A stretch of 46,043 nt of DNA from an uncultured Clostridia bacterium (GTDB taxonomy: Bacteria; Bacillota; Clostridia; Oscillospirales; Ruminococcaceae). This document shows, in pieces, positions 1 through 46,043 of the stretch; within the stretch, counting starts at the first letter, position 1, and the number at the start of each line of letters is the position of its first letter. The stretch lies in the NCBI GenBank assembly GCA_947623585.1, contig CANQHA010000017.1, forward strand, positions 1 through 46,043, in the 5' to 3' direction. The notes below the pieces were generated by a model. It searched no databases. It saw only the letters and a program-made list of their open reading frames with translations, and had not been told where the DNA came from. The translations under genes were made by a program, and so were the position numbers.

Positions 1-161
1 CCCCTTTGCCCGATTTTAGATGTCCATTGTTGAAAATTTCTTATCATCGCACTATTGACATCACACCATTAGACTTTTCGTTTAAAAGACGTCCGGTTTT
101 CTTCTTCGTTCTCATTATATTATAAAAACTGTCCGATAATACGGACTTATCACACAAAAAG

Positions 162-185
162 CGGAAAAATGAGTCCGTTTTTCCG
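162..185 (+). other. Hairpin just upstream of the first gene
   Basis: CGGAAAAA at 162-169 pairs perfectly with TTTTTCCG at 178-185 around an 8-base loop. A smaller inverted repeat, GTCCG/CGGAC, lies at 131-146. No T-run follows, so this is not a classical terminator. It sits 14 bases before the start codon at 200 and could affect translation initiation or form the 3' end of an upstream unit. No other feature is visible in bases 1-199. Confidence 0.35.
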
Positions 186-199
186 TACTCCAAAGGGAG

Positions 200-766
200 A
201 TGCTGAAAATTTCCGCCTTTAAACTCATTCCGGGAGCATATATTCCCGACGTTTCGGGGGTAAGCCGCGAATTCAGGCGCCGCCGCTCAAAGCTGATATT
301 AAGCCTCTCGGCCGAGGATTACCCCGCGTTTTTCACAAAGGCCGTAAAATTTCTCGGCGACAGGGTGTTCTTTTTCGTCGAGATTCCCTCTGACGACGAC
401 AAAATGCGGACCTATTATCTTGACAACTGCACGGCTTCTGTCGCTCAGGCGATATTAAAGCGCTACGGCGAGCTTTTATATGCCGACGGCGTGATAAAAT
501 TCGGCTTCGGGTCTCACGATACCGACGACGAGATATATATGCAGGAATACCAGACGCTCACGGTTTTTTCTCGGGGGTCTTTGCAAAAATACGCCGGGCT
601 CCTTGAAGCTCTCGGCTACAAGGAAAACGACAAGGCGATTCTGACTTGGGACGTTATCGGAGAAGGCAACGCGGGCGAGTGCGTGAACGTCGATGTTGAC
701 GGCGAGGGCTATCACGACATGATAAACAATCTTATCGACGTCGGAATGTACCCCGCGAAGGATTAG
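200..766 (+). CDS. Hypothetical protein, 188 aa, no recognised family
   Basis: I do not recognise this protein. It is a soluble-looking, acidic 188-residue product with no signal peptide or membrane segment. The C-terminal half is rich in Asp and Gly (for example VDVDGEG near residue 165). Codon use (GAC, GGC, CTC, AAA) matches the neighbouring genes, which supports real coding. The start is awkward: the purine-rich AAAGGGAG at 192-199 abuts the ATG, leaving no normal spacing. The frame is open upstream only to the stop at 170-172, and no better start is present. It ends 54 bp before xylB on the same strand, so the two could be co-transcribed, but nothing shows a shared function. Confidence 0.6.
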   Translation: MLKISAFKLIPGAYIPDVSGVSREFRRRRSKLILSLSAEDYPAFFTKAVKFLGDRVFFFVEIPSDDDKMRTYYLDNCTASVAQAILKRYGELLYADGVIKFGFGSHDTDDEIYMQEYQTLTVFSRGSLQKYAGLLEALGYKENDKAILTWDVIGEGNAGECVNVDVDGEGYHDMINNLIDVGMYPAKD

Positions 767-820
767 TTGAATTTCCGACTGTTTGTCGGCAGATATAAAA
801 TTTGAAAGCGAGGAAAAGAA

Positions 821-2344
821 ATGAACTATGTTATCGGAGTAGACATCGGCACAAGCGGAACAAAAACCGTTTTGTTCGATGAAAAGGGGAGCGTCATCGC
901 TTCAAAAACGATCGAATATCCCATGTATCAGCCCAAAAACGGCTATGCCGAGCAGGAGCCCTCGGATTGGGCGAACGCCGCGGTTCAGACCATCAGGGCG
1001 GTCGTCGCTCAGAGCGGGGTCAAAAAAGAGGACGTCAAGGGCATCGGGCTTTCGGGTCAGATGCACGGCCTCGTCATGCTCGATAAAGACAACGAGGTGA
1101 TTCGCCGCTCGATAATCTGGTGCGATCAGCGCACCGCCAACGAGGTCGAGGAGATGAATCAAAAGCTCGGCCGCGAAAAGCTGATCGAGATAACCGCCAA
1201 CCCCGCGCTCACCGGCTGGACCGCCGCGAAAATACTCTGGGTGAAAAACAACGAGCCTGAGAATTATGAGCGCTGCCGCCACATTCTCCTCCCGAAGGAT
1301 TATATCCGCTTCGTTCTCACCCACGAATATGCGACCGAGGTTTCGGACGCTTCGGGAATGCAGCTTTTGAACGTTCCCGAGCGCGACTGGTCCGATGAAA
1401 TAATCGACGGCTTGGGGCTCGATCGCTCGATGCTCGGCAAGGTCTATGAATCCTGCGAGGTAACCGGTCATCTCACAAAAGAGATCGCCGACGAGGTCGG
1501 TCTTTGCGAGGGCACTCCGGTCGTCGGCGGAGCGGGAGACAACGCGGCGGCTGCCGTCGGCACCGGCGTTGTCGAGGACGGCAAGGCTTTCACCACGATA
1601 GGCACGTCGGGCGTCGTCTTTGCTCACACCTCAAAAATTTCGATAGATAAGCTCGGCCGAGTACATACCTGCTGCGCGGCTGTTCCGGGCGCGTGGCACG
1701 TCATGGGCGTAACTCAGGGCGCGGGTCTTTCTCTGAAATGGTTCCGCGACAATTTCTGCGTATCCGAAAAAGAGACCGCCGCTCAGATGGGCGTCGATCC
1801 CTATTATCTCATGGATAAAGAGGCGGCCTCGGTGCCGATCGGCTCAAACCGTCTGCTTTATCTGCCTTATCTCATGGGCGAGCGCACCCCTCACCTTGAC
1901 CCCGACGCGAGGGGAGTGTTCTTCGGGCTTTCTGCCATGCACGGCAAAAAGGATCTTCTGCGCGCGGTAATGGAGGGCGTTTCGTACAGCCTGCGCGACT
2001 GCGTTGAAGTTTTCAGGCAGATGGACATTTCGGTATCCGACATGATGGCTTGCGGCGGCGGAGGAAGCTCTCCGCTGTGGAGGCAGATGCTCGCCGACCT
2101 TTACGCCTGCCCTGTCAAGACCGCCTCTTCAAAAGAGGGCCCCGCGCTCGGCGTTGCGCTTTTGGCGGCCGTCGGCACCGGTCTTTACTCAAGCGTCCCC
2201 GAGGCTTGCCGCGAGGTCGTCAAGACCGACAAGATTCAGGAGCCTATCGCCGAGAACATCAAGCCCTACGACGACTGCTACCGTCTTTACACCGAGATCT
2301 ATCCGGCGCTGAAGGAAAGCTACAAAAAATTAGCCGCGCTTTGA
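821..2344 (+). CDS. xylB: Xylulokinase
   Basis: FGGY-family carbohydrate kinase that phosphorylates D-xylulose to xylulose 5-phosphate in the cytoplasm, feeding the pentose phosphate pathway. The N-terminus has the ATPase phosphate-1 motif (GVDIGTSGTKT, residues 6-16). The sugar-binding signature typical of xylulokinases, SGQMHG, is near residue 82, GGAGDN near 238, and a C-terminal GGGGSSPLWRQM ATP-site motif near 415. The length of 507 residues is normal for XylB. The start is preceded by GAGGAAAAG at a good distance. It stands apart from other sugar genes here, but a GH39 beta-xylosidase and ribulose-phosphate epimerase in the same window fit xylose use. The gene is followed by a long repeat region. 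Confidence 0.93.
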   Translation: MNYVIGVDIGTSGTKTVLFDEKGSVIASKTIEYPMYQPKNGYAEQEPSDWANAAVQTIRAVVAQSGVKKEDVKGIGLSGQMHGLVMLDKDNEVIRRSIIWCDQRTANEVEEMNQKLGREKLIEITANPALTGWTAAKILWVKNNEPENYERCRHILLPKDYIRFVLTHEYATEVSDASGMQLLNVPERDWSDEIIDGLGLDRSMLGKVYESCEVTGHLTKEIADEVGLCEGTPVVGGAGDNAAAAVGTGVVEDGKAFTTIGTSGVVFAHTSKISIDKLGRVHTCCAAVPGAWHVMGVTQGAGLSLKWFRDNFCVSEKETAAQMGVDPYYLMDKEAASVPIGSNRLLYLPYLMGERTPHLDPDARGVFFGLSAMHGKKDLLRAVMEGVSYSLRDCVEVFRQMDISVSDMMACGGGGSSPLWRQMLADLYACPVKTASSKEGPALGVALLAAVGTGLYSSVPEACREVVKTDKIQEPIAENIKPYDDCYRLYTEIYPALKESYKKLAAL

Positions 2345-2477
2345 TAAACGCAAAACCCGCCTGTCGGAGTGATCCGGCGGGCGGGGAGTTTGTGGGGGAA
2401 AAGAACTGTCGAGCCGGGTGGGAGCCTCTGATTTGCAGCTTTATACCAGCCTTTGCCGCAAGCCTGGTCGAGCGGGG
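2345..2477. other. Spacer between xylB and the repeat cluster
   Basis: No gene seen. Bases 2435-2477 resemble the conserved flank that precedes other family A copies (TTTATACC...TTTGCCGCAAGCC); similar flanks lie at about 2753, 3059 and 33339. Confidence 0.4.
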
Positions 2478-2709
2478 AAAAGGTATTCGCAAAATCCCGC
2501 CTCGGGGCGGAATTTTAGCGAATGCTATCGCTCATCACCCCACCCCCGGCTATACTTCCTACTGAGCGGAAACATGAATCCGCCCCCTCCCCTTAAAGGG
2601 GAGGGGGCTTTGCATTTGTCCCTATCCGACAAACGTACTGCGGGGGGTGGGGTGACTAAAAATAGCATGAAATCTTTACCTCGTGAGAGGGAAAGATTGA
2701 ATACCTTTA
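2478..2709 (+). repeat. Family A structured repeat, copy A1 (complete)
   Basis: Nested palindrome of about 230 bp. The outer stem is AAAAGGTAT (2478-2486) against ATACCTTT (2701-2708). Inside come a left hairpin (2488-2520, CGCAAAATCCCGCC against GGCGGAATTTTAGCG) and a long stem ATGCTAT...CACCCCACCCCC against GGGGGTGGGGTG...ATAGCAT. A GC-rich apical hairpin follows around 2582-2608, and a right hairpin (AATCTTTACCTC, loop GTGA, GAGGGAAAGATT) sits near 2671-2698. Its left-hairpin sequence differs from A2 and A3 but pairing is kept. Confidence 0.85.
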
Positions 2710-2787
2710 TCTCAGCCCTTCGGCGCAAATGTAACCTTGCAATTTGCCCCTTTATTTATACCTTCGCCGCCGGCTGAACCGACCTGC

Positions 2788-3011
2788 AAAAAGGTATCCA
2801 TATTTTCCTCTGCCGGAAAATATGGATGCTATCGCTCATCACCCCACCCCCGCCATACTGCCTGCGGACGAGCTGATTTTGTGAAGCCCCCGCCCCTCGA
2901 GGGGCGGGGGCTTCGCATTTGTCCCTATCCGACAAACGTACTGCGGGGGTGGGGTGACTTAAAATAGTATGAAATATTCCCCTCGTGAGAGGGAAAGATT
3001 GAATACCTTTT
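2788..3011 (+). repeat. Family A structured repeat, copy A2 (complete)
   Basis: Same architecture as A1, starting about 310 bp downstream of it. The left hairpin is CCATATTTTCC against GGAAAATATGG. The apical hairpin is a perfect palindrome centred on CCCCTCGAGGGG. The right hairpin again has a GTGA loop. Confidence 0.85.
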
Positions 3012-3092
3012 ATCACAGCCGCCGCCGGCGCAAACGCAACATCAACGCGTGTAACTTTATTTCTACCTTTGTCGCCAGCCGAATCGACATGC

Positions 3093-3318
3093 AAAAAGGT
3101 ATCCATATTTTCCTCCGCCGGAAAATATGGATGCTATCGTCTATCACCCCACCCCCGGCTATGTTGCCTGCGGGCAGGCTGATTTTGTGAAGCCCCCGCC
3201 CCTCGAGGGGCGGGGGCTTCGCATTTGTCCCTATCCGACAAACGTACAGCGGGGGGTGGGGTGGCTTAAAATAGCATGAAATCTTTACCTCGTAAGAGGG
3301 AAAGATTGAATACCTTTT
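3093..3318 (+). repeat. Family A structured repeat, copy A3 (complete)
   Basis: Third tandem copy, starting about 305 bp after A2, with the same outer stem, left hairpin (CCATATTTTCC type) and CTCGAG-centred apical hairpin. Its right hairpin has a GTAA loop instead of GTGA, so the GNRA class is preserved. Confidence 0.85.
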
Positions 3319-3352
3319 CTTCTTCCGCGCTATGTCCCTAAACGCTCTATGT

Positions 3353-3480
3353 GCACAAAGCCCCGCAGGGGATTTGTGCCACAGAAGCGGGTTTTGTCCA
3401 AGAGAACGAGCCGCCGATTCGGCATGGCGGCGAAGTTCGATTGGCTGCAAAACCCGCTTATGTTCCCTCAAGGGGCGGGG
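3353..3480. repeat. Hairpin-rich intergenic element, unlike family A
   Basis: GCACAAAGCCCC (3353-3364) pairs with GGGGATTTGTGC (3368-3379) with one mismatch. AAGCGGGTTTTG (3385-3396) pairs perfectly with CAAAACCCGCTT (3448-3459), enclosing GCCGCC/GGCGGC (3410-3415, 3426-3431). A GGGGCGGGGGC tract at about 3470-3481 echoes the right half of the family A apical hairpin. It lies just past the 3' end of the minus-strand gene and may contribute to termination there. Confidence 0.5.
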
Positions 3481-3508
3481 GCTCAATATTTACCTCAGCG
3501 CTCCCTTA

Positions 3509-6500
3509 TTACTCCTCCTCGCACCTTTTCCCCTCCGTCGGCGTTTCGACGGTCACCTCGTCGCCGGCGAAGAACTCGTCGGCCTCGGAGTATCCGCAGA
3601 AAATGCAAACGCCGCCAACAAAGGTGTGCTCCGAGAAATCCGTCGTGGTGCCGCAGTCGGCGCAGGTGAGCCAGTGCATCGTCGGGCTGACGCCCCACTT
3701 AGCGTATCTGTGCTGATGGGTCTGCGCAAAAGTTCCCGCGCCGCCGCTCGGGAAAGCGCCGATATTCGGGTTTGCGGCTAAACCGCCGTGAGGCAGCACC
3801 TCCTGCGGAACAAGTCCGCCCTGAGGGGTCTCGTCGGGGTTGACGGTCCCCGAAATTACCGATATCATATTCGAGCTTTTGGTCTGAGCAGTGCTCGCCC
3901 CGGCAGTCGCGACGGCAACGCAGTAATAATTTCCGGTATTGTTCAGGCTGTTTCCGTCAAGGTCTTTTCCCGAAATAACTATCTTTTCGCCGCTTCCGAC
4001 GAACTTATCGCTTCCGTTCGGGCCGGCCTTATACCAGTTATAGGTATATGCTTTTATCGGAGCAGAGATCTCGAGCGTAACGTCCTGTCCGGCATAAGCG
4101 ATGACGGTCTGACTTCCCGCTATGCTGAACCCTGCGGGCGAAACCGCCGAGGGTATCGCTTTTTCGCCGACCTCTTTTTCGGCGACCTCCGCCGAGATGA
4201 ATTTAGCCGAAACGATCGCCGAGCGGTCGGTTATATCCGAATATGAGAGGGTGAAGCTGTAAGCCGAAGATTCATGAGAATAAACGCTTTTTGAAGTCCC
4301 CGAGGCCTCGACGGTGTCGATGTCATAGCCCGCTTCCGGTGTCACGGTAACGGTCACGCTCTGCCCCTCTTTAAGGGTAACGATACCGTTTTGCGAGCCT
4401 GTCGCGGTCACTTTTCCGCAGCCGTCCGACATAATGACGACGCTTTTTTCCTTTGAAGCCGAGCCGTCGTCGGCGACCGCCGCGACAGTGAATGGCGAGA
4501 AGCTGCGGCACTCTATCAAAAGTCCGTAAGGCGTTATCGTGCAGGGTATCTCCTCAATTCCGACTATCGCGCCCTTTTCGTCCTTATTGAAGTGGTACGC
4601 TTTAAAGGTGACACCCGCGTCGTTCGGCCCGTATCCGTCGGGGAAGCCGAGCATAACTCTCACGCCCATGCCGTCTTTAAGGTCGGCGAACTGCTTTTTG
4701 CAAAGCGTAAGGCTTATGTTATAGGATTTCGACGACAAAAGGTCGTTTCCGTTCTTTTCAATGAGGTCGTCCATGCTGTGCGAATCGCGAACGCTCGCGT
4801 CGGTCGCAACAAGCATAAGGCGCTGTTTAAGCTGATCGTCCCAAGGCGTATCCTCCCAAACGTTTCCGTCCGAATCCTTCCAGCCGTTCATTGAAAGGTC
4901 GTCGTCGGCCACGAGAACGGGCTTAGCAAAAGTGTTATAGTCGAATCCGTAGCGCTTATAAGTGCATATCGCGCAGGGGTGAACGGCATGATAGCTGAAT
5001 TCTGCGGGCGGTTTTCCGCTGTATGCTCCGACGAGGCCCAAAAGCTCGAAGTCATAGAAAACGCTGTCGTCGTTCCAAAGCTCGCTCGGCGTAAAATCGA
5101 ATTCGAGTACCGTCTGCTGCCCCTCGAAGGACAGCTTGAAGTTTTTGATGAGCGAGTTGTAATATTCGTCGGCGGGCTGAACTCTGCCGGTCATTCTGTC
5201 CCGAACCGTCAGCTTCACCGTCGCGTCGCTCATCTTTGCCGACATCAGCATCGCCTTGTAATTCGGGTCATTGATGTTTTCGTTCTTGCAGTAATTTTCA
5301 TAAACGTCCGGCGTAACGAGAATATCGTTGTAATAGGCCTTGACGTGGTGAGTCTCGCCGATGGTTATTCCGCCGGTGAGAGCCGGCTGTGCTTTCATTA
5401 CCATGGGAGCGGCGCGATATCCGCCGTGCTCGTTTTTTATCATTCCGCTGTCCGCCAAAAGAAGCGTCGGGTCGCCATAGAAGAACTGGTCGATAAGAAC
5501 GTCGGGCGTCGGCTTCGGATAGGGTATATCGGTAACTCCGAACTCAACGTATTCGACGTGCCCCATATTGAACATCGTCTCCGAGCCGATATCGGGGAAA
5601 GCGGACCTGTCGTAAATTTCGGGTATGACGTAATACCAGTCGGTGTTGTCCCACCCCTTTTCGACGTCATAGACCTTGTTTCTCATAATAAGGTAATAGC
5701 CGTTTTGGATCATTTCGGTCAGGTTCATGCCCATATAGCTGACATAATAGGTCCCCGATTCCTCGATGCCCTCGAATTCGCTTATGCCGTATCTGACCTT
5801 AAGCGGGCTTTCGGCCGAGGATATCTGTTCTATGCCGAAGCTGTCCTCCGAAATTTCGGGGTATTCAAAGTAAAATCCCGATTCCGATACGACGTTGCTG
5901 ACGACGTGCCTTTGGTCCATAACGCTGCTTCCGACGAGCAGGTGCTGACGGTTTTCATATCCGTCCACGCCGTCCGAGGGGTCGCCGCTTTTTGCCTTTT
6001 TGACGTTTATCGGGTCGTCCATGGTAACGTCCACCGCGTACCATTTTCCGTCAACGAAGACCTCGTTCCAGATATGAAATTCCGCAAGCTCCTCGCTGTG
6101 GCGATACATTCCGTAAGTCACAACGTTCGGAATGCCGAGCCTGTCCATCATCGCCTTGAAAGCGCGGGTATAGGCTTCGCAGACGCCCTCGTGGCAGACG
6201 AGCGCGCCGTAAGCGGTGCGGATAAAGCCGATATTTGAGGGGCTCACGAGCGTTTCGTCGCGGTATGTAACGCTTTTGGTGAGATAATCGTGCGCGGCCT
6301 TGATCTTATCCGCGGCAGTGGGTTCGAGCGAAACGATCTGAACCGCGGCATCAAGCGCTTCCCGATATGAATTTAAGAGCGAAAGCGCCTGACCGACGTT
6401 ATCTATGCCGGCGGTATAGTAGGTCTTATATCTTCCCGGACCGATATAAACGTGATAGAAATTAGTCGCGTCGCGGGTTATGCGAAGCGTAAGCGCCGAG

Positions 6501-6841
6501 AAATCGACATAGAAGATATCGGGATAGTCGGCGTAAAAAGCGTCCCTCGCCGCGCCGAATTCCGAGAGCAGGTCGGCGGTGCCGCTCATCTGCTGCTGCG
6601 CCAAAATTTGCATCTGAGGGTTGCCCTGCGCAAGGTCGAGGGCGGCGTCGCCCTGAATGAACATATCGTCTTCATACATTTTTACCATGCCGTCATAGAA
6701 TATCTTCGCGGTATCGGTAAGCTGATTAAAGAAATAGCGGGAATAATCGGCGGGCGCCGAGCCTGCCGCAAAGAGGGTCTCGGGCATCAGCGCCGCGGAC
6801 ATGCAGACAGCAAGAAGAATACAGAGTATTTTCTTTTTCAC
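3509..6841 (-). CDS. Secreted transglutaminase-like protein with Ig-like and zinc-ribbon ends
   Basis: Exported protein of 1110 residues. The GTG start at 6841 is chosen because GGGAGG lies 10 bases upstream and a signal peptide follows at once (KKK, then ILCILLAVCMSAALM, cleavage probably near residue 26); the frame upstream to 6946 has no such logic. A transglutaminase/protease-type core is visible: Cys221 in HEGVCEAYTRAFK, His256 in EFHIWNEVF and Asp271 in YAVDVTMDDP. A long middle part has no recognised domain. Near residues 940-1020 there is an Ig-like segment (YNWYK...GNYYCVAV). The C-terminus has a CxxC...CxxC ribbon (TCADCG, CIFCGY) seen in Firmicute surface proteins. Probably acts in the envelope; its substrate is unknown. 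It has its own promoter. Confidence 0.8.
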   Translation of the reverse strand: MKKKILCILLAVCMSAALMPETLFAAGSAPADYSRYFFNQLTDTAKIFYDGMVKMYEDDMFIQGDAALDLAQGNPQMQILAQQQMSGTADLLSEFGAARDAFYADYPDIFYVDFSALTLRITRDATNFYHVYIGPGRYKTYYTAGIDNVGQALSLLNSYREALDAAVQIVSLEPTAADKIKAAHDYLTKSVTYRDETLVSPSNIGFIRTAYGALVCHEGVCEAYTRAFKAMMDRLGIPNVVTYGMYRHSEELAEFHIWNEVFVDGKWYAVDVTMDDPINVKKAKSGDPSDGVDGYENRQHLLVGSSVMDQRHVVSNVVSESGFYFEYPEISEDSFGIEQISSAESPLKVRYGISEFEGIEESGTYYVSYMGMNLTEMIQNGYYLIMRNKVYDVEKGWDNTDWYYVIPEIYDRSAFPDIGSETMFNMGHVEYVEFGVTDIPYPKPTPDVLIDQFFYGDPTLLLADSGMIKNEHGGYRAAPMVMKAQPALTGGITIGETHHVKAYYNDILVTPDVYENYCKNENINDPNYKAMLMSAKMSDATVKLTVRDRMTGRVQPADEYYNSLIKNFKLSFEGQQTVLEFDFTPSELWNDDSVFYDFELLGLVGAYSGKPPAEFSYHAVHPCAICTYKRYGFDYNTFAKPVLVADDDLSMNGWKDSDGNVWEDTPWDDQLKQRLMLVATDASVRDSHSMDDLIEKNGNDLLSSKSYNISLTLCKKQFADLKDGMGVRVMLGFPDGYGPNDAGVTFKAYHFNKDEKGAIVGIEEIPCTITPYGLLIECRSFSPFTVAAVADDGSASKEKSVVIMSDGCGKVTATGSQNGIVTLKEGQSVTVTVTPEAGYDIDTVEASGTSKSVYSHESSAYSFTLSYSDITDRSAIVSAKFISAEVAEKEVGEKAIPSAVSPAGFSIAGSQTVIAYAGQDVTLEISAPIKAYTYNWYKAGPNGSDKFVGSGEKIVISGKDLDGNSLNNTGNYYCVAVATAGASTAQTKSSNMISVISGTVNPDETPQGGLVPQEVLPHGGLAANPNIGAFPSGGAGTFAQTHQHRYAKWGVSPTMHWLTCADCGTTTDFSEHTFVGGVCIFCGYSEADEFFAGDEVTVETPTEGKRCEEE

Positions 6842-6905
6842 TTTGACTTTTCCTCCCGAAAAGTATTTTTTGAGAATAAGGTCCGCCTTATTTGCAGACG
6901 GCTTT

Positions 6906-6934
6906 ATTATACACCGCAAATAGGATTTTGTCAA
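6906..6934 (-). promoter_or_regulatory. Sigma-A-type promoter of the transglutaminase-like gene
   Basis: On the minus strand a perfect -35 TTGACA (6929-6934) and a perfect -10 TATAAT (6906-6911) are separated by 17 bp. It fires toward the GTG start at 6841. It is back-to-back with the promoter of the GH39 gene. Confidence 0.9.
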
Positions 6935-7022
6935 CCGACCTAACACATAATATTGTGTCCCCGCCTAATTATCCTCAACCCGAGATTCTGACTATCCGAC
7001 CTCTGACTTCCGACAGTCTGAC

Positions 7023-7051
7023 TTGACATAAGCGCGGGCATAGTGTAAAAT
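7023..7051 (+). promoter_or_regulatory. Sigma-A-type promoter of the GH39 gene
   Basis: TTGACA (7023-7028), 17-bp spacer, TAAAAT (7046-7051). Start codons lie 27-33 bases downstream. The preceding 40 bases repeat CTGAC several times (CTGACTATCCGAC, CTGACTTCCGAC, CTGACTTGACA), a possible operator but not a recognised one. Confidence 0.85.
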
Positions 7052-7077
7052 CGAATCAGAATAAAACTTGGAGGCGC

Positions 7078-8607
7078 ATGAAGATGAAAATTGAAAGATC
7101 CTTTAATATCGACCCCGAAAAAAGAACAAATTTTAACAACAAAGTCGATTTTTGCGTCGGCACCGGAAGAATGGGCTTGGCGCTTCAGCGCGAGTATTTC
7201 GAGCAGTTAAAGCTGGCGCAGCGCTATATCGGCTTCAAGCACATTCGCGGCCACGGGCTTTTCCATGACGACATGGCGATATATCAGGAGCGCCGCGACA
7301 ACCCTTGGGACAAAGAAAGCCCGCTTCACATCGAGCACAACTTCACCTATCTCGATTTCGTGATGGACAGCTATTGCGAGCTCGGTATAAAGCCGTTTTT
7401 AGAGCTCGGTTTTATGCCCGAGAAGCTGGCTTCAAGCGGCAACAGGGTGTTCGTCTGGGGCGGTCACACCTGCCCTCCGAGGGATTACAAGCTGTGGCGC
7501 GAGCTCGTTCAGGCAACGCTTAGGCACCTCATCGAGCGCTACGGAGCCGATGAGGCGGTCACATATCCGGTCGAGGTCTGGAACGAGCCGAATCTTCCCG
7601 GCTTCTGGGAAAAAGCCGATATGCAGGCGTATTTCAAGCTGTTCGACGAGACCTTCGAGGCGGTAAAGCAGGTTGACAGCCGTTTCAAGGTCGGCGGGCC
7701 GGCAGTCTGCGGAGGCTCAGACGAGCTTTGGATATCAAAATTCATGGAGCACTGCGAGGAAAAGGGGATTGCGCTTGATTTTGTGACCCGCCATCACTAC
7801 ACTACCGAGCAGCCCGACCGCAAGGGGCATTATGTCTATCAGCGGCTCATGGACCCCGAGGCGGGCTTTGCAAATCTTGCCACCACCCGCGAGATAATCG
7901 ACAGTCACCCGCGCTATAAGGGACTTCCCATTCACATAACCGAGTTCAACACCTCTTACAGCCCCGACAATCCTATTCACGACACGAATCAGAACGCGGC
8001 GTTTTTGTGCCATCAGCTTTCCCGCCTCGGCGAGATAAACGAGAGCTATTCATACTGGACCTTCGGCGACATTTTTGAGGAGAACGGCGTGCCGTTCGCG
8101 CCTTTCCACGGCGGCTTCGGGCTTGTTGCAAACGGCTGTATCCCCAAGCCTACGTTTTGGAGCTTTGCGTTCTTCAAGGCGCTTTTGGGCGGCGACTGTG
8201 TTCTTAAAACCGACGAAGCGATAGTGATGAAGCAGGGCGAAAAGTACAAGGGCGTGATCTGGAATTCAAATCTTCGCCGCGAGGGAAGGCAGCTTTCGAT
8301 AAAGCTCAATATCCCCGCCGAGGGCGAGCTTTGCCTGATAAGAAAGACGGTCGATGAAAAGACCTGCAACCCGCTTGCGCTTTGGCACAACATGGGCGAG
8401 CCGCGAAGCCTTTCAAATGAGCAGAAAGAGCTTTTGAGGGCGGCCGCGTATCCGTTCATAAGCTCGGAGCGGCTTAGCGCCTCGGGCGAGCTGACGCTCG
8501 AGTTCAACATAGCCGAGTTCGGCGTCGAATACTTCGAGCTTTCTCCCGCGCCTCTCACCCCCGACCGCGGCTACGATTACGACCGCGTTTTCCGAGCAGA
8601 GGGGTAA
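7078..8607 (+). CDS. GH39 beta-xylosidase
   Basis: Glycoside hydrolase family 39 enzyme, predicted cytoplasmic because no signal peptide is seen, releasing xylose from short xylo-oligosaccharides. The (beta/alpha)8 landmarks are present: RGHG near residue 57, acid/base Glu170 in EVWNEPN and nucleophile Glu289 in HITEFNTS (numbering from 7078). Its 509 residues match typical bacterial xylosidases of this family. GGAGG sits only 3 bases before the ATG at 7078 and 9 bases before an in-frame ATG at 7084, so 7084 may be the true start. Its TAA stop is shared with the first bases of family A copy A4. A retaining xylosidase plus xylulokinase and rpe in the window fits xylan degradation, but other GH39 specificities cannot be excluded. 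Confidence 0.88.
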   Translation: MKMKIERSFNIDPEKRTNFNNKVDFCVGTGRMGLALQREYFEQLKLAQRYIGFKHIRGHGLFHDDMAIYQERRDNPWDKESPLHIEHNFTYLDFVMDSYCELGIKPFLELGFMPEKLASSGNRVFVWGGHTCPPRDYKLWRELVQATLRHLIERYGADEAVTYPVEVWNEPNLPGFWEKADMQAYFKLFDETFEAVKQVDSRFKVGGPAVCGGSDELWISKFMEHCEEKGIALDFVTRHHYTTEQPDRKGHYVYQRLMDPEAGFANLATTREIIDSHPRYKGLPIHITEFNTSYSPDNPIHDTNQNAAFLCHQLSRLGEINESYSYWTFGDIFEENGVPFAPFHGGFGLVANGCIPKPTFWSFAFFKALLGGDCVLKTDEAIVMKQGEKYKGVIWNSNLRREGRQLSIKLNIPAEGELCLIRKTVDEKTCNPLALWHNMGEPRSLSNEQKELLRAAAYPFISSERLSASGELTLEFNIAEFGVEYFELSPAPLTPDRGYDYDRVFRAEG

Positions 8608-8730
8608 AAAGGTATTCATCTTCCCCGCTTCCGCGGGTAAGAAGAATGCTATCGTTTATCACCCCACCCCCGCAATGTTGCCTGCGGGCCGGAAAAATAT
8701 CGAAGCCCCCGCCCCTCGAGGGGCGGGGGG
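8606..8730 (+). repeat. Family A repeat, copy A4 (left part only)
   Basis: Begins inside the GH39 stop codon with AAAAAGGTAT. The left hairpin has new sequence but the same shape: ATTCATCTTCCCCGC, loop TTCC, GCGGGTAAGAAGAAT. Then come ATGCTATCG...CACCCCACCCCCG and the CTCGAG-centred apical hairpin (8704-8730). The right arm is missing and is replaced by a family C sequence. Confidence 0.75.
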
Positions 8731-8815
8731 TTCCCCATTTGCCGAGCGCCGAGCGAGGCAAACAAAAGCAACCCTCTCAAAAGGTAGCGCACATCGTTGA
8801 TGCCTCGCCGAGTCG
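8731..8815 (+). repeat. Family C repeat, single copy
   Basis: TTCCCCATTTGCCGAGC...CGAGCGAGGCAAACAAAA followed by CCCTCTC, AAAGGTAGC and ATCGTTGA. It matches the tandem sequence at 23348-23500. It contains a short inverted repeat, TTTGCC...GGCAAA. Confidence 0.6.
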
Positions 8816-8836
8816 CACGCCTTTTCGCTTTTTGTA

Positions 8837-8866
8837 TTGACAAACCCTGCGGTTCGGTGCTAAAAT
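8837..8866 (+). promoter_or_regulatory. Sigma-A-type promoter of the ROK kinase gene
   Basis: TTGACA (8837-8842), 18-bp spacer, TAAAAT (8861-8866), 30 bases before the start codon at 8897. Confidence 0.8.
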
Positions 8867-8896
8867 AAGTCATACTTTTTAAAAGGAGCAAACGGT

Positions 8897-9856
8897 ATGA
8901 AATACTATATAGGAATAGATCTCGGCGGAACGAACATCGCCGCCGGAGTGGTCGATTCCGAATTCAAAATACTCGCCAAGGCTTCGACCCCGACGGCGCG
9001 CCCGCGCCCATGCCGAAATATCTGCGCCGACATGGCAAAAGTTTCGCTTGAAGCCGTCGAAACGGCGGGCCTTAAAATCGACGATATCGAGTCGGTCGGG
9101 GTGGGTTCTCCCGGAACGGTGAACAGCGACACCGGCATTATCGAGTATGCGAACAACCTTGATTTTTACAACGAGCCGGTCGCGGAATACATCAAAGAGC
9201 ATATCAAAAAGCCGGTCTATCTTGAAAACGACGCTAACGCCGCGGCTTACGGAGAGTTTATCGCCGGCTCGGCAAAGGGCGCTCACAACGCGGTCTGCAT
9301 AACTCTCGGCACCGGCGTCGGGGGCGGCATAATCATCGACGACAGAATATATTCCGGCTTCAATTTTGCGGGAGCAGAGATCGGGCACATGGTGATCGAG
9401 GTGGACGGACCGGTCTGCACCTGCGGAAGAAGGGGCTGCTTTGAGGTTTACAGCTCGGCGACGGGGCTTATCAGAATGACTAAAGAAGCCATGGACGCCG
9501 ACCCCGGCTCGAAGATGCACGAAATGGTCGGAGATCATATTTCGGGGCGGCTTGCTTTCAACGCCATGCGCGCCGGAGACGTTTCGGCGGCAAAGGTGGT
9601 TGACAAATACATCAAATATCTCGCTGCGGGGATAGCTAACACCATAAACATTTTCCAGCCCGAGATACTTTGTATCGGCGGCGGCGTCTGCAACGAGGGC
9701 GACGCGCTCATGGTGCCGCTTCGCGAGGCCGTTAAAGAGCAGGTCTATTCAAAGCGCTCGGCTCAAAACACAAAGATCGTCCGCGCCTCTTTGGGAAACG
9801 AAGCGGGGATAATCGGCGCGGCGTTTTTGGGTCTTCAGCGAAAAGCCTCGAAATAA
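8897..9856 (+). CDS. glk: ROK-family glucokinase
   Basis: ROK-type sugar kinase of 319 residues that most likely phosphorylates glucose to glucose 6-phosphate using ATP. Visible motifs are the N-terminal phosphate loop GIDLGGTN (residues 5-12), the sugar-site ENDANAAAYGE near residue 112, GTGVGGG near 137, and the ROK zinc motif CTCGRRGCFE near 175, preceded by the GAEIGH histidine. AAAAGGAGC lies at a good distance upstream. The gap to ruvX is 25 bp, so the two are probably co-transcribed. The zinc motif and length favour the Firmicute glucokinase group, but specificity for another hexose such as N-acetylmannosamine cannot be ruled out from sequence alone. Confidence 0.88.
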   Translation: MKYYIGIDLGGTNIAAGVVDSEFKILAKASTPTARPRPCRNICADMAKVSLEAVETAGLKIDDIESVGVGSPGTVNSDTGIIEYANNLDFYNEPVAEYIKEHIKKPVYLENDANAAAYGEFIAGSAKGAHNAVCITLGTGVGGGIIIDDRIYSGFNFAGAEIGHMVIEVDGPVCTCGRRGCFEVYSSATGLIRMTKEAMDADPGSKMHEMVGDHISGRLAFNAMRAGDVSAAKVVDKYIKYLAAGIANTINIFQPEILCIGGGVCNEGDALMVPLREAVKEQVYSKRSAQNTKIVRASLGNEAGIIGAAFLGLQRKASK

Positions 9857-9881
9857 ACCGAGCCTAAATTAAGGAAAGCAC

Positions 9882-10310
9882 ATGAAGATTCTTGCCATTG
9901 ATTACGGAGATTCGCGCACCGGCCTTGCCTATTGCGACAAAAGCGAGGCTATCGCCGCACCCTTGGGGACCATCTTTGAAAAAAGCCCCGAGCGCCGTTT
10001 CGAGCGGCTTCTTGGGACGATAAAAGAGCAGGGGAGCGAGCTTGTCGTCGTCGGCCACCCTGTCAACATGGACGGCTCGGCGGGCGAGCGCGCAAAGATC
10101 TGCGAGCAGCTTGCCGAAAGGCTCGGCAGCGAAAGCGGCGTGCGAACGGTTTTATGGGACGAGCGCGTAACGACGGTTCAGGCTGCGGGCATTCTCAACG
10201 AGACGAACGTTCGCGGCAAAAAGCGCAAAAGCGTCATCGACGCCGTCGCCGCAACGCTTATCCTTGAGAGCTATCTCGACTATCGCCGCAAAAAAGGCGA
10301 GAGCGTCTGA
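9882..10310 (+). CDS. ruvX: RuvX/YqgF-family putative Holliday junction resolvase
   Basis: RNase H-fold nuclease of 142 residues, linked in the family to Holliday junction resolution and to 16S rRNA 5' processing. Family landmarks are MKILAIDYGDSRTGLA at the N-terminus (first catalytic Asp7), VVGHPVNMDGS near residue 56, DERVTT near 94 and DAVAATLILESYL near the C-terminus. AAGGAAAG precedes the ATG. In many Firmicutes ruvX is followed in the same operon by a DUF1292 gene. Here a DUF1292 gene follows but on the opposite strand, with a repeat-filled spacer between them. Confidence 0.9.
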   Translation: MKILAIDYGDSRTGLAYCDKSEAIAAPLGTIFEKSPERRFERLLGTIKEQGSELVVVGHPVNMDGSAGERAKICEQLAERLGSESGVRTVLWDERVTTVQAAGILNETNVRGKKRKSVIDAVAATLILESYLDYRRKKGESV

Positions 10311-10337
10311 CGTTCGGCGGGGCTTAGGCGAGGGGGG

Positions 10338-10463
10338 TAAAAGGAATTCATCTTCCCCGCTCACGCGGGTAAGAAGAATGCTATCGCTCATCACCCCACC
10401 CCCGCAAAATTTCCTACTGAGCGGAAAATTAGAGCAGCCCCCGCCCCTCGAGGGGCGGGGGCT
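10338..10463 (+). repeat. Family A repeat, copy A5 (left part only)
   Basis: Starts TAAAAGGAATTC. The left hairpin is ATTCATCTTCCCCGC, loop TCAC, GCGGGTAAGAAGAAT, with the same stem as A4 but a changed loop. Then come ATGCTATCG...CACCCCACCCCCG and the CTCGAG-centred apical hairpin. No right arm. It lies 27 bp after the ruvX stop. Confidence 0.75.
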
Positions 10464-10483
10464 GTTGCATAGCCAAAAAAATT

Positions 10484-10620
10484 CCGCCTTGCCGTTGTTT
10501 GCAGACATAAAACCCGCACGAAGCAGGACGGGTAAAATCGCCCCAAACGTTTCGCGCTCCCTTCGTCCGCACAAGGCGGGAGGTCTGCAATCCGCGTTCG
10601 GAGGTCGAATCCCTTTAATT
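10484..10620. other. Inverted-repeat-rich spacer
   Basis: CCGCCTTG (10484-10491) and CAAGGCGG (10572-10579) are complementary. GCAGAC (10501-10506) and GTCTGC (10583-10588) also match but would cross the first pairing. ACCCG/CGGGT (10512-10516, 10529-10533) forms a small internal hairpin. No gene or promoter is seen from here to 10700. Confidence 0.3.
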
Positions 10621-10700
10621 ATGTGTTGGATTTATAAAACCGCAAACTGTCGAACAAAGCAGAATATTTGTATTCTTCTCAAAAATTTAAAAATTATCCG

Positions 10701-11051
10701 TCACGATTCCTCACCGTCATAATCGTCGCCGTCAAAGTCGTCCGAGCTTTCCTCGTCCTCCTCGCCGTCGTAATAATTTTCGAGCCGCTCGAGAAAGATG
10801 TTTCCGATGCGCTCGTATTCATCGTCGTCGTCGATGGTGACAAGCGTTTCCTCGCCGCCATCGTCCTCGACCTTAAGAACGATAAGCCCCGCGTCGCCCT
10901 CGAGCGATTCTTTCGGATCGTCATATACCGGCAGCATGGCGTAATAGATAACGCCGTTTTCTTCAAGCGTATCCAAAAGCTCAAAGGTCTGCTGCTCGCC
11001 GTTTTCGTCCTCAAGGGTATATATATCCGGATCGTAGTTGAAATCAGCCAT
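10701..11051 (-). CDS. DUF1292 (YrzB-type) acidic protein
   Basis: Small, very acidic protein of 116 residues with the DUF1292 pattern: DIYTLEDENGEQQTFELLDTL, then YYAMLPVYDDP, then LIVLKVEDDGGEETLVTIDDDDE. The C-terminus is an Asp/Glu run. The molecular role of the family is not established. The start at 11051 (MADFNYDP) is chosen because GAGGTG lies just upstream; the longer frame to 11081 lacks a site. In related Firmicutes this gene normally sits after ruvX on the same strand. Here it is convergent with ruvX and has its own promoter. Confidence 0.85.
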   Translation of the reverse strand: MADFNYDPDIYTLEDENGEQQTFELLDTLEENGVIYYAMLPVYDDPKESLEGDAGLIVLKVEDDGGEETLVTIDDDDEYERIGNIFLERLENYYDGEEDEESSDDFDGDDYDGEES

Positions 11052-11102
11052 AAGGGCACCTCGCACAAAAATTTCGGGCAAAAAAACGCCCGCAGCATTA
11101 TT

Positions 11103-11131
11103 AGTATATACGATTTCGCTCTCAAAGTCAA
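11103..11131 (-). promoter_or_regulatory. Promoter of the DUF1292 gene
   Basis: Minus strand TTGACT (11126-11131), 17-bp spacer, TATACT (11103-11108). Between it and the start codon the transcript holds a CGGGC/GCCCG hairpin (about 11071-11088) followed by AAATTTTT, which could be a weak attenuator. Confidence 0.75.
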
Positions 11132-11189
11132 TAGATAAATTGTGAACAAAATATTAAATAAAATTTTTAAAATTTTTTTGAAAAAAGTG

Positions 11190-11218
11190 TTGACAATCAA
11201 CAAAAAGTATGTTATATT
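11190..11218 (+). promoter_or_regulatory. Promoter of the mini-ORF leader
   Basis: TTGACA (11190-11195), 17-bp spacer, TATATT (11213-11218), with A/T tracts upstream that could act as an UP element. It is back-to-back with the DUF1292 promoter. Confidence 0.85.
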
Positions 11219-11292
11219 ATAGACACAGAAAGAGAAAAGAAAGAAACGACAAGCCAAGGGGCTTGAATCAAACGAAAAAGGGGTAGATTCCA

Positions 11293-11316
11293 ATGAAGAG
11301 GCATTTTGAAAGCTGA
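11293..11316 (+). CDS. Mini-ORF 1 of the leader array (MKRHFES)
   Basis: Seven codons and a TGA stop. AAAAAGGGG ends 9 bases upstream, the best-placed ribosome site of the array. Confidence 0.4.
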   Translation: MKRHFES

Positions 11317-11358
11317 CAGCCGCCAACCGGTTCTGACAGAAGAAAGAATGTGATTCAA

Positions 11359-11385
11359 ATGAAACTCGCAAGATCATGGATTTGA
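11359..11385 (+). CDS. Mini-ORF 2 of the leader array (MKLARSWI)
   Basis: Eight codons and TGA. The preceding unit GAAAGAATGTGATTC is a weak ribosome site but keeps the array pattern. Confidence 0.3.
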   Translation: MKLARSWI

Positions 11386-11488
11386 AACCCGAATAAAAAT
11401 GAAAGAGGTGAGTCCGGCATACAATTAAGTCTCAAAAAAGATTCATACACTTAAAGGAAAAAAGAATAATCCGACGGAGATGATTCCG

Positions 11489-11518
11489 ATGAATGTAAAC
11501 AAGCACAAAATTCTTTAA
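11489..11518 (+). CDS. Mini-ORF 4 of the leader array (MNVNKHKIL)
   Basis: Nine codons and TAA. GGAG lies 9 bases upstream within GGAGATGATTCCG. The third unit (11401-11416) lacks an ATG at the matching place and has ATA at 11419 instead. Confidence 0.4.
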   Translation: MNVNKHKIL

Positions 11519-11542
11519 AAACCCTTGAAAGGCGTGAATCCG

Positions 11543-11566
11543 ATGAACAGGTGTAAAAACCTTTAA
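11543..11566 (+). CDS. Mini-ORF 5 of the leader array (MNRCKNL)
   Basis: Seven codons and TAA. AAAGG lies 10 bases upstream within GAAAGGCGTGAATCCG. It is the last unit, 30 bases before the terminator stem. Confidence 0.4.
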   Translation: MNRCKNL

Positions 11567-11595
11567 TAAGGTCTCAAAACAAACTTAACATATAT

Positions 11596-11624
11596 AAAAG
11601 AAGCAGTTCTGCACTGCTTCTTTT
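11596..11624 (+). terminator. Intrinsic terminator between the leader array and the lipoprotein gene
   Basis: AAAAGAAGCAGT pairs perfectly with ACTGCTTCTTTT over 12 bp around the loop TCTGC. The 3' strand ends in four Ts. It lies 15 bases before the lipoprotein ATG, so it would act as an attenuator if that gene has no promoter of its own. Confidence 0.85.
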
Positions 11625-11639
11625 CATAGGGGGAATATT

Positions 11640-12023
11640 ATGAAAAAAGTATTGATTTTAATTTTCTGCGCGTTAATTCTGCTTCTGCCCGGCTGTTCGT
11701 CGTTGAGCAGCGCCGCCGCGCCCATTGCCGAGCCCATGGGAATAGTTGTAAGTTTTCCTTATGACCCAAACGACCCGAATCACGATTATCATGCCGACGG
11801 TTATTATCTTTGGGAGGAAGCCGAGAAGTGGACCGACGCCGAGTGGGACGCTTATCTTGCCGAGCACCCCGAGGATTATGAGCTTTCGCTGCAAATTCGT
11901 TACGGAATAGAGCCCGAGCCCCATTACGGCAGCGCCCTGCCGCCCGGATCTACCCGACCCACTGATATCGAAACCGACGAGGTAGTAGTTCCGACGCAGG
12001 GGACAACGCAAAATTGTGACTAA
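11640..12023 (+). CDS. Small lipoprotein, function unknown
   Basis: 127-residue protein with a lipoprotein signal: KK, then the hydrophobic VLILIFCALILLL, then the lipobox LPGC with Cys19. It is therefore probably anchored to the outer face of the membrane. The mature part is short, acidic and rich in Trp, Tyr and Pro (HDYHADGYYLWEEAEKWTDAEWDAYLAEH), with no domain I recognise. AGGGGG precedes the ATG. No promoter is visible between the terminator at 11624 and the start, so expression probably depends on read-through of the mini-ORF leader. A strong terminator follows. Confidence 0.75.
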   Translation: MKKVLILIFCALILLLPGCSSLSSAAAPIAEPMGIVVSFPYDPNDPNHDYHADGYYLWEEAEKWTDAEWDAYLAEHPEDYELSLQIRYGIEPEPHYGSALPPGSTRPTDIETDEVVVPTQGTTQNCD

Positions 12024-12042
12024 ATTTTAACACGCTTTTTTC

Positions 12043-12067
12043 GCCCGGATCCCCCCCGGGCTTTTTT
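12043..12067 (+). terminator. Intrinsic terminator after the lipoprotein gene
   Basis: GCCCGG (12043-12048) pairs with CCGGGC (12056-12061), followed by six Ts. Confidence 0.9.
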
Positions 12068-12176
12068 CATGCCCGAAAACTTTTTCCTCAAAAAGTAATT
12101 TGCCTGATACAAGCCGAATATAGATATAACGGCACTGATTTATGCAAAACTTTTCAGGCACTATAAAGGAGGAGCT

Positions 12177-13709
12177 ATGGATTTTAAGCTGACAAGGGAG
12201 AATTTCACCGTTCAGAAAACGCTTTCCGACACGGTGACAGAGCAGGCGCTCGAGCTGGACTATGTCCTTCCCGACTACTGCCCGGAAATTTTCAAGGTAT
12301 TAAGCTGCCGGATATATCCCTCGGCGGCAAAGCGCACTCAAAGCGGAGTGAGGCTCGGATATGAGCTGACCGCTTTGGTGAGGGTCGTTTATGTCTCCGA
12401 GGACGGCGGAATTTCGGCGGTCGAGCAGACCTTGACCTACGACAAGTCGGTCGAGCTGAGCTATGCGCCGAAGCAGCCGGCGGTATACATCGAGCCGACG
12501 GTCGAAACAAAAAGCTGCCGCGTTGTGAACAAGCGAAGGATAGACGTTCGCGGGGTGATAGCGGTCAGGGTGAGGGTAATGTGCGACGAGCCTCAGCAGG
12601 CGGTGACTGCCGCGCTGGGCGGAGGTATTCAGCTTCGCAAAACGCTTGTGACATATCCCTCAAAGCGGCTATTCATCACAAAGCGCGTCACCGTTATAGA
12701 CGAGGTAGAGATAATCCGTTCAAAGCCGCCCGTCGGAGTGGTCATAAAAACCGACGTCGCGATAAATTCCGCCGACAAAAAGGTGATCTCGGGAAAACTT
12801 CTCACAAAGGGAGAAGCCGGCGTAACGGTGATATATGTTCCCGAGGGCGGGGGAGACGTCGAAAAGATCAGCTTCGACCTGCCGTTTTCTCAGGTCTCCG
12901 ATATCGAGGGGCTCGACGAGCGCTTCGACGTTTATGTTGACGCCCGAGCCGCAAGCTGCGCCATTCGACCCGTTCCGAAAAGCGACCCCGCGAAGATAGA
13001 GTGCGAGCTCGGAATCGACATAAGCTGTCTGGCGCTTCGTTTTGAGAGCGCCCGCCTTGCCGACGACGTTTTTTCGACCGAGTGCGAGGCCGACGCCGAG
13101 CGCGCCGACTGTCTTATTGAGTGCGTTCCGGTGCAGGTCAACGAGACCCACCGCTTAAAAGCCACGCTGACATACAGCGAGGGAGAGCTGAGAACGGTTA
13201 TGTATGCCGGCGCCGAGCCTTTGGGAGCGGCTTCGGTCATAAAAAAGCCGGACGGCAGCGTATATGCCGGCGGAAAAGCGGCGCTGACGGTTTTTGCCAA
13301 AAACGAGTCCGCAAAGCCGGTCTGCCTTGAAAGCGAGGTCTCGTTTGAGCATATGCTTGAAGCGGCGGTCTGCGGCTGCGGCAGCACCGATTTAGAGCTC
13401 AACATCGGCGCGGTGACATATAATCTTACCAGCTCGAACGCAATTGAACTCACCGCCGACGTAAAGATAAAGGGCTATGTCTGCGAAGCGAGGCCCTGCA
13501 GCTTCATAAGCGACGTCAGACTTGACGAGACCAAGCCGGTCGAGCGCGACCGCGACTGTTCGCTCAAGCTGTATTATGCCGAAACGGGCGAGCAGCCTTG
13601 GGAGATAGCCAAGCGCTGTCGGGCGAGCCTTTCGGCGATACTTGAGGAGAACGAGATCGGCGGCGAAGCGGTGGAAAGCGGCTGTATGCTTCTGATACCG
13701 ATAGAATAG
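12177..13709 (+). CDS. SPOCS (DUF3794) and LysM domain protein, spore-coat type
   Basis: 510-residue protein. The first ~130 residues and two later stretches carry the SPOCS/DUF3794 pattern (LDYVLPDYCPEIFKVLSC; ...DLPFSQVSDIEG; ...VSFEHMLEAA). The last ~50 residues form a LysM-like peptidoglycan-binding module (YYAETGEQPWEIAKRC...LLIPIE). In Clostridia such proteins are associated with sporulation and the coat/cortex. AAAGGAGGAGC lies just before the ATG. It is 20 bp upstream of spoIVA, so the two almost certainly form one sporulation transcript. I looked for a sigma-E-type promoter in 12068-12176 but saw no convincing match. Confidence 0.85.
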   Translation: MDFKLTRENFTVQKTLSDTVTEQALELDYVLPDYCPEIFKVLSCRIYPSAAKRTQSGVRLGYELTALVRVVYVSEDGGISAVEQTLTYDKSVELSYAPKQPAVYIEPTVETKSCRVVNKRRIDVRGVIAVRVRVMCDEPQQAVTAALGGGIQLRKTLVTYPSKRLFITKRVTVIDEVEIIRSKPPVGVVIKTDVAINSADKKVISGKLLTKGEAGVTVIYVPEGGGDVEKISFDLPFSQVSDIEGLDERFDVYVDARAASCAIRPVPKSDPAKIECELGIDISCLALRFESARLADDVFSTECEADAERADCLIECVPVQVNETHRLKATLTYSEGELRTVMYAGAEPLGAASVIKKPDGSVYAGGKAALTVFAKNESAKPVCLESEVSFEHMLEAAVCGCGSTDLELNIGAVTYNLTSSNAIELTADVKIKGYVCEARPCSFISDVRLDETKPVERDRDCSLKLYYAETGEQPWEIAKRCRASLSAILEENEIGGEAVESGCMLLIPIE

Positions 13710-13729
13710 ACAAATTCATGGAGGAAAAT

Positions 13730-15208
13730 ATGTCAACAACGAGCATTTACAAAAGCATCTCCGAGCGGACCGGCGGCGACATTTACATCGGCGTCGTCGG
13801 GCCGGTTCGCAGCGGGAAATCCACATTTATCCGCCGTTTCATGGAAGACCTTGTGATTCCGAACATCTCCGAGCAGTATATGCGCGAGCGTGCGATCGAC
13901 GAGCTTCCGCAGGCGTCTGCCGGCAAAACTATTATGACGACCGAGCCGAAATTCATTCCCGAGGAGGCGGTTTCCGTCACCCTTGACGGCAGCGCCACCG
14001 TGAACATAAGAATGATCGACTGCGTGGGATATATAATCCCGTCGGCCGTCGGCTATATCGAGAACGACGCCCCGAGAATGGTGCGCACGCCGTGGTTCGA
14101 CGCCGAGGTGCCCTTTAACATGGCGGCCGAGATCGGCACACGAAAGGTGATAACCGAACATTCCACCGTAGGAATTGTTGTCACCACCGACGGCTCGGTC
14201 TCGGGGCTCGAGCGCGACGAATATGAAGAATGCGAGCAGAGGGTGATAAGCGAGCTTTCCGAGCTCGGCAAGCCGTTTGTGGTTTTAATGAACACCACCG
14301 ACGAGACCTCGGAGCGCACCGAAGCGCTTTGCGAAAGCCTCCGCGAAAAATACGGCGTTTCGGTGCTTCCGGTCAACTGTCTGACAATGACCCGCGACGA
14401 CATCACCGAAATAATCACGTCGCTTCTTTACGCTTTCCCCGTAAGAGAAATCGGGGTGAGTATGCCGCGCTGGGTAAATTCTCTTTCAAAAGGCCACTGG
14501 CTCAAAGAGGAGATATTCGGCGGAATAAGGGCCTCGGCCGAAAAGGTGAAATATTTAAGAGACATAAAAACTCTTTGCAGCGAAATAACCGAGTGCGCGC
14601 ACGTCGTCGGTTCAAACGTCGCCGAGATCGACCTCGGCACCGGCGCCTGCAAGATAAACGTCGAGCTTGAGGGCGAGCTGTTCTATAAAGTCCTCAGCGA
14701 GGAGTCGGGGCTGACTATTTCGGGCGCAGACGAGCTGATGCCGAAAATCCTCGAGCTTGTCAGGTTCAAGCGCCGGTTCGAGAAGTTCTCGGAGGCGCTC
14801 GAGCAGGTCGAAAAGATCGGCTACGGCATAGTCATGCCTGAGGAGGGCGAGCTTTCTCTCGACGAGCCGGAGATAATCCGTCAGGGCGGAAAATACGGCG
14901 TAAGGCTTAAAGCGAACGCGCCGTCGATACATCTCATTCGCGCCGATATTTCCGCCGAGGTCGAGCCGATCGTCGGTTCCGAGCGCCAAAGCGAGGAGCT
15001 TATAAGCTATCTGATGAACGATTTCGACAGCGACCCCGAGAAGATATGGGACACGAACATCTTCGGCAAATCTCTATCCGAGCTTGTCAGCGAGGGGCTT
15101 CACTCCAAGCTGAGCAGGCTTCCCGAGGAGGCCCGCGAAAAGCTCCGCGAGGCAGTCGAGCGCATCATCAACGAGGGCTGCTCGGGTCTGATCTGCCTGC
15201 TCATCTGA
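13730..15208 (+). CDS. spoIVA: Stage IV sporulation protein A
   Basis: Coat-basement ATPase of the forespore surface, which polymerises to anchor the coat. The start at 13730 is preferred over the in-frame ATG at 13718 because GGAGG (13720-13724) overlaps that first ATG and is correctly spaced for the second. The resulting 492 residues equal the length of the Bacillus protein. The N-terminus reads ISERTGGDIYIGVVGPVRSGKSTF, with Walker A GPVRSGKST, followed by RMIDCVGY (Walker B-like) and a TRKVITEHSTVGIVVTTDGS segment. The C-terminus (residues 440-492) holds the family tail ending GCSGLICLLI. Its presence is strong evidence for a spore former. Confidence 0.95.
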   Translation: MSTTSIYKSISERTGGDIYIGVVGPVRSGKSTFIRRFMEDLVIPNISEQYMRERAIDELPQASAGKTIMTTEPKFIPEEAVSVTLDGSATVNIRMIDCVGYIIPSAVGYIENDAPRMVRTPWFDAEVPFNMAAEIGTRKVITEHSTVGIVVTTDGSVSGLERDEYEECEQRVISELSELGKPFVVLMNTTDETSERTEALCESLREKYGVSVLPVNCLTMTRDDITEIITSLLYAFPVREIGVSMPRWVNSLSKGHWLKEEIFGGIRASAEKVKYLRDIKTLCSEITECAHVVGSNVAEIDLGTGACKINVELEGELFYKVLSEESGLTISGADELMPKILELVRFKRRFEKFSEALEQVEKIGYGIVMPEEGELSLDEPEIIRQGGKYGVRLKANAPSIHLIRADISAEVEPIVGSERQSEELISYLMNDFDSDPEKIWDTNIFGKSLSELVSEGLHSKLSRLPEEAREKLREAVERIINEGCSGLICLLI

Positions 15209-15276
15209 GCGGCGCAGAAGCAAAGCTGCTGATTTGCGGCGTTTTCATACTTCCTGCGGAGCTTGTGAGGCTGCTT

Positions 15277-15492
15277 AAAAGGTATCCATATTTTCCTCTG
15301 CCGGAAAATATGGATGCTATCGTCTATCACCCCACCCCCACCGTGTTGCCTGCGGAGAGGCTAAGTTTGTGAAGCCCCCGCCCCTCGAGGGGCGGGGGCT
15401 TCACCATGTAGTGCTTCACTACAAACCCTGACGGGGGTGGGGTGTCTTAAAATAGCATTCCCATTTCCCGAGAGGGGAATGGGAATACCTTT
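15277..15492 (+). repeat. Family A repeat, copy A6 (complete)
   Basis: Outer stem AAAAGGTAT/ATACCTTT and the CCATATTTTCC-type left hairpin. The long CACCCCACCCCC/GGGGGTGGGGTG stem and the CTCGAG-centred apical hairpin follow. The right hairpin has a wholly different sequence from A1-A3 (ATTCCCATTTCCC, loop GAGA, GGGGAATGGGAAT) but forms the same structure with a GNRA loop. It lies between the convergent spoIVA and GH2 genes and fills the 308-bp gap. Confidence 0.85.
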
Positions 15493-15516
15493 CCTCTCGT
15501 CATGCGCCTCTTGCTC

Positions 15517-17829
15517 CTACCCCACCTTCACTTCCGCGCTCGCCTCGCACTCTTTGCACCTTACCCGCACGGTGACCCTGCCTCTCTCCGGCAAAATCGC
15601 CGCAAGGATCCTCCCGCGATAGGCGTTGCAGGCGCTTTTCGTGTAATCGTGCTCGTCATCGACCCTGCCCGAGCCGGTGCCCAGAACCCTGCCGCCCTCG
15701 GCGGTTATCGTCACTTCATCGCCCGCGGTCCAAGCGACATTTCCGTTTTTGTCGCAAAGCTCGATCTCCGCAAAAACAAGGTCCGCTGCGCCGGTACTGC
15801 CGGTGAGGTCGGTTTTAATTTTAATCGAGCAGCTTTCGCCCGCAGTGTCAAGTCTGTCGCTTCCGACGGTTTTCCCGCCGACATAAGCCGCCGCCTCCAG
15901 TCTTCCCGCCTCATAGGGAACCTCAAAAATTGCGAAGCCCTTTTCGTTCGGAGATTTTTTGCCGAGCGATTTTCCGTTGAGTTTAAGCTCGCACTCCTCG
16001 GCGAGGGTGAAAACATAGACTTCCGAGGTCTTTCCCTCTTTCTCGGGGTAGGTCCATGTGCGCTCGGCGTCCCAGAAGCCCCAGCCCGAGTAGGATTTCA
16101 GGCGTCCGACGTTATCGGGATCGACGGTCAGAATTTTTACTGCCTCGCGCTCCCAAACGATGTCGCGATAGTATGAGGCAGGCTTTTTGAACCCGCATAT
16201 TGAAAAATCTCCGCAGTTTGAGATATGGTTCGGGTGCGGGTCGAGCCCCCAGCTCGGGCCGTCGGGGCTGTCATATATCACTCTGCCGAGCCCGGTCTCG
16301 CCGAAATAATCCCAGCCGGTCCAAACGAATTCGCCGATCAGCTTCGGGTGTTCGTCCATCGTTTTCTTGACCGTCAGCGCGTCCATCGGATAGCTTTCGG
16401 TTATAGCAAAGAGGTGAGCTTTAAAAATCTGCTCGTCCTTTGCAATGCGATAATTCATATAATTATATCCCAAAACGTCCAAATTTCCCGCCTGCGGAGC
16501 GATTTTTTCGCACCAAAAATCGGGCTCGGTCGGCGGCAGGGGGAGGGTTTTCTGCGCCTCGTTATTATAGGGCGGATTATCCCAGAACTCGCAGAAAGCG
16601 TGTGTCAGCGGCCTTGTTTGGTCAAGCTGTTTAATTGTATCCGCAATCATTTTCCCAAGAGCATAGCCGTCGCACTTTCCGGCTCGTTCAAAAATCTCGT
16701 TGCCGGTAGACCACATTATTACCGAGGGGTGATTTCGGTCTCGAAGCACCATCGCGGCGGTGTCCTCGCGGGCGTATTTATCGAACCAAAGGTGATAGTC
16801 GTACTGTTTTTTGCCGTTCGTCCAGCAGTCGAAAATCTCGTCGATAACGAGCATACCCATTTTATCGCACACATCGAGCAGCACGCTCGACGGCGGGTTG
16901 TGCGAGGTGCGAATGGCGTTAAACCCGTTCTCTTTGAGAATCCTCACCCGCCGCTCCTCGGCGCTTCTGAAAGAAGCCGCGCCGACGATGCCGTTGTCGT
17001 GGTGGCAGCAGGTGCCGTAAAGTTTAATCGGCTTGCCGTTTAAGAGCAGCCCGCGCTCGGGGTCGCACGCTATCGTTCTTACGCCGAAGCCGACGTTTTC
17101 TTGGTCCTCGCAGCCGTCGGTCTCAAGCCTCATCAAGCAGGTATAGACGGTCGGCGAATCGGGCGACCAAAGTGAGGCGCCTTTAAGCGCCGCCTTTGCC
17201 GAGAAGCTGTTTTTTCCCGCCTCAAGCTGCACCGCGCGGCTCATTGAGAACCCGAGCTCCGGCACGTTGAACTCGATTTTTCCGACCTGTCTTTTTGACG
17301 AAGCTATCTCGACCGAAAATTCGACCTGCGTGCAGCCGTCAAAAACTCCGAGCGTTTTGACCGTCGCCGTCCAAGGCGCAAAATGGTCCGCGCCCGAGGT
17401 CAGAAGCTCGACCTCGCGATATATCCCCGCGCCGGTATACCAGCGCGAGGCGGGTTGAGCCGTCGCGTCCACCTCGACGCGAATCTCGTTCTCGCCCTCG
17501 CGCAAAAATTTCGCGATATCGACAGTGAACGCGGTATAGCCGTAAGGGTGGAAGCCCACGTGCTCGCCGTTGACAAAGACCTCCGTAAGCCCCATCACGC
17601 CGTCGAATCGAAGCAGCACGTTTTCCGCCTCGGGCTTCATGAGCTTGTGCACATAGGTGCCCTTGCAAGGCTGAAAATAGCCGTAATCCGCCCACGTCGG
17701 CGAATCGGGCGTGCGCGGCGTTGCAAGCATAAAGTCGTGCGGCAGGGCGACCTCTTCGCCCTCAAACCTCTGCCAGCCTGCGCGGTTTAACATAAATCTC
17801 CAGTTATTAAGCAGCTTTTCCGATTTCAT
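15517..17829 (-). CDS. GH2 family beta-galactosidase-like enzyme
   Basis: Glycoside hydrolase family 2 enzyme of 770 residues, predicted cytoplasmic. Start 17829 (MKSEKLLNN) is chosen because GGGAGG sits 6-8 bases upstream. Domain order: sugar-binding jelly roll (about 1-150), Ig-like domain (about 150-255), TIM barrel (about 256-540, starting LLLNGKPIKLYGTCCHHDNG), and C-terminal Ig-like domains. The acid/base is Glu378 in STGNE and the likely nucleophile Glu478 in AITES. GEFVWTGWDYFGE follows near residue 499. The architecture resembles the bacterial beta-galactosidase group with DUF4982-like C-terminal domains. The substrate could be another beta-glycoside. It has its own promoter and is convergent with spoIVA. 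Confidence 0.88.
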   Translation of the reverse strand: MKSEKLLNNWRFMLNRAGWQRFEGEEVALPHDFMLATPRTPDSPTWADYGYFQPCKGTYVHKLMKPEAENVLLRFDGVMGLTEVFVNGEHVGFHPYGYTAFTVDIAKFLREGENEIRVEVDATAQPASRWYTGAGIYREVELLTSGADHFAPWTATVKTLGVFDGCTQVEFSVEIASSKRQVGKIEFNVPELGFSMSRAVQLEAGKNSFSAKAALKGASLWSPDSPTVYTCLMRLETDGCEDQENVGFGVRTIACDPERGLLLNGKPIKLYGTCCHHDNGIVGAASFRSAEERRVRILKENGFNAIRTSHNPPSSVLLDVCDKMGMLVIDEIFDCWTNGKKQYDYHLWFDKYAREDTAAMVLRDRNHPSVIMWSTGNEIFERAGKCDGYALGKMIADTIKQLDQTRPLTHAFCEFWDNPPYNNEAQKTLPLPPTEPDFWCEKIAPQAGNLDVLGYNYMNYRIAKDEQIFKAHLFAITESYPMDALTVKKTMDEHPKLIGEFVWTGWDYFGETGLGRVIYDSPDGPSWGLDPHPNHISNCGDFSICGFKKPASYYRDIVWEREAVKILTVDPDNVGRLKSYSGWGFWDAERTWTYPEKEGKTSEVYVFTLAEECELKLNGKSLGKKSPNEKGFAIFEVPYEAGRLEAAAYVGGKTVGSDRLDTAGESCSIKIKTDLTGSTGAADLVFAEIELCDKNGNVAWTAGDEVTITAEGGRVLGTGSGRVDDEHDYTKSACNAYRGRILAAILPERGRVTVRVRCKECEASAEVKVG

Positions 17830-17855
17830 AAAATTACCTCCCCGCATTTTGATTT

Positions 17856-17884
17856 ATTTTAGCATATCGCGCCCCAAAAGGCAA
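17856..17884 (-). promoter_or_regulatory. Promoter of the GH2 gene
   Basis: Minus strand TTGCCT (17879-17884), 17-bp spacer, TAAAAT (17856-17861), 27 bases before the start codon. Confidence 0.7.
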
Positions 17885-17934
17885 GAGCTTTTCGCGTTGC
17901 GGCGTTTTTTGGGGGAGCACCGATTCGACCGCAT

Positions 17935-18074
17935 TAAATTAAAAGTTTTCGCTCAAGCCTTATTTCAAAAAATAAGCGTTATTTCTTGCCGCTCGCTTTC
18001 CCTCGCCGATACGGCTTGGCTCGGGGAGCTTGCGGAGAAATAACGCATATTTCGGCTTGCCGGGTTGAGGGGGC
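17935..18074 (+). repeat. Family B repeat, copy B1
   Basis: About 135 bp, nearly identical to the reverse complement of 33580-33720. It contains a large hairpin: GCGTTATTTCTTGCCGC against GCGGAGAAATAACGC, enclosing a paired core around CCGATACGG. It begins TTAAAAGTTTTCGCTCAAGCC; the same opening recurs as a fragment at about 23200-23225. Confidence 0.75.
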
Positions 18075-18116
18075 ATGAAAGTCGGGTCGGAGCGAAGCGA
18101 ACGACGTTTGCGGGCT

Positions 18117-18238
18117 AAAAGGTATCCATATTTTCCTCTGCCGGAAAATATGGATGCTATCGCTCATCACCCCACCCCCGCAAAACTTTCTGCGGAGCGG
18201 CTAAGTTTGAGAGCCCCCGCCCCTCAAGGGGCGGGGGG
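18117..18238 (+). repeat. Family A repeat, copy A7 (left part only)
   Basis: AAAAGGTATCC, then the CCATATTTTCC-type left hairpin, ATGCTATCG...CACCCCACCCCCG, and an apical hairpin centred on CCCCTCAAGGGG. The right arm is absent. It lies between two minus-strand genes. Confidence 0.75.
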
Positions 18239-18341
18239 TTCGATATCTTTCCTCTCCGCAGGCAGCATAGCGGGGGCCGGGCTTCCCCCTTTGCCGCAAA
18301 CAAAACCTTCCCCGCTTTTAACAGGTTTACCTCTCACAAAA

Positions 18342-18376
18342 CCCCCGCCCTGTTCGGCAAGGCGGGGGTGTTTTAT
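18342..18376 (-). terminator. Bidirectional terminator after the DUF4015-like gene
   Basis: CCCCCGCC pairs with GGCGGGGG around an 11-base loop. The minus-strand reading ends in TTTTG and the plus-strand reading in TGTTTT. A small CCGC/GCGG hairpin lies between it and the stop codon. Confidence 0.8.
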
Positions 18377-18408
18377 ACCGCTTCAGCGGCATTACTTTTT
18401 GTCAATTT

Positions 18409-19614
18409 TCAGTAGACCAAAATTTCCTGTTCGTCATATCCGAGCTCGACCAAATAAGGTATAAGCGCCTCGTCGCTCACGGCGGGGATAATTTCCTTTC
18501 CGCTTTGCGAAAGCGCTTCGCCGACGGTTTTGAACACCACCCTCAGCTTATCCTGCTCGCTCAGCCCGGCATATGACACCTCGGTCCCGTCCGAGCGCTC
18601 AAGCCTTAGACCTATCGCTTCGGAATCGTATTTTATGTAAATTTTTTGGCAGTTAAGAGTATCCGGCGCGTTGAGTATCTCCGCCTTTCCGGCGACGATA
18701 TCCCGGGCGTCGATCTCTACCGCATAGATTTTCGCCGCGCCGAGGGTCTCGCTCAGCGAGTTTGAGAAACCGACGAGCGCTTCGTATCTAAGCGGGTTTT
18801 TGACCGTTTCGCCGATGTAATTAAGATCCGAGTTTCTGAACGGCGGAAATTCAAGCTCGCCCGCGATGATCCCCGCAAAGCCGGCGTCCGTTATCTCCCC
18901 GACGAAGCCGCCGATATAATCCTTCGCGGCGTTTGAAAACGGCGATATCCAAGGCTTTCCGCCGTTTGAGATCGAGTTGTCGAGCCAAGTGCTCGTCGAG
19001 TTTTCAAAGAGATAGCAGAGCGATTTATCCCAGCTTGCAAGGTGGTCGCTCAGCGCCGAGATCCTCGCATAGGGGACGAGCCCCGCGTCGATTATCTTCT
19101 GCGCGGCCGCTTTAAGGTCGGTTATCCCGCGCTCCGATATCGCCGAAGCGCTCGCCGCGAGCTGATTCGAGGTCAGATACGCGACCGTTCCGCCGTCGCA
19201 CAAAAGCTCGACCGAAACGCCGTAATAGCCGTTCTCGGCGGCAAATTCGATCCTCTTTCCGAGGTATTCGTCATAGATACCCTCGGCGGGAAGGTTCACC
19301 GCCAGAATTCTCTTTCCGACCTCGGGCTCGGGCTCGGGTTCAACGGGTTCCGAGACCGTCGGCTCGGGCTCGTCGGTCTCGGAAGATTCCGTCCCCGAGG
19401 GCTCGGGTTCAAGGGTATCCGAAGCCGGCTGCGAGTCCGCTTCGCTGTTCGTTCTTCCGCGGATAAACTGCACTATCGGCTTTCCGACGCTGTAACCCAA
19501 AAAAGCGATGCCGAGCAGCAAAATAACGATAAGCGCCGCGTTCAGAACGGTTTTTGCGGCCGAGCGTTTCTTTTTGAACATCGGTTTGGTTTTTTTGATT
19601 TTTCTTTTTTTCAT
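18409..19614 (-). CDS. Membrane-anchored DUF4015-like (putative glycosidase-fold) protein
   Basis: 401-residue protein. A Lys/Arg-rich N-terminus is followed by one membrane segment (about 23-45), a Pro/Glu/Ser-rich linker (about 58-97), then an extracellular domain. The domain follows the DUF4015 (GHL13-like) layout: RILAVNLPAEGIYDEYLGKRIEFAAENGYYGVSVEL, then AGLVPYARI, then PWISPFSNAAKDYIGGFVGEITDAGFAGIIAGELEFPP, which resembles the strand carrying catalytic-type acidic residues. The enzymatic role is unproven. It lies 25 bp downstream of the RnfA-like gene and is probably the last gene of that operon, as a terminator follows. Confidence 0.65.
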   Translation of the reverse strand: MKKRKIKKTKPMFKKKRSAAKTVLNAALIVILLLGIAFLGYSVGKPIVQFIRGRTNSEADSQPASDTLEPEPSGTESSETDEPEPTVSEPVEPEPEPEVGKRILAVNLPAEGIYDEYLGKRIEFAAENGYYGVSVELLCDGGTVAYLTSNQLAASASAISERGITDLKAAAQKIIDAGLVPYARISALSDHLASWDKSLCYLFENSTSTWLDNSISNGGKPWISPFSNAAKDYIGGFVGEITDAGFAGIIAGELEFPPFRNSDLNYIGETVKNPLRYEALVGFSNSLSETLGAAKIYAVEIDARDIVAGKAEILNAPDTLNCQKIYIKYDSEAIGLRLERSDGTEVSYAGLSEQDKLRVVFKTVGEALSQSGKEIIPAVSDEALIPYLVELGYDEQEILVY

Positions 19615-19639
19615 TCTTCTGCCACTTCCTTAAAGCCCG

Positions 19640-20215
19640 TCAAAGTTTAATGCTATAAATTATCATAGCGATGATGCCGATATACAGAAGCGCGGCGGGG
19701 AAGCCTCTGAACGAAGCCGGAACATCGCTGCTCGAAAGTTTTTTATAGTTTATTGCGAGAATGTATGTTGCGAGAACGAAGCCCGCTCCGAGCTCGGCCG
19801 CGAAAACAAGTCTGCCGCCGAGGCCCGCGCCGCTGTTTCCGTTGATGAAAAGGCAGCCGAGGACGGCGCAGTTGAACGCCGAGAGGTGGATATATTTTTT
19901 CAGCGCGAAGAAGTGTTTTTTTGCGACGAGGCGTATAAATATCAGCGTTGCGACATAAACGGCTCCGAGGCACAAAACGTAAGCTCCGGGCAGAAACAGC
20001 TTTGCGGTATCGTTTTTGAACAGCTTCTCCGCGAAGAAAGCGAGAAGGCTTGAGAGCACCGAGAATTCGGTTATGAAAGCTCCGAACGAAAGGAGTTTTT
20101 CGGGCGATTTCGCGCACTCAATCAGCGTCGATGTGCCGATGGCGGCGGTGAAGATGACGTTTTCGAGGGTCACCGCGGCGAGCGCGGCAAGAAGCGCCTG
20201 CAAAAACTGAGTCAC
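19640..20215 (-). CDS. RnfA-like integral membrane protein
   Basis: 191-residue polytopic membrane protein with about six hydrophobic segments. It matches the RnfA/NqrE layout (LENVIFTAAIGTSTLIECAKSPEKLLSFGAFITEFSVLSSLLAFF; later KKYIHLSAFNCAVLGCLF), including a conserved-type cysteine in SAFNCAVLG. The sequence is divergent. The GTG start has AAAGGAGG 9 bases upstream. In complete Rnf complexes this subunit works with RnfB, C, D, E and G to couple electron transfer between ferredoxin and NAD to ion transport. Here only D-, E- and A-like genes are present. Confidence 0.75.
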   Translation of the reverse strand: MTQFLQALLAALAAVTLENVIFTAAIGTSTLIECAKSPEKLLSFGAFITEFSVLSSLLAFFAEKLFKNDTAKLFLPGAYVLCLGAVYVATLIFIRLVAKKHFFALKKYIHLSAFNCAVLGCLFINGNSGAGLGGRLVFAAELGAGFVLATYILAINYKKLSSSDVPASFRGFPAALLYIGIIAMIIYSIKL

Positions 20216-20267
20216 AAGCCGTTCCTCCTTTCAAATTTACAGCATGAATTCGGGAAAAAATATCGAA

Positions 20268-20888
20268 TCAGGTCGTCTTGGGCGGGTCGGGATAAATCAG
20301 CTTCAATATCCATCTGAAAGCCGCGCTGACAACGGCAAGAAGAATGAACCCTCCGAAAAGGCTTGAAAGCGCCGGAAGCGAGAACGGAAGCACCTTGATG
20401 CCGAGCGCCGTGCCGGTCGAAAGAAGCCCTCTTAACGAGCCGAAAACTATCAGCGCAAGGTCATAGCCGATGACATAAAACCCCGCGAGCCGCGCCATAT
20501 AGGGCCTTGACAGGCGATAGAACTTCGACTCGGTGCGAAGCGTTATAAGAGAATTCGTCACGAGCAGGGGAGCATAAATCCCGAGGGACATATAAATTGC
20601 CGAGAGCGCCTCGCCGCTTGTGAAAAACAGTTGCACCGGTACATACACCAGCGAAGCCGCGAGGGTATATAATATAATACGAAGCGTATAGACGATTTTT
20701 CGCGGAACAAAGCTGCAAAGGAGAACGGTGATATAAGTCACCGCGGTAAAAACCATCGCAAGCACCGCCGCGCTGAAAAAGTCGGTGCAGACGGCGACCG
20801 CCGGGGCGAGCACCGCGCCGCTTGCAAAGAGGGGGTTTCTGGTGAGCAGCCCCTCGCGTTCGGCGTGAAAGACATTTTTCTCGTTCAT
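20268..20888 (-). CDS. RnfE-like integral membrane protein
   Basis: 206-residue polytopic protein of the RnfE/NqrD family. It has an N-terminal cytosolic stretch ending LLTRNPLFASGAVLAPAVAV, multiple membrane segments, IYAPLLVTNSLITLR near residue 110 and a GFILLAVVSAAFRWI C-terminal helix. Its start overlaps the stop of the RnfD-like gene by 4 bp, indicating translational coupling. The usual family cysteine near LITNC appears replaced here by Ser in VTNSLI. Confidence 0.75.
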   Translation of the reverse strand: MNEKNVFHAEREGLLTRNPLFASGAVLAPAVAVCTDFFSAAVLAMVFTAVTYITVLLCSFVPRKIVYTLRIILYTLAASLVYVPVQLFFTSGEALSAIYMSLGIYAPLLVTNSLITLRTESKFYRLSRPYMARLAGFYVIGYDLALIVFGSLRGLLSTGTALGIKVLPFSLPALSSLFGGFILLAVVSAAFRWILKLIYPDPPKTT

Positions 20889-22096
20889 TTTTGCGCCTCC
20901 GAATCATTTTCCCCGCCCGAGGTCTCTTCCGATGTCTCCTCCGATGTCTCCTCAGCCTCATCTTCCGAGGGCTTCTCGGTCTCCTCCGAGGTCTCCTCGA
21001 CCTCATTTTCCGAGGCTTTCTCCTCATCTTCCTCGGCTTTTTTGGCGTCATAAGCCTTTTTCGCGGCTATTATTTTATCGCTGAGAAATTCGCAGAATCG
21101 GTCAAAGCCCTTGGCGATCAGCTTTGCAAGCTCGGTCAGCTTTTTCGCGCAAAGTTTCAGAAGCCGCCGCAGCGCGTCGGTCAGGCGGTCGAACTCGTCC
21201 TTAAAAACGCAGAGTATCGGCAAAACGAACACAGCGCTGTTTTCAATGCCGGTATAGCGCCGGATAAGATATGACCCGACGGCGAAAAGCACACCGAAAA
21301 CCGCCTGCGAGAACTCTTTTTTCGGAATGAATCTTTGATCGCAGGCCATAAATACGAGCGTGAAAAGATAAGACCCCGCAACGAGCGAGTCGAGGACCGC
21401 GTACCAGCCCGCTTCTCCGAAAGGAAAGAGAACGTTCAAAAGAACGTTTGCGCCGAAGCCCGAAAAAAGCGCCGCCGCGGGGATATCGCCGAAGAAATAA
21501 AGGGCGACCGCCGAAATGAGTATTATAAGCGCCGCCGAGCTGCCCATCGGGCCGGTTATCCTGCCCCAAACCGTGTCAAGCAGGCTGAAAGCCGATTTGG
21601 TGCCGCTGTCGAGGTAATAGGTATACGAGCGCGAAAGAGCGTCGCCGACGGTGTTCGAGAGGGGAATGCTGCCGAAAGGCGTCGGCTCGGGATATCTGAG
21701 TATCTCTGCGGGAAAGCAGAGCGTTGTGAAGATATAAGAAACGCAGACGGGGCAGAAGATAAGGTTTTTGTTGCCTCCGAAAGCGTGCTTGCAGACCGAA
21801 GCCATAAAGGCCGAAGCGAAAGCCATCACCGTGTAAGGCAGCGAGGCTGGCATCAAAAGGGCGAGCAAAAGCCCCGACATCAGCGGCGACATATCGCCCC
21901 AGTCGAATTTTATTTTTCGTGCGGCGCAGCAGAGATATTCCGTGAAAAAGCTGACAAAAACCGAGACCCCCGCGACCAGTACGGCGCGAAGCCCATAAAA
22001 ATAATATGCCATGAAAACGATGGTGAACAAAAGGGCAGAGACCCTTGCGTACCTGAGTTTTTCGGATTTTTCGGTGAAAACGTCAGCCGTAAAAAT
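20885..22096 (-). CDS. RnfD-like integral membrane protein with an acidic tail
   Basis: RnfD/NqrB-type membrane subunit. The frame is open from 22096; an ATT codon there has AAGGA 5 bases upstream and gives IFTADVFTEKSEKLRYARVS before the first membrane helix. The first conventional candidate is TTG at 22030, which would start inside that helix, so I prefer the longer form (403 aa). Family landmarks are DWGDMSPLMSGLLLALLMP, FGGNKNLIFCPVCVSYIF and ITGPMGSSAALIILI. I see no SGAT-type motif for covalent FMN. A cytosolic tail of about 95 residues after the last helix ends in some 50 residues that are almost all Glu, Ser, Thr and Asp. It overlaps the RnfE-like gene by 4 bp. Confidence 0.7.
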   Translation of the reverse strand: MFTADVFTEKSEKLRYARVSALLFTIVFMAYYFYGLRAVLVAGVSVFVSFFTEYLCCAARKIKFDWGDMSPLMSGLLLALLMPASLPYTVMAFASAFMASVCKHAFGGNKNLIFCPVCVSYIFTTLCFPAEILRYPEPTPFGSIPLSNTVGDALSRSYTYYLDSGTKSAFSLLDTVWGRITGPMGSSAALIILISAVALYFFGDIPAAALFSGFGANVLLNVLFPFGEAGWYAVLDSLVAGSYLFTLVFMACDQRFIPKKEFSQAVFGVLFAVGSYLIRRYTGIENSAVFVLPILCVFKDEFDRLTDALRRLLKLCAKKLTELAKLIAKGFDRFCEFLSDKIIAAKKAYDAKKAEEDEEKASENEVEETSEETEKPSEDEAEETSEETSEETSGGENDSEAQK

Positions 22097-22131
22097 TACC
22101 GTCCTTAATAATTAACTAAAGGTGAGAATTG

Positions 22132-22494
22132 GTGAGTGAAACAAAGCGCAGAACTCTGCGGGCATATCCGAAAAGCACCTCGGTGATATGTATGATGAGC
22201 GGCAGTGAGAGCATAAAAAATCTTTGCCGCGAGCTTTCCGAGAGCGACGGTATCGAAGAAAGCAGCCTGATTTTTTCGGGAGGGCTTTGCCTCGGCCTCA
22301 AGGTGAGAACAAGGGGGCTTGCGACGCTTTTGCCTAAGCTGTGCGAGCACGGCGACGCGGTATGCGTCGGAAAAAGCTATCCCGAGATACTTTCGGAGCA
22401 CGGAACGGTGCTGATAAAGAGCGGAGCGTTAATCAAGCTGTCTGCGAAGTCCCGCGACGGCGGCGGCCATGTCCTCGGCGCGAAACAGATATGA
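22132..22494 (+). CDS. Hypothetical protein, 120 aa
   Basis: I do not recognise this protein. The GTG start at 22132 is preceded by AAAGGTGAG. It reads VSETKRRTLRAYPKSTSVICMMSGS, then ELSESDGIEESSLIFSGGLC and a basic C-terminus with GGGHVLGAKQI. Codon use is typical of the window. The opposite-strand frame (22105-22401) looks non-coding by comparison. It is divergent from the RnfD-like gene, with only 35 bp between the proposed starts, and convergent with rpe, overlapping its last 66 bp. No promoter is obvious. Confidence 0.55.
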   Translation: MSETKRRTLRAYPKSTSVICMMSGSESIKNLCRELSESDGIEESSLIFSGGLCLGLKVRTRGLATLLPKLCEHGDAVCVGKSYPEILSEHGTVLIKSGALIKLSAKSRDGGGHVLGAKQI

Positions 22495-23085
22495 GCCCGA
22501 CACCAAAACGTTAGCGCCCGCCGCCCTGACCTTTGCCGAGGTATTAAAGCCGATTCCGCCGTCAACCTCGATGTCGGTCGAAAGTCCGCGTTTTGAGATC
22601 TCCGTTCTCAGCGCGGATATTTTTTCGAGCGTTTCGGGGATAAACCCCTGTCCGCCGAAGCCCGGCTCGACGGTCATGATAAGCACCATGTCAAGTTTTT
22701 CAAGAAGCGGAAAAACGCGTTCTACGGGCGTTTTCGGCTTAATTGATATCCCCGCGCCGAGGCCCTTTTCCCTTATTTTTTCGATGACCCTGACCGGGTC
22801 CGAGGCGATCTCCTCGTGAAAAGTGATATGGTCTGCGCCCGCGTCGGCGAAAGCGTCGATAAAATCGAGCGGATCGGTTATCATAAGGTGAACGTCAAAT
22901 GGCAGAGCAGTGCAGCCGCGAATAGATTTAAGCACCGGCACGCCGTAGCTGAGGTTCGGAACGAAGTGCCCGTCCATAACGTCGAAGTGTATCATGTCGC
23001 AGCCCGAAGTCTCGGCGCGTTTAAGCTCACAAGCGAGGTTTCCGAAATCGGCGCTGAGGATCGAAGCGGAAATTTTAATATCCAT
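22429..23085 (-). CDS. rpe: Ribulose-phosphate 3-epimerase
   Basis: Interconverts ribulose 5-phosphate and xylulose 5-phosphate. TIM-barrel enzyme of 218 residues, the usual length. Visible motifs are SASILSADFGNL at the N-terminus (catalytic Asp13), HFDVMDGHFVPN near residue 33 with the metal-binding His/Asp, HLMI near 66, TVEPGFGGQ near 139 and EVDGGI near 172. AGAGG lies 6 bases before the ATG. A perfect promoter lies upstream. Downstream on the same strand, 332 bp away, begins the Rnf-like operon. It links xylulokinase output to the pentose phosphate pathway. Confidence 0.95.
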   Translation of the reverse strand: MDIKISASILSADFGNLACELKRAETSGCDMIHFDVMDGHFVPNLSYGVPVLKSIRGCTALPFDVHLMITDPLDFIDAFADAGADHITFHEEIASDPVRVIEKIREKGLGAGISIKPKTPVERVFPLLEKLDMVLIMTVEPGFGGQGFIPETLEKISALRTEISKRGLSTDIEVDGGIGFNTSAKVRAAGANVLVSGSYLFRAEDMAAAVAGLRRQLD

Positions 23086-23136
23086 AATGACCTCTCAAAA
23101 AAGAAGTAATGTTTTTGCGCAAATCAAACCAAAATA

Positions 23137-23165
23137 ATTATACAACAATCTCCGCCGCTTGTCAA
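23137..23165 (-). promoter_or_regulatory. Promoter of rpe
   Basis: Minus strand TTGACA (23160-23165), 17-bp spacer, TATAAT (23137-23142): a consensus sigma-A promoter. Confidence 0.9.
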
Positions 23166-23199
23166 ACTGTTTTTGCATTTTAAAGCGCCCCTTAATAAA

Positions 23200-23347
23200 A
23201 TTTAAAAGTTTTCGGTCAAGCCCTTTTTAAAAGGCTTGCAGGGACGTGGGGCGGAGCCCCCGCCGCTTCCGCAGAAGTGGAATCCCCTGCGTAGCAAAGC
23301 GCAGGAAGGGGAGCGAAAACTGTCCGGTGGACAGTTTTCGCGTGGGG
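23200..23347. repeat. Mixed repeat region: family B fragment and palindromes
   Basis: TTTAAAAGTTTTCGGTCAAGCC (about 23200-23222) matches the start of family B. It is followed by CCTTTTTAAAAGG-type and GC-rich inverted repeats. GCGAAAACTGTCC pairs perfectly with GGACAGTTTTCGC around a 3-base loop (about 23313-23341). No coding signal is seen. Confidence 0.5.
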
Positions 23348-23500
23348 GAACCCTCGCCGGGGGTTTCCCCTTTGCCGAGCATCGAGCGAGGCAAATAAAA
23401 AACCACCCTCTCCGCAGAAAGTACGAGCATCGTTGAACCCTCGCCGGGGGTTCCCCCTTTGCCGAGCGGCAAGCGAGGCAAACAAAAAACACGGCTTCCG
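23348..23500 (+). repeat. Family C tandem repeat, 87-bp period
   Basis: GAACCCTCGCCGGGGGTT...CCTTTGCCGAGC occurs at about 23348 and again at about 23435. Each is followed by an AAGCGAGGCAAA-like half that pairs with TTTGCC. The first period contains CCACCCTCTCC...AAAGTACGAGCATCGTTGA, also found at 8731-8815. It ends in a small AACACGG/CCGTGTT hairpin (about 23487-23504). From here to 23695 I see no gene. Confidence 0.6.
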
Positions 23501-23695
23501 TGTTTGTGCCCGCCGCCTGCCGAGCGCGGCAGAAAAAGCCCTTCCCCCTCCAACCTCAAAATCCCCCAAAAATCGCTGCGCCGCCGCAAAGAGGAAAATC
23601 GGTGCCGCGGCGGCGCTATATAAATCGGCGAACGCGTCGCCGTCAGTTTCATACTATGCCGAAAAAACTCTTGGCGACACCGAGCGCAAAAACAC

Positions 23696-23724
23696 TTGCA
23701 TTAGTTGAAAAGATGTGCTATAAT
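23696..23724 (+). promoter_or_regulatory. Promoter of the topoisomerase B gene
   Basis: TTGCAT (23696-23701), 17-bp spacer, TATAAT (23719-23724) with an extended TGC immediately before the -10. Confidence 0.85.
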
Positions 23725-23783
23725 ATCAATATATTGTGTGAGCCGCCCAACGCGGCTCCGAAAAAACCGAAAGGAAAGTTAAA

Positions 23784-25766
23784 ATGGCAGTAAAGAACGA
23801 ATACGGCAACGAAGCCATACGCTCGCTCAAAGGAGCCGACAGGGTGCGAAAGCGCCCCGCGGTAATTTTCGGCTCGGACGGGCTCGACGGCTGCAAACAT
23901 TCCGCGCTTGAAATAATTGCCAACTCGATCGACGAGGCTCAGCAGGGCTTCGGCAAGAAGATATACGTCACCTATTACAACGATTTTTCCATCGAGGTCG
24001 AGGATAACGGGCGCGGCTGTCCGGTCGATTTCAACAAGGCCGAGAACCGCTATAACTGGGAGCTTGTTTACTGCGAGCTTTATGCGGGCGGAAAATATGA
24101 CAACGTTGACGGCGGAAGCTATGAATATTCGCTCGGTCTCAACGGCCTCGGCGCCTGCGCCACTCAGTATTCTTCCGCGTATATGGACGTTGAGGTATAC
24201 CGCGACGGTTACAGATACGGCCTCCATTTTGAAAAGGGGGAGAATGTCGGAGGCCTCAAAAAAGAGGAGACCAAGCGCCGTCAGACCGGCACAAAAACAA
24301 GGTGGCTGCCCGATCTGGAGGTTTTCACCGACATTGCCATCGAGAAAGAATATTTCACCGACCTTTTAAAGAAGCAGGCGATAGTCAACCCGGGCATAGA
24401 GTTTGTTTTCCGTTTTCAGAACGAGGACGGCGGCTTTGAGCAGACCGAGTTTTTATATGAAAACGGCATACTCGACTATGTGAACGAGCTTGCGGGCGAC
24501 AGCGCCATGACCGAGCCCCAGCTTTGGACCGCCGACCGCAAGGGAAAAGACCGCGACGACATGAACGAATACAAGGTCAGATATAACTTTGCGTTTGCGT
24601 TTTCAAAAACCGTCAAGCTGTCGGAATATTTCCACAACACCAGCTTTCTCGAATACGGCGGCTCGACCGAAAAGGCAGTCCGTCAGGCGTTCACGTCGTT
24701 CATCGACGGTTATATGAAGCAGAACGGAAAATATCTTAAAAACGAGGCGAAGATACAGTTTTGCGACATCGAGGACTGCCTTATAATGGTCTCAAGCTCG
24801 TTCTCGACCCAAGCGTCATATGAGAACCAGACCAAAAAGGCGATAAACAACCGCTTTATCTATGACGCCGGCGTTGATTTTTTGAAGCATCAGCTCGAGG
24901 TTTATTTCATCGAGAAGCCCGACGACGCGCAAAAGATCTGCGATCAGGTCCTTATAAACAAGCGCAGCCGCGAATCCGCCGAGAAGACGAGGATAAACAC
25001 CAAAAAACTCTACGCCGAAAAGCTCGACATGGCGAACATGGTCAAAAAGTTCGTCGATTGCCGCTCAAAAGACGTCGAGCGCCGCGAGCTTTACATCGTC
25101 GAGGGAGATTCGGCGTTAGGCTCGGTCAAGCTGGCGCGAAACGCCGAGTTTCAGGCTGTGATACCCGTCCGCGGAAAAATCCTCAACTGCTTAAAAGCAA
25201 GCTATAACAAAATCTTTGAGAGCGAGATAATCACCGACCTGATGAAGGTTTTGGGCTGCGGCGTCGAGGTCAAATCCTCAAAGAACAAAGAGCTTTCGAG
25301 CTTTAACCTCAACAATCTGAGGTGGTCAAAAATCGTCATCTGCACCGACGCCGACTATGACGGCTTCCAGATAAGAACGCTCATTCTCACCATGCTTTAT
25401 ACCCTCGCTCCGACCCTCATCGAAAAGGGATACGTCTTTATCGCGGAATCGCCGCTTTATGAGATAAACACCAAGGAGCGCACCTATTTTGCCTATGACG
25501 AATCCGAGCGGGCTGACATTTTGAAAGAGATCGGCTCGAAGAAATTCACCATTCAGCGCTCGAAGGGCCTCGGCGAAAACGAGCCCGACATGATGAGCCT
25601 TACCACCATGAACCCCGAGACGAGAAGACTTATAAAGGTCGGCCCCGACGATGCCGAGCACACAAAGTTCATGTTCGATATGCTCCTCGGAGACAACCTT
25701 TCGGCGCGTAAGGAATTCATCAACAACAACGGCCACGATTATCTCGACATGGCGGATATAAGCTGA
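23784..25766 (+). CDS. Type IIA topoisomerase subunit B (ParE/GyrB-like)
   Basis: ATPase subunit of a type IIA DNA topoisomerase, paired with the next gene. 660 residues. The GHKL ATPase shows EIIANSIDEA (about 46-55), DNGRGCPV and GLNGLGACATQ, with TGTKTRWLPD as the transducer-side motif. The Toprim domain has VEGDSALGSVKLARN near 440 and DADYDGFQIRT near 522, where most GyrB/ParE proteins have DADVDGSHIRT. The C-terminal RSKGLGENEPDMM is conserved. GAAAGGAAAG precedes the ATG. The divergence suggests the second, topoisomerase IV-type or clostridial paralogous pair rather than housekeeping gyrase, which is expected elsewhere in the chromosome. Confidence 0.88.
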   Translation: MAVKNEYGNEAIRSLKGADRVRKRPAVIFGSDGLDGCKHSALEIIANSIDEAQQGFGKKIYVTYYNDFSIEVEDNGRGCPVDFNKAENRYNWELVYCELYAGGKYDNVDGGSYEYSLGLNGLGACATQYSSAYMDVEVYRDGYRYGLHFEKGENVGGLKKEETKRRQTGTKTRWLPDLEVFTDIAIEKEYFTDLLKKQAIVNPGIEFVFRFQNEDGGFEQTEFLYENGILDYVNELAGDSAMTEPQLWTADRKGKDRDDMNEYKVRYNFAFAFSKTVKLSEYFHNTSFLEYGGSTEKAVRQAFTSFIDGYMKQNGKYLKNEAKIQFCDIEDCLIMVSSSFSTQASYENQTKKAINNRFIYDAGVDFLKHQLEVYFIEKPDDAQKICDQVLINKRSRESAEKTRINTKKLYAEKLDMANMVKKFVDCRSKDVERRELYIVEGDSALGSVKLARNAEFQAVIPVRGKILNCLKASYNKIFESEIITDLMKVLGCGVEVKSSKNKELSSFNLNNLRWSKIVICTDADYDGFQIRTLILTMLYTLAPTLIEKGYVFIAESPLYEINTKERTYFAYDESERADILKEIGSKKFTIQRSKGLGENEPDMMSLTTMNPETRRLIKVGPDDAEHTKFMFDMLLGDNLSARKEFINNNGHDYLDMADIS

Positions 25767-25772
25767 CCCCTC

Positions 25773-25939
25773 GGCTCGCCACCTGCTCGCACAGCCCCCT
25801 CGCGGGGGCGCGCTTCGCAGACGGCTCGCCCCGCGTTCCGAACCCTCGCCGCCGCAAAAATTTTCGCCGCTCCCCTTGGCTCGCCACCTGCTCGCACAGC
25901 CCCCTCGCGGGGGCGCGCTCCGCAGACGGCTCGCCCCGC
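25773..25939 (+). repeat. 62-bp direct repeat between the topoisomerase genes
   Basis: The unit at 25773-25834 is repeated at 25878-25939 with one visible difference (CGCTTCGC/CGCTCCGC), a period of 105 bp. Each unit carries the hairpin GCCCCCTCGCGGGGGC. The spacer between units is AT-richer. This occupies most of the 215-bp gap inside the operon. Confidence 0.85.
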
Positions 25940-25981
25940 ACTCTGTCCCCCCAATAATCAATCATCGGAAAGAGGTTTAAT

Positions 25982-28228
25982 ATGCCCAAGAAGTCAAAAG
26001 ACAAAGAGATCAAGCAGCCAAAGCTGTCGCAGCGCCACGCCGAGGCCTATATCCAAGGCGCCGGCACCGTCGTTGACGAGCCGATAACCATAACGCTCGA
26101 AAAAAACTATATGCCCTACGCGATGTCGGTCATCGTTTCACGAGCCTTCCCCGAGATCGACGGCTTCAAGCCCTCGCACCGCAAGCTGCTTTATACGATG
26201 TATAAAATGGGTCTGCTCACCGGTCCGAGAACGAAATCCGCAAACATCGTCGGTCAGACGATGAAGCTGAACCCCCACGGCGATCAGGCGATATATGAGA
26301 CCATGGTGCGCCTTGCAAGGGGAAACGAAGCGCTTTTGCACCCTTATATCGACTCAAAGGGCAATTTCGGCAAGGCATATTCGAGCGACATGGCCTATGC
26401 CGCATCGAGATATACCGAGGCCAAGTTAGAGCCGATCTGCGCCGAGCTTTTCTCGGATATCGACAAGGACACCGTTAATTTCGTCCCGAACTATGACAAC
26501 ACCATGCAGGAGCCCGAGCTTTTGCCGGTGACGTTTCCGTCGATACTTGTCAACTCAAACGTCGGCATCGGCGTTTCGATGGCGAGCGCGGTCTGTCCGT
26601 TTAATCTCAAAGAGCTTTGCGAGGCGACGATAGCGCTCATCCGCGACCCCGATTACGACGTCATGCAGTCGATGAAGGGCCCCGATTTCCCGGGCGGCGG
26701 ATATATGATCTATGACGAGGAAAAGCTCAGGCAGATATTCTCGACCGGCAGGGGAGCAGTTAAGGTCAGGGCGAAGTATTCCTATGACAAAGCCGCAAAC
26801 TGCATTGAAATAACCGAGATACCGCCGACTGCGACGGTCGAGGCGATAATTGAAAAGGTCATCGAGCTTGCAAAGGGCGGACTCAAAGAGGTCTCATATA
26901 TCCGCGACGAGACCGACCTCGACGGACTTAAAATAGCGATAGACCTCAAAAGGGGTACCGACCCCGACGAGCTTATGCGCAAGCTGTTCAAGCTCACCCC
27001 GCTTCAGGACAGCTTTTCCGCCAACTTCAACATTTTGGTCAACGGCTACCCGAAGGTCTTGGGCGTAACCGATATTATCCGCGAGTGGATAAAATTCCGC
27101 GTGGGCTGCGTAAAGCGCCGCGTCAGCTTTGATCTGAAGAAAAAGAAAGAGCAGCTCCATCTTCTTGAGGGGCTTGACAAGATACTTTTGGATATCGACA
27201 AGGCGATAAAGATCGTCCGCGAGACCGAGGAGGAAGCCGACGTCGTTCCGAACCTCATGATAGGCTTTTCGATAGACGAAACTCAGGCCGAGTACGTCGC
27301 CGAGATAAAGCTGAGGCACTTAAACCGCGAGTACATTCTCAACCGCTTAAAGGACTTAAACGATTTGACCGAGGAGATCGCGCGCCTTGAAGACGTTTTG
27401 GGCAGTGAGCGAAAGATCAAGCTGATAATAATCGACGAACTGAAAAAGGTCTCGGAGAAATACGGTCAGCCCCGCCGCACCGAGATAATTTATACCGACG
27501 GCGAGCCCGAGGTCAGCGTCGAGGCCGAAGCGCCCGACTATCCCTGCCGCCTGATATTGACCCGCGAGGGCTATTTCAAGAAGATAACCCCGCAGAGCTT
27601 GCGAATGTCTGGAGAGCACAAGCTGAAAGAGAACGACGTCATCACTCAGGAGATCGACCTTTCAAACCGCGCCGAGCTTTTGTTCTTCACCGACAATGCG
27701 AAGTGCTATAAAACCAAGGCTTCGGCGTTTTCCGATTCAAAGGCGAGCCTCATGGGCGATTTCATACCCGTCGCGCTGAAATTCGACGAGGGCGAAAGCG
27801 TTCTCGGCATGGCGGCGACTCTCGATTATTCGGGCTGCCTGCTGTTCGTCTATAAAAACGGCAAGGCGGCAAAGGTCCCGCTCGCGTCATATGAGACGAA
27901 AACCAACCGCCGCGTGCTTTTGAAAGCCTACTGCGAAAAAGCGCCGCTCGCGGCTATCCTTGACGTCAAGGAAGGCTGCGACGTGATGCTCCGCTCCTCA
28001 AACGGCAGGGCGATAATTTTCAACACCGGCATGATACTTCCGAAGACCACCCGCGACACTCAGGGAGTTCAGGTCATGACCCTAAAATCCGGCGCTCAGG
28101 TCGAAAGCGCTCACATCGTCTCGGAGGAGCAGGCAAAGGAGCTTTCCAAGTACCGCACCAAAACGCTCCCCGCCGCCGGCCCCTTTGCCAAAGACGTCCC
28201 CGATTTCGACCAGCTTACGCTGATATGA
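25982..28228 (+). CDS. Type IIA topoisomerase subunit A (ParC/GyrA-like)
   Basis: DNA breakage-reunion subunit, 748 residues. The catalytic tyrosine is Tyr144 in AASRYTEAKL. The winged-helix region has HGDQAIYETMVR (99-110). The position corresponding to Ser83 of E. coli GyrA is Gln102 here. The C-terminal beta-propeller has only a few loose repeats (LILTREGYFKKIT, LLFFTDNAKCYKTKA, LLFVYKNGKAAKVPL, AIIFNTGMILPKTTRDTQGV) and no clear GyrA box, which favours a topoisomerase IV-type role. AGAGG lies upstream of the ATG. It follows the B subunit after a repeat-bearing spacer, and a strong terminator follows it. Confidence 0.88.
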   Translation: MPKKSKDKEIKQPKLSQRHAEAYIQGAGTVVDEPITITLEKNYMPYAMSVIVSRAFPEIDGFKPSHRKLLYTMYKMGLLTGPRTKSANIVGQTMKLNPHGDQAIYETMVRLARGNEALLHPYIDSKGNFGKAYSSDMAYAASRYTEAKLEPICAELFSDIDKDTVNFVPNYDNTMQEPELLPVTFPSILVNSNVGIGVSMASAVCPFNLKELCEATIALIRDPDYDVMQSMKGPDFPGGGYMIYDEEKLRQIFSTGRGAVKVRAKYSYDKAANCIEITEIPPTATVEAIIEKVIELAKGGLKEVSYIRDETDLDGLKIAIDLKRGTDPDELMRKLFKLTPLQDSFSANFNILVNGYPKVLGVTDIIREWIKFRVGCVKRRVSFDLKKKKEQLHLLEGLDKILLDIDKAIKIVRETEEEADVVPNLMIGFSIDETQAEYVAEIKLRHLNREYILNRLKDLNDLTEEIARLEDVLGSERKIKLIIIDELKKVSEKYGQPRRTEIIYTDGEPEVSVEAEAPDYPCRLILTREGYFKKITPQSLRMSGEHKLKENDVITQEIDLSNRAELLFFTDNAKCYKTKASAFSDSKASLMGDFIPVALKFDEGESVLGMAATLDYSGCLLFVYKNGKAAKVPLASYETKTNRRVLLKAYCEKAPLAAILDVKEGCDVMLRSSNGRAIIFNTGMILPKTTRDTQGVQVMTLKSGAQVESAHIVSEEQAKELSKYRTKTLPAAGPFAKDVPDFDQLTLI

Positions 28229-28232
28229 TATT

Positions 28233-28285
28233 AAAAAAATCACGGCCTCGGGCAAAAGCTCCGCGACCGTGACTTTTTATTTTTT
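28233..28285. terminator. Bidirectional terminator between convergent genes
   Basis: AAAAAAATCACGG pairs with CCGTGACTTTTTATTTTTT around an inner CTCGG/CCGCG-containing loop. T-runs occur on both strands. It serves the topoisomerase operon and the minus-strand anti-sigma gene, whose stop codon it touches. Confidence 0.9.
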
Positions 28286-30050
28286 ACTCCGTCTTAATCT
28301 CCGCAACTATCCCGTTCTCGAATCTCACCGTCACTCTGAACCCGCCGTCCTCCTCCGAGGCGACAAGCGTCAGAACGCAGTCGGGCGAGAGCATATAATC
28401 GGTGAGATAAAGCGCCTTCACCGCGTCGCTCAAATAGTCGCCGACCGATATTCCGTTGACTGTAATCAGACCGTCGGCGTCGGGGTCGTTGTTAGTGACG
28501 ACAAGCGTTCCGCTCGGATAATTCGCTCTGAGGGTGTCGCGGGCTTCTTCGCTTTCGGGCTCGGCTTCCGAGCTTGCTGGCTGACTTTTTTCCGTGCTGA
28601 GATCCGTCAGCTTCGGCTCCATTCTCAGAATATTTCTTCTGAGATAGTAAGTCAGCTCTGAGACCGCAGCTTTCTGAGTATAAATTTCCGGGTTGTTCGA
28701 AGTCGATTTTATGACCGCCCTTTCCTCGGGCTGAAGCCCCATATGCGTGTCGCCGGGATCGACCATAAAGCCATCTGGCGAGTAGACGTGATAAGCAAGA
28801 TCCACGCCGTTGACGTTATAGACCGCATAGATAAGGTCTTTGACCGGTATAAGGTTGCCGTAGGCGTCCATTGAGACCACCGCGATATATTCGCCCTCCA
28901 TTATCGGGCGGCCGAGAAGCTGTACCTCGGCTGTGCCGTCGTTAATCAAGAATTCCTCGCTGGCAATCTGCTCGCGGTTGAAATAGTCGTAAGTCACGAG
29001 GACTTTATAGAGCGTTTGTGTCTGCGGGTCGATGCTTCCGCCGTTCGAGTTGAGAGCGATAACGGTCTCTCCGCAATAGCTGTCCTCAATGTCAAATCTT
29101 ATCAGTCCGACGTTTTCGAGCCTTGCTATCTCGCCGTCTCTTACGTCATAATATTCTCTGCTGTCGCTAAATTGCATCTCATAGAAAAGTCTGTCGATGT
29201 CGATTTCTCCGTCCGCAGATACCGCGTCGTCATAGGTCTGAGCTTCCGCTTCCTCGACGTTTTCGGTCGGAGCGGTTTCGGGGACTGCCGCAGGTGCTTC
29301 CGGCGCCTGTTCTCCCGATCCCGACGGCATTTCCTGCTCGATTTTTGTTATCACCCGGGCGTTCACCTCGACGTTCACTTTGATCTCCGAGGCATATATA
29401 TCCGCGTTTTCCCCCGAGAGTTTAAGAACATAGTCCGCCGAGGAATAATTGCCGTCGTAATTACTTCCGTATTTGTATGAATATCCGTTTCCGGAGGCGG
29501 GTATAGTCTCTACCGGCTGATCCGAGCCGAGCGCTTCCTCGCCGTCGATGTAATTTGCGGCGTCCGGGGCGTCCTCGCTCGCGTCTTCGCTTACGTCCTC
29601 CGCGGCGTCAACGTCTTCGACATCTTCGACGGCTTCGGGAATCTCCTCTCCGTCGACCGACATCGGGGCGGGGGCGTTAAGAGCGTCCTCCGCGCCCTGC
29701 TCGGGCAGAGTGCCGGCGGTGGTAACCGTGTCTCTTTCGCTTTCCAAAGCAAATGTGCCGAGCTGTGCGTTTTCGGCCTCGCCGTCATAAGCGCTGTCAG
29801 TCGATGGGCTTGCGGTTTTAATGCCTCCGATAGAGAGTATCCCGACCGTCGAGACCACCAAAAGCAGGCAGGCTGCAAGCGCGATATACTTCGAGTATTT
29901 TTTTGCGAAGTCAGCGGGCGTCATTTTGATTTCGGGTTTTTGCAAGGTCTTCTCCGAATATTCCTCAAGCATTTTCGCTTTAAGGTTTTCCTTGAACTCT
30001 TTGCTCAGCGAAAGAGAGGCGACTTCGTTTTTATATTCATTTATCTTCAT
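28284..30050 (-). CDS. Putative transmembrane anti-sigma factor with a large external domain
   Basis: 588 residues from the start at 30050 (MKINEYKNE), chosen because GGGGAGGAG lies 7 bases upstream. An N-terminal cytosolic part of about 54 residues, partly helical (EFKENLKAKMLEEYSEK), precedes one membrane segment (about 55-77, IALAACLLLVVSTVGILSI). About 510 extracellular residues follow, with an acidic low-complexity stretch (about 115-170) and no domain I recognise. Its start overlaps the end of the ECF sigma gene by 14 bp, the usual arrangement of a sigma/anti-sigma pair. The N-terminal region lacks an obvious zinc-binding HxxxCxxC motif, so any sigma-binding mode is unclear. Confidence 0.7.
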   Translation of the reverse strand: MKINEYKNEVASLSLSKEFKENLKAKMLEEYSEKTLQKPEIKMTPADFAKKYSKYIALAACLLLVVSTVGILSIGGIKTASPSTDSAYDGEAENAQLGTFALESERDTVTTAGTLPEQGAEDALNAPAPMSVDGEEIPEAVEDVEDVDAAEDVSEDASEDAPDAANYIDGEEALGSDQPVETIPASGNGYSYKYGSNYDGNYSSADYVLKLSGENADIYASEIKVNVEVNARVITKIEQEMPSGSGEQAPEAPAAVPETAPTENVEEAEAQTYDDAVSADGEIDIDRLFYEMQFSDSREYYDVRDGEIARLENVGLIRFDIEDSYCGETVIALNSNGGSIDPQTQTLYKVLVTYDYFNREQIASEEFLINDGTAEVQLLGRPIMEGEYIAVVSMDAYGNLIPVKDLIYAVYNVNGVDLAYHVYSPDGFMVDPGDTHMGLQPEERAVIKSTSNNPEIYTQKAAVSELTYYLRRNILRMEPKLTDLSTEKSQPASSEAEPESEEARDTLRANYPSGTLVVTNNDPDADGLITVNGISVGDYLSDAVKALYLTDYMLSPDCVLTLVASEEDGGFRVTVRFENGIVAEIKTE

Positions 30051-30534
30051 CGTCAAACTCCTCCCCAAGCATGATTTTAAGCCGCTTTCTCGCTCTGAGA
30101 AGCAGCGACGAGACCGTGTTTTGGTTCTGTCCCGTCATTTCGGCTATCTCGGCTATCTTATAGCCCTCGAAATAGTGCAGATAAACGGCGGTGCGATATT
30201 TTTCGGGAAGCTCCATGACCGCTTCCATGACCGGGCTTCCTCCGACCCTTTCTTTCGAGGCGATGCTTTCCGAAAGCTCCTCCGACGGGTGTGAATAGAT
30301 TTTTCTGTTATAGGTTTTGCACATATTCAGCGCAACTCTCAAAAGCCATGCTTTCTCATGCTCGTCGGATTCAAAATCCGGCAGAGTCTGCATCAGCTTC
30401 ATAAAGACCTCCTGAGTGATGTCCTCGGCATAACTTCGGTCGCAAAGCGCGTGATACGCCGCCCGATAAATCATGTCCGAATATCTGTCTACCGCAGAAG
30501 ATATGTAAATACCGATATCGTTTGCAGTTTGCAT
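30037..30534 (-). CDS. ECF-type RNA polymerase sigma factor
   Basis: 165 residues from the ATG at 30534 (MQTANDIG), with AAGGGAAG just upstream. Region 2 is DRYSDMIYRAAYHALCDRSYAEDITQEVFMKL, containing the core-binding and -10 recognition elements. Region 4 is LPEKYRTAVYLHYFEGYKIAEIAEMTGQNQNTVSSLLLRARKRL, a clear helix-turn-helix. No C-terminal extension. It is translationally coupled to the membrane protein downstream. ECF factors usually activate their own operon, but I could not identify a distinct promoter in 30577-30700. Confidence 0.92.
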   Translation of the reverse strand: MQTANDIGIYISSAVDRYSDMIYRAAYHALCDRSYAEDITQEVFMKLMQTLPDFESDEHEKAWLLRVALNMCKTYNRKIYSHPSEELSESIASKERVGGSPVMEAVMELPEKYRTAVYLHYFEGYKIAEIAEMTGQNQNTVSSLLLRARKRLKIMLGEEFDDEDK

Positions 30535-30748
30535 GATCTTCCCTTTGACGACTCCTTTCCGCCTTATTCTGAACACGTTTCAAAAGTAATACGCGCAAGG
30601 CGCCGAAAAAATTGCGCCCGCGAAAAATTTTTTTGAAATTGATAAGATTATTTTAGCAGTTTTTTTAAAAAAGTAAAGACCGAAAGCCGAAAATCGGTCA
30701 AAAAAGAGGATATTCATAAAAACTTAATAAAATCCCAGCCGCAAGCTA

Positions 30749-30777
30749 TTGACAAAACCGAAAAAATATGTGACAAT
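30749..30777 (+). promoter_or_regulatory. Promoter of the ArgC-like gene
   Basis: TTGACA (30749-30754), 17-bp spacer, GACAAT (30772-30777). The -10 is imperfect. Transcription would start about 40 bases before the ATG at 30826. Confidence 0.6.
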
Positions 30778-30825
30778 TACAGTGAATAAGCATTATTTTG
30801 AGAAAATATGCAAGGATGTGGGAAG

Positions 30826-31770
30826 ATGAAGAAAATTCTCGTTGACGGACATTACGGGACCGTCAACCTAAACCTCAATAAAATGATAATGAACCGCGAG
30901 GATCTTGAAGTAATATATCTTGAGAGCCGCTCAAAGGTCACAAGCGAGCAGCGCGTGAACCTTCTGAACACTGCCGACCTTGTGATTTTGTGCCAATCCG
31001 CTCAGACCGTTGTTGAGACCATGCCGCTTATAACCAACCGCAGCGTCAAGGTGATAGACACGTCAAACGCATTCCGCCTTTCGCCCAACTGGGTATACGG
31101 CCTGCCTGAGCTTTCGCCCGAGCAGCGTTCAAAGATAGCCGGCTCGCGTTTTGTCTCGCTTCCCGCGCCGATGGCGCTCGGCTCGGTGCTTTTGATAAAC
31201 CCGCTTTTAAAGGGCAGAATAATGCCGCCCTATCTTCCGCTTTACATCAACTCGGTCGTCGGCTATTCAAGCGGCGGGGCGAACATGATAGCGCTTTACG
31301 AAGCCCCCGACCGCCCGAGGAGCTATTCATCCGCCCGGCAGTACGGCCTCGACCAGAACATTTTGCAGCAAAAAGAGATAATGCACGCCGTCGGCGTGTC
31401 CTACCGCCCGGCCTTAAACCCGATGATCGACGACTATCCCAACGGAATACTCGTCACGCTACCGCTTCAGCTTCGCACCCTTTCAAAGAGGCTTCACGCA
31501 AAGCAGATCTGGGAGGTCATCAGCCGCTTCTACGAGCGCGAGCCGCTTATCGAGACGGTGCCGTTTGAAAGCTCGATCGACGAGGTCGGCGGATATCTTG
31601 ACGCCGGAGGAATGGCGGGCTCGAACCGAGTGCAGATCTTTGTTTTCGGAGACAACGACATCTGCCTTCTTGCCGCAAGATTCGACAATCTCGGAAAAGG
31701 AGGCGCGGGCGCCGTCGTTCAGAACATGAACCTGATGCTCGGGCTCGAAGAGCTCAAAGGTGTGATCTAA
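30826..31770 (+). CDS. ArgC-family (type 2 N-acetyl-gamma-glutamyl-phosphate reductase-like) protein lacking the catalytic Cys
   Basis: 314 residues. Start 30826 is chosen because AAGGA lies 9 bases upstream; the upstream in-frame ATG at 30808 has no such spacing. The overall pattern fits type 2 ArgC: KILVDGHYGTVNLNL at the nucleotide-binding end, DTSNAFRLSPNWVYGLPEL, VVGYSSGGANMIALYEA, and DNLGKGGAGAVVQNMNLMLGL at the C-terminus. At the active site, where ArgC has SNPGCYPTG, this protein has SLPAPMALG (about 112-120), so the nucleophilic Cys is replaced by Pro. It therefore probably cannot carry out the standard reductase reaction. It is monocistronic, and no other arginine genes are nearby. 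Confidence 0.75.
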   Translation: MKKILVDGHYGTVNLNLNKMIMNREDLEVIYLESRSKVTSEQRVNLLNTADLVILCQSAQTVVETMPLITNRSVKVIDTSNAFRLSPNWVYGLPELSPEQRSKIAGSRFVSLPAPMALGSVLLINPLLKGRIMPPYLPLYINSVVGYSSGGANMIALYEAPDRPRSYSSARQYGLDQNILQQKEIMHAVGVSYRPALNPMIDDYPNGILVTLPLQLRTLSKRLHAKQIWEVISRFYEREPLIETVPFESSIDEVGGYLDAGGMAGSNRVQIFVFGDNDICLLAARFDNLGKGGAGAVVQNMNLMLGLEELKGVI

Positions 31771-31775
31771 AGCGC

Positions 31776-31805
31776 GGCGGGGCAGGCTCCCCGCCGATAT
31801 TTTTA
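31776..31805 (+). terminator. Intrinsic terminator after the ArgC-like gene
   Basis: GGCGGGG (31776-31782) pairs with CCCCGCC (31789-31795), followed by GATATTTTT. Confidence 0.8.
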
Positions 31806-31815
31806 CCGTCACCGC

Positions 31816-31833
31816 AGGGCGAAAGCCCTTTTT
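31816..31833 (+). terminator. Second intrinsic terminator in the hflX upstream region
   Basis: AGGGC, GAAA tetraloop, GCCCT followed by TTTT. It could back up the preceding terminator or belong to the hflX leader. Confidence 0.75.
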
Positions 31834-31865
31834 ACGCATAAATTTTTTATGGGAGGAGCATAAAA

Positions 31866-31883
31866 ATGCGCATTCGCAGATAA
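31866..31883 (+). CDS. hflX leader peptide MRIRR
   Basis: Five codons (ATG CGC ATT CGC AGA) and TAA. GGGAGGAG (31851-31858) is a strong ribosome site, 9 bases from the ATG. The Arg-Ile-Arg order matches the Arg/Lys-X-Arg/Lys pattern on which macrolide-bound ribosomes stall, as in the MRLR of ErmD-type leaders. The stop codon ends 4 bases before the antiterminator stem. Confidence 0.65.
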   Translation: MRIRR

Positions 31884-31887
31884 ACCC

Positions 31888-31942
31888 GACTTACCTGCCG
31901 GCAGTCATGTAAGTCTTGAAACATTAACTGCACTATTTTTTT
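31888..31942 (+). promoter_or_regulatory. hflX attenuator: mutually exclusive antiterminator and terminator
   Basis: Antiterminator: GACTTAC (31888-31894) pairs with GTAAGTC (31909-31915). Terminator: GCAGT (31901-31905) and ATGT (31907-31910) pair with ACAT (31921-31924) and ACTGC (31927-31931), followed by seven Ts (31936-31942). The two share bases 31909-31910, and the antiterminator traps 31901-31908 in its loop. A ribosome at the leader stop codon would cover roughly to 31894 and block the antiterminator. A ribosome stalled two codons earlier would leave it mostly free. Confidence 0.6.
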
Positions 31943-31954
31943 CGGAGGACAAAT

Positions 31955-33238
31955 ATGACTGACAACAATTTTGACAATATTTTTCGGCGCGAGGCTTCGG
32001 GCGAGAAGCTGCCCAAAGCGCTTATCGCCGCCGTTGATACCGGAGATTACGACGTCGAGCGTTCGCTTTTCGAGCTCAAAGAGCTGATAAAGACCGCCGG
32101 CGGCGAGACCGTTTGCGAGGTGGTGCAAAAGCGCCAATCGCCCGACGCCGCGACCGCGATAGGCCCGGGGCGGCTTGAGGAGATGAAAAGCCTCGTCGAG
32201 GATTTTGAGGTTGACGTCGTTGTTTTCGACCTTGAACTCACCGCGACGCAGATAAGAAACATCGAAAAGGCCCTTAACGTCGAGACCATCGACCGCACGA
32301 TGCTTATTCTCGACATTTTCGCTCAGCGCGCCACCACTCGCGAGGGAAAGCTGCAGGTCGAGACCGCGAAGTATAAATATCTTCTGCCGAGGCTTTCGGG
32401 AATGGGGCGAGAGCTTTCACGCACCGGCGGCGTCGTCGGAATGAGGGGCGGCCCGGGCGAAACTAAGCTCGAGCTCGACCGCAGATATATCCGTTCGAGG
32501 ATATCGGCGCTCGAATCCGAACTCAAAGAGATAGCCTTGAGGCGAAAACTTTTAAGAGACCGCCGCAAAAAGGACGGCGTTTTAAGCGCGGCGATAGTCG
32601 GATATACGAACGTCGGAAAATCCACGCTGATGAACGCGCTTACCGAAGCGGGGGTGCTCGTTGAGAACAAACTTTTCGCAACGCTCGAGACCACCTCGCG
32701 CTCGATAATCCTGCCCGACGGCAGAAGCGTTCTTCTGACCGACACCGTCGGACTGATAAGCAGGCTTCCGCACCACCTCGTCGAGGCTTTCCGCTCGACC
32801 CTTGAAGAGGCCGCCAACGCCGACGTTATAATCCACGTCTGCGACAGTGCGAGCGACGACATAGCCGAGCAGACGCGGGTCACAAAGCAGCTTCTTTCCG
32901 AGCTCGGCTGCGACGGCATACCTGTGGTCACGGTGCTTAACAAGGCTGATATATCGAACCTTAGCGACGAGCTTTTGCCGAAAGGCGCGGTGCTTATCTC
33001 CGCAAAAGAGGGCAGGGGACTTGACGTTTTGCTTTCCGAGATCGCCAAAGCTCTCCCCGAGACCGCCCGCCGAATGAAGCTGCTCGTTCCGTTTTCCGAG
33101 GCGGGTCTGCTTTCAAAGATCCGCGCCGAGGGCAATATTTTTTCGGAGGAATACACCGCCGACGGCATCGCCGTTGACGCCCTCGTCGATGTAAAGCTGA
33201 TCCGCTCCGCCGAGAAGTACCGCGTTCGCGACGTATGA
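31955..33238 (+). CDS. hflX: GTPase HflX
   Basis: Ribosome-associated GTPase of 427 residues that splits stalled or antibiotic-bound ribosomes in characterised bacteria. The N-terminal HflX domain has TAIGPGRLEEM near residue 67 and DRTMLILDIFAQRATTREGKLQVE near 113. A Gly-rich RTGGVVGMRGGPGETKLELDRR linker follows. The G domain has Walker A GYTNVGKST (about 213), DTVGLI (about 263, usually DTVGFI) and NKAD (about 328). The C-terminal domain is intact. GGAGG lies 7 bases before the ATG. No promoter of its own is visible between 31771 and 31954. The leader peptide and overlapping hairpins suggest expression is controlled by attenuation. Confidence 0.93.
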   Translation: MTDNNFDNIFRREASGEKLPKALIAAVDTGDYDVERSLFELKELIKTAGGETVCEVVQKRQSPDAATAIGPGRLEEMKSLVEDFEVDVVVFDLELTATQIRNIEKALNVETIDRTMLILDIFAQRATTREGKLQVETAKYKYLLPRLSGMGRELSRTGGVVGMRGGPGETKLELDRRYIRSRISALESELKEIALRRKLLRDRRKKDGVLSAAIVGYTNVGKSTLMNALTEAGVLVENKLFATLETTSRSIILPDGRSVLLTDTVGLISRLPHHLVEAFRSTLEEAANADVIIHVCDSASDDIAEQTRVTKQLLSELGCDGIPVVTVLNKADISNLSDELLPKGAVLISAKEGRGLDVLLSEIAKALPETARRMKLLVPFSEAGLLSKIRAEGNIFSEEYTADGIAVDALVDVKLIRSAEKYRVRDV

Positions 33239-33282
33239 GGAAGGCGTGGGGGCGGGGGCTGAGGCAAGCCGGAGCGGGTGGT

Positions 33283-33438
33283 TAAAAGGTATCCATCTTA
33301 CCTGCCTTTGCCGCAACTGTGGATTTTCGGTTTGCAGCTTTATACCTGCGTTTGCCGCAAGCCGAACCGACCGCTTAAAAGGTATCCATATTTTCCTCTG
33401 CCGGAAAATATGGATGCTATCGCTCATCACCCCACCCC
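33283..33438 (+). repeat. Family A fragments, copies A8a and A8b
   Basis: A8a (33283-33297) is only the first bases, AAAAGGTATCCATCT. A8b (33377-33438) has AAAAGGTATCC, the CCATATTTTCC-type left hairpin and ATGCTATCG...CACCCCACCCCC, then diverges. Between them lies the conserved family A upstream flank (TTTGCAGCTTTATACCTGCG, about 33330-33349). Confidence 0.7.
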
Positions 33439-33468
33439 CTCCTCCCTCCCCGGCGAGGTCTCAACGAT

Positions 33469-33498
33469 GCCCGCACTGTATGCGGGCAGATTATTTTT
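33469..33498 (+). terminator. Probable intrinsic terminator downstream of hflX
   Basis: GCCCGCA (33469-33475), loop CTGTA, TGCGGGC (33481-33487), then AGATTATTTTT. The T-run is interrupted. Confidence 0.65.
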
Positions 33499-33579
33499 GC
33501 CGGCATCCGTTTCGCGAGGGCTTGCGCATTCGTCCAAAATGGCGGCGATAGGCCGTCCGCCGGATTGTTTGTGCTTGCC

Positions 33580-33720
33580 CCCTCGACCCGCAAGCCGAAA
33601 TATGCGTTATTTCTCCGCAAGCTCCCCGAGCCAAGCCGTATCGGCGAGGGAGAGCGAGCGGCAAGAAATAACGCATATTTTTTGAAATAAGGTTTGACTG
33701 AAAACTTTTGATTTTATACA
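33580..33720 (-). repeat. Family B repeat, copy B2 (inverted relative to B1)
   Basis: The reverse complement is nearly identical to 17935-18074, including the GCGTTATTTC/GAAATAACGC hairpin and the AAAAGTTTTCAGTCAAACCTTATTT end. Confidence 0.75.
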
Positions 33721-33777
33721 CCCAGAGCGGATACCCCCGAAACCGGCGGCCGGATTCTCGCTTTTTTTCGCTTTTTG

Positions 33778-33806
33778 AGCGCTATTCTGTTTATAAGCGC
33801 TTTTTG
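33778..33806. terminator. Possible terminator before the fusion gene
   Basis: AGCGCT is repeated around a 12-base AT-rich loop, so the two copies pair because the hexamer is self-complementary. TTTTTG follows. No promoter for the next gene could be identified with confidence in 33720-33865. Confidence 0.35.
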
Positions 33807-33865
33807 CGGGAAAAATACAGGAGGCGCCGCACAACTTGCGGCAATAAACTCTTTTGGGAGGATCT

Positions 33866-36004
33866 ATGCAAACTGTAATTCTTGCCGGCGGAGAGGGAGC
33901 GCGCTTGAGACCGCTTACCGCCGACACACCCAAACCGCTCGTTAAAATAGCCGGCGAAAGCGCGGCGGTCAGGCTGCTTAAAAATCTCAGCGCCTCGGGG
34001 ATACGCTCGGCGACGCTTTGCACGCACTATCTTGCGGATAGGCTCAGCGCCGAGCTCGGAACTCAGAGGGCGGGGGTCAGGCTGAGATATTGCAAGGAAA
34101 AAACGCCCCTCGGAACTGCGGGCTGCGTCAGGGCGGCATGGCGGGGCGGCGACGTTTTGGTGCTCAGCGGAGACGGCGTTTGCGGCTTCGATTATAACGC
34201 CGTTCTCGAATTTCACGCTTCGACCGGAGCGGACGTCACCATCGTTGCAAGAGAGGTCGATGACCCGCGCGAATACGGGCTTATGACTGTTTCGGAGGAC
34301 GGGCGCGTTACCGGATTTTTGGAAAAGCCCGGCTTTGACGACTGCCTGACTAACCTTGCAAACACCGGCGCTTACGTCGTTTCGGCGGACGTCGTTTCAA
34401 GAATACCCGAGGGCGAAAAGGTCGATTTTGCTAAGGACGTTTTTCCGCAGCTTCTTTCGGAGGGCAAAAAAATTTTCGCCTATATCGACAGAACCTATTG
34501 GTATGACGTCGGTGATATTCCCTCGCTTCTTTCCTGCCAGAGGGATATTCTTGAACGCGAGGGCAAAAGCGTTCTCGTTCAGAAGGGCGCGGCGGTCGCC
34601 GAAAACGCGGTCGTCTCGGGAGGAAGCGTTATCGAACGTGGAGCGGCCGTCGGAAAGGGCTCGAGAGTGATATCGTCGCTTATTTGCGAGGGGAGCTGCA
34701 TCGCCGCCGACGCGGATATCTCGGAAGCGGTCATATGCAAAAACGTGACCGCCGGCGAAAGGCTTATCATGAAGCCCTATTCGGCTATCGGACGAGACTG
34801 CGTTATCGGCTCGGACGTGACCGTTTGCGAGGGCGCGAGAATTGCCTCGGGAAGCAGGATACCCGACGGCGCGATCGTGAGGACCGACGTTTCGGAGAGC
34901 GGCTTTTCAAGCCTTGCCTTTGAGGACGACGGCAGGGCTTCGGGGCTTTCGGGCGCTCAGGACCTTTTGCGCTTCGGTATGGCGGCGGGCTGCGCGCTCG
35001 GCGACGAGATCATTTTTGTCGGAGGAAGCGGCGGGGGACTTGAAGCGGTCTGCCTCGGCCTCAGATCGGTCGGGGTCGCGGTATGCCTTTCGGAGAACGC
35101 CTGCTTCGGAGAGAGCGTTTTTTGCGCCTCGAAGCTGGGGTGCGAACACTTTATATTTTGCTGCGGCGGAGAGATCAGGCTGATGTCGGTTTCGACCCTC
35201 GGACTTTCACGGGAGGAAGAACGGAGCATAGCGCAGATATATAACCGCTCGGTGCCGCTTGAAGCACCCGAGGCGGCGGGCATCGCCGACGGCCTTGCCC
35301 TGAGCGGGCTTTATCGCAGACATTTAAAAGAGCTGCTCCCCGAAAAACCGCTTATCAACGCCGTTTTAAAGACCTCGGACGAAAGAGAGGCAGAAATTTT
35401 CTCACAGATTATGCCAAAGTCCGAGGGCGAAAAGGCGGTGTTTACCGTCGCCTCGGACCGGCTGACGGTCTCGGCGGTGGCGGGGGACGCCGTGGTTTCG
35501 TATGAAAACCTGCTGATTCTTTGCTGCAAGTCTTATTTTGAACGGAGGCGCAGCGTGGTTTTGCAGAGAAGATCGCCGCAGTGCGTTTCGCAGCTTGCTA
35601 AAGAATACCGCTCGTCGGCGCTTTTCTGCGACCCGAAAAGACCGCTTTCGGGCTTTGCCTGCGACCCGCTTGAGCTTGTTTTCGAGGTGGTCGCATATGT
35701 CACCAAAAGAGGGATATCCCTCTCGGCGGCCGTCGAGGAGCTTCCGAGGGTGGTTTATATGAAGCGGATAGTCGAGACCCCGAAAAGACTGCCGAAAATT
35801 ATGAGCGAGGGCTTTGGGGGAGCGCGGGCAGGGGGCGAGATAACCCTTGAAAACGGCGGCGCAAGGGCCTTTGTTAAGCCGATGAAAAGCGGAAAGGCAG
35901 TGTCGGTTTATATCGAATCGGTTTCGGCCGAGGCTGCGGGCGAGCTTTCACGGGATATCGCCCAACGCATTAAAGCCGCGCTTGACAAGGAGGCAAATTT
36001 GTAG
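33866..36004 (+). CDS. Sugar-nucleotidyltransferase fused to a degenerate phosphohexomutase-like domain
   Basis: 712 residues from the ATG at 33866, preceded by GGGAGG. Residues 1-230 form a nucleotidyltransferase (VILAGGEGARLRPLTADTPKPLV with the pyrophosphorylase signature, VLSGDG near 104, EKPG near 158, YWYDVGD near 214). Residues about 240-345 look like a left-handed beta-helix. From about 360 the sequence follows the phosphoglucomutase/phosphomannomutase fold, but the TASHN-type catalytic serine motif is absent, with CCGGEIRLM near that place. Such fusions resemble mannose-1-phosphate guanylyltransferase-like proteins. The activated sugar cannot be told from sequence, and the mutase half is probably inactive or regulatory. 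Confidence 0.8.
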   Translation: MQTVILAGGEGARLRPLTADTPKPLVKIAGESAAVRLLKNLSASGIRSATLCTHYLADRLSAELGTQRAGVRLRYCKEKTPLGTAGCVRAAWRGGDVLVLSGDGVCGFDYNAVLEFHASTGADVTIVAREVDDPREYGLMTVSEDGRVTGFLEKPGFDDCLTNLANTGAYVVSADVVSRIPEGEKVDFAKDVFPQLLSEGKKIFAYIDRTYWYDVGDIPSLLSCQRDILEREGKSVLVQKGAAVAENAVVSGGSVIERGAAVGKGSRVISSLICEGSCIAADADISEAVICKNVTAGERLIMKPYSAIGRDCVIGSDVTVCEGARIASGSRIPDGAIVRTDVSESGFSSLAFEDDGRASGLSGAQDLLRFGMAAGCALGDEIIFVGGSGGGLEAVCLGLRSVGVAVCLSENACFGESVFCASKLGCEHFIFCCGGEIRLMSVSTLGLSREEERSIAQIYNRSVPLEAPEAAGIADGLALSGLYRRHLKELLPEKPLINAVLKTSDEREAEIFSQIMPKSEGEKAVFTVASDRLTVSAVAGDAVVSYENLLILCCKSYFERRRSVVLQRRSPQCVSQLAKEYRSSALFCDPKRPLSGFACDPLELVFEVVAYVTKRGISLSAAVEELPRVVYMKRIVETPKRLPKIMSEGFGGARAGGEITLENGGARAFVKPMKSGKAVSVYIESVSAEAAGELSRDIAQRIKAALDKEANL

Positions 36005-36010
36005 TACAAT
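35982..36010 (+). promoter_or_regulatory. Promoter of the RNase J gene, overlapping the previous stop codon
   Basis: TTGACA (35982-35987), 17-bp spacer, TACAAT (36005-36010). The -35 is coding sequence of the fusion gene. It gives a leader of about 140 nt containing GCGGGC/GCCCGC (about 36075-36093) and AAATGC/GCATTT (about 36108-36125) hairpins. Confidence 0.8.
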
Positions 36011-36156
36011 TCCATTATCCGTATATGCGCTTATTTTTCGCCGAGAACTTGGTCGCACGGCGGAGCTTGCGGGCATTTTTCGCCCGCTACATAAAAAGAA
36101 CCTCGATAAATGCCGCGGCGCATTTATTTAAATAATTACAGAAAAGAAAGGAAATT

Positions 36157-38154
36157 ATGGCAAACACGAAAAACAAACAACCTATTTTCAGAAGAAACGA
36201 GCCGAAGAACGAGCAGTCAGCGCTCGACCAGGCGATTGCAGCCGCCATTTCGGCGCCGCCGCTTTCAAAGAAGGCGGCACAGTATCAGAGCGGAAAGAAA
36301 AACCGCGCCTCGCTGCCGAAAAAGAATCAGGAAAAGCAGCAAAAGGCCGACGAGCGTAAAAAACAGGCCGCCGGCAGAAAGAAATCCTCAAAGAAGCCGC
36401 GCGAAACGCAGACGGCGGCACAGCCTCAGCAGGTACTTATCCCCGCAAACCGCGAGCCGGAGCAGAGGGCTCAGGCAAAAAAAGAAGCGGTCGGAGCAAA
36501 AAAACAGCCGGTGAGAATAATCGCGCTCGGCGGACTTAACGAGATAGGAAAAAATATGTATCTCGTCGAGACGGACAACGATATCGTTATCATAGACTGC
36601 GGAATGACTTTTCCGGACGACGAAATGCCCGGAGTTGATATCGTTATACCCGATTTCAGCTATGTTGAGAAAAACGCCGACAAAGTAAGAGGCGTGCTTT
36701 TGACCCACGGCCACGAGGACCACATCGGAGGGATACCTTATCTTCTCAAAAAGTTTAAAACGCCGATCTACGGCACAAAGCTGACCTTGGGGCTTTTGGA
36801 ATCAAAGCTGAAAGAGCACAACCTCGGCGGGGTCAAGCTGAACGTCGTTTCGGCGGGGCAGACCGTTAAGCTGGGCGGACTGAGCGCGGAGTTCATCAAG
36901 GTGAATCACTCGATACCCGGAGCGGTAGCCGTTGCGATAACCACCCCCGCGGGAGTTATCGTTCACACCGGAGATTTCAAGGTCGATTATACCCCTATCG
37001 AGGGCGGGATCATCGACCTGCCGAGATTTGCGGAGCTTGGCTCGAGGGGCGTTTTGGCGCTTCTTTCGGATTCGACTAACTCGGAAAGACCGAGCTTTAC
37101 GCCGTCGGAGAGAAAGGTCGGAGAGACCTTTGACAACCTGTTCAACAAGGCCGGTAAAAAGAGGATCATCATCGCGACGTTCTCGTCAAACGTTCACAGA
37201 ATTCAACAGATAGTTGACTGCGCGAAAAAATACGGCAGAAAGGTCGCGGTGTTCGGAAGATCTATGGTGAACGTCATAAAGCTGGGCGCCGAGCTCGGAT
37301 ATCTCAGAGCGCCCGACGACGTTATCATAGACATCGACAAGATGAGGGGATATTCGGACGACAAGATAGTTCTTATCACCACCGGAAGCCAGGGCGAGCC
37401 GATGAGCGCGCTTACGAGAATGGCGCTTAACGACCACAGACAGGTGAGCGTTACACCGAACGATTTTATTATCATCTCGGCAAGACCTATCCCCGGCAAC
37501 GAAAAATTCGTCGGCAGGGTCGTCAACGAACTTCTGAAGCTCGGCGCGGAGGTGGTTTACGAGGAGATGTACGAGGTTCACGTCTCGGGCCACGCCTGCC
37601 AAGAGGAGCAAAAGCTGATGCTTGCTCTGACAAGACCGAAATTCTTTATCCCCGTTCATGGGGAGTTCAAACACCTTGACCGCCACGCGCGCACCGCAAG
37701 AGAGCTCGGGATAAGCGACAAAAACATCGTTATCGCCGACATCGGAAACGTTGTCGAAATCGACGGCGACTCGGCGAAGATCACCGGAAACGTTCCCTCG
37801 GGCAAGGTGATGGTTGACGGCTACGGAGTCGGAGACGTCGGCGCAGTGGTGCTTAAAGACAGAAAACACCTCGCTCAGGACGGAGTTATAGTCGTTACCG
37901 TGACGATAGACAAAATCGACCGCAGACTGCTTTCGGGGCCAGATATAATTTCTCGCGGGTTCGTTTATGAGCGCGAGAGCGAGGAGCTTATCGACAAGGC
38001 GAAGGAGCTTGCAAAAAACGTCTGCGAGGACGAGCTTAAAACCCGGCACGACTATGCGGCGATCAAAAATAAACTGCGCGACGAGCTTGGCGACTTCTTC
38101 TTCCAGAAAACAAAACGCCGCCCGATGGTGATACCCGATATCATGGATATCTGA
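36157..38154 (+). CDS. rnj: Ribonuclease J
   Basis: Metallo-beta-lactamase/beta-CASP ribonuclease with endo- and 5'-exonuclease activity, central to mRNA turnover and rRNA maturation in Firmicutes. 665 residues, about 100 longer than usual because of an N-terminal extension of about 125 residues rich in Lys, Gln, Arg and Ala. The catalytic part starts at VRIIALGGLNEIGKN. It has LTHGHEDHIGG (metal ligands), HSIPGAV, HTGDFK, TGSQGEPMSAL and HVSGHACQEEQKL, then FIPVHGEFKHL. AAAGAAAGG lies before the ATG. Its own promoter and hairpin-bearing leader suggest regulation at RNA level, possibly by itself. gdpP follows after 24 bp. Confidence 0.95.
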   Translation: MANTKNKQPIFRRNEPKNEQSALDQAIAAAISAPPLSKKAAQYQSGKKNRASLPKKNQEKQQKADERKKQAAGRKKSSKKPRETQTAAQPQQVLIPANREPEQRAQAKKEAVGAKKQPVRIIALGGLNEIGKNMYLVETDNDIVIIDCGMTFPDDEMPGVDIVIPDFSYVEKNADKVRGVLLTHGHEDHIGGIPYLLKKFKTPIYGTKLTLGLLESKLKEHNLGGVKLNVVSAGQTVKLGGLSAEFIKVNHSIPGAVAVAITTPAGVIVHTGDFKVDYTPIEGGIIDLPRFAELGSRGVLALLSDSTNSERPSFTPSERKVGETFDNLFNKAGKKRIIIATFSSNVHRIQQIVDCAKKYGRKVAVFGRSMVNVIKLGAELGYLRAPDDVIIDIDKMRGYSDDKIVLITTGSQGEPMSALTRMALNDHRQVSVTPNDFIIISARPIPGNEKFVGRVVNELLKLGAEVVYEEMYEVHVSGHACQEEQKLMLALTRPKFFIPVHGEFKHLDRHARTARELGISDKNIVIADIGNVVEIDGDSAKITGNVPSGKVMVDGYGVGDVGAVVLKDRKHLAQDGVIVVTVTIDKIDRRLLSGPDIISRGFVYERESEELIDKAKELAKNVCEDELKTRHDYAAIKNKLRDELGDFFFQKTKRRPMVIPDIMDI

Positions 38155-38178
38155 TTTTTTGCGAAAGGACTGACCGAA

Positions 38179-40125
38179 ATGAAAAAGCGCCTTCAAATCC
38201 TCTGGATACCGCTGGGGATACTCGGAGCGGTATCGCTGGCGGCTTCGGTGCTGTTTTATCTTGAGAAAAGCAGCGTCGCCGCAGCCGCTGCCGCTTTGGT
38301 GCTGCTTTGCGTTTCGGTCATTTTTGTGATGTCGGCGATAATCGACCGAAACATCACAAGATATGTCACCGGCGTGGACAGGGATATAATGAAAACTATC
38401 CGCGAGGAGTTTTACGACTATCCCGAGCCGATACTTATCGCCGACGACGCGGAGGTAATCATTTGGTATAACCGCTGCTTTGAACAGAATATCTTCGGCG
38501 ACGACAGGGTCTACGGCATAACCCTTGCGGAGCTTTTGGGCAGCGCTTCTTCAAGAATCGGCGCCGAGGGCGGAACGACGGTCAAACTGCTCGACAAATA
38601 TTATCGGGTTTCTTCAAAAAAATCCGCCTCGGGGCTTACGATAGTCAGCTTTATCGACATAAGCGAGCACGTTGCGCTTGAGCAGGAATTCAAGGCGAGC
38701 CGCAAAACGGTAATGATAATCGCGGTGGATAACTATGAGGAGGTCCTTCAGAACTCGAAGGAGAGCGACAAGGCCAGCTTCCGCGCACAGATCGAGAAGA
38801 TGTTCGAGCACTTCATTGAGAACACGAACGGAATTCTCCACCGGCTTTCAAGCGACAGATTTTATTGCGTTATCGAGGAGCGCCACCTTGGGCCGATAAT
38901 CGAACGCAGATTCGATATTCTTGACGAGGCGAGATCGATCAGCCTCGGCGAACGCTCGAACGTCACCCTTTCGATAGGCGTCGGCAGGGGCGGAAAGACC
39001 CTTGCGGAGAGCGAAACGCTTGCAAGACAGGCGCTCGATATGTGCCTCGGACGGGGAGGAGATCAGGCGGCGGTAAAAACCGAGAACGGCTTTGAATTCT
39101 TCGGAGGCATCTCAAAGGGCGTCGAGAAGTCGGACAAGGTGAAAACAAGGGTAATAGCGACCGCGCTTAAAGAGCTTGCCTCGAACTGCGAAAATATCTA
39201 CATAATGGGTCACCGCCTCGCCGATTTCGACTGCCTCGGCGCTTCGGCGGCCCTCTGCGGGGCTTTTAGGAGCATGGGCAAAAACGCGTGGTGCGTTTTG
39301 GACCTTGAGAAGAACCTCGCGAAATCAATGATAGATCACCTCTCGGAGCGCTGCGGACGCGACCGCTTCAAGACGATTTTTGAGGCGAAGGCCGAGCTTT
39401 CGGACAACGACCTTCTCATTATATGCGACACGCATAACCCCGATATTTTGGACTCGAAAGAGCTTTACGAGCAGGCGAAGCAGGTCGTTGTTATCGACCA
39501 CCACAGAAAGATGGTAAATCACATCGACAACGCGGTGGTATTCTTCCACGAGCCGTTCGCTTCTTCGGCCTGCGAAATGGCGGCCGAGCTTATTCAATAC
39601 TTCGGACCCGAGTGCAAAATTTCTTCGGCCGAGGCCGAGGCGCTTATGGCGGGCATCATGCTCGACACGAAAAACTTCGTTATGAGGGCCGGCGCGAGGA
39701 CCTTTGAAGCGGCGGCATACCTTAAAAAGCTCGGCGCGGATACCGTTACCGTTAAAAGGCTTTTCGCGGATTCGCTCGACACTTACAGGGAAAAAAGCGT
39801 GCTTATTCAGTCGGCAAAGCTGTTTCACGGCTGCGCGATAGCTTCGACAGAATCGGATTCGCCCGACTTAAGACTTGCGGCGCCTCAGGCGGCCGACGAG
39901 CTTTTGGGAATTGCGGGCGTAAAAGCGTCGTTTGTTATCTATCGCATAGACAATATTTCTTATATCTCGGCGCGTTCTCTTGACTCGTTCAACGTGCAGC
40001 TTATAATGGAAGCCATCGGCGGCGGGGGACATCAGACCATGGCGGGCGCACAGCTTGAAATGCCCGTCGAGGAGGCTGAGCAAAAGGTCAGAGACGCTAT
40101 CGAGGACTTTTTGGTGAAGACCTGA
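38179..40125 (+). CDS. gdpP: Cyclic-di-AMP phosphodiesterase GdpP
   Basis: Membrane-bound DHH-DHHA1 phosphodiesterase that cleaves c-di-AMP to pApA. 648 residues: two membrane helices (about 5-27 and 32-54), a PAS-like domain (about 75-160), a degenerate GGDEF domain (about 170-300), DHH (about 330-490) with DFDCLGA, CDTHNPDIL and VVIDHHRKM, and DHHA1 ending GGGGHQTMAGAQL near 616. The GGDEF signature motif is not preserved, which is normal for this family. AAAGGA precedes the start. It is followed 22 bp later by rplI, the conserved gdpP-rplI-dnaB order of Firmicutes. Confidence 0.94.
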   Translation: MKKRLQILWIPLGILGAVSLAASVLFYLEKSSVAAAAAALVLLCVSVIFVMSAIIDRNITRYVTGVDRDIMKTIREEFYDYPEPILIADDAEVIIWYNRCFEQNIFGDDRVYGITLAELLGSASSRIGAEGGTTVKLLDKYYRVSSKKSASGLTIVSFIDISEHVALEQEFKASRKTVMIIAVDNYEEVLQNSKESDKASFRAQIEKMFEHFIENTNGILHRLSSDRFYCVIEERHLGPIIERRFDILDEARSISLGERSNVTLSIGVGRGGKTLAESETLARQALDMCLGRGGDQAAVKTENGFEFFGGISKGVEKSDKVKTRVIATALKELASNCENIYIMGHRLADFDCLGASAALCGAFRSMGKNAWCVLDLEKNLAKSMIDHLSERCGRDRFKTIFEAKAELSDNDLLIICDTHNPDILDSKELYEQAKQVVVIDHHRKMVNHIDNAVVFFHEPFASSACEMAAELIQYFGPECKISSAEAEALMAGIMLDTKNFVMRAGARTFEAAAYLKKLGADTVTVKRLFADSLDTYREKSVLIQSAKLFHGCAIASTESDSPDLRLAAPQAADELLGIAGVKASFVIYRIDNISYISARSLDSFNVQLIMEAIGGGGHQTMAGAQLEMPVEEAEQKVRDAIEDFLVKT

Positions 40126-40147
40126 CAACTCTTAGGGAGGACATGAT

Positions 40148-40597
40148 ATGAAAGTTATACTTATTAAAGACGTAAAGGGCTCGGGCAAGGCCGGAGATGT
40201 TTTGAACGTTGCCGACGGCTTTGGGCGAAACTATCTTTTGGCGCGGGGCTTCGCAGTTGAAGCCACCGCCAAAAACATCAACGACCTCGCCGGCAAAAAG
40301 GCTTCGGAGCAGCACAGGCTTGAAGTTGCAAAGAGCGAGGCCGAGGCCGCCGCGAAAAAGCTGAACGGCGCGGTTCTGACGGTTAAGGCAAAGGCGGGGC
40401 AGAACGGAAAGCTGTTCGGCTCGGTGACAAGCGCCACCGTCAGTGAGATGATCAGCGAAAAGTTCGGCGAGAACATCGACCGCAAAAAAATCGTTCTTTC
40501 ATCCGATATCAAGGCTTACGGGGACTATTCCGCCGAGATAAAGATGACCCAAGGGGTCAGCGCAAAGCTGACGATAAAGGTAGTTCCCGAGGAGTGA
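40148..40597 (+). CDS. rplI: 50S ribosomal protein L9
   Basis: Large-subunit protein of 149 residues that binds 23S rRNA near the L1 stalk. The N-terminal domain has the L9 signature MKVILIKDVKGSGKAGDVLNVADGFGRNYLLARGFA. The long connecting helix (about 41-75) is Ala/Glu/Lys-rich, and the C-terminal domain has GKLFGSVTSATVSEMI. Its length is standard. AGGGAGG precedes the ATG. It lies between gdpP and dnaB, as in most Firmicutes. Confidence 0.97.
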   Translation: MKVILIKDVKGSGKAGDVLNVADGFGRNYLLARGFAVEATAKNINDLAGKKASEQHRLEVAKSEAEAAAKKLNGAVLTVKAKAGQNGKLFGSVTSATVSEMISEKFGENIDRKKIVLSSDIKAYGDYSAEIKMTQGVSAKLTIKVVPEE

Positions 40598-40619
40598 GCT
40601 TTTGAGAGGAGGGCGCGCC

Positions 40620-41978
40620 ATGCCCGCAAACACAACACTTTCCGCGGCAGACCTTTTGGGGCGGGAGCCGCCTTACAGCATCGAAGCCGAGCAAACGGTC
40701 CTCGGGGCGCTTCTTTTGAGCCCGGACTGCCTGCCCGACGTTATTTCGCGCCTTAAAGCCGAATGCTTCTATCGCGAGCAGCACCGCCGCCTGTTCTCTA
40801 TAATCGTCAGAATGTTCTCGGACGGCTCGCCCGCGGACATTATCACCGTTATAAACGAGGCGGTCTCGGAGGGGATATTCGAGACTGCCGCTATGGCAAA
40901 AACTTATCTTACCGGAATAATGGAAAACGTCCCGACGGTATCAAATCTTTCAAGCTATTGCGATATCGTCGAGGAAAAATATCTTATGCGCTCGCTCATC
41001 GGCGCTTCAAGGGATATCATCGAGGCGGCCTCGGAGGGCGGAGAATCTGCGAAGACCCTTTTGGACCTTGCCGAGCAGAAGATATATGATATCCGCCAAG
41101 GACGCGAGATAGAGGGGCTTACGCGCCTGAGCGAGATAATCGTTTCGGCGTATGACAGGATACAAAAGCTGTCGGGCGACGAAAAGGAACAGTATCAGGG
41201 GCTTCGCTCGGGTTATTCCGCGCTCGACGCTTATATTGCGGGTCTCAACAAATCAGACCTTATAGTCATCGCGGGGCGCCCCGGCTCGGGAAAAACCACC
41301 TTCGGAGTGAACATAGCGGCGAACGTCGCCAAAAAAAGTCCCGGCTCGGAGATAGCGATATTCTCGCTTGAAATGTCAAAAGAACAGCTCGCCGCAAGAA
41401 TGCTTTCGGCGGAATCGCTTGTGCCGAACAGCTCGCTCAGCGGGGGAATGATATCCTCGGACGAGTGGATTAAACTGGCCGAGGCGGCGGATTCGCTTTC
41501 GCAGATGAATATTTATATCGACGATACCGCGGGAATAAACGTTCCGCAGATAAAGGCGAAGCTGAGAAGGCTCAAAAACCTCGGGCTCGTAGTTATCGAC
41601 TATCTTCAGCTCATGGAGTCGCCGAATATGCACAACAACCGCGTCACCGAGGTCTCGGAGATAACGCGGCAGATAAAACTTATGGCGAAAGAGCTTAACG
41701 TTCCGGTGATCTTGCTTTCACAGCTAAACCGCTCGGTCGAATCGAGACAGGATCACCGCCCGATGCCCTCGGACCTCAGAGAATCGGGGTCTATCGAGCA
41801 GGACGCGGATATAATTCTGTTTATTTACCGCGAGTCGATGTATGACAAGCAGAACCCCAATCAGTCGGCCGCCGAGTGCATTATCGCCAAAAACCGCCAC
41901 GGCTCGACCGGCACCGTTCAGCTTGCTTATCTCGGAGAATACACGCTTTTCCGCGGAGTTGACAGGCGAGAACAATGA
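40620..41978 (+). CDS. dnaB: Replicative DNA helicase DnaB/DnaC
   Basis: Hexameric helicase that unwinds DNA at the replication fork. 452 residues from ATG 40620, preceded by GAGGAGGG; the longer frame from 40602 would begin inside that ribosome site. The N-terminal primase-interaction domain has PPYSIEAEQTVLGALLLSPD. The RecA-like domain has Walker A GRPGSGKT near residue 219, SLEMSKEQLAARML, a Walker B-like VVIDYLQLM near 322, LSQLNRSVE and LRESGSIEQDADIILFIYR. Its stop overlaps the tilS start by 4 bp. Confidence 0.96.
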   Translation: MPANTTLSAADLLGREPPYSIEAEQTVLGALLLSPDCLPDVISRLKAECFYREQHRRLFSIIVRMFSDGSPADIITVINEAVSEGIFETAAMAKTYLTGIMENVPTVSNLSSYCDIVEEKYLMRSLIGASRDIIEAASEGGESAKTLLDLAEQKIYDIRQGREIEGLTRLSEIIVSAYDRIQKLSGDEKEQYQGLRSGYSALDAYIAGLNKSDLIVIAGRPGSGKTTFGVNIAANVAKKSPGSEIAIFSLEMSKEQLAARMLSAESLVPNSSLSGGMISSDEWIKLAEAADSLSQMNIYIDDTAGINVPQIKAKLRRLKNLGLVVIDYLQLMESPNMHNNRVTEVSEITRQIKLMAKELNVPVILLSQLNRSVESRQDHRPMPSDLRESGSIEQDADIILFIYRESMYDKQNPNQSAAECIIAKNRHGSTGTVQLAYLGEYTLFRGVDRREQ

Positions 41979-43285
41979 TCGAAAAGGTATCTTCGGCGAT
42001 AGAGCGCTATAATATGCTTGAGAAGGGCGAAAGGGTCATCTGCGCGCTTTCGGGCGGAGCGGACAGCACGGCGCTGCTTCTTTGCCTTAAAGAGCTTGGA
42101 TACGACGTTTTCGCGGTGCACGTCAACCACAACCTCAGAGGAGAGGAAAGCCTTTCGGATCAGCTTTTTTGCGAGAGGCTCTGCAAAAAATACGGCCTGC
42201 CTTTTAAGGCGGTATCGGTGGACGTTTCGGAATATGCCGCAAAAAACCGGCTTTCGACCGAGCTTGCGGCAAGAGAGCTTCGGTATCGCGAGCTTGAAAG
42301 GCTTTCGGGCGGAGCAAAGATCGCCACCGCGCACACGCTTTCGGATTCGCTTGAAACGGCGATTTTCAATCTTACGCGGGGCTGCGGGCTTAAAGGGCTG
42401 ACGGGGATTCCGCCGGTGAGAGAAAATATCGTAAGACCGCTTTGCGAATGTACCCGCGAGGACGTCGAGGAGTTTTTGAAGGCTCGGGGACAGGATTTTG
42501 TCACCGATTCGACGAACCTTATCGCGGACTGCTCGAGAAATATCATCAGGCTGAATGTGATACCCGAGCTTAAAAAAATCAATCCCGGGCTTGAAAAATC
42601 CTTTAAAAACAGCCTTTTTGCGCTTAAAGAGGCCGACGGCTTTATATATGATTCCGCGAAAAAATTTCTTTCGCCTCTGCCCGACGGCTCGTTCGACCTT
42701 TCGGGAGCCGACGGCGCGGAGCTTTCAAGGGCGGCGGCGGAGATACTTTTGCGGGGCGGGGTCGAGCCGAGCTTTGAGCGAATAGGCGCGGTCAAAAAAA
42801 TACTCCGCGAAAACGGCAGAATAAATCTTAAAAAAGGGGTTTACCTGCGTTCGGTCGGGGGAAAACTAAAATTTGAACGCGACCCGGTCGTTATCCCCGA
42901 AACGCCGTTTTGCTTCGATGAGGACGCCGAAGTAGTCGGCAAAAAAATCACTGTCACAAAAATTTCACCCTTTGATATATCCCGTTTTAACAAAGACGAG
43001 TTAAGATATATGATCGATATATCCCGTATCGGGGGAAAATATACCCTGCGAAGCTGCTCGGGAAACGAAAAGATAAGACTGCCCGGGAGAGGCTTCGGCT
43101 CGGTGATAAAAAAGCTGATCTCAAAGGTTCCGCCCGAAAAGCGAGGGGAAATCATCGTTATTTCGGACGCGGAGGGCGCGGTTTTCGTCGAGGGCGTCGG
43201 AGTCAGCGAGCGCGTTTGCTGCGGCGAAAATACGGTCGCCGCAGTCAGAATAGATATCTCGGACGAAAAGGAGAGGGAAATATGA
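41975..43285 (+). CDS. tilS: tRNA(Ile)-lysidine synthetase
   Basis: Modifies C34 of the CAU-anticodon tRNA-Ile to lysidine using ATP and lysine, an essential step for reading AUA codons, which are common in these genes. 436 residues. The PP-loop SGGADSTALLL lies near 29. VNHNLRGEES near 50 and AHTLSDSLETAIFNLTRGCGLKGLTGIPP near 127 are typical. The C-terminal TilS domains extend to the end (YTLRSCSGNEKIRLPGRG). It overlaps dnaB by 4 bp upstream and hpt by 4 bp downstream, so all are translationally coupled. Confidence 0.94.
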   Translation: MIEKVSSAIERYNMLEKGERVICALSGGADSTALLLCLKELGYDVFAVHVNHNLRGEESLSDQLFCERLCKKYGLPFKAVSVDVSEYAAKNRLSTELAARELRYRELERLSGGAKIATAHTLSDSLETAIFNLTRGCGLKGLTGIPPVRENIVRPLCECTREDVEEFLKARGQDFVTDSTNLIADCSRNIIRLNVIPELKKINPGLEKSFKNSLFALKEADGFIYDSAKKFLSPLPDGSFDLSGADGAELSRAAAEILLRGGVEPSFERIGAVKKILRENGRINLKKGVYLRSVGGKLKFERDPVVIPETPFCFDEDAEVVGKKITVTKISPFDISRFNKDELRYMIDISRIGGKYTLRSCSGNEKIRLPGRGFGSVIKKLISKVPPEKRGEIIVISDAEGAVFVEGVGVSERVCCGENTVAAVRIDISDEKEREI

Positions 43286-43806
43286 CCTGGGAAAAAAACG
43301 TCAGAGTTATTCTGACAAGGGAACAAATATCGGAAATGGTAAAGGAGCTCGGCGCGAAGATAGCGAAGGACTATAAAGACCGCGACCTGCTTCTTATCGG
43401 CGTTCTGAAAGGCTCTTTCATTTTTATGTCGGATCTCGTCAGGGCGATAGACCTTCCGGTGAAAATGGACTTCATAAGCGCAAAGAGCTATTTCGGAACG
43501 ACTTCTTCGGGGATAGTTGACGTTAAAATGGACGTCAGCCTTGACTTTGCCGGAAAAACCGTTTTGCTCGTCGAGGATATTCTTGACACCGGAAAAACGC
43601 TCAGCGTTTTGAAGCAGACGCTTTTAAGCCGCGGCGCCGCCGAGGTCAAGATAGTGACTTTTCTTGATAAGCCGTCGCGCAGAACTATCGACATAAAGCC
43701 CGATTACTGCTGCTATACCGTCGAGGACAGATTCGTGGTCGGCTATGGGCTTGATTATAACGAGGAATACAGAAATCTTGACTATCTCGGAGAGATCGTT
43801 CTCTGA
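43282..43806 (+). CDS. hpt: Hypoxanthine phosphoribosyltransferase
   Basis: Purine salvage enzyme that makes IMP or GMP from hypoxanthine or guanine and PRPP. 174 residues from ATG 43282, where GGAGAGGG gives the ribosome site; the frame extends upstream but lies inside tilS. Motifs are LLIGVLKGSFIFMSDL near 41, the PRPP loop VLLVEDILDTGKTL near 97, and VVGYGLDYNEEYRNL near the C-terminus. The tilS-hpt-ftsH order is classical for Firmicutes. Confidence 0.95.
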   Translation: MTWEKNVRVILTREQISEMVKELGAKIAKDYKDRDLLLIGVLKGSFIFMSDLVRAIDLPVKMDFISAKSYFGTTSSGIVDVKMDVSLDFAGKTVLLVEDILDTGKTLSVLKQTLLSRGAAEVKIVTFLDKPSRRTIDIKPDYCCYTVEDRFVVGYGLDYNEEYRNLDYLGEIVL

Positions 43807-43840
43807 AAAACGCATTTTTCAATAGAAATGAGGTATTGGT

Positions 43841-45799
43841 TTGATTCACAAAAATTCAAAAGGGCTGATCTCATATCTGATCTTCGCCGCCGTTATCATA
43901 ATTATTCTGGTGGTCAGCTTAAGAGGTCTTCTGAATACGTCGGAAACAATCCCTTATTCCGAAGTCATCGGTTACTTCGACAGGCTCGAGGTCTCAGAGT
44001 TCAGCCTTAATCTCGGCTCGGGAAGCCTTAAATACGTTCTCAGGGGAGACGAGACCGTTTATACCTATAAGGTGCCGAACGTGAGCATTTTTTACTCGGA
44101 GCTTTTCGGCGAGGGAAATCACTTTGAGGGCGGAAACTATCGCGTTGCTTATAACAGCGCTCACCCCGAAAGCCCCCTCGTTTATAACGAGATACCGGCT
44201 TCGGACAGTTCTATCTGGCTCAACCTGATACCGACGCTTCTTATGATCGGCGTTATGGTGTTTCTTGCCGTTTCAATGTCGAGGAGCATATCCTCGGCGG
44301 GAAAAATAAACTCGGTCGGAAAGGCGAACGTTAAGGTTGACGGAAGCGACAAAAATAAGGTCACCTTTGACGACGTTGCCGGCGCGGACGAGGAAAAAGC
44401 CGAGCTTCAGGAGATCGTCGAGCTTTTGAAGGACCCGAAAAAATATCAGGATATCGGCGCGAAAATACCCAAGGGCGTTCTGCTCGTGGGGCCTCCCGGC
44501 AACGGAAAAACCCTTTTGGCTAAAGCTGTCGCCGGAGAAGCCGGAGTTCCGTTCTTCTCGATATCCGGCTCGGACTTTTTGGAGCTTTATGTCGGCGTGG
44601 GCGCGGCGAGAGTAAGAGACCTGTTTGATCAGGCTAAAAAATCCGCTCCGTCTATCATCTTCATCGACGAAATAGACGCGGTCGGAAGACGCAGAGGCGC
44701 GGGTCTCGGCGGAGGACACGACGAGCGCGAGCAGACCCTTAACCAGCTTCTTGTCGAGATGGACGGCTTTGAGATAAACGAATCGGTAATCGTTATGGCC
44801 GCCACCAACCGCCGCGACGTTTTGGACCCCGCGCTTTTAAGACCGGGACGCTTTGACCGCCAGGTTTATGTGAACTATCCCGACATTACCGGCCGCGAGG
44901 CGATTTTGAAGGTACACTCCAAAAACAAACCCCTCGCGCCCGACGTCGATCTTAAAGATGTCGCCGCCGCGACCGTCGGCTTTACCGGCGCTGACCTTGC
45001 AAACCTCATCAACGAGGCCGCGCTTTTGGCGGTTAAACGCGGCAAAAAGGCTATCACCGCGCAGGACCTTAACGACGCTTCTATAAAAGTTATCGCAGGG
45101 CCCGAGAAAAAATCCCGCGTGGTGCTTCCCGAGGAAAAGCGCCTCACAGCTTATCACGAGGCGGGACACGCGGTCTGCCACTTCTATTGCCCGACACAAG
45201 ACAAGGTCTCGGAGGTCTCGATCATCCCGAGAGGCGCCGCCGGAGGCTATACGATGGCGCTTCCCGAACACGATAAGACCTATATTTCACGCACCGAAAT
45301 GAACGAGAATATCGTCGTTCTGCTCGGCGGACGCGCCGCGGAAAAGCTGATTTTGGACGATATCTCGACCGGCGCCTCGAACGACATCGAACGCGCGACG
45401 GATACCGCAAGAAGCATGGTCACCCGTTACGGCTTCTCGGATAAGCTCGGGCCGGTGGTCTATGGTCACGACGACAACGAGGTGTTCCTCGGGCGCGATT
45501 ATAACTCCTCGAAGACCTATTCCGAGGTCATCGCTTCGGAGATAGATTCCGAGATGCGCGCAATCATTCATTCGGCCTATGACCGCGCTCAGGAGATACT
45601 TTCGGAGCACAAAGAGCAGCTCACCCGCGTGGCGGAGTATCTGATTTTGCACGAGAAAATAAACGGCGAGCAGTTTGTTAAGCTGATGAACGGCGAAGAC
45701 CCCGACGCGGCCGAGGCTGCTCCGCAGCCCCAAAGCGAGGAGACCGAGGGAACGGTGATCGCTCCGGTGGCCGAGGAGCAGGGTAGAGAAGAAGAGTAA
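43841..45799 (+). CDS. ftsH: ATP-dependent zinc metalloprotease FtsH
   Basis: Membrane-anchored AAA+ protease for quality control of membrane and regulatory proteins. 652 residues from a TTG start, chosen because GAGG lies 7 bases upstream and the product begins just before the first membrane helix (about 9-28). An extracytoplasmic domain follows, then a second helix (about 127-146). The AAA domain has Walker A GPPGNGKT (commonly GPPGTGKT) near 219, Walker B IIFIDEID near 275 and the second region of homology [21 protein letters not shown]. The zinc site HEAGH is near 432. The C-terminus is an acidic, probably disordered tail. A recombinase fragment lies beyond its stop. Confidence 0.96.
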
Positions 45800-45826
45800 T
45801 TTTTGATTGGAGAGCGAAGAACACGC

Positions 45827-45852
45827 CCCCGCCCCTTGAAGGCAGGGCGTCA
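45827..45852 (+). other. GC-rich inverted repeat after ftsH
   Basis: ACGCCC...GGGCGT encloses GCCCCTTGAAGGC. It resembles a decayed family A apical hairpin or a weak terminator without a T-run. Confidence 0.35.
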
Positions 45853-45876
45853 TAAGGAAGTTAAAACTTTTTTCTG

Positions 45877-45904
45877 AAACGGTGTGATTTCGGTCACGCC
45901 GTTT
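45877..45904. terminator. Inverted repeat overlapping the recombinase stop codon
   Basis: AAACGGTGTGA pairs with TCACGCCGTTT around TTTCGG, with one mismatch. On the plus strand CTCTTTGCTTT follows. It could end ftsH transcription, though the T-run is poor. Confidence 0.4.
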
Positions 45905-46043
45905 CTCTTTGCTTTGCCGCTTGCAAAAGCTCGTTTATAGGTATAAAGCCTATGAGATCATACTGAATCCTGATTTTCTGTTTCTTCTTGCCGCTTGACT
46001 TGTCAGGCTTTTCAACATAAATCGCCTTGACAAGCTCCCGCAA
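45894..46043 (-). CDS. C-terminal end of a large serine recombinase (partial)
   Basis: The minus strand is open from the window edge to the TGA at 45894 and encodes 49 residues: LRELVKAIYVEKPDKSSGKK, then KQKIRIQYDLIGFIPINELL and a short polar tail. This is the pattern at the end of large serine recombinases/resolvases of conjugative and mobilisable elements (DUF4368-type tails: ELV..I.V..PDKSSG...Q.I.I.YDLIGFIP). The catalytic domain lies outside the window. The element therefore abuts the 3' side of ftsH with 94 bp between stops. Confidence 0.7.
   Translation of the reverse strand: MRELVKAIYVEKPDKSSGKKKQKIRIQYDLIGFIPINELLQAAKQRETA

Follow-up and report, generated by a model that had tools for sequence, protein, structure and literature searches.

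The stretch of about 400 nt between a divergent DUF1292 gene and a putative lipoprotein gene in the window (the whole 46,043-nt stretch of DNA analysed, one contig of a 2.07-Mb genome) is best explained, from its sequence, as a short member of an RNA family found in several families of the order. The RNAs of this family each carry several units, in which a purine-rich Shine-Dalgarno (SD) stretch is followed by UGA-N-UCC-(A/G)-AUG, and many of the units open a micro-ORF of a few codons. The RNA class is well supported, and we infer its function; the most likely candidate, with a probability of roughly 0.4, is an RNA that acts in trans on the supply of available ribosomes, serving as their sink, store or sensor. 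A fuller proposal, put forward tentatively, is that the RNAs constitute an undescribed bacterial class, spread over several families of the order, in which initiating ribosomes would be rowed on start-stop minigenes and a longer first ORF would act as a translation-dependent switch, the whole being a possible device for parking, counting or buffering ribosomes.

The locus and its neighbours

The features of the locus are collected in Table 1. As the original prediction had stated, no normal ORF was found in the ~400 nt between promoter and hairpin. The strong promoter predicted at the start of this region was recovered by a promoter scan, with 11 of 12 matches and the top rank among six promoters in 10600-12200. 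The predicted terminator with a 12-bp stem stands in part: the hairpin is present, but its T-tract lies mostly within the stem and the scan tool gave a terminator score on the minus strand only. The relatives of the window are gut Clostridia, for example uncultured Clostridia, Ruminococcus sp. and Oscillospiraceae bacteria, and the RNA is also borne by a contig of Candidatus Faeciplasma pullistercoris (L089), placed by NCBI in the Oscillospiraceae. The neighbouring 6S RNA has counterparts at loci L011, L013, L015-L017, L247, L289, L290, L294 and L302.

Table 1. Features of the RNA locus and its surroundings, in window coordinates
Feature	Position	Strand	Description	Basis or conservation
6S RNA	10477..10668	-	Neighbouring gene, adjoins DUF1292	Rfam match
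DUF1292 gene	10701..11081	-	Divergent neighbour	Syntenic anchor in the genus and several other genera
Promoter	11190..11218	+	TTGACA-17-TATATT, TG ahead of second hexamer; near-perfect sigma-70	Strongly conserved across the genus
Transcript	11225..11628	+	Putative stand-alone RNA, ~400 nt	Ends inferred from promoter and hairpin
U1	11277..11316	+	AAAGGGGTAGATTCCA + ATG 11293, ORF MKRHFES*	Same-clade relatives: MKR* or 7-codon ORF
U2	11343..11385	+	AAAGAATGTGATTCAA + ATG 11359, ORF MKLARSWI*	16 copies in 13 genomes
U3	11401..11428	+	GAAAGAGGTGAGTCC at 11401-11416, no ATG at the equivalent place; GTG frame would give (M)SPAYN*	
U4	11473..11518	+	GACGGAGATGATTCCG + ATG 11489, ORF MNVNKHKIL*	8/13 changes silent
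U5	11527..11566	+	GAAAGGCGTGAATCCG + ATG 11543, ORF MNRCKNL*	7 codons + stop in 13/13 clade loci
Hairpin	11596..11624	+	12 bp, 5-nt loop, likely terminator	Repeat search
Lipoprotein gene	11640..12023	+	Putative, 127 aa, lies downstream; outside the conserved system	ORF list, tblastn

Repeated units in the window

Direct reading together with a repeat search revealed five extended SD units between promoter and hairpin, each with an SD followed by a similar spacer, and four of them with an ATG. Of the predicted five or six copies at a spacing of 55-70 nt, five are present, but the spacing is wider, at 49-81 nt, the successive unit starts being 66, 49, 81 and 54 nt apart. Indeed, most copies open the predicted ORFs of 7-9 codons, as four of the five units do.

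The units exceed chance, since an exact GTGANTCCGATGAA occurs in the whole genome at U5 alone, TCC(A/G)ATG stands ahead of three of the five units versus none of the 343 ordinary starts of the same genome (starts picked by script), and the units are conserved in relatives. This TCC(A/G)ATG spacer is what distinguishes the units from gene starts. In U3, as in late units of L190, L228 and L346, GTGAGTCC is kept and the AUG is absent, with GGCA, AAAG or CCGG standing next.

Conservation and coding constraint within the genus

Congeners gave long DNA matches to the region, and the alignments keep the units, the promoter, their order and the stops, so that the repeated units are conserved in relatives. 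A model of U2-U3 that used sequence alone, derived from 25 congener sequences out of the DNA search, recovered the predicted RNA in 30 of the 31 genus genomes (E <= 3.7e-14); the sole genome with no match (G007) is 86% complete and also has no strong match to DUF1292. In the 13 loci of the window's clade, the U3 motif GTGAGTCC is present in 12 (L193 has GTGATTCC), U2 and U3 lie 48-49 nt apart in all 13, and U4 and U5 lie 53-54 nt apart in 11. The U1-U2 module occurs in tandem at two loci, with three copies in L011 and two in L012. A decayed protein gene had been named as a possible refutation; no traces of a long frame were found, and the separate starts and stops are conserved in the clade. 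In the genus, RNAalifold gave little covariation that would support a conserved secondary structure (the covariation term was only -1.04 kcal/mol), and a pairing between the end of U2 and U3 that it suggested was set aside as not significant (p<=0.05 in 2 of 20 rows).

Across the genus, none of the 58 scored sites stops within 2 codons and 56 stop within 12. All 16 copies of U2 in the window's clade (13 loci, 8 distinct sequences) encode MKLARSWI, and all eight changes among them are silent, a TGA/TAA exchange included, where 2.7 would be expected (p=3e-4). For U4, 8 of 13 changes are silent with 3.2 expected (p=0.002), as counted in 12 copies of equal length, one longer variant being left out. 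No excess of silent changes was detected in U1 of the same clade (6/25, p=0.43, 13 loci), the four changes of U3, three of them silent (p=0.18), are too few to judge, and the test of U5 was not used, its 19 rows being mixed with U1 matches (p=0.46). The second clade of the genus has a longer U2, MKVLxxAR(S/N)G..., that often keeps A-R-S/N-G; no silent excess was found there (5/15, p=0.49). These changes demonstrate coding constraint for no units other than U2 and U4 in the window's clade.

Early stops after the AUG outside the genus

Since the motif used to find the units looks no further than the ATG, the length of the ORF that follows is an independent test. We scored 98 loci outside the genus taken without hand-picking, with 97 distinct sites. 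In these, 17 of the 39 non-first units were found to stop within 2 codons (5.1 expected), 22 within 3 codons (7.1 expected) and all 39 within 25 codons (30.0 expected); in a reduced set, 20 of 28 non-first units stop within 3 codons, with 5.8 expected. None of 1000 dinucleotide shuffles reached the observed counts in either set. Twenty loci picked for unit clusters (55 ATG units), two of which (L165 and L182) are contigs with no established kinship, gave 19 of 35 non-first units stopping within 2 codons (4.9 expected) and 25 within 3 (7.0 expected; 0/1000 shuffles). These ORFs read M, MK, MY, MR, MT, MI, MYR and similar. The first detected unit outside the genus opens an ORF of 17-30 codons in 12 of the 20 loci; when first and lone units are included, 35 of the 97 sites stop within 3 codons (15.6 expected), and there is no excess of ORFs of at most 12 codons (53 vs 47.7 expected) because the first ORFs are longer.

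A control on the other reading frames gave p=0.019 at <=4 codons, p=0.19 at <=12 and p=7e-4 at <=25 across the order. Within the genus, frame 0 had fewer stops at <=4 codons (13/58 vs 72/116) and more at <=12 (56/58 vs 85/116). This control is biased because ATGA sets a stop in frame +1, and the dinucleotide shuffles were therefore used. To judge from the counts, the AUG with its early stop is under selection outside the genus, and no other finding argues as strongly for use of the AUG and for the importance of terminating soon after it. Since many units outside the genus stop within 1-3 codons, the early stop, and not a given peptide, is the widespread feature.

Pairing with 16S rRNA, spacing and complementarity

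The units had been predicted to be extended ribosome-binding sequences, and this description suits them: they are repeated, conserved and near-complementary to the 16S 3' end. That end reads GGCTGGATCACCTCCTT in three relatives; the assembly that contains the window yielded no 16S gene. Base pairing of the consensus unit with this 3' end covers nearly the full unit, at -20.9 kcal/mol. Across 63 units from 26 loci outside the genus genomes, the median was -14.4 kcal/mol versus -11.2 for the 343 ordinary starts (p=7e-15), a comparison that is partly circular because the unit-finding motif includes the SD. Exceptional pairing was rejected for the window's own five units, which pair only moderately strongly compared with the 343 gene starts; 8.5% of these starts pair at least as strongly as U1, 34% as U2, 2% as U3, 10% as U4 and 21% as U5.

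Neighbouring units lie 47-58 nt apart in 13 of 79 cases, with 4.7 expected, in a bin chosen after seeing the data; this distance is near the footprint of an initiating ribosome. Outside the genus, ORFs of 12-32 codons carry stretches of the GGACUCG/GGGCUCG type, complementary to the GAGUCC of the unit. This complementarity reached p<0.05 in 10 of 25 ORFs, and the combined p=5e-9 comes from rows that are related and not independent. Translation of the longer ORF may alter the availability of the units in the wider family.

The wider family across the order

RNAs with AGG-UGA-N-UCC-(A/G)-AUG are not confined to the family: further families of the order have them, and so does at least one locus outside the order. 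The same design recurs in other genera of the family, where it likewise stands divergent to DUF1292. A motif matrix (consensus AAAGGGGGTGATTCCAATG), for which the genus and seven further loci served as training set, located at least two units beside DUF1292 in 6 of 13 other genera of the family and at 1 of 26 loci belonging to other families; three of these 26 are shorter than 900 nt. The pattern GNTGAGTCCAATG matched only 88 of 395 genomes of the order, at 111 sites versus 28 for a reversed-pattern control, related genomes being counted several times; its free letter is G at 77 of the 111 sites, where a quarter would be expected. Outside the order, 187 genomes gave 23 sites (control 14), with G at 9. 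A narrower class-wide pattern (1/196) was abandoned as too strict, with 0 of 9 in-order genomes matched, and the looser pattern was used instead. A 19-nt pattern matched 6 of 295 genomes, and a pattern search of contigs returned, among the matches listed, true members together with many records of unrelated phyla.

Most of the 51 GG sites (GGTGAGTCCAATG, 50 loci), 46 in all, open an ORF no longer than 30 codons; a promoter (<=2 mismatches) lies within 330 nt of 28 of the 51, versus 58 of 400 random windows. The non-GG sites, six of nine with such an ORF and four of nine with a promoter, are a poor control, as some are true units. Exceptions among the GG sites are a protein gene of 171 codons (L306 and L307) and L300, with 195 codons. 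The 171-codon gene (match at 1501) begins with AAAGAGGGTGAGTCCAATGGAAAGTGAA, as RNA units do.

Judged by promoter and terminator, long members reach ~830 nt (L303), 1100 nt (L290) and 800 nt (L302). The long (f13) form, L303-L315, is strongly conserved along its length in an alignment of 11 loci and is perhaps structured. The reverse strand of L182, 1-770, holds a tandem array with a unit period of ~100 nt, on a contig with no established kinship to the genus. L359 (~1500, minus strand) looks like a minimal member of ~220 nt from another family of the class; it has a TTGAAG-17-TATAAT promoter, an MTK* unit, more units and a strong terminator. Three others that were checked, L360, L361 and L366, look like coding context.

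Proposed role and alternative explanations

We propose that initiating ribosomes would bind at the units, reach a stop almost immediately and then leave or re-initiate, so that one RNA could engage several ribosomes or 30S subunits together with no ordinary protein output. Neighbouring units at 47-58 nt could seat ribosomes side by side. In the wider family, the GGACUCG/GGGCUCG element of the longer ORF would pair with GAGUCC, and translation of that ORF would set how accessible the units are. For U2 and U4 of the window's clade, constraint at the level of the peptide has been added to this. Simple initiation does not account for units that lack an AUG, such as U3. If the proposal is right, bacteria have a dedicated RNA that engages ribosomes and neither encodes protein nor pairs with a target, which would provide a genetic handle on the sensing or buffering of free ribosomes; minigenes of one to three codons, ignored by gene callers, could be selected in several bacterial families.

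The main rivals of this role in trans on ribosomes are a sponge and a micropeptide mRNA, both of which we regard as unlikely. In the former, the repeated AGG-UGA-N-UCC would be recognised at the RNA level, whether by small RNAs rich in C or by an RNA-binding protein, and the role of the minigenes would only be to keep the RNA covered by ribosomes and stable. The AUG-less units (U3 and the late units elsewhere) that keep GTGAGTCC would suit this, as would a unit number that varies by duplication in the manner of titrating RNAs (three at L011, two at L012); however, the in-frame early stops are selected, and a pure binding site has no need of them.

Slightly less likely again is a polycistronic mRNA whose micropeptides, MKLARSWI, MNVNKHKIL and others, would be functional, for example as signals or target binders. 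This would account for the constant U2 peptide, with 8/8 silent changes among 16 copies and 8 sequences, for the 8/13 silent changes of U4 and for the A-R-S/N-G often kept in U2 of the other genus clade. It fits poorly with the absence of a silent excess in U1 (6/25, p=0.43) and in second-clade U2 (5/15, p=0.49), and many non-first ORFs outside the genus have 1-3 codons with varying residues.

It is very improbable that the RNA acts in cis, as a leader or attenuator whose hairpin would govern expression of the lipoprotein gene at 11640. The original prediction had suggested such control by read-through, and in the window the hairpin indeed has a weak T-tract with the lipoprotein gene directly after it, L002 and L008 having likewise weak T-tracts. 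However, tblastn detected the lipoprotein at no more than 3 of 29 loci, counting the window (L001, L002 and L008; at L016, L017 and L099 the sequence covered extends little or not at all past the RNA), and cis-control of this gene was dropped as a general role on that count. Weak T-tracts also follow the hairpin at L003, L007 and L009, which have no lipoprotein. In other families the relatives finish with strong terminators, and what comes next is a different gene or a convergent one, the latter at L303. No conserved downstream gene was found across the 29 loci. A script placed a terminator-like hairpin in 27 of them; the exceptions are L089 and L099, where the searched stretch gave none. In 9 of the 13 short-clade loci this hairpin lies 396-468 nt from the promoter, and at a few loci the hairpin chosen is not beside the last unit, for example at 853 nt in L002. 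Members of the genus reach ~1.4 kb (L016 and L017). Since the lipoprotein is present at 3 of 29 loci, the RNA looks to stand alone, and local read-through into the lipoprotein gene is possible at its three loci. Chance or a decayed protein gene would agree with the lack of a normal ORF, but is practically negligible given that the units, stops, promoter and order are conserved across the genus and that the design recurs in other families.

Comparison with known systems

At the gathering threshold, Rfam 15 gave only 6S in the window, outside the region, and only 6S and one tRNA in 28 further loci; a permissive search of 11150-11660 gave five weak hits, each of them on the minus strand and short of the gathering threshold. 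A description of the design was also absent from the literature searched, which comprised titles and abstract openings, most subscription journals and preprints lying outside its coverage. Within these bounds, the original view that no described family has this design is upheld. The passages of PMC6429828 on short ORFs and uORFs hold no such array.

Leader-peptide attenuators and uORF leaders, exemplified by a translation-aborting ORF of Salmonella (PMC8092293), share short ORFs, elements able to pair with ribosome-binding sites and a terminal hairpin. Unlike them, the RNA described here has no conserved downstream gene (lipoprotein at 3/29 loci). Large non-coding RNAs of Bacillota, namely raiA/ModT (PMC11706538) and OLE, ROOL and GOLLD (PMC12286853), are likewise RNAs of Clostridia and relatives with a function that is unknown or emerging. 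They differ from the present RNAs, which carry arrays of micro-ORFs and gave no gathering-threshold match to them in the loci scanned.

Minigenes, such as those of phage lambda bar, are familiar as single sites or reporters. Start-stop ORFs are a subject of PMC4965119. Both resemble the present units in an AUG followed by an immediate stop, whereas here natural arrays would be borne on a dedicated RNA. The dual-function small RNAs SgrS and S. aureus RNAIII each have one ORF of tens of codons. They are similar in being stand-alone transcripts of regulatory size that bear a small ORF, and differ in that several units built on one repeated ribosome-binding motif, many with near-minimal ORFs, are found here. 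CsrB and RsmZ are decoy RNAs with many sites, in which GGA is placed in hairpin loops. The repeated GGA of this type is absent from four of the five window units, U4 having GGAGAT. The likeness to CsrB and RsmZ lies in the many copies of a short motif, the variable copy number and the strong promoter with a terminator; unlike theirs, the motif of the present RNAs is an SD with an AUG and an early stop, in which both the start and the in-frame stop are selected.
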